From contig JASSKH010000009.1 of the NCBI GenBank assembly GCA_031763025.1, forward strand, positions 9,221,922 to 9,285,921: DNA of 64,000 nucleotides. The letters run 5' to 3'. Both the position numbers and the translations under genes were made by a program. The DNA comes from Macrocystis pyrifera. Lineage: Eukaryota; Sar; Phaeophyceae; Laminariales; Laminariaceae. Under the pieces are notes generated by a model. The model was not told where the DNA came from. It made no database searches and saw only the letters and a program-made list of their open reading frames with translations. Shown here one piece after another: positions 1 to 64,000 of this stretch (positions are counted from its first letter, which is position 1; each line of letters begins with the position of its first letter).

Positions 1-2
1 AG

Positions 3-563
3 GAGAGATTTTGCGCCGATATTCGCGCAGCTGTTGCCGTGTCTCGCGACAACAAACGTAAACAGGCTCAGGGCCAGGTGGTGTTGCCAAAATTTGCGGT
101 TGGTGATTTCGTGTTGTATGCTCGTGTTCGTCGGCAGGGTGTCACACCGAAATTGTTGTCCACATGGACTGGTCCGTGGCGTGTGGTAGCAGCTGATCAT
201 GATCATGTGTACTCAGTTCAGAACATCGTTTCTGGGAAGGTGCATCAAGCTCACGTGGCTCGTTTACGATTTTATGCGGATGCGACGTTGAACGTCACCG
301 CTGATCTGAAGGATGTTTTCCAACATTCCTTTGCGCAGGGTGAATGCCGCATGAATGCTTTGGTGCATGTGGCCGAAGATGATGCCAACGAGGTGATTGT
401 CTTGGTCGATTGGGATGGTTTCGAAGCAGAGGAGCGCACGTGGGAGTCTTTGCGGTCGATTTATTCTGCTGCGCCTGAATTCGTCGTGAAGGAATTGCGC
501 AAATTACGGATGACCCGTGCGCTCAAGATTAAAATTGCTTCAGAGTTCAGCATTGATTTGTGA
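3..563 (+). CDS. Ty3/gypsy (chromovirus) integrase C-terminus with chromodomain, partial
   Basis: The reading frame is open from the window edge to a TGA at 561-563, so this is the 3' end of a longer pol gene. Two regions are visible. Near the middle, LLSTWTGPWRVV followed by HQAHVARLRFY matches the GPY/F module at the end of Ty3/gypsy integrases. The last third (VLVDWDGFEAEERTWESL) has the beta strands and the W..TWE core of a chromodomain. In chromoviruses this fusion steers the integrase to particular chromatin; that role is known for the family, not shown here. The next bases are AT-rich, with a G run (about 628-634) followed by TG that could be the polypurine tract and start of a 3' LTR. 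No matching LTR end was found, so the element boundary is unknown. Nothing upstream is visible. Confidence 0.8.
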   Translation, partial: ERFCADIRAAVAVSRDNKRKQAQGQVVLPKFAVGDFVLYARVRRQGVTPKLLSTWTGPWRVVAADHDHVYSVQNIVSGKVHQAHVARLRFYADATLNVTADLKDVFQHSFAQGECRMNALVHVAEDDANEVIVLVDWDGFEAEERTWESLRSIYSAAPEFVVKELRKLRMTRALKIKIASEFSIDL

Positions 564-1352
564 TTTGCCGCATGCGATTTCGTCTTGGTTTTTTGGTTTT
601 GTCAAGCTCGTTCGTGTCGAGTGAACTCGCTTTGGGGGTGCTGTAGCCAAAAGATACCAAGCCGTGGAGGTTTCAGTGTAATCGCATGTGTGAGTGGAGC
701 AGTGGCCGGGGATCCTGTGTGATGTCCCCTAGCCACCTGGCTCGTGGTCCGATGAGGATCACTCCGTGATAAAACAAGCTCTAAGAACAAGACTTACTGA
801 GTGCGAGGCCAGCGAGACTGGTGGAGTCCCTCGCTGGAAGCCCTCTTGCTGATATCATCTGGCAGAGGCCATAGGCCTCAACGGTAAAGTCTCTACGAGT
901 ACGTAATATTGCCCCCTGGCCGCTCCAGTGCGACGTTAACTGCGTTGTATGTACGCAGCAGTGATGAAGTGTTTGAACGCTGCCTGTATCTGTGCATGTC
1001 TGTCTGTCAACGCCCAAAAGTTTTTCAAGCGGGTCCCATACCAGATTGGGACGCGCGAAGCTGTACAACAAGCAATGCCGACCAACACAAGGCCACTTTT
1101 AGTTGAGATACTCTACTCATATCACATAAGCAAGAGAGTGCCTAAAATAAAACTACGCTACAGCTGTACGTATCTATTTCTTCGCGGTCTTGAGCTTAAG
1201 GTTTCTTTCGTGCCTCTTGGTTTCACAATATATGTTCGTAGTGGTGCCATAGTCATAGAAGAGATGCCACTCACTGTGCTGTGCTATACTACTCTGCTGT
1301 AGTACTATTAGTGGGGCGTATTCGATTCAAGTCGGAAGGAACCATGTACTGC
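564..1352. other. Intergenic; possible LTR remnant of the chromovirus
   Basis: No coding region is supported. A short G run followed by TGCTGTAG near 629-640 sits where a polypurine tract and 3' LTR would start. The other LTR copy is outside the window, so this cannot be confirmed. Confidence 0.25.
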
Positions 1353-1457
1353 TACGGGGGTTCATAGTTAATAGGACCTATGGTACACATAAAAACCTAT
1401 ATATTTACCTATTTTTATGAACAATATTTGGTCCTGTTTACTATGGTCCCCCGTAAT
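1353..1457. mobile_element. MITE family M, copy 1 (TA-type, about 106 bp)
   Basis: Ends in the inverted pair TACGGGGG...CCCCCGTAATA around a conserved core (ATAGGACC, then AAAACCTATATATTTACC, then ATTTGGTCC). The left end has C for T. The family consensus is TTACGGGGGACCATAGTAAA with its complement at the other end. Confidence 0.85.
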
Positions 1458-1640
1458 AACAATATTAATACATACCTGGCACCTGGTACCAGGTATATGA
1501 TAGATGTTCTCAAGTACCATACGTTGTCGGAGAGGGCAAAAACTACTGCTGTAAATGACACCCGGTCTGATTGCACCTTCCATGTTTCAAACCATTGGAC
1601 TCTACCGTAGTCACCCCCTTCTAGATACCTACTAGCCGGC

Positions 1641-1957
1641 GTCCCCGGTGGCTTGGTAGGTGGTCCGCGTGCCTGTCAAGATCAATTTCGTGGGTTCAAG
1701 CCCCACCGAGTGCATGCTCATTGGGACTTTTTCTTGCATAAAAAATTGATAAGCGGAAAGCGCGAAAGCGTGAGTTGGCTACATTCGATGAAAATCGACG
1801 AGCAGTGGGAATGCTGAACCCATTGCGCGACAAAAAATAAAGGCACGTACCGGGGGGGAGAAGGGACGACACCTGTGACCACGGCTTGTCCAGAAGATCG
1901 TCGAGGGTAAAACCTCCTGCGAGTGGGCTGGGAAGTAAAAGTGATGGGTAAAAAAAG
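1641..1957 (+). mobile_element. tRNA-derived SINE, full-length copy A
   Basis: The first 70 bases look like a tRNA: GGTGGCTTGGTAGGTGG resembles a pol III A box, and GTGGGTTCAAGCCCCACC is a B box inside a perfect T-arm stem. A unique body of about 230 bases follows, ending in a short A run. The whole unit recurs on the minus strand at 17047-17375, and the body alone at 11884-12117 and 63371-63545. This is the structure of a SINE with pol III promoter, body and A tail. No clear target duplication was seen. Confidence 0.75.
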
Positions 1958-3611
1958 ATGTTGATGGTATCACCGGAATCAAAGCTGCACACTGTCAGAT
2001 GGCAACTGAAATAATAATATATAGCATGCACCCCGCGCCACGAGGTTGTTTCTCACACGCTGCGCCAACAAAATATCATCAAGTCCGATTTTTTTTAGTG
2101 AGGTACATACAGAGCCGCTCGCTGCGGTGGCCTAAGCGCGGCATATAAAAAGTGAAAATAGGGGGTAGGCCGTAGCAAGTCTGTGCCACACTGCCTGCTC
2201 ACGTGCCCTTCAACATCAACTCCGTGCATTTGATTTCGGACGCTATATAGTAATAGGCCTTCGTCCCTTCAGACAGCGAGCGAGTACAGCAGCTCGTGCT
2301 GGTTCGTGTGTGTGGCCAAAAACGCTGTTGTGCCAGGTACTGCTTTGGCCGAAAATATTATATACATTCGAAAAATGATATCAAGTCAACGAGTAGCTTA
2401 TGTTTCCGGCCAGCGTAGTAGGTAGGTAGGAAGGAGAATTGTACGTTGTTTCCAATGTTGCAATCCATGCATGCGATAATGTGCTGGCAGCATGAGCTTC
2501 AACGTTGGTCACTCCTAAACACTCCCGGAAATGAGAAAAAATAGTAATAATACGAGAGCGCAGGGGCAATATGTTTCCAGAAAAAATACTCGCAACACAC
2601 GTTCCGTCATTTTTTTTTGCCGCCCAAGTACTGAGGGGGTTTATGAAATAGTACTATATCAGCACAGCGGATGGTTTGAGGCACATTTACGAGCGAACGA
2701 GCGCACACGCGGGTACAAATATGTTCTATATAAAAAAGACGAGCATGTGTTACACCCCCGTCTCTGAATGTATAGTCTTGTATTATTGCAGCCTTGTTAT
2801 GCTTGCCGTCCCGACGATGTTTGTATGTGCTGCATGAGCTTCACTTCAAAACGTTGTGATCACTCATGCACGTTCTCAGAAATAAAAAACAGGAAGAAGA
2901 AACAAGAGAAAAAAAAAAAAACCATAAGGAAACCAAAAAGAAAGGAAATCTATGCACGAGAGTCTGACTCCCTTCCGCGCTATGAACACCTGCTATTAAT
3001 ATAGTAGTCCTGCTCGACACTTACACTTATTGTTGTACCACGTATGTTGCCGTCCGATCGCCTGCAGAATCAGCTTAAAACTTCAATTCAACGTCGGCAA
3101 ATCAGAAAACACCCAAAGAAAGAAAAATAGCAAAACCAAAACCGTCTCCACAGAAAAATCGCGTCGCCAACTGGAGACAGCCTCTCTCTGCCAACTACCA
3201 GGTATGAAATACCAAAAATGGGAAGCACAAGGTTAATAATATAATCTTCACAACAATAACCCCCCCCCCCTATGATGCTCCGCCTCGGAAAGGGATGCGT
3301 AGTCAAAGGTCAAACGACCAAAAGGCAAGCAACAAATGAGTACGCCCCCTTCCCTCCGATGGTCATACATACATACGACTACGGCATGGGTAGAAGAAAA
3401 ATGCCGCCTGCCTGCCTGCGCCCGCCCGCCCGCTCGCCCGCCCGCCCGCCCGTGCCGTGCGACTTATTCTTGCATCGCACGCATAACTCGGACACCACTG
3501 CGTGTCACCACCCCCCCCATTCGCGAGGGTCGCTTATGATGCTACGAGTCTATTGTCACTTTTTTTTTTATCGTCAAGTTTTTTCTTCCCCTCCCCCCTC
3601 TGAAGTCCTTA
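1958..3611. other. Intergenic, AT-rich, no gene seen
   Basis: Contains A-rich blocks (2885-2950, 3110-3140) and a CGCC/CCTG-rich tract (3405-3455). The open frames here are short and of low complexity. Confidence 0.5.
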
Positions 3612-3612
3612 T

Positions 3613-3692
3613 AACGGTCATACATACGACTACGACCATGCATGATATCGAGTACATCTCTGTTGTCGAGTACAACCCCCCCCCCCCCCCCC
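3613..3692 (+). repeat. E repeat, 3' part, ending in a C run
   Basis: CATACGACTACGACCATGCA and ATCGAGTACATCTCT match the 3' end of the E repeats at 14339-14592 and 59850-60106. The copy ends in about 15 C residues, as the 59.8-kb copy does. Confidence 0.7.
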
Positions 3693-3711
3693 TGAAGTCC
3701 CTCCCACTTCC

Positions 3712-3833
3712 TATTACGGGGGACCATAGTAAACAAATAGCACCAAATATTGTTACTAAAAATAGCGGAATAAATAGGTTTTTGTATTTTTGTATGTACC
3801 GTAGGTCTTATTTAATATGGTCCCCTGTAATAG
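3712..3833. mobile_element. MITE family M, copy 2
   Basis: TATTACGGGGGACCATAGTA at the left and TGGTCCCCTGTAATAG at the right. The core is in the opposite order to copy 1 (CACCAAATATTG first), so it lies in reverse orientation, with a slightly longer middle. Confidence 0.85.
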
Positions 3834-4217
3834 AGGGATACCTTCGGGCAAAAACTGCAAACCCGTTTTAGGGGACGAGTCAGTCAAATTTTACGTAATT
3901 TGTGCCCAAGGCAGTAAAATTCTAGGAAATTTATTTTCGCCCAAGCCATTCAAATTCCAAGAAATTTATTTGGGCCCAACACGAGACCGACTGCAGTTTT
4001 TTTGTTTGCCCCAAAGGATTGAACCACTACTATTAATATTAACAACAACTATCCCCTGTACGTAGTACATGCTGCTGCACAGAAGAAGTTTACACACAGA
4101 AACCTACAGTAAGTCTGACTCAAATTCCACGCGTCCTGTACCTCACAAAGGGGAGTGCGGTCGGTCCTTAAGGCCTGGAGGGGTGAATTAGTTGACGAAT
4201 ATTATTAGAAACTACGG

Positions 4218-4334
4218 TATTACGGGGGTCCATAGTTAATAGGACCTATGGTACACATAAAAACCTATATGTGTACCTATTTTTGCCAACAATATTTGGT
4301 CCTACCTGGTATTAACTATGGTCCCCCGTAATAG
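4218..4334. mobile_element. MITE family M, copy 3
   Basis: TATTACGGGGGTCCATAGTT ... CTATGGTCCCCCGTAATAG. Same orientation as copy 1, with TA at both edges and a well kept core. Confidence 0.9.
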
Positions 4335-4576
4335 TGAATGAGGAGTGTGTATACTATTAATCTGTTAATACCACTGTACGTATGTACGGCACACGCGCGC
4401 ACCGCACTGCACGCGCGCGAATAGTGTGATCGAGGGGCCATTGAATAAAATGAAAAATGAAATGAAATGAAACTCCATCAAAATGTAGGCAAGAAAGCGA
4501 TGTACACATGATACCATGCGTACGATACGGACACCATGAAACCAATGTGCGTGCCTGCCCACGAAAGGACGCAAGA

Positions 4577-4608
<32 letters not shown>

Positions 4609-4870
4609 CACCACAAAAAAGTAAGAAAGCCTGCAGCCAAAGCAGTGCACGAGGCCTAAAATAAAACAATGTACGTGACGTGGCGGGGCGGGGGGGGGGG
4701 GGGGGGGGGGGCGGGGGGGGGGGGGGGTGCAAGAGGCACCACTAAAAAAAAATTGAAAAAATAAAAAACACCAAGCAGCGTACGAAAGAAAAAGAAAAAC
4801 ACGGCCTCACTGAAAAGAGCTCGAACAAAAGCAACAACTGCTCTACGTAGAATGGACGGAAAATAATTTT
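4335..4870. other. Intergenic with GGCA microsatellite and long G tract
   Basis: (GGCA)n at about 4578-4610 and an almost unbroken G tract at 4689-4727. Long proline- or leucine-rich frames here come from these repeats and are not genes. Confidence 0.6.
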
Positions 4871-5263
4871 CTATTTGTTGAGGTTGGCCTTCGGCTTGGC
4901 AAGCTCTGCGATGATCTCCCCCCCTTCCTCCTCGTTGGGCCCCCACTGCCCTTCGTTCAGCCTCCACATTCGAGAGACCAGGCGCGACGTATTGATGAGG
5001 CTGCCCTCGTTCGGGTCACCGCCGGTGATGATGGTCGTGACGTCGGTTGCCGTTGCCGTTGCCGTTGCCGTTGCTGCTGTTGTTGCTTTTAGCTCGTTGT
5101 CTTTCTGCCTGGTGGTGTTGTGATTCTCCTTGTTGTTGGTTGGCTTTGTTGTCTCGCCGCTTACTGATGATGGCTCGACCTCGCTGTTTGTTTCGGCTCC
5201 GGCCCCTGACCACGACGACATGCAAGGAGAGATACAGTAGATAGATAAATAGCAGGCAGACAT
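4871..5263 (-). CDS. Possible terminal exon of a minus-strand gene, hypothetical
   Basis: A 130-codon frame ending in TAG. From Met at about codon 15 (MSSWSGAGAE) it is hydrophilic and Ser/Thr/Asn/Glu-rich. It includes a (Ala-Thr)n stretch made by a GTTGCC hexanucleotide repeat, then a less repetitive tail (INTSRLVSRMWRLNEGQWG, then an acidic block, ending AKPKANLNK). The tail has more ordinary amino acid composition than the random frames nearby. No domain is recognised and no upstream exon could be placed. It could equally be a chance frame over a microsatellite. Confidence 0.3.
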   Translation of the reverse strand: MSACYLSIYCISPCMSSWSGAGAETNSEVEPSSVSGETTKPTNNKENHNTTRQKDNELKATTAATATATATATDVTTIITGGDPNEGSLINTSRLVSRMWRLNEGQWGPNEEEGGEIIAELAKPKANLNK

Positions 5264-5943
5264 TTCGTTATAGCTATATAATAGTTTTGAGCCTTACTTT
5301 TACCTGCTACTCTATTAATAGTAGTTAGTACCAGGTAGCTTATAAACGTATTTAGTGTGTTGGGAACCACGGGCGTATCTCAGTCGGGATGTACAGGGAT
5401 TGTTCGTGGCGAGGAATATTTAATCCCATCCCCCCTTTGGTTTGTGTATGTTCAGTCTTATGCGAGACTGGAATTATATCATAATAAACCCGTCCTTCGT
5501 CCATCTCTTAAAAAAGAAACCAACACACGTGAGTAACCGCGAGAACCTGCTCCATAGGCCATAAATAAACCTACCGGGCAGTGAGGGGTCCTACCAGGTA
5601 GGGAGGGGTGTGTACAGGTTCCACCAACTCCTCCGTTTTGGGTAGAGCAGTCAGCTAATTGCCCTCAGTGATTCAAACAGTAGCTAGCAAGCACACGGCA
5701 TATATACTGTATGCATGCAGACTCTGTGACCCTCACGAGAAACGAGAATCAACTCAAGGTAGTGCATACATACGTACGTGCAGTAGCAAGCACAGAGAAC
5801 GCGCATCAGAATCTGCGGTTCGGTCGTGGGCTTCCATCCACGCTGAAGCACGAGGCTTCAATTGGTGCAAAGTATGCAAACCGGGCATCCCATCCCTGTG
5901 ATCAAATGTTTGGCTTCAAGCTTCGTACTCTTCACGCTTAACT
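5264..5943. other. Intergenic, no gene seen
   Basis: Contains TACCTGGTA-type motifs and TACGTACG runs. The short overlapping frames at 5659-5941 look random. Confidence 0.5.
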
Positions 5944-6028
5944 CTTTTAGGACCGCAGTCTCGTATTGGGGACAAACCACACTAATTCCAAGTAGTTTGT
6001 CCCCAAAACGTGACTGCAGTCGTAAAAG
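5944..6028. mobile_element. Palindromic element family P, copy 1
   Basis: Arms CTTTTAGGACCGCAGTC and GACTGCAGTCGTAAAAG enclose GGGGACAAACCAC...AAGTAGTTTGTCCCC. The unit is nearly one hairpin of about 85 bases. Related copies occur at 48.7-49.0, 49.4, 56.1, 56.5, 62.0 and 62.5 kb. Confidence 0.75.
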
Positions 6029-6227
6029 CGATCTCACTCGCATCGCAGCCCCGTGACATTGCCGCAGGAAAATAGTTAAACATATCAGGTATATCTTAAA
6101 GCAAAAAACACAAAAGGGAAAATTCCGAAACAGAGGTTTCGATCGAAAAAAAAAATGGATCAATACAGAATGAAGAGCAAAAACATAGACAAACCGAAGA
6201 GATTGGAAAATCAGGTGTCGAAAATCG

Positions 6228-6370
6228 GGCGGGGGGGGGGTGGGGTGGGGGGGGGGATGAAGAGAGGTGAAGTCATTATCATGCATGGCCGTAGTCGTAT
6301 GACCATAGACCCTCGCATCCCCACAATGCCGGGACGGAGCACGTCGGAATTTTACCGACCAGGCAGATAA
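6228..6370 (-). repeat. E repeat fragment, reverse orientation, with G run
   Basis: The complement of this segment carries CATACGACTACGGCCATGCA and the GTCCCGGCATTGTGGGGATG block of the E family. The G-rich tract at 6229-6256 corresponds to the C-run end of the repeat. Confidence 0.65.
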
Positions 6371-8066
6371 ATCGGGGAGCCGGGGGGGGGGTGGGTGATT
6401 CGGCTCTTCACAGGCTGATTGTTGGCACAGAGAGAGAGAGTGATCGGTTGTATCGGAAAAGACAAAACTGTATCGTGTACGTAATCGTAATCGAGAGGTA
6501 TTTTCTTGTTTGTGCTCGCATCATATCACAGCAGTGCGCGTATCATACGCTGTTGTCGTTGTCACAAAAAATCTCGTCCGCGGCCACAGGGCAGGCAGGC
6601 TCCCAAAAACTATGGAGTGGAAAAATATTTGTATATCTGGAAAAAAAAAATTGAAGAAAAAAATAAAGCAGAAGCAAGCAGTGCACACGATACACATCAT
6701 AACTGAGGCAGGCAGGCACATCGTATTATACACCTCAATCAGGCAAGAAGAAAGTGAAACCGATCCGAGGGGAAAAAGAAAAAGAAAACACCACAAGTAT
6801 CGTTTGCTACCGCCGTCGTCATGGAAGCGACGTGAGTCGACATCTACAGTAGCAAACCCCGTGAGCGACGACGGAAGTGAGAAGGGGTGAGGTACTGCTG
6901 TAGATCCACGCGTGCATGAGATTCGCGCATGCAAGCAAATTATGAAACATGGAGGGGGCGCGGACGGGCAGCTGATGGAAACAATACACGGGCGCCTGTG
7001 GGTATCAATCAATCCGTCCACTTCTTCCGTTTTATTTGTTGAGGTTTCTTTCCTTCATCTTTCTCCCCTACAAAAAGCTGTCATGTTCGTTGCTGGCTCA
7101 TGTACGTACGTATGTTCTGCTCTTCCAGATGTCTTCGGGCGGAAAAAAAAAAAACGGTTCAACTGATGTGAAGAACACAAAACACGGATACCTGAAGAAA
7201 AACAAACCACGTACGAGAGAGATATTGTTGTATTAGACCAAACAAAATACAGAGTGCAAGAGAAGAGCTATTAATAGTCAGCGAGGCAAGCATCATTCGC
7301 TCCCATCATGCGGTATATTTTCTCTGGTATACTGCTGTACGCGAGGTTGAAGGCATTTTTTTGCAAATGTTCGAAATGAAACCTTTTAGTGGTCTCTCTC
7401 GCAGTGGCACCGACAGGCCCCCCTCCTCTCTTCCACTTTGCACATAAACATATATATATATAGTAAAGCTGTACGAGTGTGGGGCAAGCTGCAGAATCGT
7501 TATTGGACTATTTATGCTGTGGGCCGAAGTCGTCCTCCAAGTAAAACCGTCCTGATAACCCTGGCCCTACCTACCACCGACCTATGATACTGATACCTAT
7601 ACCCTCAACTATACCAACACCAAGTGCCTGTAGTCCAAAAAACACACACGAGCGTCCTCAGCTGGGAGTTCGACTAAATCGGTTGATCTGCAGCTTTGCT
7701 GTTAGCTGCGTCATCGAAAAAATTACAAGGTAAACATTAAATATCCCGGTCGCGCGTCTTTCTACCTACTCCACTCTATTGGTAATACGAGGCAGGCTTT
7801 TTCTATTAATTCCTATTTATTACGTATATTTTATTCGTATGCTACTATAGTAGCCTTACCTTTGGTGTGCCGTCCAATGTCGGCCTCGCGCTGAACCGAC
7901 ATCCTGCGTGCGAATGGCTGCGAGCCGGTGTGCATGGTAGGTGGGGTGCATGGTGGGACGACGGAAACAGAAAAAGGTTAGGAAACATCACGATCACGAG
8001 CCCCGCTGAGCTAGGACTACATTCCCGTGTTAGGGACAAAAATACCTGGAACCAGAGTAAAAATAC
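6371..8066. other. Intergenic, no gene seen; diverged repeat at 7495-7625
   Basis: A-rich simple sequence at 6640-6665, 6770-6790 and 7143-7154, TATATA at 7450-7462. The stretch from GCTGTGGGCC to ACTATACCAAC (7495-7625) is a diverged match to 9435-9590. No coding exon is supported. Confidence 0.45.
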
Positions 8067-8175
8067 TATTACGGGGGATCACGGTAAATGGGACCAAATA
8101 TTGTAGGTAAAAATAGGGAAGTTTAGAGGTTTTTGTGTGTACCACAGGTGCTATTTACTATGGCCCTCCGTAATA
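8067..8175. mobile_element. MITE family M, copy 4
   Basis: TATTACGGGGGATCACGGTA ... CTATGGCCCTCCGTAATA. Core reads GGACCAAATATTG first, so reverse to copy 1. Ends slightly mutated. Confidence 0.85.
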
Positions 8176-8311
8176 CATACAGCTTTAGAACTGTATGCTC
8201 TTATCCGGGATCACACTACCCAGGGTTAACATGGGTATATGAAGAATAGTAAAAAAACCGAAGCTGTGAGCTCGAAAGCTTACTCGAAAATCATCTTTGC
8301 AGGAGCTTAGT

Positions 8312-9123
8312 CAGGGCCTGCCTTAACGAGCAACGTTTTTTATGATAATTGGTTATAAAAATTGACATCGATTTGATTTGAATAGAATTTAGCGAAAAAA
8401 TACGATTTTAGGTCCGTCCTATCGAGGAACAGCGTATTTTGTTGAAAAAATCGAATAACGCACAAAGGTCAACGAACACCCGAGGGAAACCAACGAGGCG
8501 AGCGACGGCCCGCGTCCTTCCCGGGGGGCCGCAGCCAGCGGCTGATTACTTCTGCCGGCACCACCCAAGAGGCTATCGTGCTTGGAATGTCTTGGGTGGC
8601 TGGCGGAGCCCTGAATCCCCACGCAGGCAGCAGCGGCGGGAATACAGCAATCGAACTTCTGAGAGAATTCGTGACCTTGTCGGTGTTCGTGTGGTTTGGG
8701 AGGCAAAAGAGGGATAAAACACTGGGTTTGCGACGACCTTGTATTTTTTTGAGGCGCCGCGGGTGGTCTACCGCATGCTAGGGACCGTATACTGGGGTCC
8801 GTCGGACCTCGCGCTGCGGCTGCTCCGATGGCCCTGCCTCTCGGGAATGGTGGATTTCGCCTCTGAGCAGTCGACGACACGGCTCAAGTTTGCGTGGCTT
8901 GCTTCGGTTTCAGGAACATGCCACGTCGAGATGGACAAACTCCCCAAATTGAATCACACAGAGATCGAAAGATGTCCCAAACGATTTCTTGTCGACTTCG
9001 TGCTTTCGAATTTCAATTCAAAACGCCTAATTGGTGATTCACTTTTCGACCAATCAGATGCAAATCGAACGAAAACGAAAAAATATTATCGAAATCCAGT
9101 GCAAACCCTCGTTAAGGCAGGCC
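8312..9123. mobile_element. Possible non-autonomous TIR element (hAT-like end)
   Basis: GGCCTGCCTTAACGAG at 8315-8330 and its exact complement at 9108-9123 face each other about 810 bases apart. The left end starts CAGGG, a common hAT start, and the subterminal regions are AT-rich while the centre is GC-rich, as in elements that carry captured sequence. A convincing 8-bp target duplication is not seen (GCTTAGTC versus GCTTAAGC at best) and no transposase was recognised. The frames inside, including a 153-codon one on the minus strand (8880-8419), match nothing I know. Confidence 0.45.
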
Positions 9124-10893
9124 GCTTAAGCTAGGTGTGATAATTCGCTCGCGCGTTTTACTGGGTGTGTAGGTTTTTATAATTTAATACAGGTTTGAAA
9201 GCAAGGAATTCGCTTATGGGTATACACGGTATTAATGAAAGAATGCGGTGATTTTTGCAGTGGGGAAAGAAAAGAGATCGCGGGTCGGAGCAGGGGAGTT
9301 TGGCATCAATAGCGCCCAGGCGTGTTTCCTTCTTAGGGGAGGATTTACTTCGATGTCGAGGCACGGCTTTCCCAGAGAAGATGATTTTGTTGACACGTGA
9401 CACTGCTGCTGTGGGCCGGGCATGCAAAACGGTTCTTGGACTACTACCACCCGTACTGCTGCATAGGCTGTGGGCCCAAGTTGTCCTCCCTGTACAGCCG
9501 CCCTGTTGACTCGCTTCGCTGGCACTACAACCACCGACCTACGCGCACATCTATATCCTCCACTACTGCTGTCGTACAGTATGGGCCGCCAACAAGCAAC
9601 AACTAATTAATCTGGGCAAGCCTGAGATTCTTTTTGGGGCGCCATCTTCAAACAACCTCGAGCAAAGGCTATTATACAGGATTCAGTGTAGAGTTCACCA
9701 CTGAACCGTTTTTCTTAACCCAATTTTCTTAGCGTTCTCCAAAAAGTTGAGCATCATGTTCTCATTGGGCACTTTCTCTATTTTAGTGGCGGGCCTATTG
9801 TAAACCATACCAATACTATATGTAGGAGAAAGGTAGAACACGCGCGACCGACGTAAGTATCACGCAGCTTGCGCTGAATGATACTTAATCGTGGGGGTGG
9901 ATGATCATCCTTAGTCCCCCTTCCTTTCAGAACCGCAGACTCGTTTCGGGGACGAATCGAATCACCCACGTTGCTACACGTTTTCTCTCGAGTAGTTTGT
10001 CACCGAACGGAAAATTCGTACATTCGGCGGCTTGGCACGGCATAGAAATACTCCCAGCTTTCTTTCGCCCGGCTATTCTTCCCGCTTTTCGAGCCTTTGC
10101 GCTCATCTCAAGAGGACAAAAAAATGCATCCCGTCTCGATTTTCAAGATCTTAAGATTCAAGAGAAGGTTTTGCTCTTGATGAATATGGTCCGGAACAAC
10201 ATAATATCGCTCTTGTGTGTGGGGGGGTAGGTACGAGCGGTTCCGAGATGAGAAAAGAGCTTTCAGCGGTAAAACACTTCTGTTCGTCATTTTTATTGCG
10301 CAGAAATGTATCCCGATGCAGAAATGTATCCCGATTCAAGAGAGAGTTTATTCGCTCTCTGTCTCGGGATAACGAACATCAAATCGCTCTTATTGGGATA
10401 CAATAGAGCGGTTCGGAGATGAGAGCTTGTGTGTATCGGGGCAACACTGGCCGCCTGTTGCGAGGGGTTCTGAAGTCGCACTGCTGGTCATGGTGTTGTA
10501 TCGCATTTACTTTACAGCAATTCAGTTGGTTGTTCAATCGGTCCACTTCACAGGTGAGAGCTGGCGTGCTTGTATTGTAGCAGCTTTACAAAAACCATTC
10601 ACAAACCGTTGCGTGCTGCACGACCAGGATGGCAAAAGCGATGATTCGCCAAGTTCCCGCTGTGATGCCTGCCATATACAACATCCGACCCGTACTCGTA
10701 GTTGCAAGGCGCGTTTTCTCAGCTATGCAATGCTGCTGCTGTTGCTGCTTCTACGAGAATTGCGTGCAAATTCGCCCACAACAACAGAGAAAGTAGTTAT
10801 TAATATTAATATTAGTAGTATCGTACTTGAATACGTAGGATATACCAGGTAGCACAAGGTCCGAAGCGGTGCGGGGACATCTTGTAGACTTGC
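9124..10893. other. Intergenic, no gene seen; local duplications
   Basis: 9435-9590 is a diverged relative of 7495-7625. 9924-10009 is a decayed P-family palindrome (AACCGCAGACTCG ... AGTAGTTTGTC). At 10300-10334 CAGAAATGTATCCCGAT is duplicated in tandem, inside a larger duplication marked by GAGCGGTTC(C/G)GAGATGAG at about 10228 and 10406. Confidence 0.45.
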
Positions 10894-11262
10894 CTTTCTG
10901 CGCCGCGTCTCGCCAGCAGAATCCTCACTCCTGCCATGAATTGTCTTGGTGCTGGAAGGCTTGCTGCCGCGAAGCATCGGCGTGGGTTTGGGTTCTGCAG
11001 GAGCAGCGCCAGCAGCACCAGCACCAGCTGCACCAGCCGCAGCCGCCGATCCAGCTGGGATAACGACACGGTTCGCATTAGTCGTGGATCCCATGATCAC
11101 TCCGAAGGCAAAGCACACGGCCCAAACAATTGGCCAGGCGAAACCCCTGCTGCTGTTGCTGCTGCTGCTGCTGCGTGGTATCTTTGGTGCGTGGTGTGCC
11201 CTCGACGGCGATGGGGACGGCTCGAAGAATGCTGCAACTGCTCCCGATCCGCGGGTAGGCAT
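10894..11262 (-). CDS. Possible first exon of a single-pass membrane protein, hypothetical
   Basis: The minus-strand frame starts with ATG at 11262 (context CTAACCATGCC). It encodes a Ser/Pro-rich N-terminus, then a hydrophobic segment of about 20 residues at roughly codons 42-61 (FAWPIVWAVCFAFGVIMGST), then an Ala/Gly/Pro-rich linker and a basic region. The layout suggests a type II membrane protein with a signal anchor. The frame passes AAAG followed by GCAAGT at 10894/10893, which fits a GC-AG intron donor; past it the frame continues 57 codons without likeness to anything. A poly-Ser tract comes from a CTG repeat. No domain is recognised and the following exon was not found. Confidence 0.35.
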
Positions 11263-11883
11263 GGTTAGCTTTTGACTGGTGAACGCAACAGGGACAACGA
11301 AGCGGGACAGCTGCTGCTCTCACACGTTGAAGGTCGAAGAACAAGTAAGTTCACCACGGAAGGTAGGATCGGAACACTGAGCACCACGGCAGTTGTCTAC
11401 TGACTACTGTTTGTTTGTGCTCGCTCAACAGAGAGTGTTAAAGTTGTCTCGGACTGCTGTGCGGGCTGTGTCCGAAGTCCTGGATAACAGAACAAAGATG
11501 ACAGAACAAAAGTCTCCGCTCCACCACGCATACCGTCTTTCGCGGGGTGACGGACCCTCTTTTCGTGTACCGCGGGGCCAGCCCCCGAAAATTCTTGGAA
11601 ACCCTGTGATGTACGTAACTGGGACAGTCCGCAGTAAACGAGAATAGACAGGGCTCTGCGATGCGAGGATACATCCGCTCTGCGCTTCGATGTCACGTTC
11701 GTTGCCGACTGCGACTGCAGAATGTTCTCGCTGTTGCCGGTAGCCGTCGCTGTCTGTGCAGTTAGCGCTCTGGTGCTAAAATGAGCTATTCAGGCGATAT
11801 CTTTCTGTTGGTATTTGGAAGAGCGATATCTCTGAACGTCCCAGAGCGCACGTACATCAGTACAGCACTACTGCTCTGTAGTT
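11263..11883. other. Upstream region of the minus-strand candidate, no gene seen
   Basis: No repeat or exon could be identified; only short overlapping frames occur. Confidence 0.4.
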
Positions 11884-12087
11884 GATTAGCGGAAAGCGCG
11901 AGAGCATGAGCTAGCTGTACATTCGATGAAAATCGACGAGCAGCGGGAATGCTGAACCCTATGCGCGATAAAAACTAAAGGCACGTACCGGGGGGGAGAA
12001 GAGACGAGACCTGTGACCACGGCTTGTCCAGAAGATCGTCGAGGGTAAAACCTCCTACGAGTGGGCTGGAATGTAAAAGTGATGATG

Positions 12088-12117
<30 letters not shown>
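11884..12117 (+). mobile_element. SINE copy C, 5'-truncated, long A tail
   Basis: Body sequence from ATTAGCGGAAAGCGCGAGAG onward matches copy A; the tRNA-like head is missing. It ends in about 30 A residues, the longest tail of the four copies. 5' truncation plus A tail is what LINE-driven retrotransposition leaves. Confidence 0.8.
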
Positions 12118-12120
<3 letters not shown>

Positions 12121-14338
12121 CTCGACTACGAGTTTCATCGCGAGAGCAGGTGGTACGATGGTAACAAGTTGTAAGGAGATTGCGCTCTGGCGCACTCGCT
12201 ATATTTTTCCATCGGGAAGGAGCCTACTAGCTGCATGTACGTACATCGCATGAAAACAGCAGTAGTAGTAGTGTACTCGTACATGTACCTGGTACAATAA
12301 TACGTAGGCGCGGCTACTCTCTACCATACGTGAAGAGACAGCACAGTGCAGGTTCATAAATAAATGCAGAAGTGCAGAGAGGACAGACAGTGGTCATACG
12401 AGTATATAGTCTGGCACCGGTAGCTTTGTTTTTCTTTGTAACGCGTATACTTGAAGTTGACAGTAGTATGCCTAATTTAGCTACCTGCTATCACACCAAT
12501 CATGACACACGAGCCTTGTGCCACCCTAAATATTGCCGGTGGTGAATGCAACACACATATATGCATATTCAAGCTTTACACCGGTTCTATGGCAACGTGG
12601 ATGATCTGACTCTCTAGGTTCCCTATTTGCCACAAAAAGGCAAACTACTTCTTGGCCTGCTTTGCAGCCTTAAGCATGTATCAACCACAACGAAGTGGCA
12701 CTGATGCCGAAGAGATGGACTGCGATTTGGCAAAAGGGTTCTGCAGTAGATCCACTGTTGATTATCAATACCGGCATTCCGTTTCCTCTTTTAGTAGCGA
12801 CGCCCCGCCAACAATTCTCCCTCTCACACAAATACTGCCAACACCATCGCCTTCCCCGCCACATCACCCCCCTCCCCCCCTAACATCAACATCCCATATC
12901 ATGCTCGTTAGCCTCCTCCGCCTCTGCGCTGTGTCCAGCGCGAAAAAAGACACACAGCAATGGACTAGCTTGAGCAGCTTCTGAAGCGGGGACTCTCGGG
13001 AATCTGGTGCCCTCACTGAAAGCCAACCCGAAACTAGCCGGTCAGCCATCATCATTCGCTCAGCCAACTTCTTGCAACATCGGTTCCGCGTGCTCTGCCG
13101 TCTCGGCTGGGCAAGTCATCAACTTTGGACTTCTCCGTTGGCTGGACGGTTGTGAAGTGACGGATTCCTGTCTGACTGCCTGCAAACGGCGCGAACGAAT
13201 CCGATCACAGTGAGGATGCAAGGGGTGATGATATCAGGCTTTAGTACTCGCTCAGAACTCAACACGATCGCCGCAAAAGAAAATGGCACAAAGGTAGAGT
13301 ACGTGCAGGCACGCAGTTTATAGAGAGTCGCAAAATTGGTGCAGACGTAGCGTCAGTAATCCATACGCAGTTAATTCATGGTGTTCGTGCCTGTCCGACA
13401 GGCACGAACGAACGCAGCACATTATCGAGAAGTTGGTGCTCGACCGTCCGCAGTTCCTATATTCGGCGCCCCGGCCTCTTCACAATCTACTGCATCAGTG
13501 TGCACGTCCCTGCCACCTCAAACATACGATAGCGTACACGTTTGACAGTATCCAACCTCACACTAGTCTAGCTGACATTCCGCGCGGTAACTAGTCATGC
13601 CAAAAACACGGTACATATCTGGGTTATCCTTGAAACCTACCGTGTAAATATAGGGTGGAACCACCCGGGTGTAGCTTCCTGCATATCGTCTATTGGTCAT
13701 TGTGCGTAGAACCCTATTAAGAGCAACTTCGGGCCTATGCCCCTGCGCTTTCCCAGAAAAATCATGGGAAAATCAGGATCGACCACGAGCCTTGCGAGGA
13801 CTCGCTCGAACCAGAGCTTACTACCTGCTAGGGGCGCATAGCGAACGTCTGCAAATGAAGTGCGAGCGAAAGCGACCTATACGACGATGGTGCTGCGTAC
13901 GTGGGTATATTACAACGCTCACCTGTGTCTAGCATCTCCCCCTTTCGACAAGAGCAGTACGGGTTACAAGACGTTATGACAAAATACCCAATAAACCGTG
14001 CACACAAAACATTTTGACTATGGTAAATGCGCGGAAGGGAGTTTAAGGGGTGTAATTCATTGGTTGATTTTCAGGAAACGAAACCGATATATCCAAGTTG
14101 TGTTTCTACATTGACGTATGCTTTCACAAGGTGATGCTTGTGTACTACGGTCGTGAGGGATAACTGTTAATAGCCGCCTTGGTCGAGCCTTGTGTGGTGC
14201 CGCACACACACACATTACTGCTAGCTGCGAGATAATCGAGCCATCATGTCTACGAGATTCCTCGTGCTGGCTATCGATAGCTCAATAGTCCCCCTCCACG
14301 GGCAAGAGTCTCTGGAAGTGGCTACACCGGAAATTAAA
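12118..14338. other. Intergenic, no gene supported
   Basis: A 110-codon frame at 12652-12984 has Pro/His-rich low-complexity sequence at its end and no recognisable domain. A perfect palindrome lies at 13383-13409. AC-type microsatellite at about 14205-14213. Confidence 0.4.
13383..13409. repeat. Perfect 13-bp inverted repeat with 1-base loop
   Basis: GTTCGTGCCTGTC is followed by one C and then its exact complement GACAGGCACGAAC. It has no T tract and no adjoining gene, so no terminator role is claimed. Confidence 0.8.
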
Positions 14339-14592
14339 TTAACTCATTGAAGCTGTCATCCATATGCAAGTCCGCGTCACAAGCGGTTCTTAGTAGGATG
14401 TAGCTCACCCTTCATGCGACTCACCGGACACCTCACGGCGCTTCGCGCTTGGTGCTAACAATCTCTGCCTGGTCGGTGAAAACCTGACATGCTCCGTCCC
14501 GGCATTGTAAGGATGCGAGGGTCTATGGCCATATGACTACGGTCATGCATGAGATCGAGTACATCTCTCCCACCCAGTACATCCCCCCCACT
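14339..14592 (+). repeat. E repeat, long copy 1
   Basis: Runs from AACTCATTGAAGCTGTCATC to the CATCCCCCCC end. It matches 59850-60106 nearly base for base. No open frame, terminal inverted repeat or A tail was found. Confidence 0.8.
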
Positions 14593-17046
14593 GGCAAGAT
14601 TGCGTCCAGCCTCACCTTGATAGGATAACATTCAAGGTCGGACACAGCTGGCCAGGGCCTTCCGCATCCGGCTTGACTTCGTCCTTGGCTCCAACTGAGA
14701 CATATCGCTTCGGGTGCTGGAAATAGAGACGGTAGACAAAATTAACGGGGTAGGCGATAAGCAGCAAGGCGATTTTGTCGACAACCGGTCAGAGTGTAGA
14801 AGGTCGCCATTCGTCTGTATCCCAATATACAGGCAAATAGTAGAAATATAGGTTCGGTCTCAAAGTAAAAAGCGCGCCTGAGGCACGACCTGATTGCCCT
14901 CGCACACGGTGTGCACTCCATGGAAATCTTGTCGCCTGTTTCTAGTAGGCTCTTTCATCTTGTAAAACTCATCCTCGGTACGATGTGCCACACGCTGGAG
15001 AGAACGTTCTTGCCTGAAGACATGCTAGTACAACCCAAAGGATCGCCGTGCTTGCGAAGACAGCACGCTTACACTACTTGTCGTTGTCCATCGGCCCAAT
15101 GGATGCCTACTCTTTGACTCACTTTGTCGCCATACATACTCTCAAAAGTAGAAAATCAGTCAGTGGCCAGGGCGGTCTGCTCATCTATGAACTTGTACAC
15201 TAGAGAGGATTATGGGCCCAACGACAGAAAATGACCTACGTACTAGCTAGACGGCCATCACATGGGCAGGGCGCATGGAATTTTTCATGTACCACTTACT
15301 GCATCGCTCTCCCGTGGAAGTATAAGAGATGTCCTTCACCGATGTTGTCCGCCACGACCTTGACCCCAGTGATGCGCACGAGAGCCTGCTCTATGTGCGT
15401 AGCAATATTTCTGTCTACTGCACAGCACCGTGTGGTAGTGGCAAGGAACAGATCGCACGAAAGCGGGTGGAGAACTTGTGGGTGTAATTGCGCCAACTTG
15501 TAGCTACGGGCGACCAGAAGGGCGAAGAACATACGACGTGGGATAGAGAATTTCAAGAGCTACCCTACTAGCCTAACTTGACACGCATCGCATCTGTTCC
15601 GGAGATACACCGCTCGAAATCCAACGAGTCATCAACGAACCATCAGTTCACGCCATCTGCCCAACCGTCAATCAACCTCACCTTGACGTGGTGGCATTCT
15701 TCCCGATGATCTACGTTTCTCCGTAAAAGTGCGCTATTGTTGAAACCGCAGTTTTTTCATAACTGAAAAGCTCCCGGCGGGCACTACGGCGTTGCAGATC
15801 TCATCCGTCGCTGACCCAGGCAAACGGTCATTGTTCAGAGCATGACGCACGAACGGAGAGAGGAAAAGGCGTCAAGTAAAGGTGCTATTGTACTACCTGC
15901 TATCTTGGATGACGCCTACAAGCAGGATCTGTACATGGCGACATGATGGCTGTTGTCCGGTAACACGAACAGTAGTTCACCGTTTACAGCAGCAACAGCA
16001 GCCCCAGCAGCTATCGAAACTGACACAGCTACTACTGTGCAGCAGTAACCCCAGCTCAGCAGCAAAGCCCCGGCCATTGCTGGTGCTTCGAGATAACGTC
16101 GTCGTACTCAACACCGCGCTGTCAAAAAAAGTACCGCCTATATATGTACGGGGTGACGTGGTGCGGGAAAACCGCGGACAGCAGTGTCGGCAGCAGCAGC
16201 GACAACAGCAGGGGCCTGAACCAATCGATTATGAACGTACAGCAGCAACCCTACAGGTAGCTGTCGCTGTTACGCCTTGCTGTTGCTGTCACGTGTTCCG
16301 CTGTCCTGTAGATGACGTGATAACGGTACTGCTGCCCAACAAAACCTAAACTAGTACGACATCAACAGCCGCAGCCTATGCAGCCAAAGCAACCAGCACA
16401 CCTCCTGCTACCTTCAGCAGCATCCGCAGTTTTTCTGTTGCTGCTGCTGCTGCTGCCTCATCATCATGGTAGCGGTGTTGTAGCCGCTCCTATCGCCGTG
16501 GCTGCAACACGACTGGTAGCTGTACTACGGTTGGTCTTGATGTTATCGTCAAAACGCGTGCTCGCAAGACACTCCCACTGCCTAGACTTGATCAGAACGC
16601 AGTGAAACGAAAAGTACGAGACAGCGACACCTAACCCGCCAGGCAATGAAAGCACCCACATAAACCTCATAGCCGAACTGACGTCGTTGCAACATGCGGG
16701 GCGCCTTGCAGTCGCGTGTGATGTAAGGAAAACGGACTTGGCCGTTCAGGTCGAGGCCAGTGTCTGTGTGTGCTTCCGGCGTCATGGTTGTCAAAGCACG
16801 AGGCCTTCCACACCACAACGCTTGGCTCACAGGAGCCCAAGGGTGAGCGTAGAATGGACCCCAACTCAGAGAGTCCAGGGGTGTGTGTAGAGTGACATCC
16901 AAGTGCGAAATGCCGGGTGTGTGCTGTGAGCGCGGGCCTTGCGGCGCGATGCCAAGCAAGTGCGGCGCGACGTTATAAGCAAACTGGGTCTCCTGATTGG
17001 CCAATGATGGGTTTCCACACATTGGGTGCGTTGTGATGCGAAGCAA
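14593..17046. other. Intergenic, CAG/CTG-rich, no gene supported
   Basis: 14600-15560 has a mixed composition that could be an old retroelement relic, but no diagnostic motif was found. 15960-16480 is rich in CAG/CTG triplets, which produce Gln- and Leu-rich frames. A 154-codon minus frame (17046-16582) next to the SINE has no recognisable domain and may be chance. Confidence 0.35.
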
Positions 17047-17375
17047 TTTTTTTTTTTTTTTCCATCATCTCACTTCAACTTTCCAGTACGTAGGTGGTTT
17101 AGGTTTTATCCTCGACGATCTTCTCGACAAGCCGTAGTCACAGGTGTCGTCCCTTCTCCCCCCCGGTACGTGCCTTTATTTTTTGTCGCGCATAGGGTTC
17201 GCATTCCCACTGCTCGTCGATTTTCATCGAATGTAGCTAACTCATGCTCTCGCGCTTTCCGCTCATCAATTTTTTACGCAAGAAAAGTCCCTACGAGCAT
17301 GCACTCGGTGAGATTTAAACCCACGAAATTGATCTTGATAGGCACGCGGACCACCTACCAAGCCACCGGGGACGA
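17047..17375 (-). mobile_element. SINE copy B, full-length, minus strand
   Basis: Begins on the plus strand with a T run (17047-17061), the complement of the A tail. It continues through the shared body to the tRNA-like head ending at CCAAGCCACCGGGGAC. The B box is decayed compared with copy A (GGGTTTAAATC for GGGTTCAAGCC), so copy A is better preserved. Confidence 0.75.
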
Positions 17376-17506
17376 CGCCGCAACCTCAGAGGACCATGGC
17401 CCCACGACTGTTTCGAATGGAGTGACGAGCCCCCGTCCTTCTGCTGCAACATGGAGCGAATTCATTAAACCGGAACGATACAGTTTCCAGGCATTTTTGG
17501 GGATGT

Positions 17507-18560
17507 TTTAAATTTTAAATACGTCAGCTGTGATTGGGGATTTTATAAAAATTAGGTAAAAATGGAATATAGACGAGGCGTATTACGCAGCTTGCAAAGT
17601 TGAGTATCAACTATTTAATCAGTCGAACTCACAGCTGACGTATTTCAAAATTTATAAAAAAAAAAAATTGAAATACGTCAGCTGTGAGCTCGACTATTCA
17701 TACCTGGTACCTGGTAGTTGATACTCAACTTTGCAAGCTGCGTAATACATCTCGTCTATATTCCATTTTTACCGAATTTTACAAGCATTGTGATAAACCG
17801 AACGCGCGTATTCTATATGTAATTCCTTGTCAAAGATATAGGCCAGCGGCTCCCCTGGATCTGCTGCCCGGGTCAACAGGACAATTTTAAATAATCATTC
17901 TGCGCACTGATACTATATAACCCGAACAAGGGATAATGATATGATGTTGCAACATTTATTGGGGATTTTATAAACTTTAAAATACGTCAGCTGTGAGTTG
18001 GACTGATTAAATAGTTGATACTCAACTACGCCTCGTATATATTCCATTTTTACCGAATTTTACATGTATTGTGATAAACCGAATGCGCGTATTCTATATG
18101 TGATTCCTTGTCAAAGATATAGGCCAGCGGCTCCCCTGGATGCTGCCCGGGTCAATTGTAGCGATGTTTGGGAAAACCAGCAATCAATTTTTGATAAACA
18201 ATTTTTTTTAAATTATTCACACTTAGAACCAAATCAACAACACTCAATCAATCTATAAATATTTGTGAAATGCAAAGGTTTCAACATGTTGCAACATCAT
18301 ATCAATATCCCTTGTTCGGGTTATGTAGTATCAGTGCGCAGAATGATTAGTTAAAATTGCCCTGTTGACCCGGGCAGCATCAAGGGGAGCCGCTGGCCAA
18401 TATCTTTGACAAGGAATCACATATAGAATACGCGCGCTCGGTTTATCACAATAATTGTAAAATTAGGTAAAAATGGAATATAGACGAGGCGTATTACGCA
18501 GCTTGCAAAGTTGAGTATCAACTATTTAATCAGTCGAACTCACAGCTGACGTATTTTAAA
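17507..18560. repeat. Foldback repeat complex with arms of about 280 bp
   Basis: The arm at 17670-17955 (AAATACGTCAGCTGTGAG ... ATGATGTTGCAACAT) reappears as its reverse complement at 18286-18560. A second direct partial copy lies at 17975-18160, and an inverted partial copy at about 17510-17660. Shared blocks include TTGATACTCAACTTTGCAAG and CCAGCGGCTCCCCTGGAT. No coding frame is present. The arrangement suits a non-autonomous DNA transposon with long inverted ends, possibly two elements nested in each other. Confidence 0.7.
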
Positions 18561-18588
18561 ATTTATAAAAAAAAAAAAAAAAAAACTA

Positions 18589-18705
18589 AGAAAGCACGTC
18601 AGCTGTGAGTTCAACCGATCGGCAGATCGGTCGATACTCAACTTTGCAAGCTGCGTGAACCGCGCGCGTTTTCCATTATTTCCCTCGCGATTGACTACTG
18701 GCCAG
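18589..18705 (+). repeat. R repeat, left part, interrupted by the copia element
   Basis: AACTAAGAAAGCACGTCAGC through GACTACTGGCCAG matches R copies at 42762-43040 and 43050-43400. It breaks off exactly at the LTR and resumes after the other LTR at 23744. Confidence 0.85.
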
Positions 18706-19108
18706 TGTTAAGAATATTCGATGATACTCCTGCACAGTAAGCTGCAAAGGTTGGCGCTGTCAGTCGTTAAACTGACCGAGCAGACACGCTGTGTGTCCAG
18801 GATGTGAAGAATGGATGACTCTTGAAAAAGGCCGCTTGAGGGCAATAAAGGCTTAGGACGATGAACCGTGGTAAGTTCAGATGCGGTTTGACGAGTGAAC
18901 GTGGGGGGTGTGCGAACACTCCAGTTCCTCAGTCTTGATGGCTTACAGCAACGTCTATCGGCGGCTTGTCGCTGCAACTCGTCGACTACAAGAACTGCTG
19001 AAAGGCCATCTAAATATCCCGTTACTCATAATGCGGTGTAATTAGTTGAACCGCAACTTACGAAGCATTGACTCAATAGGCTATGTACATACTGCCTATT
19101 TCTTAACA
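18706..19108 (-). repeat. Copia 3' LTR (left on the plus strand)
   Basis: 403 bp, bounded by TGTTA...TAACA. It is preceded, in element orientation, by the purine tract GAGGGGGAG, which marks it as the 3' LTR. Confidence 0.9.
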
Positions 19109-19135
19109 CTCCCCCTCAATGCAAGTCGCAATGCA

Positions 19136-19275
19136 TAAACGATGAATGTCCCAGGGCGATAGAACATGACTAAAGTCCTGATCATGGCTAACGATCACCA
19201 GCGCTTGTTGGAAGCGATAGAAACAATACTAAAGCGCCGATCATGGCTAACGATCACCAGCACTTGTTGGAAGCA
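19136..19275. repeat. Short tandem duplication inside the copia element
   Basis: ATCATGGCTAACGATCACCA occurs twice about 60 bases apart, each followed by GC(G/A)CTTGTTGGAAGC. It lies between the RNase H tail and the 3' LTR. Confidence 0.7.
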
Positions 19276-19420
19276 ACGCTACTTCTTTACTAGAACACTG
19301 ATAGTGCATACAAAACCATAAAGCTTGTGTAGTGTAACTCCCCCATTCCCGCGAAAGTAGCAAGTAAAGACAACCAGCAAAAAGGAACCCCTACGGTTTG
19401 ATCGTCTGAACTTCTCATTT

Positions 19421-19684
19421 TCAGGCCCTGAATTCGCTGATCAACTTGAGGAGGTAGCGCTGCCTTTGCTTACTGAGGTGCTTCGTGCCAATGTCAGCAA
19501 GCTGGTCCTCTGTTTTCACATATTTCACGGTGATTCTGCCCTCCTTGACTAGTTCCTGGATGAAGAAGTACCGTAGAGCCACGTGCTTAACTCGCGAACT
19601 GTAGGTCCGATCAGTCGACACCAGTGGGCTGTTCGGATCTTTCGGCGGCGTCAGCGGAGAAGAGGCTGGTGAGTCGCTCTTCAT
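19421..19684 (-). pseudogene. Copia RNase H C-terminal fragment
   Basis: 87 codons on the minus strand. SSRVKHVALRYFFIQELV and EDQLADIGTKHLSKQ match the conserved end of Ty1/copia RNase H (the family pattern is S.R.KHI..RYHF.R..V and the ..DQ.ADI.TK.L box). It ends at a stop before the purine tract, as expected for the 3' end of pol. Upstream of about codon 20 the sequence stops resembling the domain, because the element changes strand near 19684. It is therefore a tail cut off from the rest of pol, not an independent gene. Confidence 0.75.
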
Positions 19685-21926
19685 GGTCGAGGAAGAACCC
19701 GCCCATCAACTGGGATTCCGAGAACACATCGTTGGGGGTTTGACGGCCGTGACCCGTGCTCTAGTGATGGTGGCTATTCTCCACTATCTGTGGCTCTCGT
19801 TTGGCAACTCCCTTTATGCCCGAATGGTCAAGAACACCTATGGACAGCCCGAAGTCTTTGGGGGCGTCACCATTACGGAAGATGGGTCGGCGCTCACGAT
19901 CGGTCCCACCGCGAGGCCGCGGACAGGGTGCAGCAACGACTCCGTAAATGTGCTGGTGGACAGTGGCGCGTCAGGACATTATTTCGACGACGCCATCATC
20001 CCCGGATTTCGGGACAGACTGGAAGAGTACAAGGTGTTGGACGTGCCAGGAAAAATCTCAACCGCCGGGGGGGGGGAATTGAATGGCACTGCGCAGGGAG
20101 TGCTCCGGGGCCACGTCATCGACGACAAAGGAGTGCGACGGTTAATTGAACTTTCGTGTCTGATTGTGCCTGGCCTAGGACGTAACCTGTTCTCTGTCAA
20201 GCAAGCTGCGCGTAACGGTGTGGTGTCTATCTTTGACATGACCAACCCAAGGCTGGAAACCCACAACCACATATTTCCGCTCCAAGAGCTGGGGCACGAT
20301 CTTTATTCTTTCTCGCTGGACCTCGCCGGCGGTGGCAACGGGCCGGAGCTGGCAATGCAGGCTGCGGCAAACGCCAACCTGTGGCATCGGCGACTAGGAC
20401 ACCTCAACCGCAAGAGCTTACAGCTTCTGAAAAACCTTGATAACAACGGGGTGAGTTTCGACGGGCCTGTGCCAGACTGCGATGTGTGCGCCGTGGGCAA
20501 GAGTCACCAGCTGGCTCATCCCAAGACCGCCGACCACAAGGTTAAACTCCCTTTCCAACTCGTTTTCGCAGACCTGATGGGACCTTTAACCCCAGAGGCC
20601 CTCGGGGGCTACAAGTACATCACAAAGATTTCCGACGAGTACACCAAGTGGACGGAGACTTATTTGCCGAAGTCCAAGCACGACGCTCTCAGCTCATTTC
20701 AGGTATTCGTACAATCTGTGGTGATTCCAAGTGGTTTCCGCGTCGAGCGGTTGAGGGTGGACAAAGGAGGAGAATTCATCAGCAAGGAGTTCCAGGACTA
20801 CTGCCTTCAGACGGGGGTGCTGCTCGAGTACGCCAGCACCAATACGCCGCAGCAAATTGGCATGTCCGAACGCGTTGGAAGAACTCTTGCAGCTATGGTG
20901 CGGTGTATGCTTGCCGACAGCGGACTGCCAAAGTTTCTGTGGGGAGAATTGATGTTCACGGCGGCGTTTCTGGGCAACAGGGCGCCGCACTCTGCGATCG
21001 GCATGCAGTCTCCGTACAAAATGCTACACGGAACGGAGCCGGATCTGAGTCTTCTTCGAGTCATCGGTGCCCGGGCTTTCGTGCATATTGAGACCTACTC
21101 CAAAAAGCTTGAACTCAAGGCGGTGGAAGGACGATTGGTTGGGTACAGCAACAACAGCAAGAGCTATCGAGTGTACAATCCTGCCACCCGGCGCATTATG
21201 GAGAGCCGGAACGTCATCTTCATCGAGACACCATCGCGCCTATTCCCGCCACCGTTGGAAGAAACTTCGCAGCAGATTAATCCGCCAAGCAACGGCATGG
21301 ACGACCACAACTACATCACAGACGACGACTTTCTGCGCGATCTTCGCGATTACACTTCCGTGTTGGAACCGCTTCCCGGTGCTTCTGCTGACCACATCGC
21401 CGTGGGCGGGCTCTCAGACAATCCACCGGTGGCTGAACTCTTGGAGCGGATCAGCGAGATCACTAGGAGGGACACACTGGACGGAGGAGCTGCAGGATCA
21501 CCGCAAGAAGGGGCGATGCCCGGGGGGGAGCCTATGGACGGAGTTTCGCAGGAGGTTGTTCTTGAACCACAGGAGCAAGCGATGTCACCCGCGGGAGCGT
21601 CCCTGGAAACACCACTGGCTGGATCACAGCCGCTTCAACAGCGGCGACATTCGCGCCAAGAAGCGACTCCTGCGGTTACGCGTGACGGCACTGCAGCACA
21701 ATCGTTTGCGAGGCGTAACACTCACAACCGTTCAGATTCTGCTCACCTAGCGGCGATCGCCACCGGGCCCGCGCTGTCTGAGCTCCGAGGGCTGAGGCTC
21801 TATACCAAGGAAACCCTGCCGATATCGCGCATGAGACGTACGGAGCAGACTCTGCCGTTGAGGACGCCTACGCCTACGCCGCGACGACCATTCAAAGCTG
21901 TTCGGCCGGGGAGAATGCGGAAATAA
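19683..21926 (+). pseudogene. Copia polyprotein fragment: protease and integrase
   Basis: 747 codons, opposite in orientation to the flanking LTRs. Around residue 89-98 is the aspartic protease motif VDSGASGHYF. At about 233-275 is the GAG pre-integrase zinc region (WHRRLGHLN ... CDVCAVGK). The integrase core follows with its acidic triad at about D297 (FADLMGP), D360 (RVDKGGEF) and E396 (GMSERVGRTL). After about residue 500 comes the variable Gly/Pro/Gln-rich linker. Gag is missing: the frame begins at the strand-switch junction. One base is missing near 21828 compared with the minus arm (CTGCCGATATC versus CTGCCGGATATC), so the last roughly 30 codons are out of frame and RT is reached only in another frame. 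Not functional as it stands. Confidence 0.85.
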
Positions 21927-21949
21927 CTCCTAACACCTTTAAAGAGGCC

Positions 21950-22282
21950 ATGACTCTACCGGCTAAAGCACAGTGGAAAGCGGCGTCGGACAAGGAAATG
22001 GCAAGCCTGAAAAAGAACAATGTCTACACCCTCCTGCCGGCGACCTCTGTCCCCGCGGGACACAAGATTATCGGCAGTAGATGGGTTTACAAGGTCAAGG
22101 CGGACAACTCACACAAGGGACGCGTTGTTGTACTAGGATGGGGGCAATTGCCGGGCATTGATTGCGGCAGCACGTTTGCCCCCGTCTGCAGGCTCCAGAG
22201 CATCCGCATGGTGCTGGCAATAGCGGCGGAGTACAATCTGGAATGTTGGCAGCTAGACTACAACACCGCGTTCCTTGTGTGA
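21950..22282 (+). pseudogene. Copia reverse transcriptase N-terminal fragment
   Basis: 110 codons containing the start of copia RT: AKAQWKAASDKEMASLKKN, GSRWVYKVKAD and CGSTFAPVCRLQSIRMVLAI, ending at LDYNTAFLV just before the fingers/palm core would continue. Compared with the usual family spacing the segment after VYKVKAD is short, suggesting a small deletion. The catalytic YVDD box is absent because the sequence turns into its own inverted copy at about 22273. Confidence 0.8.
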
Positions 22283-23329
22283 GTTGTCCGCCTTGACCTT
22301 GTAAACCCATCTACTGCCGATAATCTTGTGTCCCGCGGGGACAGAGGTCGCCGGCAGGAGGGTGTAGACATTGTTCTTTTTCAGGCTTGCCATTTCCTTG
22401 TCCGACGCCGCTTTCCACTGTGCTTTAGCCGGTAGAGTCATGGCCTCTTTAAAGGTGTTAGGAGTTATTTCCGCATTCTCCCCGGCCGAACAGCTTTGAA
22501 TGGTCGTCGCGGCGTAGGCGTATTCAACGGCAGAGTCTGCTCCGTACGTCTCATGCGCGATATCCGGCAGGGTTTCCTTGGTATAGAGCCTCAGCCCTCG
22601 GAGCTCAGACAGCGCGGGCCCGGTGGCGATCGCCGCTAGGTGAGCAGAATCTGAACGGTTGTGAGTGTTACGCCTCGCAAACGATTGTGCTGCAGTGCCG
22701 GCACGCGTAACCGCAGGAGTCGCTTCTTGGCGCGAATGTCGCCGCTGTTGAAGCGGCTGTGATCCAGCCAGTGGTGTTTCCAGGGACGCTCCCGCGGGTG
22801 ACATCGCTTGCTCCTGTGGTTCAAGAACAACCTCCTGCGAAACTCCGTCCATAGGCTCCCCCCCGGGCATCGCCCCTTCTTGCGGTGATCCTGCAGCTCC
22901 TCCGTCCAGTGTGTCCCTCCTATTACGGGGGTCCATAGTTAACGGGACCAAATTTTGTTAGTAAACATAGTCAAATATATAGGTTTTTTATGTACATCAT
23001 AGGTCCTGTTAACTATGGACCCCCGTAATAGCGATCTCGCTGATCCGCTCCAAGAGTTCAGCCACCGGTGGATTGTCTGAGAGCCCGCCCACGGCGATGT
23101 GGTCAGCAGAAGCACCGGGAAGCGGTTCCAACACGGAAGTGTAATCGCGAAGATCGCGCAGAAAGTCGTCGTCTGTGTGATGTAGTTGTGGTCGTCCATG
23201 CCGTTGCTTGGCGGATTAATCTGCTGCGAAGTTTCTTCCAACGGTGGCGGGAATAGGCGCGATGGTGTCTCGATGAAGATGACGTTCCGGCTCTCCATAA
23301 TGCGCCGGGTGGCAGGATTGTACACTCGA
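22273..23329 (-). repeat. Inverted copy of copia linker and RT start
   Basis: The reverse complement repeats 21167-22119 of the plus strand: linker from VYNPATRRIMESRNV to RT YKVKADNSHK. The arms face each other across about 150 bases. This arm keeps the base missing from the plus arm near 21828 but has two extra bases near 23175 (ATCACACAGACG versus ATCACAGACG) and a MITE at 22923-23028. It joins the primer-site region at 23330 through the shared bases TCGAG. Confidence 0.9.
22923..23028. mobile_element. MITE family M, copy 5, with matching empty site
   Basis: 106 bp, TTACGGGGGTCCATAGTTAA to its complement, flanked by TA on both sides. The uninterrupted counterpart is in the plus arm near 21463 (GATCACTAGGAGGG): one TA there, two here. 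This fixes the ends and the TA target duplication. Confidence 0.97.
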
Positions 23330-23340
23330 GGCTCATAACC
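23330..23340 (-). promoter_or_regulatory. Copia primer-binding site candidate
   Basis: The first bases inside the 5' LTR in element orientation read GGTTATGAGCC, complementary to the anticodon arm of initiator tRNA-Met (GGCTCATAACC), not to its 3' end. Drosophila copia is known to use such an internal half-tRNA primer. Similarity only; not tested. Confidence 0.6.
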
Positions 23341-23743
23341 TGTTAAGAATATTCGATGATACTCCTGCACAGTAAGCTGCAAAGGTTGGCGCTGTCAGTC
23401 GTTAAACTGACCGAGCAGACACGCTGTGTGTCCAGGATGTGAAGAATGAATGACTCTTGAAAAAGGCCGCTTGAGGGCAATAAAGGCTTAGGACGATGAA
23501 CCGTGGTAAGTTCAGATGCGGTTTGACGAGTGAACGTGGGGGGTGTGCGAACACTCCAGTTCCTCAGTCTTGATGGCTTACAGCAACGTCTATCGGCGGC
23601 TTGTCGCTGCAACTCGTCGACTACAAGAACTGCTGAAAGGCCATCTAAATATCCCGTTACTCATAATGCGGTGTAATTAGTTGAACCGCAACTTACGAAG
23701 CATTGACTCAATAGGCTATGTACATACGGCCTATTTCTTAACA
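23341..23743 (-). repeat. Copia 5' LTR (right on the plus strand)
   Basis: 403 bp, identical to the left LTR except GAATGAATG for GAATGGATG and ACGGCC for ACTGCC. Confidence 0.9.
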
Positions 23744-23960
23744 GCCAGAGACTCCCCTGGATGCCACCAGGGTCGACGAGACGATAATACTTACAGCTTG
23801 TTCGATTTCCAATTGATTTCGGCCAGTACCATTTCGCGCACTGAAACAGCAGATCGACACGTGAGGGCCGGGGTACACAAGACAGTCAAAAGTTGGTTTT
23901 CAGCAGTTCACACGTGACATACACACCAAGACACCGGAAATTTTTTAATACTCCCTGTAA
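23744..23960 (+). repeat. R repeat, right part, after the copia element
   Basis: Starts with the duplicated GCCAG and continues AGACTCCCCTGGATGCCACC to ACTCCCTGTAAATGTTGCAG, matching R copies at 42.9 and 43.2 kb. Confidence 0.85.
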
Positions 23961-24759
23961 ATGTTGCAGCAGGTCTTGACGTACAAGTACGTGTTTTTGA
24001 TGAACCTCACTATCGTACACGTTCTTGGCCTCTTCTGCTCTTGATATATGAAAAACACCGGGAAAATTATGCCGGTTGAACCACAACCATTCCGTAACAG
24101 CCAGGTTTAAAAGGGCAGGAAGGCATGAAGATTCTTCCTTCAAAGAGGAGCAGCAACGCACCGCCGTGACGTGAGCCGCCCACACGCTCACAACCCGACA
24201 GCACCAGCCACAGCAGTCCTCGCTTCCATGTCATCAGCCACTACGCCAACAACGAGTACAACATCCAGCCTCGGTCCATCTCAGCTCTCGACCGTCCAGC
24301 CCAGTGGGCCCAGAGAAGTCATCGCCGCTACGACGCATACTCGCGTCGTAAATTTCTTCACGAGCGGCGTCGTGTTGCGCCTAGTTGAGAGTGAGTCCAT
24401 AGTTGCGGTAATCAACGGCTACGCCGTTCAAGACTACCTCCGCAGCAATTTGACAGCCAAATACTGTAGGGCTCCCCCCGACAACGTCAGGAAGCTCATT
24501 CCTCCGAACTCGTGGGTGGTCCAAGCGTCATTCCCGACCAACGCCGTAAAAATCGCAAAGGAAATCAAGGCTGCCGCCTCGCTCGCAGTCGACTCGGGTG
24601 ACCGTCAGCCAGAGGTGAAGGTACGATGTTGCAACACTGCCGGCGTCTCGTGGTTTTCGATTAATTACCTGAGTTGCGTCTTCGGCGTCTCGTGTTTAGT
24701 CTGTCTGCTTGCATGTGCGCACTTATCTTCCACGGCATATATATTTTTCGGTGCGACAC

Positions 24760-25540
24760 GCGTTACGAACCACGTCTTTTTAAGGGCCACTCCTGACGAA
24801 CCGAAAAAAAATCGCGATTCGTGACTTTTTGGCATGCCAAAAGATCACGATCCGTGACATTTCAGTTCTAACGAAAAAAGTCGAAAAACGTCGCGTTTCG
24901 TGATATTTTCAAATAGTTGAAATTCTGATATTTCAAACCCAACGTTTTTGGGGCTTGGAGCCAACTCTCGAGAGTGGGGCACGGCCAGGCCGGGCTGGGC
25001 CGTCCGCACCTGGCCCAGCCCGTGACATATTCGAATCACGGGCCGAAGCCTGACCCAGCCTGCGAGATTCCAACTTCACCGACCGTCGGCCAAGCTCGTT
25101 TCGCGAGATTCCATCTCGCAGGCCGTCTGCCCGGCCTGGCCTGTGACATCCTCAGGTCATTTTCGCGTTTCTCTTCCGGCAGTGGCTCCTCCTCCTGGAA
25201 ATTTCGAGGCCGCAACCTCCTCGTTAGCCCGCGCCCAGCGGTGTCTTTGGGTAGCCGCCGGTAGTCCACAAGCGGCGTACGAAGCAGAGTCTGCCATGCC
25301 CCTATACGGACCTTCGGATACCGTTCGTGCGCGTGGGTTGCGCAGTGCCTTTATCAGGCGTATTTTGAGACACAACACATGTCACGAATCGTGATTTTGT
25401 TTTTTTCAGGGAAAAGCTAGAAAAATTGGCGTCATGAATCGTGATTTTTTTTGTTGTGATTCACGACAAAAAAATCACGATTCACGACAAAAATATCACG
25501 AATCGTGATTTTTTTTGTTCGTTAGGATTGTCCCTAATGT
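24760..25540. repeat. CACGAATCGTGA palindrome cluster in the first intron
   Basis: TTTTGGCATGCCAAAA (24827-24842) is a perfect palindrome. At 25375-25530, CACGAATCGTGATTTTT and its complement alternate at least five times, with 25433-25486 able to form one long hairpin. It lies between exon 1 and the next possible exon of the plus-strand copy. Confidence 0.7.
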
Positions 25541-26689
25541 CATATGTCTCCTTCCATGTGCGCGCTAGTTTTCCACGTCATTTTGTTAATTGTCCTTTTC
25601 ATAGCATGCGCTGATTGTCCTGTAAACAGTTGTGCTTCGCCCTGCTTGCGAAGCCTCCACGGGACTTGACCGCCGCCTCCCAGTCTCGCGTTTTCGGCGT
25701 TTTGTGTTGTCTCCTTTTTTGTATGTGTGCACTTGCGACACGCGCGACCACGTTATGCGCTGCGATATTTTGCCGTGTGACACGCGCGACTACGTCTCAT
25801 TTATCGTTAATTTACCGTTGTATCTGCAGCAGTCAAGTAACGAATGGCTTTGTATCCCACTGCTGTTCGTCTCCTCAATGTTCTTCTCCCCGACAGATAT
25901 CTCGAGTGCGCCTTAACACGTCGCAGCGCAAAAACTCGGAGAGTTATGGCGTCATCCCCTCCGACGATGGAGATCAACTTAACGAGGTCCTCCTCGACCT
26001 GTCCTGACTCGTCGGTAAGGACCTCTTCATCACAGATGATCGTCACGCCGCGAGCACAAATATCTCCTATTTGTTAATAACTGCTTTTGCTATTATCAAT
26101 AATAGTGCTGCTTGCTGTTTTTTTTGTGGTACTGGGTTGTATGCTTGTACTCGTACCGTAGGTAGCATGTGACATGCGAACGAGCGTATGATATCACACG
26201 AGTACTCGTACTACTGTAGTAGTAGTGCTGCTGAGGTACAAACGATGCTGCTGCTGTGCGAAGGACCACTACTTTCATGTAGGCCTAAGAGGGAAAAAAA
26301 CGGTCAAGGAGCTAGATGAGAGCGAGAGGTGGAGACAGTCTTCGAAGCATTTGAGTCGGCTTTCCTCCATCCATCTCGTGTTGCTTCCGAGTGTGGACAA
26401 TTGGTGGGTTATTGCTTTAGCTTTTGCCAGAGCGATATTTGTTTGCTGTTGTTCAGTATTTGCTTTCTCTTCGCTCAAAGATGATTAGAATTCAATGCCG
26501 CTCTTAGCGGCACGACTACTCTGTCGCATTAACGGCCTGTATTTGGCTATGATACGTGCTACAATACCTGCTCTGTCAATACGGGCATCCGCGAAGCCGC
26601 AACAAAAACATTACTTCCCCTTGTGCTCTTCCACCTCTCTTCACCTGGTATTATTGCAGGTCCATGCACCACCTTTTAAATGACTCATA

Positions 26690-28389
26690 TATATTTCCGC
26701 TTAGTCGCTTACGCGTCGCCGCCGCTTGTCTCTTCACGCAGCCCTCTCGGCAACACCAGATGAGCCAAGCCGCGAGATTTACTTTTTCTGCCGGGTGTCT
26801 TCGCCTCTTCGATGAGGAGGCGATGGGCCCTAGCGGCGACCCTGCGGAGGCTGAGGCAATGTCGGACGGCGGCGAGTACGACGCGACCTTTTCGACAACC
26901 GCCCTGTGGAAGAACTGCCGACCTACAGCGATGCAGAGATGGACGTAAGTGCAACAGCTTTCGAATGGTTTGAAGTTTTGATCTCTTGTATTTTGTCTTC
27001 TGTCTTCATTGAACTCTGCTGACAGACTGTTTCCACGAGAGTAAAAATATTTTACGTCGGGTGTGCGCGGGTCTTTTTTTCTCAGACTGGGCGAGTACTC
27101 CTCCGCTTCGACCACTCAGAACTGAGACGTCTCTTATGTGTGTTACGTGTATGCCAGTATTTCTCATCTCAGTTTGCTCAATTTATGCTACCTGGTACTG
27201 CGTTGCTCCTTTGTACCACCTTGTACTATAGTTGGTCGTTGGTTCACACGTCCATGCTGTATATTATTAGCTCTGTTTGCTCAGTTTATGCTACTACGTT
27301 GCCCCTTCGTAATATCATGTTTGCTCGTACTGTTCACAGGTCGATGTTGGAGCTCCGGTGATCTCTCCTCAGCGGCTGTAGCATCCGTCTCTGCCTCCTC
27401 TCCGCAGGGTCTTCAGGCCTCCGCCTCTTCAAATTCGCCCTCTCCAGTAGCTGTCCCAGCCGTCGCCGTTGCTCCAGCGACCGTCGGTGCCGCCGCTACC
27501 GATGCTCAACCTGGATCCGTGACGGATGCCGAAGTATGACCTTACCGTCGCACTAGCGGCGACGGCCTACTCAGCGTGGAGTGGCCAAGATCGCCCAACG
27601 GCACTGGAAAATCCGGCTTCATCGACGATGAAGCCGGGATGCGTTACGCCTTTAGCTTCACCCTCCCCAGCGACCACACCGACGTCTTCTTCCAGTGGTT
27701 CGAGAAGCTAGGGCAATTCGCGCATGTCTTTTGCCACCGTGCCGCTGTTGGGCTGGAACGCGGCGAGGTTCGTCGCGTTCTCCATGTCCAAGCGGTGTTG
27801 GAGATAGGTCTGGACTACCGCGGCGACACCACCAAGATAGCGTCCTCTCTCAGGGAGAAGATTCGGAAGCTTTGCGGCCTCGTGGGGGCGAAGATCACGA
27901 CCAAGGAACTCGCGCCTACCCAGACTTTCGCACGTACGTGAGGATCTTCTCTTGTATTTTTCCCTCAGTTTTTGCCTACCCACACTTTCACCTCTGCTTG
28001 TTTTGCTTTCGCGCTTGCCGGCCTCATCCTTCTCCTTGTGACGTCAGTTCGTGCTATCTTGCTTATTATTTTCTCTTTTCCTTTCGTTATTTTTTTCGTT
28101 GTCCTTATTGAGCATCGCACCTGTCTTGTTTTTTTTTCTATACCCTCTCGTAGGAGTGATGACCGGCTACTTCCACATGGAGTCATGTTCGCCTCCCGTG
28201 TTGTTCTTTGGCGCTTGCCGATCTCATCCTGCTCCTAGCGAAATCATGTGGCATTTTCCGTGATCCTCTTCTCGTTTATTTTCCCTGTTTTTCGTTCTCC
28301 CTATTGTGCTTCGCACCCCTCTTTTGTTTTGTGTCCTCTATCCTCTCGTAGTCATGACCGGCTACGTCCAAAAGGACTCCGGCCGAGCG
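26690..28389 (+). repeat. Left arm of a large inverted duplication
   Basis: Matches 32694-34377 in reverse complement over about 1.7 kb, through introns as well as exons, with scattered substitutions and small gaps. The spacer is about 4.3 kb. Confidence 0.9.
28012..28389 (+). repeat. Tandem duplication of an intron end and exon start
   Basis: Two units of about 190 bases each run from CGCTTGCCG(G/A)(C/T)CTCATCCT through a T-rich tract to CTCTCGTAG and then (G)TGATGACCGGCTAC or TCATGACCGGCTAC. Each has its own acceptor-like CGTAG. The minus copy holds the same pair. Confidence 0.7.
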
Positions 28390-30618
28390 TATCCCGTGGT
28401 TGAGGAGTAAATCGAGAGGGAAAAAACGCCTGCGAAGTTTGGAGTGGAGAATCCTTCTTGTCTTTTTGGAAACCCCTCCCGAGTAAATTTTCAGAATTGT
28501 TGTTCGTTTTTTTTTCGGTTTTTTTTTTCCCCCTTTTTTCGTTTTTGGTGGACAATTCCTGCCCGCGTAATTTGCACATCTTCGGGGGTCAAAACGTTAA
28601 ATGATGTCTTTCCGTGAAGCAAATTGACTGAATGACGTCTTTCCGTGAAGGAAATTGGTTGAAAATGAGAGAAAAATAAACATTTTTTTTCTGAAAATAC
28701 GACCACAGTAAAGACAAAAGACGCATAATCTCGCAAATAAGACCAACATCAACACAGATTTTCTGCTGGAAAAACGTGGTATTGATGAAGAAAATTGGTG
28801 GCAAATGAGACGAAAATAAATTCAATTTTCGACGGAGGTTATTTTGAGATAATAAACACTGGTAACTTTTAAATTGCATGTATTATTGGTATGTTTTGAC
28901 GCTGAAGAGCGCATTCTCCCCGCAAAACATATGGACACAGCGGAATACGACCAAAATCCCACCCCGTACAAGAAAGAAGGCGCCGACGTAAACTTGACTC
29001 CTATCCTGAAAGCAAAAACTCGCCAATGAGTAAAAAATGAACACGAGGAAGAACCGAAAAAAAAAACCGCCGTCAAGGTTATTACGGCCTTCTCTCCGCC
29101 AAATACATGCATGCGCACAACAGAGTAGCACAACATGAAATCTCACCTCGGACGAAAAAGAACGCGACAATGTACGAAAACAATGACACCCATGGAAAAA
29201 TACTGTGTGTCCCGGTGGAGAAGAAAACGAACTCGAGGGAGAACGGAAAAAAAAAAAACTCGCCGAGAAGTGCAGCGTACAGCACTGTACAGACCCCGCA
29301 GAAACTATAGGTAAATAACCTGTGTACACCGATGCATGTATCTCTCGTTAGTACGCAGTGTGTGCACTGCACAGGTTACGTAACAACTAACTAAATATAA
29401 CCTGTGCACCGACTGATCTATCGACGTCATACAGCCGTGAAAGTCGCAACGATAATTAAAAAATGCGGACTCCGTTCTTCCTACTCGTACGTATTACCCT
29501 ATGCTGAGAATCGAAGTAGGAAAGTCCAAGATGAACCCACTAGTTGCGAAACAAACCCCAACGGCTTCTACTGGAACGCAATATATACGTGTTCGCTACT
29601 ATTGCTGTAAAGAAACGAACCCACTAGTTACGAAACCAGAACGGCTTCCACGGGAACGCAAATATAAACGTCTTCGCAACTGCTGTACAGACTTCGTGAA
29701 ATCGCATTAAGGGAAAACTATACAACAGATGTATCTATAAAACCTACTAGTTAGGAAACCCGAATGGACTCTACGGGAACGCAAGATAAACCTCTCCGTT
29801 ACAGCTGTACAGACTTCGTAAAACTGCTGTACAACAGATGATGCATCATGTATAAAAACTGCTGTACAACAGATGATGCATCGTGTATAATATGTTCTTC
29901 TACGTGAACGTCAAGCAAAACTTTGTTTAACCCAAGGTGATACTCTTTGGGACTGTACAGAAATCTCTCTAGTACTGCAGTACGGACTTAGTATCCTCCT
30001 ATGGTAAAACTGCTCAGATGTATCAGATGGATCACATGCACCATCCATGATATGCGCTTCGACGGGATGGTGCAGCAACAGAGAGCACTGGTGTCACTAC
30101 GGAAGATGAACACGTGACCACTAAAAACGTACAGGAGGGGAGGAGGTCTAGAAGGACGTCCGAAATGTATTGGTGACACTCCTCTTCACATGGCGACGAC
30201 GGAAAAAAGATGAACAACGAACATGTGTTGGCACTCACGCCAACAGCGAAAGCAATGCAGAACCCCCTCCCGTGCAAACCCCGACGGGTGAACATCTCAC
30301 GACAAGATCGCAAGAAAACCCGCGCCACCCCCCACATCCACCGTGGGCGTGGTAGGTGGTAACCCCACGGTATGAAAGCGTCAGTACCCCCATGAATGAT
30401 GCACAGGGGAAGTTGCACCGACGACTGACTAATTTAGGAAAGGAAAGGAAATCTACACTCCCTGCCCCGGCCCCTCTTTGACGGTGCCACCACTGTCCAA
30501 CGTAACCTCCTGCACGGACAACTGGCGAAATGGCAGGAAGACGTCCGTGACCTCTCGTGAAAGAATAGGTAGGCGAACTTGCCCGAACAGCTATCCAATT
30601 CAGAGAAGGCGAAGACAA
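28390..30618. other. Spacer of the inverted duplication, repeats only
   Basis: AT-rich. Tandem-like blocks at 28600-28660 (TGACGTCTTTCCGTGAAG, two copies) and 29480-29900 (CACTAGTTACGAAAC ... GGGAACGCAA ... GCTGTACAGACTTCGT, three diverged units of 90-120 bases; ACTGCTGTACAACAGATGAT repeated at the end). Short frames on both strands look random. Confidence 0.5.
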
Positions 30619-33600
30619 CTAGGCGTCCGGATCCTCCCCCTCGCCGTGGCTGCTGTCCTCGCCGATTCCAATGTTGGACGGTAGTAGCGTGTCGGGGGCA
30701 TACATGAACACCGACATCTGCGAGTCGTGGGAAGATCTACCGGACGCGGCTGCCGCAGTGGCGGCGTCTTCGGCGGGAGAGCCAGGCGAAGGTGGGGAGG
30801 CCGTTGCCGTCGTGGCAGGGGTACTAGGAATACCTCCAGCGGCGTCGCGCGCGAGGTTAACCTCCGCCTCCGCCATAGCGGTGAGGATGTCGCGGCGACG
30901 AGAAGCGTGAGCCTGCGCCCCGTCAGCGGTCATGTCGGCGAATGGCAGGTCGGAGAGTTCCCACGCTTGACAGGTGGACCCGGGGTGGGTGTCGAAGAAG
31001 ATTTGTCGTAAAAAGCGAGGCAACGGTAGGGAATACGTAGAGAATGGACACGACGTGCGTCACACGTAAAGAAGGGACACGACGTGAGTAAGCATCTCGC
31101 GAGGAACAATGTGACAGGCACTATAGTGGGTAATCGGCACTACACAACCGGCAATATAGAGGGGAATGGAAACCGGCACTAAGTAATAGTGGTGTATGCC
31201 CGTGGGAAATATAGCTGTACCACAGCTACGTTGGTTCGCATTTGTGACGTGAGATTTGATAGGCACTATAACGGGTAACCGGCAGTACTAACTGTCAACA
31301 TGCGAAACCAGAAGTACTTAAACCAGCACCATAGTTTGTAAACGGCACTACTCAGCCGGCAACATACACAACTGCACTAGTTAATCGACGCTTTAAGAGG
31401 TAAACCGCACTAGTTTGAGGGGTAACCGGCACTACACTCAACAACCGGAAACACAAAAATATGAGGCAACTGGCAATACTTAACCGGTAACAGACAACAC
31501 CGGCATAATAGGTATGGGGTAACCGACACTAAAGTGGGCAACCACCTAATACTTAACCGGCAAAGAAAAGACCGGCATAATAGGAATGCGGCGTACAAAT
31601 CAGAAACTACTTCATTGGAAAAATACAAAACCGGCACTAGTTTCGTATTTATTTTTTTGTTCGGGCGAATCGCGACAAAAAAAAATTGCTGGCCAAGTAT
31701 AGAGAGGGACATAAAAACCGACGTTATAGAGGGACCTGTACCGTAACTATTGAAATAGGCAAAACGAGGGAACTGCAGTTACTCCTATATCCCAACTACT
31801 GGTTGTTCCCATTTGTGACGAGTGATGTGATAGGCACTGTGGGAGGTAACCGGCACGAATTAATTGGCAAGATATAAAACAGGTGCACTATAGGGGCCAA
31901 CCGATAATAGTGGGCACTACTTGACAATATAGGGGGCAGCCGATTATAGTAGGTAACCACGGTACAACTCAACATATAACCAGCACTATACGGGGTAACC
32001 GAAACTATACTTGGCAATCAGGCCTCATTCGGCAATATAGAGGCACATATAACCCACATGACGTCGAAATCAGGCACCACCTCATCAAGATATACTAAAC
32101 CGGCACTAGTTATGCCTTTTTTTATTAGGGAGAATCGTGACACATATATAACGGCTGGGCAAAGAAAATATAGGAAACCGCTACTCACGTTGTAGATGTC
32201 TTCGCGTTGAACCTCCTCCGGGGAGACGTAGGACGTCCACAGCGACCTAGCTTTCTCGATGGGGATGCCTTGAGCGTTAGTGGGCGAGACCCAGGAAGAT
32301 TGCGGGATGTATTCGCGGCTGTTGGTGCAGAATTTGAGGACTTGGACGGGAGACATGCAGTGAGGGTAGAACTCCTGCCTCACTTTATTGTGACAGATGC
32401 CCCAGAAAGCCTTCTTGGTGACCTCGATCCTTGCCTCGTCCTTGACCCACCCGCTGAAATTAACAAGTAGAAGACAACAGCAAGGGCGGGGTAATATGCA
32501 ACAGTTTCATAACATGAAAGTAAGTGTTGATCATGTTGCACAAAACTTGCAGATTAAACTGTTGATCAAGTCTCAAGTACACATTGAACCGTTTGTGAAG
32601 TCTCACCTGGCCGTGCGCTTGCAGTTCTCGCGGGCGTCGCGGACGAATTCCGGCGAAATGCCCACAGAATCAAAGGCGTGCCTCGCTCGGTCGGAGTCCT
32701 TTTGGACGTAGCCGGTCATGACTACGAGAGGATAGAGGACACCAAACAAAAGAGGGATGCGAAGCACAATAGGGAGAACGAAAATCAGGGGAATTAAATG
32801 AGAAGAGGATCACGGAAAATGCCACATGATTTCGCTAGGAGCAGGATGAGATCGGCAAGCGCCAAAGAACAACACGGGAGGCGAACATGACTCCATGTGG
32901 AAGTAGCCGGTCATCACTCCTACGAGAGGGTATAGAAAAAAAAACAAGACAGGTGCGATGCTCAATAAGGACAACGAAAAAAATAACGAAAGGAAAAGAG
33001 AAAATAATAAGCAAGATAGCACGAACTGACGTCACAAGGAAAAGGATGAGGCCGGCAAGCGCGAAAGCAAAACAAGGAGAGGTGAAAGTGTGGGTAGGCA
33101 AAAACTGAGGGAAAAATACAAGAGAAGAGCCTCACGTACGTGCGAAAGTCTGGGTAGGCGCGAGTTCCTTGGTCGTGATCTTCGCCCCACGAGGCCGCAA
33201 AGCTTCCGAATCTTCTCCCTGAGAGAGGACGCTATCTTGGTGGTGTCGCCGCGGTAATCCAGACCAATCTCCAACACTGCTTGGACATGGAGAACGCGAC
33301 GAACTCCGCCGCGTTCCAGCCCAATAACGGCACGGTGGCAAAAGACATGCGCGAATTGCCCTAGCTTCTCGAACCACTGGAAGGGGACGTCGGTGTGGCC
33401 GCTGGGGAGGGTGAAGCTAAAGGCGTAACGCATCCCGGCTTCATCGTCGATGAAGCCGGATTTTCCAGTGCCGTTGGGCGATCTTGGCCACTCCACGCTG
33501 AGTAGGCCGTCGCCGCTAGTGCGACGGTAAGGTCCGTACGCTACTTCGGCATCCGTCACGGATCCAGGTTGAGCATCGGTAGCGGCGGCACCGACGGTCG

Positions 33601-34377
33601 CTGGAGCACCGGCGACGGCTGGGACAGCTACTGGAGAGGGCGAATTTGAAGAGGCGGAGGCCTGAAGACCCTCCGGAGAGGAGGCAGAGACGGATGCTAC
33701 AGCCGCTGACGAGATCACCGGAGCTCCAACATCGACCTGTGAACAGTACGAGCAAACATAATATTACGAAGGGGCAACGTAGTAGCATAAACTGAGCAAA
33801 CAGAGCTAATAAATACAACATGGACGTGTGAACCAACGACCAACTATGGTACAAGGTGGTACAAAGGAGCAACGCAGTAGCATAAATTGAGCAAACTGAG
33901 ATGAGAAATACTGGCATACACGCAACACACATAAGAGACGTCTCAGTTCTGAGTGGTCGAAGCGGAGGAGTACTCGCCCAATCTGAGAAAAAAAGATCGG
34001 CGCACAACCGACGTAAAATATTTTTACTCTCGTGGAAACAGTCTGTCAGCAGAGTTCAATGAAGACAGAAGACAAAATACAAGGGATCAACACTTCAAAC
34101 CGTTCGAAAGCTGTTGCACTTACGTCCATCTCTGCATCGCTGTAGGTCGGCAGTTCTTCCACAGGGCGGTTGTCGAAAAGGTCGCGTCGTACTCGCCGCC
34201 GTCCGACATTGCCTCAGCCTCCGCAGGCTCGCCGCTAGGGCCCATCGCTTCCTCATCGAAGAGGCGAAGACACCCGGCAGAAAAAGTAACTCTGCGGCTT
34301 GGCTCATCTGGTGTTGCCGAGAGGGCTGCGCGAAGAGCAAGCGTCGGCGACGCGTAAGCGACTAGGCGGAAATATGT
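30619..34377 (-). CDS. Minus-strand copy of the duplicated gene of unknown function, 5'-truncated
   Basis: Exons on the minus strand: one ending at 34124 (EELPTYSDAEMD|GTAAGT); 33736-33136 (VDVGAPVISSAAVAS ... WPRSPNGTGKSGFIDDEAG ... KIRKLCGLV); 32721-32607 (MTGYVQKDSDRARHAFDSVG); 32453-32189 (GWVKDEARIEVTKKAFWGIC ... PQSSWVSPTNAQ ... EEVQREDIYN); and a last one from about 31023 to TAG at 30619 (FLRQIFFDTHPGS, then Ala/Ser/Pro-rich and an acidic end). Donors are GTAAGT, GTGAGG, GTGAGA and GTGAGT. Phases agree between the 33.1, 32.7 and 32.4-kb exons; an acceptor for the last exon was not found. A run of four G at 33185 is five in the plus copy, so one of them is shifted. The 5' exons are lost at 34377, where a retroelement starts. 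Function unknown; no known domain. Confidence 0.55.
31030..32185 (-). repeat. Intron made of a degenerate ACCGGCACTA repeat
   Basis: The plus strand shows AACCGGCACTA and variants (ACCGGCAGTA, CCGGCAATA, ACCGACACTA) more than 25 times at irregular 15-45 base spacing across about 1.1 kb, between the last two exons of the minus-strand gene. Confidence 0.65.
32694..34377 (-). repeat. Right arm of the large inverted duplication
   Basis: Reverse complement of 26690-28389. It ends at GGAAATATGTATG, where similarity to the plus arm stops and the retroelement Gag frame starts. Confidence 0.9.
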
Positions 34378-35457
34378 ATGTGGCACTTGCAAGGTGGCGG
34401 ATCTGAGGTGGCCCCGGGCAACAATGCAGAGGGCGAGGCACACCCCGGCCCAGCCCCGCCCGCGGGTATCGACGCCGTCCTACAACATCTGCAGGCCATA
34501 GTGGCGGGGCAGGACGCCCTCGGGGCACCTATCTCTCACATCGAGCAGGTACAAGCCCAGCAGCAGGCACAGCTGCAGCAGCCACGGCCGGTCCCACACC
34601 CAGCCCACCAGGGCCTCCAACCCGCAGGGGGCATTCTCGCGGGAGGGCAGCCTCTACTGGGAGGAGGGGGCTTAATCGCAGCTCAACCTATCCCCCCGCC
34701 CCAAGGACCCAGCGAGCAGGCTGCGCTCAGCGCGGCGGTAAAAGCCCATGGGAAAGTCACGTCGGACCTGTGGCAGTCCTGCGAAGGCCAAAAGTTCTAC
34801 GTGGCGCGCGGTTGCTTTCACGTGTCCGAGGGGATGTCCCACGGCCTCGTGTGTCACGTTCTGACGACGGTCGCCGGGGCATCGGACGACGCGGTGGAGC
34901 AGCTGCGCTCGCTGTCCGGCTTCCTGGTGCAAGACTTTTGCCCACCCGCGCCAGCGGACGAGGTACCAACGGACATGCCGGCTGAGATCCACTTCGGCAC
35001 TTTTATCGCCGCATTCATGGCCGTCCTCGAGTACGGGATGGAGGACGCCCCGGTGATGTGCACGCACACCGTCAGGACCGTAAGGGAGGCGCTAGGGAAG
35101 GTCGAGGGAGAACTTTGGGCGTATCTGCAGTTTCACCGCCTGGTCCTCGCCCCACACAACGCACAGGTGCGAGACGTCCTCGTACAGGCCATCAATGCGG
35201 ACATCAAGGATGCCATGTACAAGCTCGCCGTCGACGCAGCAGTCGTGCGGAGGCAGCATCCCCTGGTGCCACCTCCGCCGGGCGGCGGCCCTGAATTCCA
35301 GCCTCTCGCCTTCAAGCAGCAAAGGGCGCTCGTGGAGGAAGGCAGCACTAACAGTCTGGTCGTGCGATCGGAGATGTGGTCCCGCACCCGCGCGCCCGCA
35401 AAGGGCGGGGGGGCGGGGAAGCGTAAGATCCCCCCGGCGCCAACGGACGGAAGGTGA
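34378..35457 (+). CDS. Gag-like protein of the tyrosine-recombinase element
   Basis: 359 codons from ATG 34378 to TGA 35457. The ATG lies on the boundary with the inverted duplication, so the true start may differ. The N-terminal fifth is Pro/Gly/Gln-rich with a Gln-rich possible coiled coil (HIEQVQAQQQAQLQQ, about residues 57-71). The middle (about 115-320) is a mixed alpha-type region (KVTSDLWQSCEGQKFYV, LRSLSGFLVQDFCPP, CTHTVRTVREALGKVEGELW). This frame stops just before a Cys/His motif in another frame (NACPRPACPFDHH, about 35560-35605), which is usual at the end of Gag in such elements. A G homopolymer at 35408 or 35476 may explain the frame change. No direct homologue is recognised; the call rests on position. 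Confidence 0.6.
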   Translation: MWHLQGGGSEVAPGNNAEGEAHPGPAPPAGIDAVLQHLQAIVAGQDALGAPISHIEQVQAQQQAQLQQPRPVPHPAHQGLQPAGGILAGGQPLLGGGGLIAAQPIPPPQGPSEQAALSAAVKAHGKVTSDLWQSCEGQKFYVARGCFHVSEGMSHGLVCHVLTTVAGASDDAVEQLRSLSGFLVQDFCPPAPADEVPTDMPAEIHFGTFIAAFMAVLEYGMEDAPVMCTHTVRTVREALGKVEGELWAYLQFHRLVLAPHNAQVRDVLVQAINADIKDAMYKLAVDAAVVRRQHPLVPPPPGGGPEFQPLAFKQQRALVEEGSTNSLVVRSEMWSRTRAPAKGGGAGKRKIPPAPTDGR

Positions 35458-35777
35458 CGGGCGGGATGGGCTCGGGGGGGGCGGGGGGGACCTCCCCCAA
35501 GCCGCGGCCCGCCGCCCTGGGCAACCTACCCACCAACGCGTGGCGCTACGTGTGGAGCGGCAACGCCTGCCCCAGGCCCGCATGCCCGTTCGATCATCAT
35601 CTGGTCTCCCCAGCAGCCCGCGCGGGAGGGGCAGGCCAGGCGCGAAACACGTCCCTCCCACCTCCCCCCCCCCCCCCCCCCCCCCCCCCCGCCCCAGCAG
35701 TCGCAGGTCCTCGGCACCGGGGAGGGCGGCGCAGCCGGGGGGGGCGGGGGACGGCCGCCGAGCGTCGCGCGGTTTAG
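35454..35777 (+). pseudogene. Gag C-terminal Cys/His region in a shifted frame
   Basis: The frame overlapping the Gag stop encodes LPTNAWRYVWSGNACPRPAC followed by PFDHH, a C-x4-C-x3-HH pattern like the nucleic-acid-binding end of Gag. It then enters a run of about 28 C residues (35663-35692) translated as poly-Pro. It makes sense only as a continuation of the preceding Gag after a frameshift. Confidence 0.5.
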
Positions 35778-36430
35778 CCGGAATTACATCGGGGGCGGGA
35801 ACGGTACGGCCCCTTTGGGAGCCGGAGCGGGCAGGGGCGGTGGCGGCAACTGACAATACGGGCCCTGCCGCCAGGCAGGGCCGACCACGGGGGGGGGGGG
35901 GGGGGGCAGAAGGAGCAAGCACGTCTTTTGCTGACGCCTCGAGGTCCGTGGGACTTCACCACGTTCCCAAACCCGGATCGGTTTCGCCGGCCCTGTTTCA
36001 CGGTGAGTGTCTGACGCCAAACAGAGTGTGTGAAGACGAATTTCTCAGCGTAGAGTGTGATTGCGGGCCACGAACGGGTCGGTGGTTGAAAATGGAGGAC
36101 AGCAGCGCCGGCGGGTTCGTACTGCAGTGTCGGTGCGCCGCGAAGAAAGAAAAATAAAATAATAAAATGGAATAAAATCATCGTTGCTTCACCACCCTCT
36201 CCTCGCTAGAGCACTCAGACGCGTTGGTTCGTGACGGTAGCAGGATGAACACGAGTGAGCGCGCTACAGCCAAACTGCGAGGGCTTGGTCCCCCTCTTAT
36301 TTTTTTCCTCTTAGACATGACAACCGTGCGTAATCTACAGCTGCCCGAGGGCGAGGGCTTGGCCTCCCCGGGGGCTCGGTTCCCCCCGCCCGCGCGCGTG
36401 TCGACGTTCCGAACCGCGGACGGCTTACAC
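35778..36430. other. Between Gag and the minisatellite; no clear gene
   Basis: A frame ending at 36157 (HGECLTPNRVCEDEFLSVEC, DCGPRTGRWLK, CRCAAKKEK) is Cys-rich and may be a remnant of an element protein, but it passes through a G tract at 35890-35906 and cannot be assigned. Confidence 0.3.
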
Positions 36431-37198
36431 AACCGTCGCCTGAGTGCAAGGGCTAGGTTTCCTCGGGGCTAGGTTCCCTCGTTTGATCAACAGAACAAAG
36501 TTTTCACAGCCTGCAGCGGCTTGGGCGCCAGGGCTAGGTTCTCCCTCCCGCGAGTGTCGGTGGTGCCGACATCGCGAGAGGCTCATGCAGCTCGGGTGTC
36601 TGGTTACTTTTCGTGTCCAAGGGCTTGGTTCCCTACAAACCCACGTTTAGACGGGACAACAGTTTCACAGACTACAGCCGCTCGAGGGCGAGGGCTGGTT
36701 TCCCCAGAGCTAGGTTGTGAGAGACTCGTTCAGCCTACGTGGGCCCTCGTTTTTTCTCCGAGGGAAGGGTTCCCTCCTTTCCCCCCTTCAGACGAGACAA
36801 CCGCTCACACCGCGTCGCTGCTTGAGTGCGGGGGCTAGGTTCCCCAGGGCTAGGTTCCCCCTCCCGCGAGCGTCGGCCGTGCCGGCATCGCGCGGAGCGC
36901 TGTCAGATGTGTGGCGTTTGGTTCCGAGGGCTGGGTTCCCTCTTTTGCGCGTGTCGGCCGTACCGAGCCGCGGAAGTTCATACAACCGTCGCCAGCGCAC
37001 ACCGGTTAGATTCCCCGGGGCTTGGTTCCCCGTATTGCTAACAGAACAAAGTTTCACATCCTGCAGCTCTCAGAGTACGAGGGCTGGGTTCCCCTGGGCT
37101 AGGTTCCCCCTTCCGCGAGCGTCGGTAGTGCCGACATCGCGCGAGGCTCACGCAGCGCTGGGGTTTTTTTTCTGTTCGTTTTCGTTTCCGAGGGCTGG

Positions 37199-37231
<33 letters not shown>

Positions 37232-37740
37232 CGCAGACGGGACAACGGTTCACAATCGGCAGCCGTTCGAGTGCTAGGGCTAGGTTCCCTAGGCGTAGGC
37301 TGCGAGAGACTCGCTAGCCTAGGTGCGCTCGTTGTCCGAGGGCTGGGTTCCCTCCTTTTCCCCGGTCAGACGGTACAACAGTTCACACCTCGTAGCTGCT
37401 TGAGTGCGGGGGCTAGGTTCCCCAGGGCTAGGTTCCCCCTTCCGCGAGCGTCGGCCGGGCCGAGGTCGCGCGAGGCGCAGTCAGCTTTGGGTGTGTTTTC
37501 GGTTCCGAGGGCTAGGTTCCCTCTTTTCCCGTGCAGACGGGTCAACCGTTCATGGCCCGCAGCCGCTCGAGTACGAGGGTCGGGTCCCTTAGGGGGGGGT
37601 TCCTCTGCTGGCGAGCGTCGGCAGCGCCGACATCGCGGGGGGACTCATTCAGTTTGTTGAGGCGTCCGTTTCCGAGGGCCGGGTTCCCCTTTTGTTGTTT
37701 TCTTTTTCCTTCTTTTCGTGCGTCGACAGGGGGGGGTTCC
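36430..37740. repeat. GC-rich minisatellite inside the retroelement (AGGGCTAGGTTCCC)
   Basis: AGGGCT(A/G)GGTTCCC and close variants occur about 20 times, mixed with CCGCGAGCGTCGG(C/T)(C/A)GTGCCG and ACGGGACAACNGTTCACA. A higher-order period of about 575 bases is visible: AACAGAACAAAGTTTCACA recurs at 36490/37040, GTGAGAGACTCG / GCGAGAGACTCG at 36717/37298, GAGTGCGGGGGCTAGGTTCC at 36825/37403. A C tract fills 37200-37230. Confidence 0.8.
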
Positions 37741-38044
37741 CCCTTTTGTCCCCTTCCGACGGAGCCGGTAGGAGGGCCTGGGCACACCTCACCGCTCCGC
37801 GGGCGTATCCCGAACCAACACACACCAGAACACAAGACAGGAAACCGAGAACGAAAACATATACACAGAAGGACAGATAACTTCGGTACGGCAGCGATCT
37901 CCCAAACGTGCCGCAGCCGGAGCCAGAGGGCCGTAGTCCACCTTGCAGGCGGGCTCACCGTACGGACCCGGCGTACGCAGTTCGCGCCGTATTTCTTTCA
38001 TCCGAAACGTGGAATGCCAACAGAACCCGTACGCTCTCGAACAC

Positions 38045-39253
38045 ATGCACATGGCAGGATCGAAACAGTGGCCGCCGGAGCCGCGGCAGGGCGAAATGCG
38101 CCGGCCACGAGTAGTCAAGCACACGTTCGATCCGGTCGAGTCGCGGACAGGTAGCGGGTCAGCACGCTCGCGGCTTCCTGATGGGGAGTCGCTTCGTCGA
38201 CCGCAGACCGAACGCACGGTGCGGACCTGGCATACAGAAAAAGCCAACCTTGGTAAGGAAAACCTCGATGCACGCGCCAAGCAGGAATTGCTGTACAAGC
38301 TTGCCGACATTTGCACGGACCTGATGAGACACTACCGCGGCGTCGCGGGCGACGTGGCCAGGGCGCTGGGAGGGTCTCTCATAGCACCACTGGTAGAAGC
38401 CAAACAAATACAGCGGTATTTTGGTGAAACAAAAGGCTTTGGTGCCATTGATAAACTGATCACGATAGTTACCAGAGGGGTCCCGGTGCAGGCGGTACCC
38501 CACAGGCGGGGTCTGGAGCGCGCCCTACAGTATGGTAATCACCGCAGCGTCGCCGGGCACATGTCAGTGATCTGGGACAAGCTTTGTGAAGACGTAAGAC
38601 GCAAAAAATGCCTCGTGATAAAGAAAGCAGCCGCCCATGAAATCCCAAACCTACGCGTGTCACCGCTGGGAGCAGCCGTCACACACAAGGTTCGGATAAT
38701 TAGCGATTTCTCCTTCGAGACGCAGAACAGCAAGAGGAAGGGAGGATTGAATGCAGACACCGACTCGGCCAGCGTGCCTCCGTGCCTGTGCGCAGAGGCC
38801 CTTCCAAAATTCCTCGCGGAACTAGTCAATCTGCGAAAGAAATTCCCGACCAAGCGTATTCTGATGAGCAAGGCTGACGTGTCTGATGCCTTTCGCAACG
38901 TCAGAATAGTCCCCGACGAGGCTCACAATTTCTGCTACACGGTAGGGGAATTAGTGGTCATCGATTTCCGTTTGACGTTCGGTTGGTCAGGGTCCCCCGG
39001 CTTTTGGGGCGTGATGTCGGCAGCCGCCGAACACGCTCACTGTAACACCACGGTGGCGTCGGCCCAGGCACTGCAAGAAGGGACAGAAATGATGGATCAC
39101 ATGAAGGTGGTAGACCGTTGGGAAGAAGGAAACCCAACGACCGTACCCGCAGACGCAATAATTCGTGAGAACCGTGGGGGGGGGGAGTCGGACCCCTTCT
39201 TCGTTACCGTATACGTAGACGACTACTTGCTAATAAAAAGTGCAGCATTCTGA
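38045..39253 (+). pseudogene. Reverse transcriptase of the tyrosine-recombinase element
   Basis: About 400 codons from an ATG at 38045 (frame open further upstream). RT blocks are in order: HKVRIISDFSF (about residue 220), MSKADVSDAFRNVRI with the first catalytic Asp, RLTFGWSGSPGFWG, and VYVDDYLL with the catalytic DD pair. The LTFGWSGSPGFWG box and the following RNase H type fit DIRS-like RTs more than copia. The frame ends at TGA 39253, 20 residues after YVDD. One base fewer in the A run at about 39235 would join it to the frame that continues from 39240 (HSDVDSSALVASAS ... RLFWPGE), so a single-base frameshift is likely. Confidence 0.8.
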
Positions 39254-40367
39254 CGTGGACTCGTCCGCGTTAGTCGCCTCAGCCTCTCTCGCCTCCGATC
39301 ACGTACGCTTGTTCTGGCCGGGCGAGGCAGGCGCCACGCCGATCCTTGCATCCAAAAAGAGTACAGATTGGGATTCTAAGATTGACGCCCAGGGTTTCAC
39401 CATAAACTCGCACACCATGAGAATCTCCTTGACACGTGGAAAAACAGAAGCGATCAGAAGCCTCTTGGACGATCACTGGCCTACGCACAGACAACACGCC
39501 AAAGCAAAGGACGTCTTCAGTATGGCAGGGAAGCTCTGGAACCTGACATGTGTACTACGCGCCGGCAGGTATTTGGTGTGGAGACTGCTGAGGCTCACGG
39601 GGTTGCATGATGAGCGAAACCCTAGGAATCAGCACCGTGTGAGACTAGGCAGAGAGTTCCACGCCGATCTATACTCTTTTGATAGTGGGCGATAAAACGC
39701 AAGCTTCTGCAAGTAGGGGAGGCAATTAGTGCGCCCTGCTACACCGCGCTCATACGACCGGCCAAACGGCACGATCTATCCGATGCCAGTTCTGCAGCGG
39801 TCGGTGGGTACTGCGTCGAAAAGAAGGTTTTTTGGAGATACGATCTACCACCCGCACTAACGGCGGAACTGAAACGGAAGGCCGAAGAAGAGTGAAACGT
39901 GTACCATCACGATCAACTTGCTAGAGTTACTGCGGATGGTAGTGACAGCGTGGGTGGTGCTCGAATTGACTGGGGACAGACCAGTGTCGGTAGGCGATCC
40001 GATCGCGATGCGGGGCGACAACGTGGCCGCCATCACATGGGTTAATAAGTGCGGCGGGGCGAAAGACAGGAGGGCGTGTTTACTTATGAGAATGCTCGGC
40101 CGCCTCGAAATTAAGGGCGGATGGAGTCACGCGGCCAAGCACATACCTGGCGTGCAAAACACTTTAGCAGACGGCATATCGCGCTGGCCCCGAGCCGAGC
40201 TGGCAGAAAAAGTTAGGGAAGCGACGGGTAGTAACGACTGGGTGGAGCAGGATATCGGCCGCCAGGGGTCAAGGATTTTTGACGTCGTACTGGGAACCAA
40301 AAACGTTTCTAGCCGGCATGACGATCGGTTGTGGAAAATCATGGTCAACGGACAGGACTCGGTTTGA
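39240..40367 (+). pseudogene. RT thumb/connection and RNase H region, frameshifted
   Basis: Frame 39240-39695 continues RT (KSTDWDSKIDAQGFTINSHT, VFSMAGKLWNLTCVLRAGRY), then stops. The code resumes in another frame (SAAVGGYCVEKKVFWRYDLP) and after a further shift near 39893 reaches RNase H: INLLELLRMVV (Glu), IAMRGDNVAAITWVNK (Asp) and AKHIPGVQNTLADGISRWP (the H.PG..N..AD..SR box typical of DIRS and Ty3 types). At least three frame breaks separate YVDD from the end, so no full pol protein can be made. Confidence 0.75.
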
Positions 40368-40480
40368 TTTTGTGTGTACGGCACCCTGCTCGGACCATAC
40401 TGCACTCTCCCCCCCCCCTCGTTCCCCCCCGTTCACTCTACGTTTAACCGGTGGCGCCCACAGGAACAGGGCAAAGAAAA

Positions 40481-41545
40481 ATGGAGGATAAGAAAGAGGT
40501 GGCCCGTCTGGTGGAGACGCTGGCGCTCGGGTCGGTGGGAGAAAGTACCCAGAAAAATTGCCTCAGTAAGTAGAAGGTCTGGGTCGCGGAAAGGGCGGCG
40601 CAGGGCAAGCAGCCCTGGCTGCAACGTAATTCCGACAACCCTAACCTGGTGCTTTCGGAGTTGATGGAATTCATGGCGAGTCGGTGCTACGTGCACAACA
40701 ACCAGCAGTCCACCGTGAGGGGGTATCTTGCCGCTGTCAAGTTCTTCCATAAGATGTATGCAGGGTGGGAACTCCCCACCTCGCACTGCATGATTGTTGC
40801 CGTGGGAAAAGGGATTGACCGCGCGCACGGTGCCGCGCAAAAACCCGCGCAGGTTAGGTTGCCACTGACCTGGTCCATTTTAGCCCATGGTAAGCAAGTA
40901 GTCACAAGTATGGCAGACGGGGGGAAGGTCATGTAGTTGAGTCTTGCGTTGTCGTACTTCCTGCTGTGTCGCGCGTCGGAGTTATGGGCTTACGCGAACG
41001 GAAAAGTGCATCCCGAGTTTCGTCTGACGCGAAACTGTCTCACTTTCTTTCGAGAGGGAGTTCAGGTCGCGATGGAAAACAGATCGATCGCGGACTCGGT
41101 ACAGGTGCGGTTCGTCGCGTCGAAGACTGACCAGAAGAGGGCGGGGTGCACGATTACTCGAACGCGTGTAGCAAAAGCGGGCGATTCCGGCGAGGGTCCA
41201 GTGGGCGCTTTCGAGGTGCTGCTGGACCTCCTCGCCGTTCACCCGCTGCTTCCGGAAGGGTCACCCTTGACTGTTAGGGGTACGCCAGACGGGTGGAAAC
41301 CGTTCGCGCGGACGGAAGCTGTAGCAGCGTTGAGATTCATGATCGGGAGTAGCGGGAGAGACCCGGCGCAGTACGCGCTACACTCGGGAAAAATCGGGGG
41401 TGCAACCCAGTTGGCTGCGCAAGGGGTGCCAGAGCTGCAAATTCAGCGCGCAGGCAGATGGAAGTCGCGAGCGTTCATGACGTATGTGCGGGAGGCGGGG
41501 GAAGGGGCAGAATCTGTCTCCGTCGCACTCGCGCAATCGGGGTAG
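40481..41545 (+). pseudogene. Tyrosine recombinase (phage-integrase type), two stops
   Basis: 354 codons in one frame from ATG 40481 to TAG 41543-41545, broken by TAG at 40571 and 40934. The N-terminal SAM-like part (HNNQQSTVRGYLAAVKFFHK) is followed by the catalytic domain: Arg I in SYFLLCRASELWAY, box II ALHSGKIGGATQLAAQG, and the Tyr region GRWKSRAFMTYVREA. Box II normally reads H-x-x-R; here it is H-S-G-K, so the second catalytic Arg is Lys. Tyrosine recombinases integrate DIRS-type circular DNA by cleaving through the Tyr. The two stops could each come from a G-to-A change (TGG or CAG codons are possible sources, not provable here). Inactive as read. Confidence 0.8.
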
Positions 41546-41610
41546 ATCGGATAACGGGCTAGGGTACGAGTAACCCGGGACGTATAATTAATGATCAGGC
41601 TGGCCTTATG

Positions 41611-41840
41611 GTGCGAGATGTTACTTTGCCCCGCAGGGGAAGACGCGAGGCATAAGCTGCGGGTTAGCCGGTCTCATTGATCTTCGTGGGGTTTTCATAG
41701 TGGGTAAAATTAACAGGGACCCCACGACGGGTCCAGGGGTTTGGTGGCGGGTTTGCCACACCACTGGCAGGCCTTTTTAGCACGTCGGCGAACGTGCCTT
41801 GCCTGCAGTAGAAAAAAACTGATCCGAGAATTCTTGAGCT
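41611..41840 (+). repeat. Direct repeat B1 at the 3' side of the element
   Basis: GTGCGAGATGTTACTTTGCC to CCGAGAATTCTTGAGCT; recurs at 42222-42462 with a few substitutions and small insertions. It contains a palindrome-like GTGGCGGGTTTGCCACACCAC. Confidence 0.85.
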
Positions 41841-42221
41841 AAAACAAAATGTAGGTTTCCGTAGGAAACTGGCGTTTGTGAGGCAGGTTGAATTCGAGCA
41901 ACGGAATAGTTTGAATTAGGCCGACGTACAAGGCTGCGACGCACTCGTCCAGACTCCAGTCGGCGTAAGACAGCGGAGGCAACGAGCTAGGAGCACGTCG
42001 GAACGGACGAAGGAGAGAGCTGGGTCGTTCTGTCGCAGGTGGTGGTATCGTAGTATCACAACCTTCGCGTGGTAGAAGACAGCGAGACCAACTGGATCGA
42101 TCGACTTTCCCACCCGCCCGCCCTGTCGCTCAAGGGAGGGGGGGAATCAGGTTGCAACAAGTCGGTGTGATTGTTGGGGCTGTATGTAGCTGCAGGAGGT
42201 AATAAGTAGGACGGAGTGTTG
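41841..42221. other. Segment between the two direct repeats
   Basis: By analogy with Ngaro elements this would be the A2 segment, whose partner A1 should stand at the 5' end. No partner was found inside the window. No coding region. Confidence 0.4.
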
Positions 42222-42462
42222 GTGTGAGATGTTACTTTGCCCCGCAGGGGAAGACGCGGGGCATAAGCTGCGGGTTAGCCGGTCTCATTATTAATCATTA
42301 ATCTTCGTGGGGTTTTCGTAGTGGATAAAATTAACAGGAACCCCACGACGGGTCCAGGGGTTTGGTGGCGGGTTTGCCACACCACTGGCAGGCTTTTTAG
42401 CACGTCGGCGAACGTGCCTTGCCTGCAGTAGAAAAAAAGACTAATCCGAGAATTCTTGAGCT
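42222..42462 (+). repeat. Direct repeat B2 at the 3' side of the element
   Basis: Second copy of the 230-base repeat, 241 bases because of the insertion ATTAATCATTA near 42290. Taken as the right end of the element. Confidence 0.8.
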
Positions 42463-42750
42463 ATATCAAACGGTATCGTTCGGGTTTAAGACAATTTTTT
42501 AGTAGTGGGGCCTGGGGGAGGCGAAAAAAGAGGAGAGGGAAACATGTCCAAGGCTTGCGCAGGCATTCTCGATACGGGTCGCTCAAGTTTTCGAGTTTTG
42601 TGTTGTTGCCGGTGCCATGGATGTGCTCTCTGCTGCGACGCCACCACGAGCGCTGTAGTTGGAACCTCGCCGTGAAACTAGCCACATTCGAAAGATCTTG
42701 TGTCGAGCTATATCACAGGCATTTAAATCACCTCAATTCGTCGGAGCATG
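42463..42750. other. Unassigned, no gene seen
   Basis: GAGCTATATCA occurs at 42457 and again (with C) near 42706, but no element end could be proven. Confidence 0.3.
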
Positions 42751-43040
42751 TGGGATATTTTGTAAGAAACTAAGAAAGCACGTCAGCTGTGAGTTCAACC
42801 GATCGGCAGATCGGTCGATACTCAACTTTGCAAGCTGCGTGAACCGCGCGCGTTTTCCATTATTTCCCTCGCGATTGACAACTGGCCAGAGACTCCCCCC
42901 TGGATGCCACCAGGGTCGACGAGACGATAATACTTGCAGCTGGTTCGATTTCCAATTGATTTCGGCCAGTACCATTTCGCGCACTGAAACAGCAGATCGA
43001 CACGTGAGGGCCGGGGTACGCAAGACAGTCGAAAGTTGGT
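42751..43040 (+). repeat. R repeat, uninterrupted copy 2
   Basis: TGGGATATTTTGTAAGAAAC to GTCGAAAGTTGG, about 289 bases, directly followed by the next copy. It carries the intact GACAACTGGCCAGAGACTCC that the copia element split at 18.7/23.7 kb. Confidence 0.85.
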
Positions 43041-43480
43041 GGGATATTTTATAAGAAACTAAGAAAGCACGTCAGCTGTGAGTTCAACCGATCGGCAGAT
43101 CGATCGATACTCAACTTTGCAAGCTGCGTGAACCGCCCGCGTTTTCCATTATTTCCCTCGCGATTGACTACTGGCCTGAGACTTCCCTGGATGCCACCAG
43201 GGTCGACGAGACGATAATACTTACAGCTGGTTCGATTTCCAATTGATTTCGGCCAGTACCATTTCGCGCACTGAAACAGCAGATCGACACGTGAGGGCCG
43301 AGGTACACAAGACGGTCGAAAGTTGGTTTACAGCAGTTCACACGTGACATACACACCAAGACACCGGAAAATTTTAATACTCCCTGTAAATGTTGCAGCA
43401 TTTATAAATGGCGCCCTTTATTACGCAGCTTGCAAAGTTGAGCATCAACTATTTGATCAGTCGAACTCACAGCTGACGGA
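43041..43480 (+). repeat. R repeat, copy 3, plus S-type end
   Basis: Head-to-tail with copy 2 and extending further, to ACACCGGAAAATTTTAATAC and TGTTGCAGCATTTATAAA. It then holds the S block TTACGCAGCTTGCAAAGTTG ... AACTCACAGCTGACGG, also found in the 17.5-18.6 kb foldback complex. Confidence 0.8.
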
Positions 43481-44288
43481 TGGCCCCAGCCATCCACGAC
43501 GCCGAATGATACTCACGTGCAATTCTGATGCAATAATGTAACGACCGTTTGGTTTTCATATTTATATATATATTATGCCCCAAAGGTCCTTACAATTCCG
43601 CCACGCTCTTCCCAAAGCCCCTCCCCCGTCTCTTCTCGCCAATCGACGTTCGGATTTGGGGGAGTAGGCACTCTCTCTTTACGACAATAACCGCACACAC
43701 GCTGCAATAACAGCAGCAACGACATAGCTAGTCCCCGTGATCGTAGGTGTTCCAACAGATGCATATGCTTGCTGTCGGGGTGTCGAGGTGGCTCTACCTC
43801 TGTTTTTTTATACGTTTCGGAGTTTTTTGTTCTCGCTCTCAACCGCTTGTCAAGTTTGCCATCGCCCTCTTCTTCCTCTACAGCAGCTGCTGCTGTGAGC
43901 TGTGTCTCCAGTCTTGGGGTTGTCTGGTGGCATCACACGAACGATTGGGCGGCGTGCTTGCTGTGCGGTCGTCAGATGTGCTTCCTCCATCGACAGATTT
44001 CTATCTGCCGTGAGGTGCTTCTGCTGCAGGCGCTATGCCGTGCTGCGATGGGCGGCGGAATTGACAAGCTAGGTTCATCAAGTCACCATCCAATCAGCGT
44101 ACGAATTTTGTCACAATTTGGTTGGTCTTGGTGTGTGTGATTGGCCTACGTCACGAATTTCAGGCCCCAACACTGCGAAATTTAAACATGCTTCTTTTCC
44201 CGTTTAAAACATGCTTCTTGATTATTCATGAACTCCCACTATACGAAACCAAGGTTCAAGGTGGAGTAGAGCAAGGTCTCATCTAACG
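43481..44288. other. Upstream region of the PPR-GTPase gene
   Basis: No coding exon seen. TTTATATATATATTAT at 43560-43575 is far from the ATG. Duplicated TTTAAACATGCTTCTT at about 44180 and 44204. No promoter could be placed with confidence. Confidence 0.35.
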
Positions 44289-44741
44289 ATGTGCTCTCTA
44301 CGCGGTGCTCTGATGTCCACATCGAGGCCCTGGCGGCCGGTGTACGCGTATGCCTGTTACTGCCTGCTCCCCCTCTCTTTAGCCCTGCGTCCGGTCGTCC
44401 GCACCGCCTTCAGCGGACCTCCTACGACTGCGACTCGATCGCGATCTGCACGATGCTTCACCAGCGGACGGCTGGGCTGGCATCATGGGTCATCGTCATC
44501 ATCGGCCTTGCGGTCAGCCGCAACGGGCTCCACGTCTGATTCTTCTCCGAGGAGGCTCCGGAGCCGACTGGAGTGCGCACCACTGGCTAGTGGATTCCTT
44601 GGCGACGCCTCCGCGTTGTTTGTGGACTGTGCCCGAGATTTCTCGAGCCAGAGAGCAGCCAGAAGAAGAGGGGCAGGCAGAGGAGGAGGAGCGCTGGCTA
44701 TGGGAAAAGGGCTAGACAGGAAGAAGGCCAAGAAATCGCAG
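44289..44741 (+). CDS. Exon 1: presequence and linker
   Basis: Starts [12 protein letters not shown]; the second Met, at codon 9, is an alternative. Codons about 18-33 are hydrophobic ([15 protein letters not shown]), followed by [10 protein letters not shown] hydrophobic signal peptide then a Phe near the cleavage site is the plastid-import pattern of algae with secondary red plastids. The rest is Ser/Arg/Ala-rich, ending [13 protein letters not shown] at a GT donor. The donor GTGCTG is weak, so this exon's link to exon 2 is less certain than the later ones. Confidence 0.55.
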
Positions 44742-45232
44742 GTGCTGCACATGCCGAGACACGGCTCAGGAGATACAGCAGTAGTAAGACTACAGCAGTA
44801 GTAGCATGCAGACATATCGTAACAGAGTTCGAGTATTTGTCGGGTCCAAGGTTTGAACTGCTGAAGCTACCACCGGTACTGCTGTAGCACGACTTGCGTT
44901 ACCTGCTGGTGGTGAGCTTTTTGGGCCCATCTGTTCGGGTCACCATGAGTGTTTCTGGCCCCAACCTGACTTTCCCAGCATCAGAGCGGCAGGGTTGTGG
45001 GGTATCTCAATCGCGACAGCAGCAGTCACTTGCTGTGGAGTCGAGGTCACCCCCGTGTTGGTGTCATTGTTGGTGTTGTGGTTGGTAGTGGAGGTAGTGG
45101 AGGTTGCTGGTGGTGTCGGTGCCGGTGGTGCTGGTGGTGTCCACGCATCGCCTCTCATATCTCTACCGTACCGTGTGACCACGAGCACCACCCGGTCGAG
45201 ATGCAACGTCAATGGAGCATCTGCGACAACGA

Positions 45233-45264
<32 letters not shown>

Positions 45265-48200
45265 GCCGCTGTAGAGTGGCAGAGCCCGTCCGAATGCCGT
45301 TCGTTGCATTTGAATCGCAGCAGCTCCCACCAGCACCACCACCAGGACCTACATTACCAAGTAGACAAAACTAAACAACCATCGCTTTGCTGGCAGACTC
45401 GCACCAACAAGGCTACGACATCTTCACCTACACATGACCTACGTACGCCCCAGGTATGCAGAACATGATACATCCAAGAGCAAATAAACATCACAGCTCT
45501 CCATTTGCGAGTTCATTGCAGCAAGACGGTATCCCAAAACAGACAGTACCCGTCCTGCTCCGTGACCTCATTGTCGTGCGTACCCCGTCCCGCGTTGTCC
45601 TTCTCCCCCCTGATGCCCCTCAATTGTCTTGGCGGGGGGGGGCTTGCTTCATGTTCGTGCATTCATTCACTCGCAGGCTCGCGCGGGGGAGGGCAAGGGC
45701 GCGGCGTCTTCCCCTGCCACCGCCGCTTCCTTGAGCGCCGCGGGGGCGCCTGGGCAGCATATCTCTGTCCAGGATATCGCGAGCAAGGAGGGTTTCTTGG
45801 AGGCGTTCGAGCAGTACCGCAAGGCGAAGGCACCGAGGAAGGTCTTCCAGGTAGCTATGATATTGATGCAACGAGTGGCCAGCCCCGGTGTAGGCTTCCG
45901 TGTCACATCATGCGAAATACGAGAGTTTTGCAACAGTAGTACTGCAGACAGAGTAAAAGTACGGCGCAAAGGGATCGACTACCGACTTCCTGGTACGGTG
46001 TACTTGTATTGTAGAACGAAACGGGTGTGATACGACCGAAGAAGAGCTACTGTTGCGGGGGATCATAGTAAATAGGACCTACAGTACACACTAAAACCTA
46101 TATATTTTACCTATATTTACTGACAATATTCGGTCCAATTTAGTATAGTCCCCCGTAGTACCTGGTATATATGTACCTGGTCCCAGTACTGGCTGGTATG
46201 TATACCAGGTATACCAGTACCGGTACATGTTTTGATCGGGGCCCGGTAAACGTTAAAAGGAAACGGTAAGTGGTAAACGGAAACGGTAAACGGTGAACAA
46301 AAGACAAGGGTACGTATATAGCTCTCGCTTCGTGCGAAGGAAGTCGAATTTAGTGCGCTGGTGGAAAACAGTAAACAAAAACAAGTTTCGTATGTATACC
46401 TGGTATGTATTGATAGCAGTAGTGGTCCTTCTGTACCTGGTATATATATGGGGCCGGTTGAGCCGCTGCTGTGGTGCTGGCTGCCCGCTATAGTGCGTGT
46501 GTAAATCGCTTGGCGCGGATGGGATTAATCAATGTGGTAAGAGTGTGCGGAGTATATAGTGCCGGTTTGCTTCCATGGTGCCGGTATTGGTGGCTGGCGC
46601 ATATACACCGGCACTGTAAAGAGGGAGACTGTTGCTACGTATCGTATGCCGGTATCATATGCAATGTTGTTTCCGAGACATTCGATCGGACAGCGTCGCA
46701 GATCTCCCGCCGGCCTGACGTTTTCTACCGCACAAGATAGGATCTGGGGCTTCAGTCGTCTAGCTGAATGAAAAAAAGTCCCCTCGATTTTTTTGGCAGC
46801 CCTGCGAAAGCAGCAACTCGGACAGATCACCGGTTCCCACTTGATGATCTAGATCTCTCAGGGCAGAAAGATATTTCGGGGGACCTAGAGTAAATAGGAC
46901 CAAATATTGTTAGTAAAAATAGGTAAATATATAGGTTTGTTTGTGTGTACCGTATGTCCTATTTACTATGGTCCCCCGTAATAGATAGATCCCTGATTTG
47001 TATGATCTATTTTTGCGGGGTGGAACCCGTGTAATCTACAGTACATGGTCTAGCGCACGTTCCCCCCGTGTTGGATATGTACCACGTAAGCACAGATTAT
47101 GTGCAACCTCTCATAACGGCAAGTGAGGGACTAGATCATGTTATATACTGTAGATAGATAGATCATGATCTGTCCAAGGTGCGCGGAAGTACTGTAGCAA
47201 CTCGCTTCTGGAAGTCGAGGCCACTGACCGTCACCCCTGACCCCACCCACCCACCCACCCTCCCACCCACCCCCGGACCTACCCCCCCGGACCTACATCG
47301 TGTACCACCGCCGTTGTCGCGCACCACCGCCGTATCACATAATGCGTGTTCTGCGGCGTGCAAGCAGGCGTTCGAGACCGCGAAGAAGAAAAATACGGAG
47401 GGGTTGACCGATTTGGCGTCGGCGGCAGTGAAGGCAGAGCTGAAGCTCAGCAGAGAAGATCTCGCCAGGGGCATAATCGACTCTCTTGGGTGAGCTCCAC
47501 ATTGCCACTAGTGCTGTGTATTGAATCAATGATGCTACGGTAAGTGTATTATTAAAGGGATCAGTGTATATTTATGCTATTTTTGCTGAAATAAATTATG
47601 CCAGTACCTGGTGTGGCGGTTATGGGGTGAAATTATGTCATTTTTAGGTCTTGATTTTTTATGAGTTACCAGGTATTTAATTGTGTTTAGTCGACGGAGT
47701 GGGTATGCGTTGAACTTAACTATTTTTCGAGGTCTTGTGAATTTTTTACGAAATTCCGGGTATTTGATTGTTTTCTGCCGATGAAGGTACATTCTTCAGA
47801 ACAAGCCTAGAATACATGAACCAACACACCTCACTAATCTCTTACAACCAACCACGGACTATTCTCGGGAGTGTTCCCTGTTTCTAATGATTTCCTTCAT
47901 GAATGAAGGTAAGAAAAATGAGACACGATAGGTCACTGCTGTAGGAGACCGCGGTTTTGGCCCTTTGACTGGCCGCCTCTGCACTAAAACTACTGTAGTA
48001 TATTAAAGCCAAAGGAGACCTTGAGGTGCCACCAAAAAAAGGTGTCCTAACATATATGCCCGCCCCCTACACTAAAACTAGTATATTAATGCCAAGGGAG
48101 GCCTTGACGCGCCACAAACAGCCCGGTCTCTTTATCATATGTGCCCGCCCCCTACACTAAAACTGGTATATTAGAGCCAAAGGAGGCTCTGACGCGCCCT

Positions 48201-51200
48201 AAAAGACCGGTCTCGTACGTAACATATTCATTTTGCCCGTCACCTGCACTAAAGCTGGGTACGAGTATTGAAGCCGAATGAGGCCCTAACGCGTCCAGAA
48301 GGACCGGTCTCCTATCATATTTGCCCGCCCCCTGCACTAAACCTAGTATAATATGTCCCCATACACTAAAACAAGTATAATATGTCCCCCTACACTAAAA
48401 ATATTGTATAATATGTCCCCTTGGGGACTTCAGAGGGGGGAAAAATTGTCCATAAAGAGTGACGATTACAGCGACGGCCAGCCATTGCGTGATTTGGAGG
48501 ATGACACCGATTGAGACTGGTGGGTGTCCGAGTTACGATGCGAAGGATTCGAACCGAACCGAACCGAACCGAAACCACGGGCGCAACGCTATCCTATAGA
48601 TTACCCGTGCTTCTGAGCCCCATTCTCGATGTGCTCTTATCATCAATAGACGGTTTGATAACACAAAAAAAAAAAACTCGTCGTTTTTTTTGTCGCTGTC
48701 TCGGGGTTTCCAAAAGCGCTGCTTAACCCCATTTAGGACTACTGCGGTCCCGTTTGGAGGACAAATTACTTGGAATTTGACTGGTTTGTCCCCAGCCCTT
48801 AAGGACTGCGGTACTACTAATAGAAGGGTTAAGCAGGCCTTGCCCTTAAGGACTGCAGTAGTCCCGTTTTCGGGACAAACTAGTTAGAATTTGACTGGTT
48901 TGTCCCCAAACAGGACTACTGCAGTTTGCCCTCAAAGGTTTTAGCCCTTTACGACTGCACCACTGTTCCCATTTTGGACACAATCTACTTGGAATTAATG
49001 CAGACGGAATTATGTGTTTTGAGAGCAGTGCGGTAGTCAAAAGGGAAGGTCATTGGCATCTCAGCGCATAAACCAAACCCTAAAATTCGTTTCCTCTGTT
49101 TTAAAGGGTGGAGCAGTGGGATGCCTGGCTGGCCGAAGACCTGGAGGGGGCGCAGACGGTGATCCGGTGCGCGTGCGCCGCGAGCGAGCCCGCCCTCGCG
49201 GAGGAGCTGATCGTCAAAGCGGGATTTTCGTGCGGTGTCGTGGACGAGCTCACGGGGGTGAGAGAGCTCGTGAGAGGACATACCTACATGATCGAGTCCC
49301 GACGACAGACACATCCATGTGTATATACATATGCCCCTCCCTTGAATATAGTTATATACCGCGTTGAACATAGTATAGTTTTTGGAGTAGGGGCATATAT
49401 GTCGTAGGGGATGAGTGTAGCGCGCTCTCAAGGTTTTTTTGCCGAGTTAAGGGCTTTTGCCGCTGCCCAACCCATTAAGGACCGCAGTCCCGTTTTGGAA
49501 CAAAAAAAAAAAACACGGGTTAACCCTCTTGCTGCTGCAAAAATGACTCTAGTCATCTCCAAACAATGTGGGTGCGGTTTTGAAGGGGTTAACGTTTCGG
49601 CGGTAGAAGTGCCGGGTTTTCGGTTTTTCATGTCCCCTTCCGGTACGATGGTATGGTATTACACCGTCTACCCTTTTTTTTACTGCGTTGCAATGTCCAG
49701 CAGCAGTACCTCTACTGCCCTGTCGTAGTTTTGCGACCACAGAGAGAGCTTGTATCTTCTCTAGGACGAAGAATCGGCACGGACACTGGGTGTGCTGGAT
49801 GTCGGCGGGAAAAAAAAAAAAAAACAAAGAAACAGTTTACTGTGCGTGTGAACACACACAGGTATTCGGTACCGTTGTCCCACGTACAGGCTTTTCTTGC
49901 AGCACGGGGGGGAGTAAGTGACGGGTAATGTCCCCCGTCCTCGGCAACAACGACACCGCCGATGACGCACGCGTCTCCCACCGAATGAGAATGCCAGGGT
50001 TCAGCGTTATAACCCTCTCCGGGTTGTAGTGTTCGGGTAATAGAGAGAAAAAAAAAAACTGACGATACAAATTGACGACTACAGCAACCATTGTAGCCGC
50101 TGCGTCGTTGGGGGATGATTCAGATTGATGTCCGAGTGACACCGCTAGGAGTCGTACGGCGCGGGCGCAACGTGACCCTCTATGTACCCGTACTGTGCTG
50201 CTGGGCGCTCACGCTGCTGCTCGTAGATGGTTGATAACAACACCAAGAGTTACCAACCGTTGTTTTGGTCGCTACCCCGGAGCCCCAAAAGGTGGTACAA
50301 CACCAAACACGCCTCTTTTTTTTTGTGCTGTGCAGTCGCCGCCGGGCGCTTCCCTGATGAACGGTTGCTGCGTCAGTTTTTGCTTTTTGTATTTAACACT
50401 ATTTATAGCACGTCAAAGGCATTGATTTGATTTTACGACGTACCGGGTACAATGTGTTGATCTGGTCGCGCTCTCCTCCGCCTTACGGGCGCTTGATACA
50501 ACCATTGTTCTTGACTTTTCAAGACCGTGTGAATATTCATTTTAATATCCGAACCGGCCTGCATATTTTTTGCTGCGGTTAGAGTGGTTACATACGAAGC
50601 ATGTCATTACTGTTGAGCCAATTTTTCCCCGCTTGTCTGACCATTTTTCATCGCCGCTGCACTGCTCAGCTGTACGTCCCGTCCGCCGTTTTTTTGATCG
50701 AGCAGGACTTTGCCGCGGCCGCTACGTCAGTATACCCCAACCTCATCACGGCCTACTCGCGGAAGGGCAGGCGCGTCGACACCTTGCGCTTGATGGAGGA
50801 GGTGGCGAACGCGCGGGTAAGCAGGACGTACAGACACACGTGGCCCTCCCCTCCCCTCCCCCTCCCCTCCCCTCCCCTCCCCTCCCCTCTCCTCCTCTCC
50901 TCTCCGCCCGTACCCGTCTATGGCTAAAACAACCAGGTTTAGTACCCAGGTATATACACTGTTGATATACTGTATTACGGGGGTCCATAGTTAATAGGAC
51001 CTATGGTTTACATAAAAACCTATATATTTACCTATTTTTACTAACAATATTTGGTCCTATTTACTATGGTTCCCCGTAATAGTACGTTATGTATTGTCTA
51101 CTAAAGACACCCTTGCAATGGTGATCGCCGCGTCGAACTGCTCACTCTTTTGCCCGAATGGCCTCTACCGCTCGCAGATACCGATAAAGACCGCCGCTGC

Positions 51201-54200
51201 CAACCGCTTGCTTCAGGGTTTCCACAAGAGGCGAGACCTCGAGGCGGTGTTCAAGGTGGGACACGGGGCGAGAATGAGAACTGGCATGATGCTCTTCCAT
51301 GTGTTTCGAAGTGCAGGCGTTGCATGTTTACGGTTTCGTCCCCGGGAAATTTGCTTCACTTCACTCGTGTTACCCCCCCCCGCCCACCCTCCCCGTAGTC
51401 TACTGCTCTGTGGAAATAATAAACAGTTCCTTCTGTGAATGCCCAACGTTGGGTTCTGTGGCGCCTAATTGCAAGCGCAAGGATAAATAACTCTCGATTC
51501 CGCCTGGGCTTGCTATCTTTACTGATGGCGACTTTTCACAAGTAAGCTCGCCCGACGTATGACGCAGCTGTGCAAAAATTGAGTTTCGACTACTCAATGG
51601 GCCGTACTCGCAGCTGGCGTATTTTTCAACTGCTGTGTTTCACACCTGGGACAGATCATGATACCAGAGTAAATAGGACCTACGGTGCACACAAAAAAAA
51701 GTTTATTTACCTATTTTTACCAACACTATTTGGTCCTATTTACTATGGTCCCCCGTAGAATATTAATGCAGTAGATCATTTTAAGTTCCTCGTTTGCCGC
51801 TGTGAGGAGAGGTTGTTCAAACAGATCCAGCTCGGGAGAATACATGTGCTTTCGAGAGGATGCAGAATATATAGGTCCAACCCGGCAACTTGAGCATACG
51901 GTACATCCTACCAACATACAGTAGATCCTACAAACATCGGGAATATATGAAGAGGTCCGCCCTGAAAGGTCTGCTGCAGATCGTCTCAGGCGTGGAAATC
52001 GATGAATCTAGTTGTCTCAGGCGTGAACTGAACTGTTTCTTCATCCTAGCTGAGAATTGTCGAGGTACGAGAAAAAATGTGTGTTTGTACGCACGGGAGA
52101 AGTTGACCAATCAGATCAACACGGGTTTTGTTTGTTTGTACCCGGATACCTATCTAGTCTATGAGTGCACCCGGGACCAGTTCTGCTGTAGCAGTTGACT
52201 CGCGATCGAGACGACGCAGCGACTCCGGGTCTTCAAGACGGGAGTAAGGTGCGGTAAAGACTGGTTTTGGCTTGCTTGGGACTGGTAGGAGCTGCTGTCC
52301 TTCTTCGCTGCTCGGCTTCTCGCTGGCGTTGGCCTTTCGGGATTACGTACTGCTGCCGTTGGTTGCGATGGTTGATGTCCCGCAAGTTCGGCATTCGCTA
52401 CGTACAGGGCTGTGACTATTATATTATTAAGGCGTGCCTTGGCTCGACTTGTCGACTAGGTATTGGTTGGATGGCAAACGCAAGCCAACTAACCCCGACT
52501 TTTAACACTCTAGACGGAAATATAAGGATCTCGTAGACGTTAACATGGAGACGAATCGGCCCTTATATTTCCGTCAAGAATAGTATACACAGTGGTTTCG
52601 TCAATAGAATACTCGCTTTCGAGCCTCAAAACACGCTCAAGTCAGATACTGTTTGTCGATTATGCTCGGTAACACGACACTTAGATAGAGGAGTTCCATG
52701 CTGGATAGGGATTCTGGTGGTGGGATTTTATTAGGAGGTCAGGATAATGTGCGAGCCTACCGATGACACTCGTTGTAGCTCCTTGGGAATAATACAAGAG
52801 AGAGAGTTCCGTGCTACTATCTTGAGTCACCAACCGCGCGTTCCCGTGCCAGCTTCGTCTATACCTATAGAGATCGATCAAACACACTATTACGGGGGCG
52901 CATAGTAAATAGGACCTACGGTACACACAAAAACCTGTATATTTACCTATTTTTAGTAACAAGATTTGGTCCTATTTACTATGGCCCCCCCCGTAACAGG
53001 GAATGCCGGGGATCTTCTATTGTTGAGCGCAGCCACGGCCATCCTAGAGGGGGAGTCAGTTCTGCGTCTTCAGCTCATGCCAGGTTACGAGGACGCTGGC
53101 ACGGATAACGAAAACGGGGAGCACGTTTTAGAAGATATAAAACTGCCCAAGCTACAGGTAGCGACCCAGAAACGTTAGAGAGAGATCGGGCTCACATGGG
53201 GCGAGTTCGATCTCTCCCTGAAGCGCCTGGGTCGCTATCTGTATAGCTCGAGCAGTTTTTCTCTCTTCTAAAATGTAGTCCGCGCTTTCGTGCTCCGTGC
53301 CAGCATCCTCGTGACCCGACTTGAGCCGGAGACGCAGAACCCTCCCCTCTGGGATCCCCTCCAGGATGGCCGTGGCCGTGGCCGCGCTGACGATCAACAG
53401 ATACGCAAAAGACGCAGAAATTCCGCAAAAAATAGCCGAACGCAACTATCTACAATGCCTAAATATAAACATAGAGCCAACTATATTAAATATTCAGTCG
53501 GCTACTTGCGCTAAAATAGTCAGCCAACTCAGAGCCCTGCTTGTAACATTTCCCGGAAACGAAACGCTGTCTCATTTACGAAACCCTCTCTTTGCGAGAG
53601 CAGGTATACGGAGAGAGCGACCTCAGCAATGAGGGAGTGCAGGTAGTTGTCATCATCAGCTGTCTATTCCGGGAGCAACATACCGTCGTATTGCTCGGAA
53701 CCAAACGTGGTACGCGGTGGATTAAATAGGGGGGGGGGGGGGGGGGGGGGAGCATGGTATTTGGGCCCATCGTGGGTCCTGATTTAGTTGTGAAGGCGCA
53801 GGCAGCAAGCAGTACGTACGTACGAGTAGAAAAAAAGAAGAAGGAAGGTACATAGACCCCCAAAAATCGCGTCTGCGATCGATCTGCATTCGGGGTGTGG
53901 CTTTTTTGCCGTTAAATAACTTCAAAATGCAACACTCTCGGTGTATACACGGCCGCGTGAGTGCCCGGGGGGTCGGATCATCAACTGGACGTACATCGTA
54001 AGGATCGTTTAGCCTCCGTATTACTGGCTGAACGCGCCTTATACTTCCGGCCAGAGTGGTACCTGGAAACCCTGGCATGTTTTTTTTTTTTTGGCGGTTT
54101 CGCGCCCCCCAATATTGCAGAATCTTATATATGTATGTATGTATTTATGTATGTATGTATGTATGTATGTATGTATGTATGTATACGCGTATGTTGTGTG

Positions 54201-57200
54201 AGCACCGCCGTTCTGCGACGGGGACTGCGGGTAGCGTTGCCACCAAGCCTCCTATCGATGCAGACATCCTACTCGCTTCTGCCGACGACATCCCGAACCC
54301 CACGGCCCCCGTTGACAAGCCGGCTTGCGCGCACGTTGGTGGGGTGGCAGCGCAAGCCGCTCCCCGCCATGCACCCCTCCTCGAAGAACGACGACGATTC
54401 CTCCGCCGTTCGAGGAGCCCCAAGGAGATTTTCGGGCTTTCACGTCGGCGGTGGTTGTGTTCCTTTCGGCAGTGGCTGTAGGCCGATGTTTTTGCTTCTT
54501 AAATGTGTATATATATATATATATATATAACGCTTGCCGCGACGACCAGCGAATATTTCCGTTGGCACCGACCGCTGCTGTTGCGTGAAAGATCGTCACG
54601 ACGGCGTATGATACAGATGTGAGGCATCGCGCTCGTCATCTGCTCTACAATGCCGAACGTATGATCGCGGTATGTATGTATGCATCATATGCCCATTCAA
54701 CCTACTACCTGGTATGTAGCAAGCAATCCACAATACTATCAATAGCTACGTAGATAGATAGAATGTAGTCAGGGGGGCGGGAACGCTACATTTTTACCGC
54801 AGTAAGAGGGAGTGCAAAATCATGTTGCTGCACGTCCGTCGCACGACTCGTTGCGTTATTATCAGAGACTGGTATAATATATTTGTACCGCAAAAAAGAT
54901 GGAGTGCAGAATAATGTTGCTGCGCGTGTGTCGCACGACTCGTTGCGTTGGCGGCTTTTGGTGAAGCCCGACAGCCCGGGCAGGCTGCTTTTTGGTCTGG
55001 CAGCCGATGCCGTAATCGTCATTTTGGTTTTCGTCCTTATTTTTCTTTATTTTTTCTCTCTGAAACCTCAGTGTACGGGTATCATGAGGGCTGGATACTG
55101 GCTCGCTCAGTCAGTAGCGATTATACTGTTGTCAAAATCAATCAGTATTCTGGATTGCAGCAGTACACTGTGTAGCCTCTCCAATATCTCCCGAAACGTA
55201 GTTAGTGGGTTTCCGTACTATAATTCGGCGTGTTTCTCGGGCGTACGCTGGATGGCAACTACCTGGTTCTGGTTAATTACAGGCCAGGTTAATCAGTAAA
55301 TTACTATTGCGAGTACCTATTGCTGTGCCGGTGCCCAGCCCTAGGTATCATAAGGTTTCGTTCACTGTGTCGACAAGTTGAGTATCAACCACCCGATCAG
55401 TCGAACTCAACAGCTGGCGCACATAAATTTGCGTAAGTTTTATAAAAAATTGTTGCCTGGTGGGTACGCACGTACGTATGAACGATGGCCAATTTTCTCA
55501 CGCACAGACGGTTTGCGACCTCCATTGCTTCCTTCGTGCGCGCCAGCCAGCCAGTAGAGTGCCGCTAACGTTGTACGTACCAGAAATGACCGCGCGTTTT
55601 TCTCACCACTATCGATCGTACCACTCTTGTCTCCAAAAACATACAGGGACTGCAGTTGTATATTAATATTATATCCAAACGTTCCTTATATTTTAGGAGA
55701 AAGTGGAAATCGTACCTGGTACGATTTTTTTTTTCTATCCTCCAGATCCGTCAGGCGGATGACAATATTAATAGTACGTAGCACTATTACAGGGGTCCAT
55801 AGTAAATAGGACCTACGGTACACACAAAAACCGATATATTTCCCTATTTTTACTATTAATAACAATATTTGGTCCTATTTACTATGTTCCCGCGTAAGTA
55901 GGAAATATCATTATGTACGGGGGACCATACTAAATAGGACCTACGGCACACACACAAAAAAAACCTATACATTTACCTATTGTTATTGACAATATTTGGT
56001 CCTATTTACTACGGTCCCCCGTAATAGTAGTATGTCTGGACGAAAATGTAAAGACCATACCGTTGGTTGCTGTTGTTCTCACGCTAAATTAACCCTTTCA
56101 GGACTGCAATTCCCGTGATTGAGACAAGTTACTTGGAGTTTGACTGCTTCGTCCCCGAAACGGAACTGCGTTCCTAAAAAGATTGACTCATCGCCAAAAA
56201 TAAAAAATCTATTAATAGTCGGTGGTCACGGGATGGCACCAGCACAGGACAGGCTCTCCGAAAAAAAAAAGTCTGGAGGGGAAGAATGCCTCAGGAAAAA
56301 AAATAAACAAAAAAAAAAGAGTGAAAATACAAAGCAGTAGAATACGATTCGACATCGTAAACTGCGGCACTTCGTACACCTACGAATGTCACTCGGCGTA
56401 TAGATACATCTCAACTACCTGACGGTCCTTATATTTCCGTCCGAAGTATATATATATATATATATAATGTAGGTTCAGACCGCAGTCTTGTTGTGCGGAC
56501 GAAACACTTGGAATTAGAGTCAGATTCAGGTACACGTACACTGCACTACTATTTACGGGGGACCACAGTAAATAGGACTTACGGTACACACACTTCCTTC
56601 CTTCCTTCCTTCTATTCTATTCTACATCATCTGTGTTGTATATATGTCAAAGTTGTACGTACAGCCCGGTTGTTGGGGTAGAGCGCAACGTTGCTGCCGC
56701 GGCATGGAGGGGTGGTACAGACGGCAGAGGTCTGTATCATGGCAAGTTTTTGACAAAGCATTGCCAAAGGGAGGGGGCTTCTCAACTGAGGGACTATGCA
56801 CCCTTTTTTTCCCCCTCCTTTCCGTTTATTTTCCTCGCCCTACTCTCCCGCTCCCTCCCACTATTACAGGGGACCATAGTAAATGCGACCTGCGATACAC
56901 ACTAAAACCTATATATTTCCCTATTTTTGCCAACAGTATTTGGTCCTATTTACTATGGTCCACCGTAATAGTATAGCTAAAATCCGGGATCGAATAGCGG
57001 GCGCTCCTGCCCCCACCTCCCCAGTATGGCTCGTGCCTTGATTTTTATCCAATTTCGCTTGTTTTTTTTACAAATATTTTTCGATATACTTATAAAGACC
57101 TCCCGATAGGCCATATTAAGATTATGCTCGTCGCGTTAATGAAGCGTACGGTGTACCACTTTTGTCCCGAAATATAGAGATCATTTTTACACTAACATTC

Positions 57201-59322
57201 AATACACTCGGCCGTTGTATTTTGGGACAGGATGACACTAAAGAGCTCCTCAAGCGAGGAGCCTTCGTAAACAAAATTTATATATTTTGGTGCCTTTCGA
57301 AAATAATATTTGGTGCACTCTTATCGTTGCACGCATGTACTGCTGTGTCTCGCGTATGTCGTGTATGCCGTGTGGGGCATGTGCAATCATTCCCGGCTCT
57401 TGGCTGACGCCGAAGGGCAACGAACGTGCTGCGCGGCCGCGGCCCGGGAATTAACTCCGCCCCGCCGCCGCTGCCGCCGCCGCTGCCGCCGCCGCGTCGC
57501 CGTGTGTCAGGTGTTGGACGTCATGGCAGCGGCGGGTGTGGACGGGGACGACGAAACGTACGAGTGGCTCGCCAACGCGGCCGTCAGGGGAGTGGACTTT
57601 GTCACGGTGAGTGCCTTACTCCTCCCCTGCTGTATGCACCACCTCGGGCTGGAATGTGAGGACCGATTGGGTTTGGTGTCTATACCCCAAGGGTCCTTAC
57701 ATTTCCGTCGAGAGTGGTGACGGCTGTATTTGTTTTTTTTTTTTCTGTTTTTTTTTTTTTCCCCTTTGGGTGCCGTTTTCTGTGCTACTCCTGCTTCTGC
57801 TGCTGGTACGATCGACTGCAACAACTATGAACTGTGTATCCATCGCACCTCGGATAGGCAGATCATCTATAGATCATCCCCGCTTATTAGATGATCTACA
57901 TCTTTCAGGACAGATAGGTAGATAGATAGATAGATATCCCTGATCCGTATGGTCCGTGTGATCTGTATGGTATGTATAATCTGTATGATCGGTATGATCT
58001 AGCTCGTGTTGCTGGATAGGAGCCGTATGATCTGCATCATCTGAATATCGTATGTGTCCTGCATGGGATCTGTACTGTACACAGATCCTGCACAACCTCT
58101 CACAACGGCAGGTGATGAACTACAGTAGATGATTTAGATCATGATCTATCTGTAGATGATCTGTCCGAAGTCCGAGGTGTGGACTACTGTATATACAACT
58201 GTGGACCAACAGTGGACGACTCCATTGGTTTCATGTATTTTTATTTCTCATGTAGGTTTTAGATTATTTCACTTGACACACGCATGCCTATATATGTGTG
58301 ATGGCCATCACCCATGTATGAAATGCATGCGCACTTGTGCATCGAAGAACGAGCACAACAAAGCATATCCGGCCATGGCTGCCTGGGGCGAGGAGAGTGA
58401 CCCCCTCCCCGGTTGCCTGCCTCCGCCTCCGCCACATTGTACCCCGATTGTAGTCAATTCCCGTGTCAGCTGAAACATAGCAGGGTGTGTTATTTATTAT
58501 ATTGTCAGTCGGGCATGTGCAATATCTCTTTATTTTACTTCCCTGTCGGGCCCTTTCTCTTATGAGGAGGCCGGCCGGTAGCGCACAGTCAGTAGTACCG
58601 GTACTCTCATAAGAAGTTGGGGTGCTGGCCCCCAGGCTAGATTTATTCTTCATGAAAATGTGTGTTTGCATTGCCCCGAAAATGTCAGGCTGAGTTTCTT
58701 GTGGGGATGCTTCTCATGAGAGGACCGATAGTGCACAGCAGTCAGTAGTACCGGTCTTCTAATAAGAAACTGGGGTGCTGGACCAGGCCAAATTTATAAT
58801 TCAAGAAAGGGTGTGTTCCATAATTAGTTCAGAATAACCGCTACCGAATATCTAATTTACCGGGGCATGTCAGGCTGAGTTTCTTCTGGGACTATATTAC
58901 TTGTGAGAGGACCGGCCGGTACAGTTAGTAGTACCGGTCCTCTAATAAGAAAATGTGAAGCTTGCCCAGGCTAGATTTCTTACAGAAGAAAGGGTGCATT
59001 CCATACTATATACATTCAAGCATAGCTGCTCCCGAATTTCTTATCTCCCCTGAATTCTCAGTCTGAATTTCTTGTGGGGCTCTTGCTTAGGAGGGGGGGC
59101 CGGTAGTGTATGCGTCTTTTTCGTCTGGCGCATGCTCGCTCGATGTGACCTCGCCTTTTTTTTTTTCCATGTTCGGCTCCTCTGCTGTATATATATATAT
59201 AATATCAGGGCGCGGTGAGCATGGCAACCCTTCCCAAGGAGCCGGTGCTGCCGGAAGCCGCGTTTATCGGCAGGAGCAACGTCGGCAAGAGCAGCCTCAT
59301 CAATATGGTTTGCAACAGAAAG
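44289..59322 (+). CDS. Plastid-targeted PPR-EngB GTPase fusion, eight exons, 3' end not in window
   Basis: Proposed exons: 44289-44741, 45677-45850, 47368-47489, 49107-49257, 50706-50816, 51178-51255, 57511-57606, 59209-59322. Every junction keeps phase; exon 3 ends two bases into a Gly codon and exon 4 supplies the third. Donors are GTGCTG, GTAGCT, GTGAGC, GTGAGA, GTAAGC, GTGGGA, GTGAGT and GTGCGG; all acceptors end in AG, the best being TTTTAAAG and CTCGCAG. The product is at least 433 residues: signal-peptide-like N-terminus with TAF motif, basic and Ala-rich linker, helical region, two 35-residue PPR motifs, and the beginning of an EngB/YihA GTPase. PPR domains bind organellar RNA; EngB proteins assist large ribosomal subunit assembly. 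A plastid ribosome role is inference. The G2-G5 motifs must lie on later exons, which I could not find before 64000. Confidence 0.72.
45677..45850 (+). CDS. Exon 2: Ala-rich segment and a helix
   Basis: 58 codons after acceptor TTCACTCGCAG. Ala/Gly/Ser-rich start, then [20 protein letters not shown], a likely helix. Donor CCAG|GTAGCT. The frame is well ordered compared with random frames around it. Confidence 0.6.
46052..46158. mobile_element. MITE family M, copy 6 (intron 2)
   Basis: GCGGGGGATCATAGTAAATA ... TAGTATAGTCCCCCGTAGTA. Both ends carry substitutions, so it is an older copy. Confidence 0.8.
46820..47180 (+). repeat. GATC-rich repeat F, copy 1, split by MITE copy 7
   Basis: TTGATGATCTAGATCTCTCA, then after the MITE GATAGATCCCTGATTTGTAT, and later TGTGCAACCTCTCATAACGG and GATCATGATCTGTCC. 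The same order of blocks occurs at 57850-58190 without a MITE. Confidence 0.75.
46873..46983. mobile_element. MITE family M, copy 7 (intron 2)
   Basis: ATTTCGGGGGACCTAGAGTA ... ATGGTCCCCCGTAATAG; core in reverse orientation. Inserted in repeat F. Confidence 0.85.
47368..47489 (+). CDS. Exon 3: helical region
   Basis: [20 protein letters not shown] ... [13 protein letters not shown]; strongly helical, Ala/Lys/Glu-rich. Donor CTTGG|GTGAGC leaves two bases of a Gly codon. The acceptor (GTGCAAGCAG) has a poor pyrimidine tract, so the 5' edge may lie a little upstream. Confidence 0.65.
47975..48420. repeat. Tandem repeat of 84-91 bp in intron 3
   Basis: TGCCCGCCCCCTACACTAAA begins units at about 48057, 48142, 48233 and 48321, with an older one at 47975. 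Three short units with TATAATATGTCCCC(A/C/T) follow. Confidence 0.75.
48730..49000. mobile_element. Palindromic element family P, copies 2-4 (intron 3)
   Basis: Three successive copies: 48730-48812, 48842-48935 and a half copy 48945-49000. Each has GGACTGCGGTC- or GACTGCAGTAGTCC-type ends and the core GGACAAA(C/T)TA(G/C)TT(G/A)GAATTTGACTGGTTTGTCCCC. Confidence 0.7.
49107..49257 (+). CDS. Exon 4: helical repeat-like region
   Basis: Acceptor CCTCTGTTTTAAAG is strong. The exon gives [40 protein letters not shown] and [10 protein letters not shown]: paired helices like a degenerate PPR-type repeat. Donor GGGG|GTGAGA. The first base completes the Gly codon begun in exon 3. Confidence 0.72.
49446..49500. 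mobile_element. Palindromic element family P, half copy (intron 4)
   Basis: CCCATTAAGGACCGCAGTCC then CGTTTTGGAAC; the second half is missing. Confidence 0.55.
50706..50816 (+). CDS. Exon 5: first clear PPR motif
   Basis: 37 codons between acceptor GATCGAGCAG and donor [32 protein letters not shown] followed by LMEEVANAR is the two-helix signature of a PPR (helix A with Y.NLI.AY...G, helix B with A/T..LF.EM). The last residues of the 35-residue motif (IPIKT) come from exon 6. Confidence 0.82.
50972..51082. mobile_element. MITE family M, copy 8 (intron 5)
   Basis: TATTACGGGGGTCCATAGTT ... ACTATGGTTCCCCGTAATAG. It makes up nearly a third of this 361-bp intron. Confidence 0.9.
51178..51255 (+). 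CDS. Exon 6: helix A of the second PPR
   Basis: 26 codons after acceptor [33 protein letters not shown] then LEAVFK, donor CAAG|GTGGGA. Joined to exon 7 ([20 protein letters not shown]) it makes a full 35-residue PPR. Confidence 0.78.
51660..51758. mobile_element. MITE family M, copy 9, left end lost (intron 6)
   Basis: Starts within the arm at AGAGTAAATAGGACC; right end ATGGTCCCCCGTAGAA. Confidence 0.75.
52513..52575. repeat. Short inverted pair GACGGAAATATAAGG (intron 6)
   Basis: GACGGAAATATAAGG and its exact complement CCTTATATTTCCGTC enclose 33 bases. CCTTATATTTCCGTC or close forms recur singly at about 56425 and 57695. Confidence 0.7.
52888..52997. mobile_element. MITE family M, copy 10 (intron 6)
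   Basis: TATTACGGGGGCGCATAGTA ... ACTATGGCCCCCCCCGTAAC. Confidence 0.9.
52998..53445. repeat. Inverted pair of exon-like sequences (intron 6)
   Basis: The plus strand at 53020-53175 reads [20 protein letters not shown] ... [11 protein letters not shown]. The minus strand at 53445-53190 reads [20 protein letters not shown] ... [15 protein letters not shown]. They are clearly related at protein level ([26 protein letters not shown]) and face each other across about 40 bases. The shared sequence keeps an open frame in both, so it was coding once. Function unknown. Confidence 0.55.
53726..53750. repeat. G tract (intron 6)
   Basis: About 24 G with no interruption; its length may be unreliable in the assembly. 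Confidence 0.8.
54125..54185. repeat. GTAT microsatellite (intron 6)
   Basis: (GTAT)n, about 14 units with one change. An (AT)n run follows at 54508-54530. Confidence 0.9.
55376..55445. repeat. S block, solitary copy (intron 6)
   Basis: AAGTTGAGTATCAACCACCC ... CAGTCGAACTCAACAGCTGG, as in the foldback complex at 17.5-18.6 kb. Another decayed copy lies at 51553-51620. Confidence 0.65.
55784..56027. mobile_element. MITE family M, copies 11 and 12, side by side (intron 6)
   Basis: Copy 11 spans 55784-55897 (right end CCCGCGTAA) and copy 12 spans 55914-56027, in the same orientation, 16 bases apart. Confidence 0.9.
56092..56180. mobile_element. Palindromic element family P, copy (intron 6)
   Basis: CCCTTTCAGGACTGCAATTC ... 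GTCCCCGAAACGGAACTGCG with core ACAAGTTACTTGGAGTTTGAC. A half copy lies at 56471-56520. Confidence 0.65.
56549..56592. mobile_element. MITE family M, copy 13, left half only (intron 6)
   Basis: CTATTTACGGGGGACCACAG to GTACACACAC, then an unrelated CTTC repeat. Confidence 0.8.
56862..56971. mobile_element. MITE family M, copy 14 (intron 6)
   Basis: TATTACAGGGGACCATAGTA ... CTATGGTCCACCGTAATAG. Confidence 0.9.
57511..57606 (+). CDS. Exon 7: second PPR and first strand of the GTPase
   Basis: 32 codons: [20 protein letters not shown] then [12 protein letters not shown], donor CACG|GTGAGT (consensus). [17 protein letters not shown] is helix B and the start of the next helix A of a PPR. The end, VDFVT, runs on into GAVSMATLP of exon 8 and fits the first beta strand of EngB proteins (family pattern F/IVxSAxxxxxLP). 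Confidence 0.8.
57850..58190 (+). repeat. GATC-rich repeat F, copy 2 (intron 7)
   Basis: TTAGATGATCTACATCTTTC, CACAGATCCTGCACAACCTC and GATCATGATCTATCTGTAGA. There is no MITE at the place where copy 1 has one. Confidence 0.75.
58562..59105. repeat. Tandem repeat of 154-188 bp in intron 7
   Basis: Units begin at about 58564, 58718, 58906 and (partial) 59090. Each has GAGAGGACCGG ... AGTAGTACCGGTCCTCTAAT, a local inverted pair, followed by CAGGCTGAGTTTCTT. Confidence 0.8.
59209..59322 (+). CDS. Exon 8: EngB/YihA GTPase P-loop
   Basis: 38 codons after acceptor [33 protein letters not shown], then [12 protein letters not shown], then MVCNRK at donor [22 protein letters not shown] is the G1 motif (GxxxxGKS) in the exact form used by the EngB/YihA/YsxC family. 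[19 protein letters not shown] and the following xxNRK match the family in order and spacing. The exon ends where the conserved LA-xTS-xxPGxT (G2) segment should come next; that segment is not in the next 4.7 kb by eye. Confidence 0.87.
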
Positions 59323-59330
59323 GTGCGGCG

Positions 59331-59690
59331 GTAAAGAGGTGCAGAGCGGTGCTAGAGCAGCGCAGAGCAGCGCTAGAGCAGCGTAGAGCAGCGCAGAGTA
59401 GCGCTAGAGCAGCGTAGAGCAGTGCATTGAAACACAGAGCAGCGGGAGACGAAACAGAGCAGCACAAGACAATTTTAGTGCTGCGCAGTGGAACGCAGAG
59501 CGGAGCATAGCAGTGCACAGCCGAAGTGTCCCATCGTGGATCGTAGTGCATGCCAGCGGGAAGCAGCGCGCAGTAGCTGCGCAACGCAAGCGCAAGCAAG
59601 GGCAAGCAAGCGCAAAGCAGTGCACGGAAGCGCGAAGCGGCGCACGGAAGCGCGCAAAGCGGCGGACAGCAGCGCGCAGAAGCAGCGTCC
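59331..59690. repeat. Minisatellite GAGCAGCGCTA / GCGCAAGCAA after exon 8
   Basis: AGAGCAGCG(C/T)(T/A)(A/G) and variants repeat every 10-15 bases, drifting to AAGCGCGAAGCGGCGCACGG-like units. It begins 9 bases after the exon 8 donor. Confidence 0.8.
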
Positions 59691-59849
59691 CGTCCATGCG
59701 GGGCCGATGGCTGTCGGCAGTTGGTCGTCGAGCGTTCAGCGCTGCCCCTGGTTGTAGTGAGACGAGTCGCGGTCACGAAGGAGGAGCATGTGTGCTTCGT
59801 GGGGTGCTGGAAGTAGTGCCCCACTACCCCCCCCCCCCCCCCCCCTAAA

Positions 59850-60106
59850 CTAACTCATTGAAGCTGTCATCCATATGCAAGTCCGCCTCACAAGCGGTTC
59901 TTAGTAGGATGCAGCTCACCCTTCATGCGACTCGCCGGACACCTCACGGCGCTTCGCGCTTGGTGCAAGCAATGTCTGCCTGGTCGGTGAAAACCCGACA
60001 TGCTCCGTCCCGGCATTGTAGGGATGCGAGGGTCTATGGTCATACGACTACGGCCATGCATGAGATCGAGTACATCTCTCCTATCGAGTACACCCCCCCC
60101 CCCCTG
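59850..60106 (+). repeat. E repeat, long copy 2, with C-run end
   Basis: Nearly identical to 14339-14592. A C tract of about 19 lies just before it (59827-59845) and a C run just after the GAGTACA end (60090-60102). Confidence 0.85.
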
Positions 60107-60302
60107 TCCTGGAGAACCTTTACTCCTCACGAGGGGAGCGATGGTACCACGTAGTGCGTACCTGGTACCACTATATTGGTAAGGTAGCCGCGAGGCGGTC
60201 ACATAGTATAGCCAGTGCTCCCATTGCGGTCTCCGGAGTAGGCGACATCGTAAGAATAAAACTGCGATTAATTCGACGCTGCAATCCAATCCATACTGCA
60301 AG

Positions 60303-60397
60303 AAACCCCGCCTCACGAGCGGTTCTTGGTAGGGTGCACCTCACCCCTCTTGCGACTCGCCGAGCACCTCGCGGCGTTTCGCGCTTTTGGTGCAAGC
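60303..60397 (+). repeat. E repeat, copy 3, running into the assembly gap
   Basis: CCTCACGAGCGGTTCTTGGT ... GCGTTTCGCGCTTTTGGTGC, diverged from the other two copies. It stops at the first N. Confidence 0.75.
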
Positions 60398-60497
60398 NNN
60401 NNNNNNNNNNNNNNNNNNNNNNNNNNNNNNNNNNNNNNNNNNNNNNNNNNNNNNNNNNNNNNNNNNNNNNNNNNNNNNNNNNNNNNNNNNNNNNNNN
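60398..60497. other. Assembly gap, 100 N
   Basis: Exactly 100 unknown bases, the usual placeholder size; the true length is unknown. It falls inside a dispersed repeat, which probably broke the assembly. Confidence 0.99.
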
Positions 60498-61970
60498 AAA
60501 GAGAAGCAACGAAGAAACCAAACCGAAAAGAAAAAGAAAGGAGAAGAATCCCAAATAAATAAATAAAATGGGAAGCCAAAGCTCAGACACATACATACTT
60601 ACCCCGAGCATGAGCCAAAAGGGACGTGCAAGGGGAAAGATACGAGAAGGAAAGAGGGGACTATGCATCCCGGTGAACACTTAACTAAGTAAAAAGAGCA
60701 ATAATGAGTGGGCCAAAATACGCTCGTCACCCACCCACTATGTAGTACTTTAAGGATAAGAATGGAAAAAAAATCAAAATACATACCGAACGGCCGCAGC
60801 AGTTGGCGGTACGAGTAGCAAAGAAAAGTCCGACCTATTAGTCGGCCTGGTACCTTGCTACCCTATCTGCGGTCTCTCTGCTACTCTCTGCTACCCGCGG
60901 TTTCCCTTCTACTCCTCCTGTTCCCCCCCCTGCCCCCATACACTTGTACGGTGTTCCTTCTACCCCTCCGTACGTACGCGTGGTTCGCTTTCGAACGACA
61001 CATGTTTGCGGTACATACATACATGAAGGCGTCTACATATGCGCTTGTTTTTGATATGCAGATTATCACGACCATGGGTGTCTGTCTGCCGCCTACCTCC
61101 TTCCTCTCGTGAAGAGGTAATTTTATCTCAAGGCACTCTGCCCTTGGGAGCTTCCTCGTGTTGCCGTCATCACGTAAAATGGGACACGAAAGAGTCATTT
61201 CAAAAGCAAAGCCGACCACATGATCGGCAAATGCCGTGCACGGACGAAGTGTCGAGTGACCAGGTAGCTGCGAAAAGTATCGACTACAGCAGTACTTGAC
61301 TTGATGCGTGGGAACCTCACAATCTAACGAACGTCAACATCTATCTGGAAATCCAATCTCGGCTCCACCCCAACTCCCGCACTATACTATTAGTATTGAT
61401 ACTACTAAGGAAATTGACGATCAGCAACGGTACGATATACGTACGTTACTCACTCCGTGATTGCCGCACAACGCGCATGATGATAACAGACCCCCTCGGT
61501 CGATTTTCGAAGCTGGCTTTCTCGACAACGGGGAGGGCATACTAAGTACGACGAGCGATGTGTCTGTGCAACCTTCTCGACGAAATATTTCCGAAGCCGC
61601 CATTTTCGCTGTGTGTGCCCCCCATGTTTTGGAAGAAACCGAGTATGAAATTCGTCCCAGGGTGTGTGTTATTTTATCACCCAGTGTGATAAAAGTGTTA
61701 TACGGTAGGTTATATAGGTTGTATCCCGAATTACAGAAGCAAAAGGAGTCCTGCGGCACGGCCTAAGAACACGCGTACTCACGCGACTCGTAGACGGTTG
61801 ATAACACTACGAAAAAAAGGTTATCGCGAGCGGTTCAGGTATATTTATATATCAGGGCCCCAAAGGAGTGTGAATATAGGTCTGCCTTGCAAGATCTGCT
61901 GCAAAAGATCTACAGACAATAATATTAATAATAGTGGTAGATCGTGATGATGTTGGAATCGATGTTGTGC
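60498..61970. other. No gene supported
   Basis: AT-rich. A 101-codon plus frame (61461-61766) overlapping a 112-codon minus frame has no recognised domain. A small hairpin TTTATCAC-CCAGT-GTGATAAA lies at 61673-61693. Confidence 0.4.
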
Positions 61971-61989
61971 CCGATATGTAGCGCATTTT

Positions 61990-62095
61990 ATCCCTTTTAG
62001 GGCCGCAGTCAGACAGCAGTCCCGTTTTTCGTAGACAAACTATTAATACTTAGAATTCGAGTGGTTCATCCCCAAGATGGGACTGCAGTCTGTCC
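61990..62095. mobile_element. Palindromic element family P, copy
   Basis: CCCTTTTAGGGCCGCAGTC ... CCCAAGATGGGACTGCAGTC around ACAAACTATTAATACTTAG; a little longer than other copies. Confidence 0.65.
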
Positions 62096-62174
62096 TACTG
62101 CTGCAGTAGAACGGTTATGGCGACTACATGGCGGCGATGTCAGCGGGGTACGGATACGTTTGTTTGGGCTTCGG

Positions 62175-62283
62175 CTATTACGGACCACCATAGTAAATAG
62201 CACTTACGGTACACACAAAAACCTATATATTTCCCTATTTTTACTAACAAAATTTAGTCCCATTTACTATGGTCCCCCGCAAT
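62175..62283. mobile_element. MITE family M, copy 15
   Basis: TATTACGGACCACCATAGTA ... ACTATGGTCCCCCGCAATG; the left end is altered. Confidence 0.85.
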
Positions 62284-62499
62284 GATGAAATACCTAAACT
62301 GGGGAAATCGCTGCAATAAATACTGTAGCTGTCTGTGATTTGGAAAGTAGCCGATTCACACGACATTATTTTTCACACAAAAAGAAACCAAACTCCGACA
62401 CCCACCCACCTCATTTTTTAGACTGACAGTAGGTGAGGGTACACCATATTAACCGAGTTGAAAAACTAATACCAGAGGTAGTACCGTTTTTTTCTCAAT

Positions 62500-62590
62500 C
62501 CTTTTAGCATTGCAGTCCCGTTTTGGGGGACAAACTACTTTTATTCCAAGTACTTTGTCCCCACAATCAGGACTGCGGTCCCAAAAGTTA
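62500..62590. mobile_element. Palindromic element family P, best-kept copy
   Basis: CCTTTTAGCATTGCAGTCCC, GGGGACAAACTACTT, TCCAAGTACTTTGTCCCC and GGACTGCGGTCCCAAAAG. Nearly symmetrical over 90 bases. Confidence 0.75.
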
Positions 62591-63119
62591 ACTCGTCAGG
62601 GAATCCCAGCCTCCAACGCACGAACGACTGGTTTGTTTTCCATTCATACGTCTTTTTTAGGAGTGAGTGTGGTGTCGCGTTTGTCCTTGTTTAAGTCGTG
62701 CACTCCTGCTCAGCTGTGAAATCTCACGATATGGTCGATGCTCTAGCTGAGCTGGCACGCTGCGCGATATTATCGGTTGCCCGTTGTGTCGCACGCAACA
62801 CACTCGGCATAAACACGAACAGCTTTTTTTCTCCTCAAGTGACACGATACGACCTCAGCAATCACGATGTGGTCGATGATAACTAACCATGACGCACAGC
62901 TAGCTACCATATATTATGGGTCCGCGTAATTCCCCAATTTTGTGCGGTCGCTGTGTGTGGCGGAACGTCCAAGCACTTGTGTCAGTTCGATCCAAATGCT
63001 GGAATAAAGGAACGAACACCGCAAACCCTTTTCTGTAGTGTACAGAAGAAGCAATCAAGCACTGATAAATGCAAAACTTGCGCGCCTGGGACAGATCAAT
63101 CAATCATCGATTCCTACCT
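62591..63119. other. No gene supported
   Basis: Frames of 60-75 codons on both strands overlap each other and lack splice-supported structure. Confidence 0.4.
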
Positions 63120-63330
63120 CCTCCATGATCCAGATATTTCAGGGTATTTACTTTCCTTCCTGTGCTATGTATGATCTATATGGCTCGAGCCGCCGGATGT
63201 GAGCCGCACAATCTGCATGATCTGCTTGTAGGACATGTTTCCTCGGTTGGATACGTACCGCACAGATCCTGCACAACCATCGCATAACGGCAAGCCAGAT
63301 CCTGCGCAACAAGCATATATATCATAACGG
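63120..63330 (+). repeat. GATC-rich repeat F, copy 3
   Basis: TGATCCAGATATTTCAGGG, CACAATCTGCATGATCTGCT and CACAGATCCTGCACAACCAT ... CATAACGGCAAG, in the same order as the other two copies. Confidence 0.7.
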
Positions 63331-63370
63331 TCAGCCAGGATCTAGAATATCTACTCTACTGGACAACATC

Positions 63371-63545
63371 CATTCGATGAGCAGTGGGAATGTTGTACCC
63401 TATTCGCGATAAAAATGAAGGCACGTATATCGGGGGGGGGGGGGACGGCACCTGTGATCACACGGCTTGTCCAGAATATCGCCCTGAGGGTAAAACCTCC
63501 CACGAGTTAAGCTGGAAAGTAAAAGTGATGGAAAAAAAAAAAAAA
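63371..63545 (+). mobile_element. SINE copy D, 5'-truncated
   Basis: CATTCGATGAGCAGTGGGAA ... GTAAAACCTCCCACGAGTTA ... AAAGTGATGG followed by A(13). The tRNA-like head and the first part of the body are missing. Confidence 0.75.
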
Positions 63546-63607
63546 CTAGATCATGATGTCAAACGTGTGAAAACTTGTAGAATGAAATACCAATATCAAT
63601 ACCAGAA

Positions 63608-63816
63608 CGAACGAGCACAACAACAATAACAACAACAACAACAACAACAACAACAACCAGCAGCAGTAGCTCGCAGCTACGCTACGTTCTGCAGGAAAGC
63701 AGGTGACTGGTCCTAGCAAGCCCGACCGCGGCAGCACGCAAACTGCTGCTGCTGTCGGGAGGGGGGGCTGGGGCGCAACGCAGGGGGGGCGAACGTCACC
63801 GCACGGGGGGAGGGAG

Positions 63817-63868
<52 letters not shown>

Positions 63869-63870
63869 TA
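63608..63870. repeat. CAA and CAG microsatellites
   Basis: (CAA)n at 63618-63658 and (CAG)n with two interruptions at 63822-63868, with GC-rich sequence between. Frames here are Gln/Ala runs. Confidence 0.85.
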
Positions 63871-64000
63871 GCAATCGCTCCACCAAGACCGACCTATTAT
63901 ATTCGTGTGCCCAACAATCCAGCTACTGATGTTATAACCCAACTGTAAGCGCTGGAGGAGTGTAGGTGCGAAGGCACAGAAGCGTTTACCAGGTGGTACA

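What the first reader, a model, noticed from the sequence alone, without database searches (positions are those of the whole stretch)
44289..59322. A PPR-EngB GTPase fusion gene with a plastid-type presequence
Eight short exons join with matching phase into one protein: signal-peptide-like start with TAF, helical region, two textbook 35-residue PPR motifs, then the EngB G1 motif [12 protein letters not shown]. EngB/YihA proteins are normally short single-domain GTPases of ribosome assembly, and PPR proteins are RNA-binding. I know of no described protein that joins them in this order. A fused protein could tie recognition of a specific organellar RNA, perhaps rRNA, to a GTP-dependent step of plastid ribosome assembly. 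The fusion is read from the sequence; the role and plastid site are inference.
Basis: partly seen in the sequence, partly recalled or inferred. Interest (0 to 1): 0.87.

Follow-up and report, generated by a model that had tools for sequence, protein, structure and literature searches.

The report
PPR-EngB fusion GTPase of algal plastids
A giant-kelp gene joins an RNA-binding-type helical arm to a ribosome-building GTPase; similar joined proteins are widespread in red-lineage algae, where they probably help build the chloroplast ribosome, although the end of the kelp gene was not found in the assembly.

Summary
The eight exons are real: they join in phase at GT-AG sites into an open 433-residue frame, and brown-algal proteins match all eight in order. 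The genome fits giant kelp, Macrocystis pyrifera. The gene is the kelp counterpart of Ectocarpus "YihA4, YihA/EngB-like GTPase", which has precomputed PPR_2 and MMR_HSR1 Pfam labels.
The fusion is not unique to this gene. Red, brown, cryptophyte, haptophyte and pelagophyte members have homologous arms; diatom arms are very divergent. Kelp has a second PPR-EngB gene, YihA5. The 32 algal EngB domains sampled group apart from 22 bacterial ones. Predicted structures show a helical solenoid directly followed by EngB strand 1.
Two corrections. The window holds only about the first 42 residues of EngB; the rest was not found in the assembly, probably lost at the 100-N gap at 60398-60497. Plastid-type starts are common in diatom-type relatives, but the kelp presequence fails the same strict test.
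Best reading: a plastid YsxC-like factor, by analogy a uL2 placeholder on the large subunit, held on rRNA by its arm. My searches listed no paper on the fusion.

The parts
44289..44741 (+). Exon 1: start Met, hydrophobic presequence ([18 protein letters not shown]), low-complexity stretch, conserved [12 protein letters not shown]
   Evidence: tblastn match to Ascophyllum, Scytosiphon and Ectocarpus relatives; similar starts in relatives
45677..45850 (+). Exon 2: linker and first solenoid helix region (KAPRKVFQ)
   Evidence: helices on the Ectocarpus model
47368..47489 (+). Exon 3: degenerate PPR-type helices ([14 protein letters not shown])
49107..49257 (+). Exon 4: degenerate PPR-type helices
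50706..50816 (+). Exon 5: most of the first 35-residue PPR unit (unit begins at 50724, ends 51189)
51178..51255 (+). Exon 6: end of PPR unit 1 and first 22 residues of PPR unit 2 (51190-51255 plus 57511-57549), N at position 5, D at position 35
   Evidence: (PPR_2 343-386)
57511..57606 (+). Exon 7: rest of PPR unit 2, next PPR-type helix ([14 protein letters not shown]), first EngB beta strand (VDFVT)
   Evidence: model strand 417-423 follows helix 403-413 in Ectocarpus
59209..59322 (+). Exon 8: EngB N-terminal part with G1/P-loop GRSNVGKSS (59269-59295); ends at NRK
60398..60497 (.). 100-N scaffold gap 1.08 kb after exon 8; probable site of the missing 3' half of the gene
   Evidence: missing exons not found

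Best explanation
The gene is the giant-kelp YihA4: a nuclear gene for an EngB/YihA/YsxC GTPase with an N-terminal PPR-type alpha-solenoid, cut off after exon 8, most likely by an assembly gap. Shown here: the exons, the predicted fold of both parts in relatives and their direct junction, one group of such proteins in red-lineage algae, and plastid-type starts in many diatom-type relatives. Inferred: it works in the plastid stroma as EngB does in bacteria. In the GTP form it occupies the uL2 site of an immature large subunit, holds the 23S rRNA helices there in near-mature positions and delays the closing helix; on GTP hydrolysis it leaves so that uL2 can enter. The PPR arm continues from the EngB N-terminus, a region that becomes ordered on the particle in Bacillus YsxC, and would clamp neighbouring single-stranded or unfolded rRNA. 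This would give the small GTPase a larger and more specific grip.
Against: I found and ran no experiment on an algal member. The EngB body was not found in the window or the assembly, so a functional kelp protein is inferred from relatives. The presequence test is negative for the window protein and at shuffled level in red-type members (2 of 32, shuffled mean 1.8). Diatom arms compare weakly with all others (42% with brown, 8% or less with four other sets); a diatom-dominated profile finds no PPR chain, and no PPR chain is among the 50 Foldseek rows shown for the diatom model. So RNA reading by a PPR code cannot be general. N5/D35 is also the usual PPR consensus (recalled), so its conservation (50 of 201 as ND) need not mean a conserved RNA base. 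The models carry no measure here of how firmly arm and EngB are held together.
Confidence: 0.6

Rival explanations
1. The PPR-type arm is a degenerate structural or protein-binding solenoid: it docks the GTPase to ribosomal proteins or another factor and reads no RNA sequence.
For: Only the last unit is canonical. PPR_2 is just below its cut-off in the window protein and below it in all six relatives for which one search lists it. Diatom arms have no PPR sequence match.
Against: The last unit keeps N5 with D or N at 35 in 82 of 201 scored proteins, including red, brown and cryptophyte members, and all YsxC contacts with the particle are to RNA (PMC12560758).
Confidence: 0.3
2. It is a mitochondrial, not plastid, EngB.
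For: Plastid-motif test negative in the window protein. Arabidopsis EngB proteins go to both organelles (PMC4263083, passages seen). The 80 bacterial EngB loci kept by the scan are, by title, largely alphaproteobacteria and Bacteroidota.
Against: Diatom-type relatives carry plastid-type starts far above shuffles (33 of 62, shuffled mean 4.3). The named algae in the tree are plastid-bearing (plastid status recalled). Kelp has two further EngB-like loci that could serve mitochondria.
Confidence: 0.12
3. The kelp copy is a real truncation: the 3' half was deleted and the gene is dying or makes a short PPR protein.
For: No exon after NRK of this gene was found in the 537-Mb assembly.
Against: A 100-N gap lies 1.08 kb downstream. 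Splice sites and frame are intact. Exon 8, nearest the break, is the most conserved (95-97%).
Confidence: 0.1
4. It acts on a plastid mRNA (for example stability or translation of rpl2), with EngB as a nucleotide switch rather than an assembly factor.
For: PPR proteins commonly act on organellar mRNAs (recalled).
Against: In relatives the EngB part passes the YsxC equivalog cut-off; the arm has few canonical PPR units to read an mRNA with.
Confidence: 0.08

Closest known systems
Ectocarpus siliculosus YihA4 (record P0006) and YihA5 (P0181), YihA/EngB-like GTPases
   Same: YihA4 is the counterpart of the window gene (75% identity over 69% of the query); YihA5 matches the second kelp locus (73%); same order of parts
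   Different: Names mention only EngB; the PPR part appears only as precomputed Pfam labels; the records are full-length, whereas the kelp gene is cut at the gap
Bacterial EngB / YihA / YsxC (3pqc, 1svi, 9p38)
   Same: Same GTPase domain, fold and motifs
   Different: About 195 residues in the solved chains, no helical arm; free-living bacteria
Chloroplast P-type PPR proteins (PPR10, designed PPRs)
   Same: 35-residue helix pairs, canonical last unit
   Different: Here few and mostly degenerate units, joined to a GTPase
Trypanosome mt-EngB (6yxy chain EQ)
   Same: Organellar EngB with large extensions on a large-subunit precursor
   Different: Mitochondrial; only its GTPase part was seen to align with the model (386-630)
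Ribosomal PPR proteins of plant mitoribosomes (mL102/rPPR5 and others)
   Same: PPR solenoids used on organellar ribosomes
   Different: Ribosome components without a GTPase domain (recalled)

Membership tests
EngB/YihA/YsxC GTPase | Passes curated YsxC equivalog model TIGR03598 (124.45 bits) | tested here: met
   6 of 6 relatives pass (125.9-181.9 bits). The window fragment itself does not: 42.6 bits over 42 residues, because the rest is missing.
EngB/YihA/YsxC GTPase | G1, G3 and G4 motifs | tested here: inconclusive
   Window: G1 only. 17 of 17 transcript-labelled relatives have G1, G3 and G4 by loose patterns.
EngB/YihA/YsxC GTPase | EngB fold | tested here: met
EngB/YihA/YsxC GTPase | Acts on large-subunit precursor at the uL2 site | not testable with these tools
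   Read for Bacillus YsxC (PMC12560758)
PPR protein | Tandem 35-residue helix-turn-helix units | tested here: met
   PPR_2 E 8.3e-7 at 29.5 bits, just under the cut-off of 30, in the window; 32.8 bits, over it, in Ectocarpus; two units in exact 35-residue register; solenoid in model
PPR protein | Sequence-specific single-stranded RNA binding | not testable with these tools
   N5/D35 pair kept in 50 of 201 scored proteins, N5 with D or N in 82 of 201; code recalled
Red-lineage plastid protein with bipartite presequence | Signal peptide followed by AxA|F/W/Y | tested here: inconclusive
   56 of 167 relatives versus shuffled mean 10.4; window protein none; red-type 2 of 32. By type: diatom 33 of 62 vs 4.3, other 21 of 73 vs 4.8, red 2 of 32 vs 1.8. 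Red algae are not expected to need one (recalled).

The most novel reading that the evidence does not exclude
The PPR arm is a sequence address: its last unit reads a pyrimidine in a single-stranded strand of the immature plastid 23S rRNA beside the uL2 site, so that the GTPase can sit only on the right plastid precursor. An RNA-guided uL2 placeholder would thus have been a part of plastid ribosome assembly since red algae, with two specialised copies in brown algae.
Probability: 0.2. Interest if true: 0.82.

Novelty: new variant of a known kind. Interest (0 to 1): 0.6.

Why it matters
EngB is normally a small one-domain factor. A fused RNA-binding-type arm, found from red algae to kelps, points to a plastid-specific way of steering a widespread ribosome-assembly GTPase. 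It makes plastid large-subunit assembly in the red lineage open to direct tests in diatoms and Ectocarpus. It also shows how half of a gene can go missing at an assembly gap.

Tried and rejected
Separate genes with a chance splice join: rejected, because three brown-algal relatives match all eight exons in order and 17 transcript-labelled relatives hold both parts in one frame. Against this, 20 of the 271 records with a G1 pattern have G1 before residue 150. One of them, an Ectocarpus record (P0012, 284 aa) from a contig of about 10 kb, starts inside the PPR part; I take these as partial models, which was not tested.

Exons after exon 8: sought in 64.6 kb downstream of the window and in the whole genome; none found. 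The whole-genome search with the full Ascophyllum protein recovered all eight known exons, the weakest a 30-residue match at E 0.0016, so a missed conserved exon is unlikely.

'TAF' as the plastid cleavage site: rejected, not conserved among brown algae.

Fold of the arm by VIA-align: the rows are filled by GTPases, so that call does not test the arm; absence there is not evidence. For the diatom model no PPR chain is among the 50 Foldseek rows shown.

Arm comparisons that came out weak: all five diatom pairs (0.4-42%), and pico31 (environmental and unplaced records) against YihA5 (9.6%); single-sequence arms of Pyrodinium (24-74%) and of Amorphochlora against brown and YihA5 (34%, 24%).

Seven start earlier (L037, L038, L039, L042, L053, L093, L097) and were not followed up.

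Green-lineage EngB: not tested; no plant or green-algal EngB was in hand, so where the fusion arose is open. In the tree the long rows (Pyrodinium, L077, L072, kelp C189) are placed unsurely, and the root is not known.

Literature: 9 of 10 paper searches used. Seven bear on the fusion or the name YihA4. By the titles and abstract starts listed (at most 20 per search; the searches matched 85, 6, 29, 0, 7, 51 and 24 papers) none is about a PPR-EngB fusion. I did not open the papers listed there except PMC4263083 (passages). PMC10582724, which holds both 'EngB' and 'PPR', was not opened. Most subscription papers are not in that library.

Full report
What is in the window. Joined, they give 433 codons without a stop; the seven introns between them are GT-AG. 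Third-codon-position GC is 0.753, against 0.446-0.551 overall GC in the introns. tblastn with Ascophyllum, Scytosiphon and Ectocarpus relatives hits all eight places in order, from the start Met region to exon 8 (95-97% identical); the more distant Chrysoparadoxa query hits only the last three. The genome has 537,376,219 bases in 223 contigs. This fits the published giant-kelp assembly, 537 Mb and 223 contigs (PMC10498591, passages seen). The naming rests on that fit alone.

What the protein is. The relative with an informative name is 'YihA4, YihA/EngB-like GTPase' of Ectocarpus siliculosus, 75% identical over 69% of the query, with precomputed Pfam labels PPR_2, MMR_HSR1 and PF23276. In the window protein PPR_2 scores 29.5 bits at 343-386 (cut-off 30), MMR_HSR1 23.6 bits (cut-off 21.9), and YsxC TIGR03598 42.6 bits over the last 42 residues (cut-off 124.45). 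Six relatives (brown YihA4 and YihA5, two red, one diatom, one cryptophyte), 6 of 6 tested, pass the YsxC equivalog cut-off.

The missing half. No exon after the NRK at the end of exon 8 was found in the 64.6 kb beyond the window. In the whole genome only paralogues answered to the Ascophyllum C-terminal part. A 100-N gap begins 1.08 kb after exon 8, and a 79-bp repeat lies just left of it. The simplest reading is sequence lost at the gap; a true deletion is not excluded. The window by itself therefore does not show a complete fusion.

The fusion is real and widespread. Three protein searches gave 91, 365 and 412 relatives (each scored only about 8,000 candidates, and at most 120 are listed). 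Of the 276 records in hand, 271 show the G1 pattern; 237 of these have it at residue 200 or later and 20 before residue 150. Seventeen records bear MMETSP transcript labels; all 17 carry G1, G3 and G4 by loose patterns after a long N-terminal part (G1 at 188-479). Named sources include Ascophyllum, Scytosiphon, Ectocarpus, Chrysoparadoxa, Tribonema (short), Gracilariopsis, Agarophyton, Gracilaria, Porphyridium, Pyropia (short), Hanusia, Diacronema, Prymnesium, Aureococcus, Chrysophaeum, Heterosigma (short), Fistulifera, Cylindrotheca, Corethron, Pyrodinium and Amorphochlora; their placing in algal groups is recalled. In a maximum-likelihood tree of 55 EngB domains the 32 algal rows form one side of a branch, support 100/95, against 22 bacterial rows and the kelp C189 locus. 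They fall into a YihA5-like group and a larger group with YihA4, red algae, diatoms, cryptophytes, haptophytes and pelagophytes. Rows were chosen from hits, without plants or green algae, and the tree is not rooted.

A second kelp copy. Contig C211 carries a relative with a PPR unit (also N5/D35 by hand count), G1, G3, a TKCD G4 and the C-terminal part. It matches Ectocarpus YihA5 at 73%. Its first exons were not modelled, so I do not call it complete. Two further EngB-like loci, on C189 (a 244-residue ORF without introns) and C203, were seen.

The junction. By alignment, exon 7 encodes the end of PPR unit 2, the next helix and the first EngB strand; exon 8 starts at GAVSM. An mRNA starting at the Met of exon 8 would lack that strand.

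Targeting. A crude rule (hydrophobic core, then A-x-A-like before F/W/Y) is met by 56 of 167 relatives starting with Met; shuffled starts give a mean of 10.4 and a maximum of 20. By type: 33 of 62 diatom-type (shuffled mean 4.3, maximum 10), 21 of 73 others (4.8, 9), 2 of 32 red-type (1.8, 5); types were set by junction patterns, and some hits lie inside mature sequence. The window protein fails. Its conserved site looks like SLA|LRP, with L or M at that place in the brown algae, perhaps a weaker form of the same signal; that is inference.

Mechanism. In Bacillus, YsxC sits in the uL2 site of the 44.5S particle, contacts H33, H34, H35a, H52, H55 and H58, blocks H66, and its N-terminal region becomes ordered on binding; its contacts with the particle are to RNA (PMC12560758, abstract, passages and section 17 read). 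An arm growing from that N-terminus would start at the particle. The last PPR unit keeps N5 with D35 in 50 of 201 scored proteins (window included; the other 76 of the 277 sequences in hand did not fit the scoring pattern, and diatom rows are out of register), and N5 with D or N in 82; slid by 1-4 positions the ND count is 0-3. By the recalled PPR code these pairs prefer pyrimidines, but they are also the usual consensus. I therefore propose a plastid uL2 placeholder with an rRNA-gripping arm, about 0.6 overall. The fusion itself I hold at about 0.95, plastid site about 0.8, sequence-specific reading about 0.2.

Novelty. The parts and the protein are in databases under an EngB name. My searches listed no paper about the fusion, and the EngB evolution paper PMC4263083 has no occurrence of 'pentatricopeptide', 'Ectocarpus' or 'stramenopile'. 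Hence a new variant of a known kind.

Noticed in passing
window 46059-46152, 50981-51073, 51660-51752, 52896-52988, 55793-55891, 55921-56018, 56870-56962 and elsewhere: A short element with inverted ends (GGTCCTATTTACTATGGTCCC; 23 matches with up to 3 mismatches, none in shuffles), MITE-like, 93-99 bp between outer ends, repeatedly present in introns of this gene.
   Followed up: partly
G000:C211 about 11157507-11162130, minus strand (loci L026, L027): Second PPR-EngB gene of the same kelp genome, matching Ectocarpus YihA5; its first exons were not modelled.
   Followed up: partly
G000:C189:2605211-2605795 minus (L028) and G000:C203 around 5056559-5060850 minus (L029): Two further EngB-like loci: a 244-residue ORF without introns and a multi-exon gene; possible mitochondrial EngB.
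   Followed up: partly
window 59883-59961 and 60308-60386: A 79-bp direct repeat, 87% identical, ending just left of the 100-N gap; may have broken the assembly there.
   Followed up: no
P0204 (Amorphochlora amoebiformis): A chlorarachniophyte, whose plastid is of green origin (recalled), has a member in the YihA5-like group, with no Pfam PPR hit at E<=0.01 but an arm similar to red-algal ones (95%).
   Followed up: partly
P0056 and P0190 (environmental records): EngB relatives carrying Pfam PF02037 (SAP, name recalled) in addition to MMR_HSR1: another domain joined to EngB.
   Followed up: no
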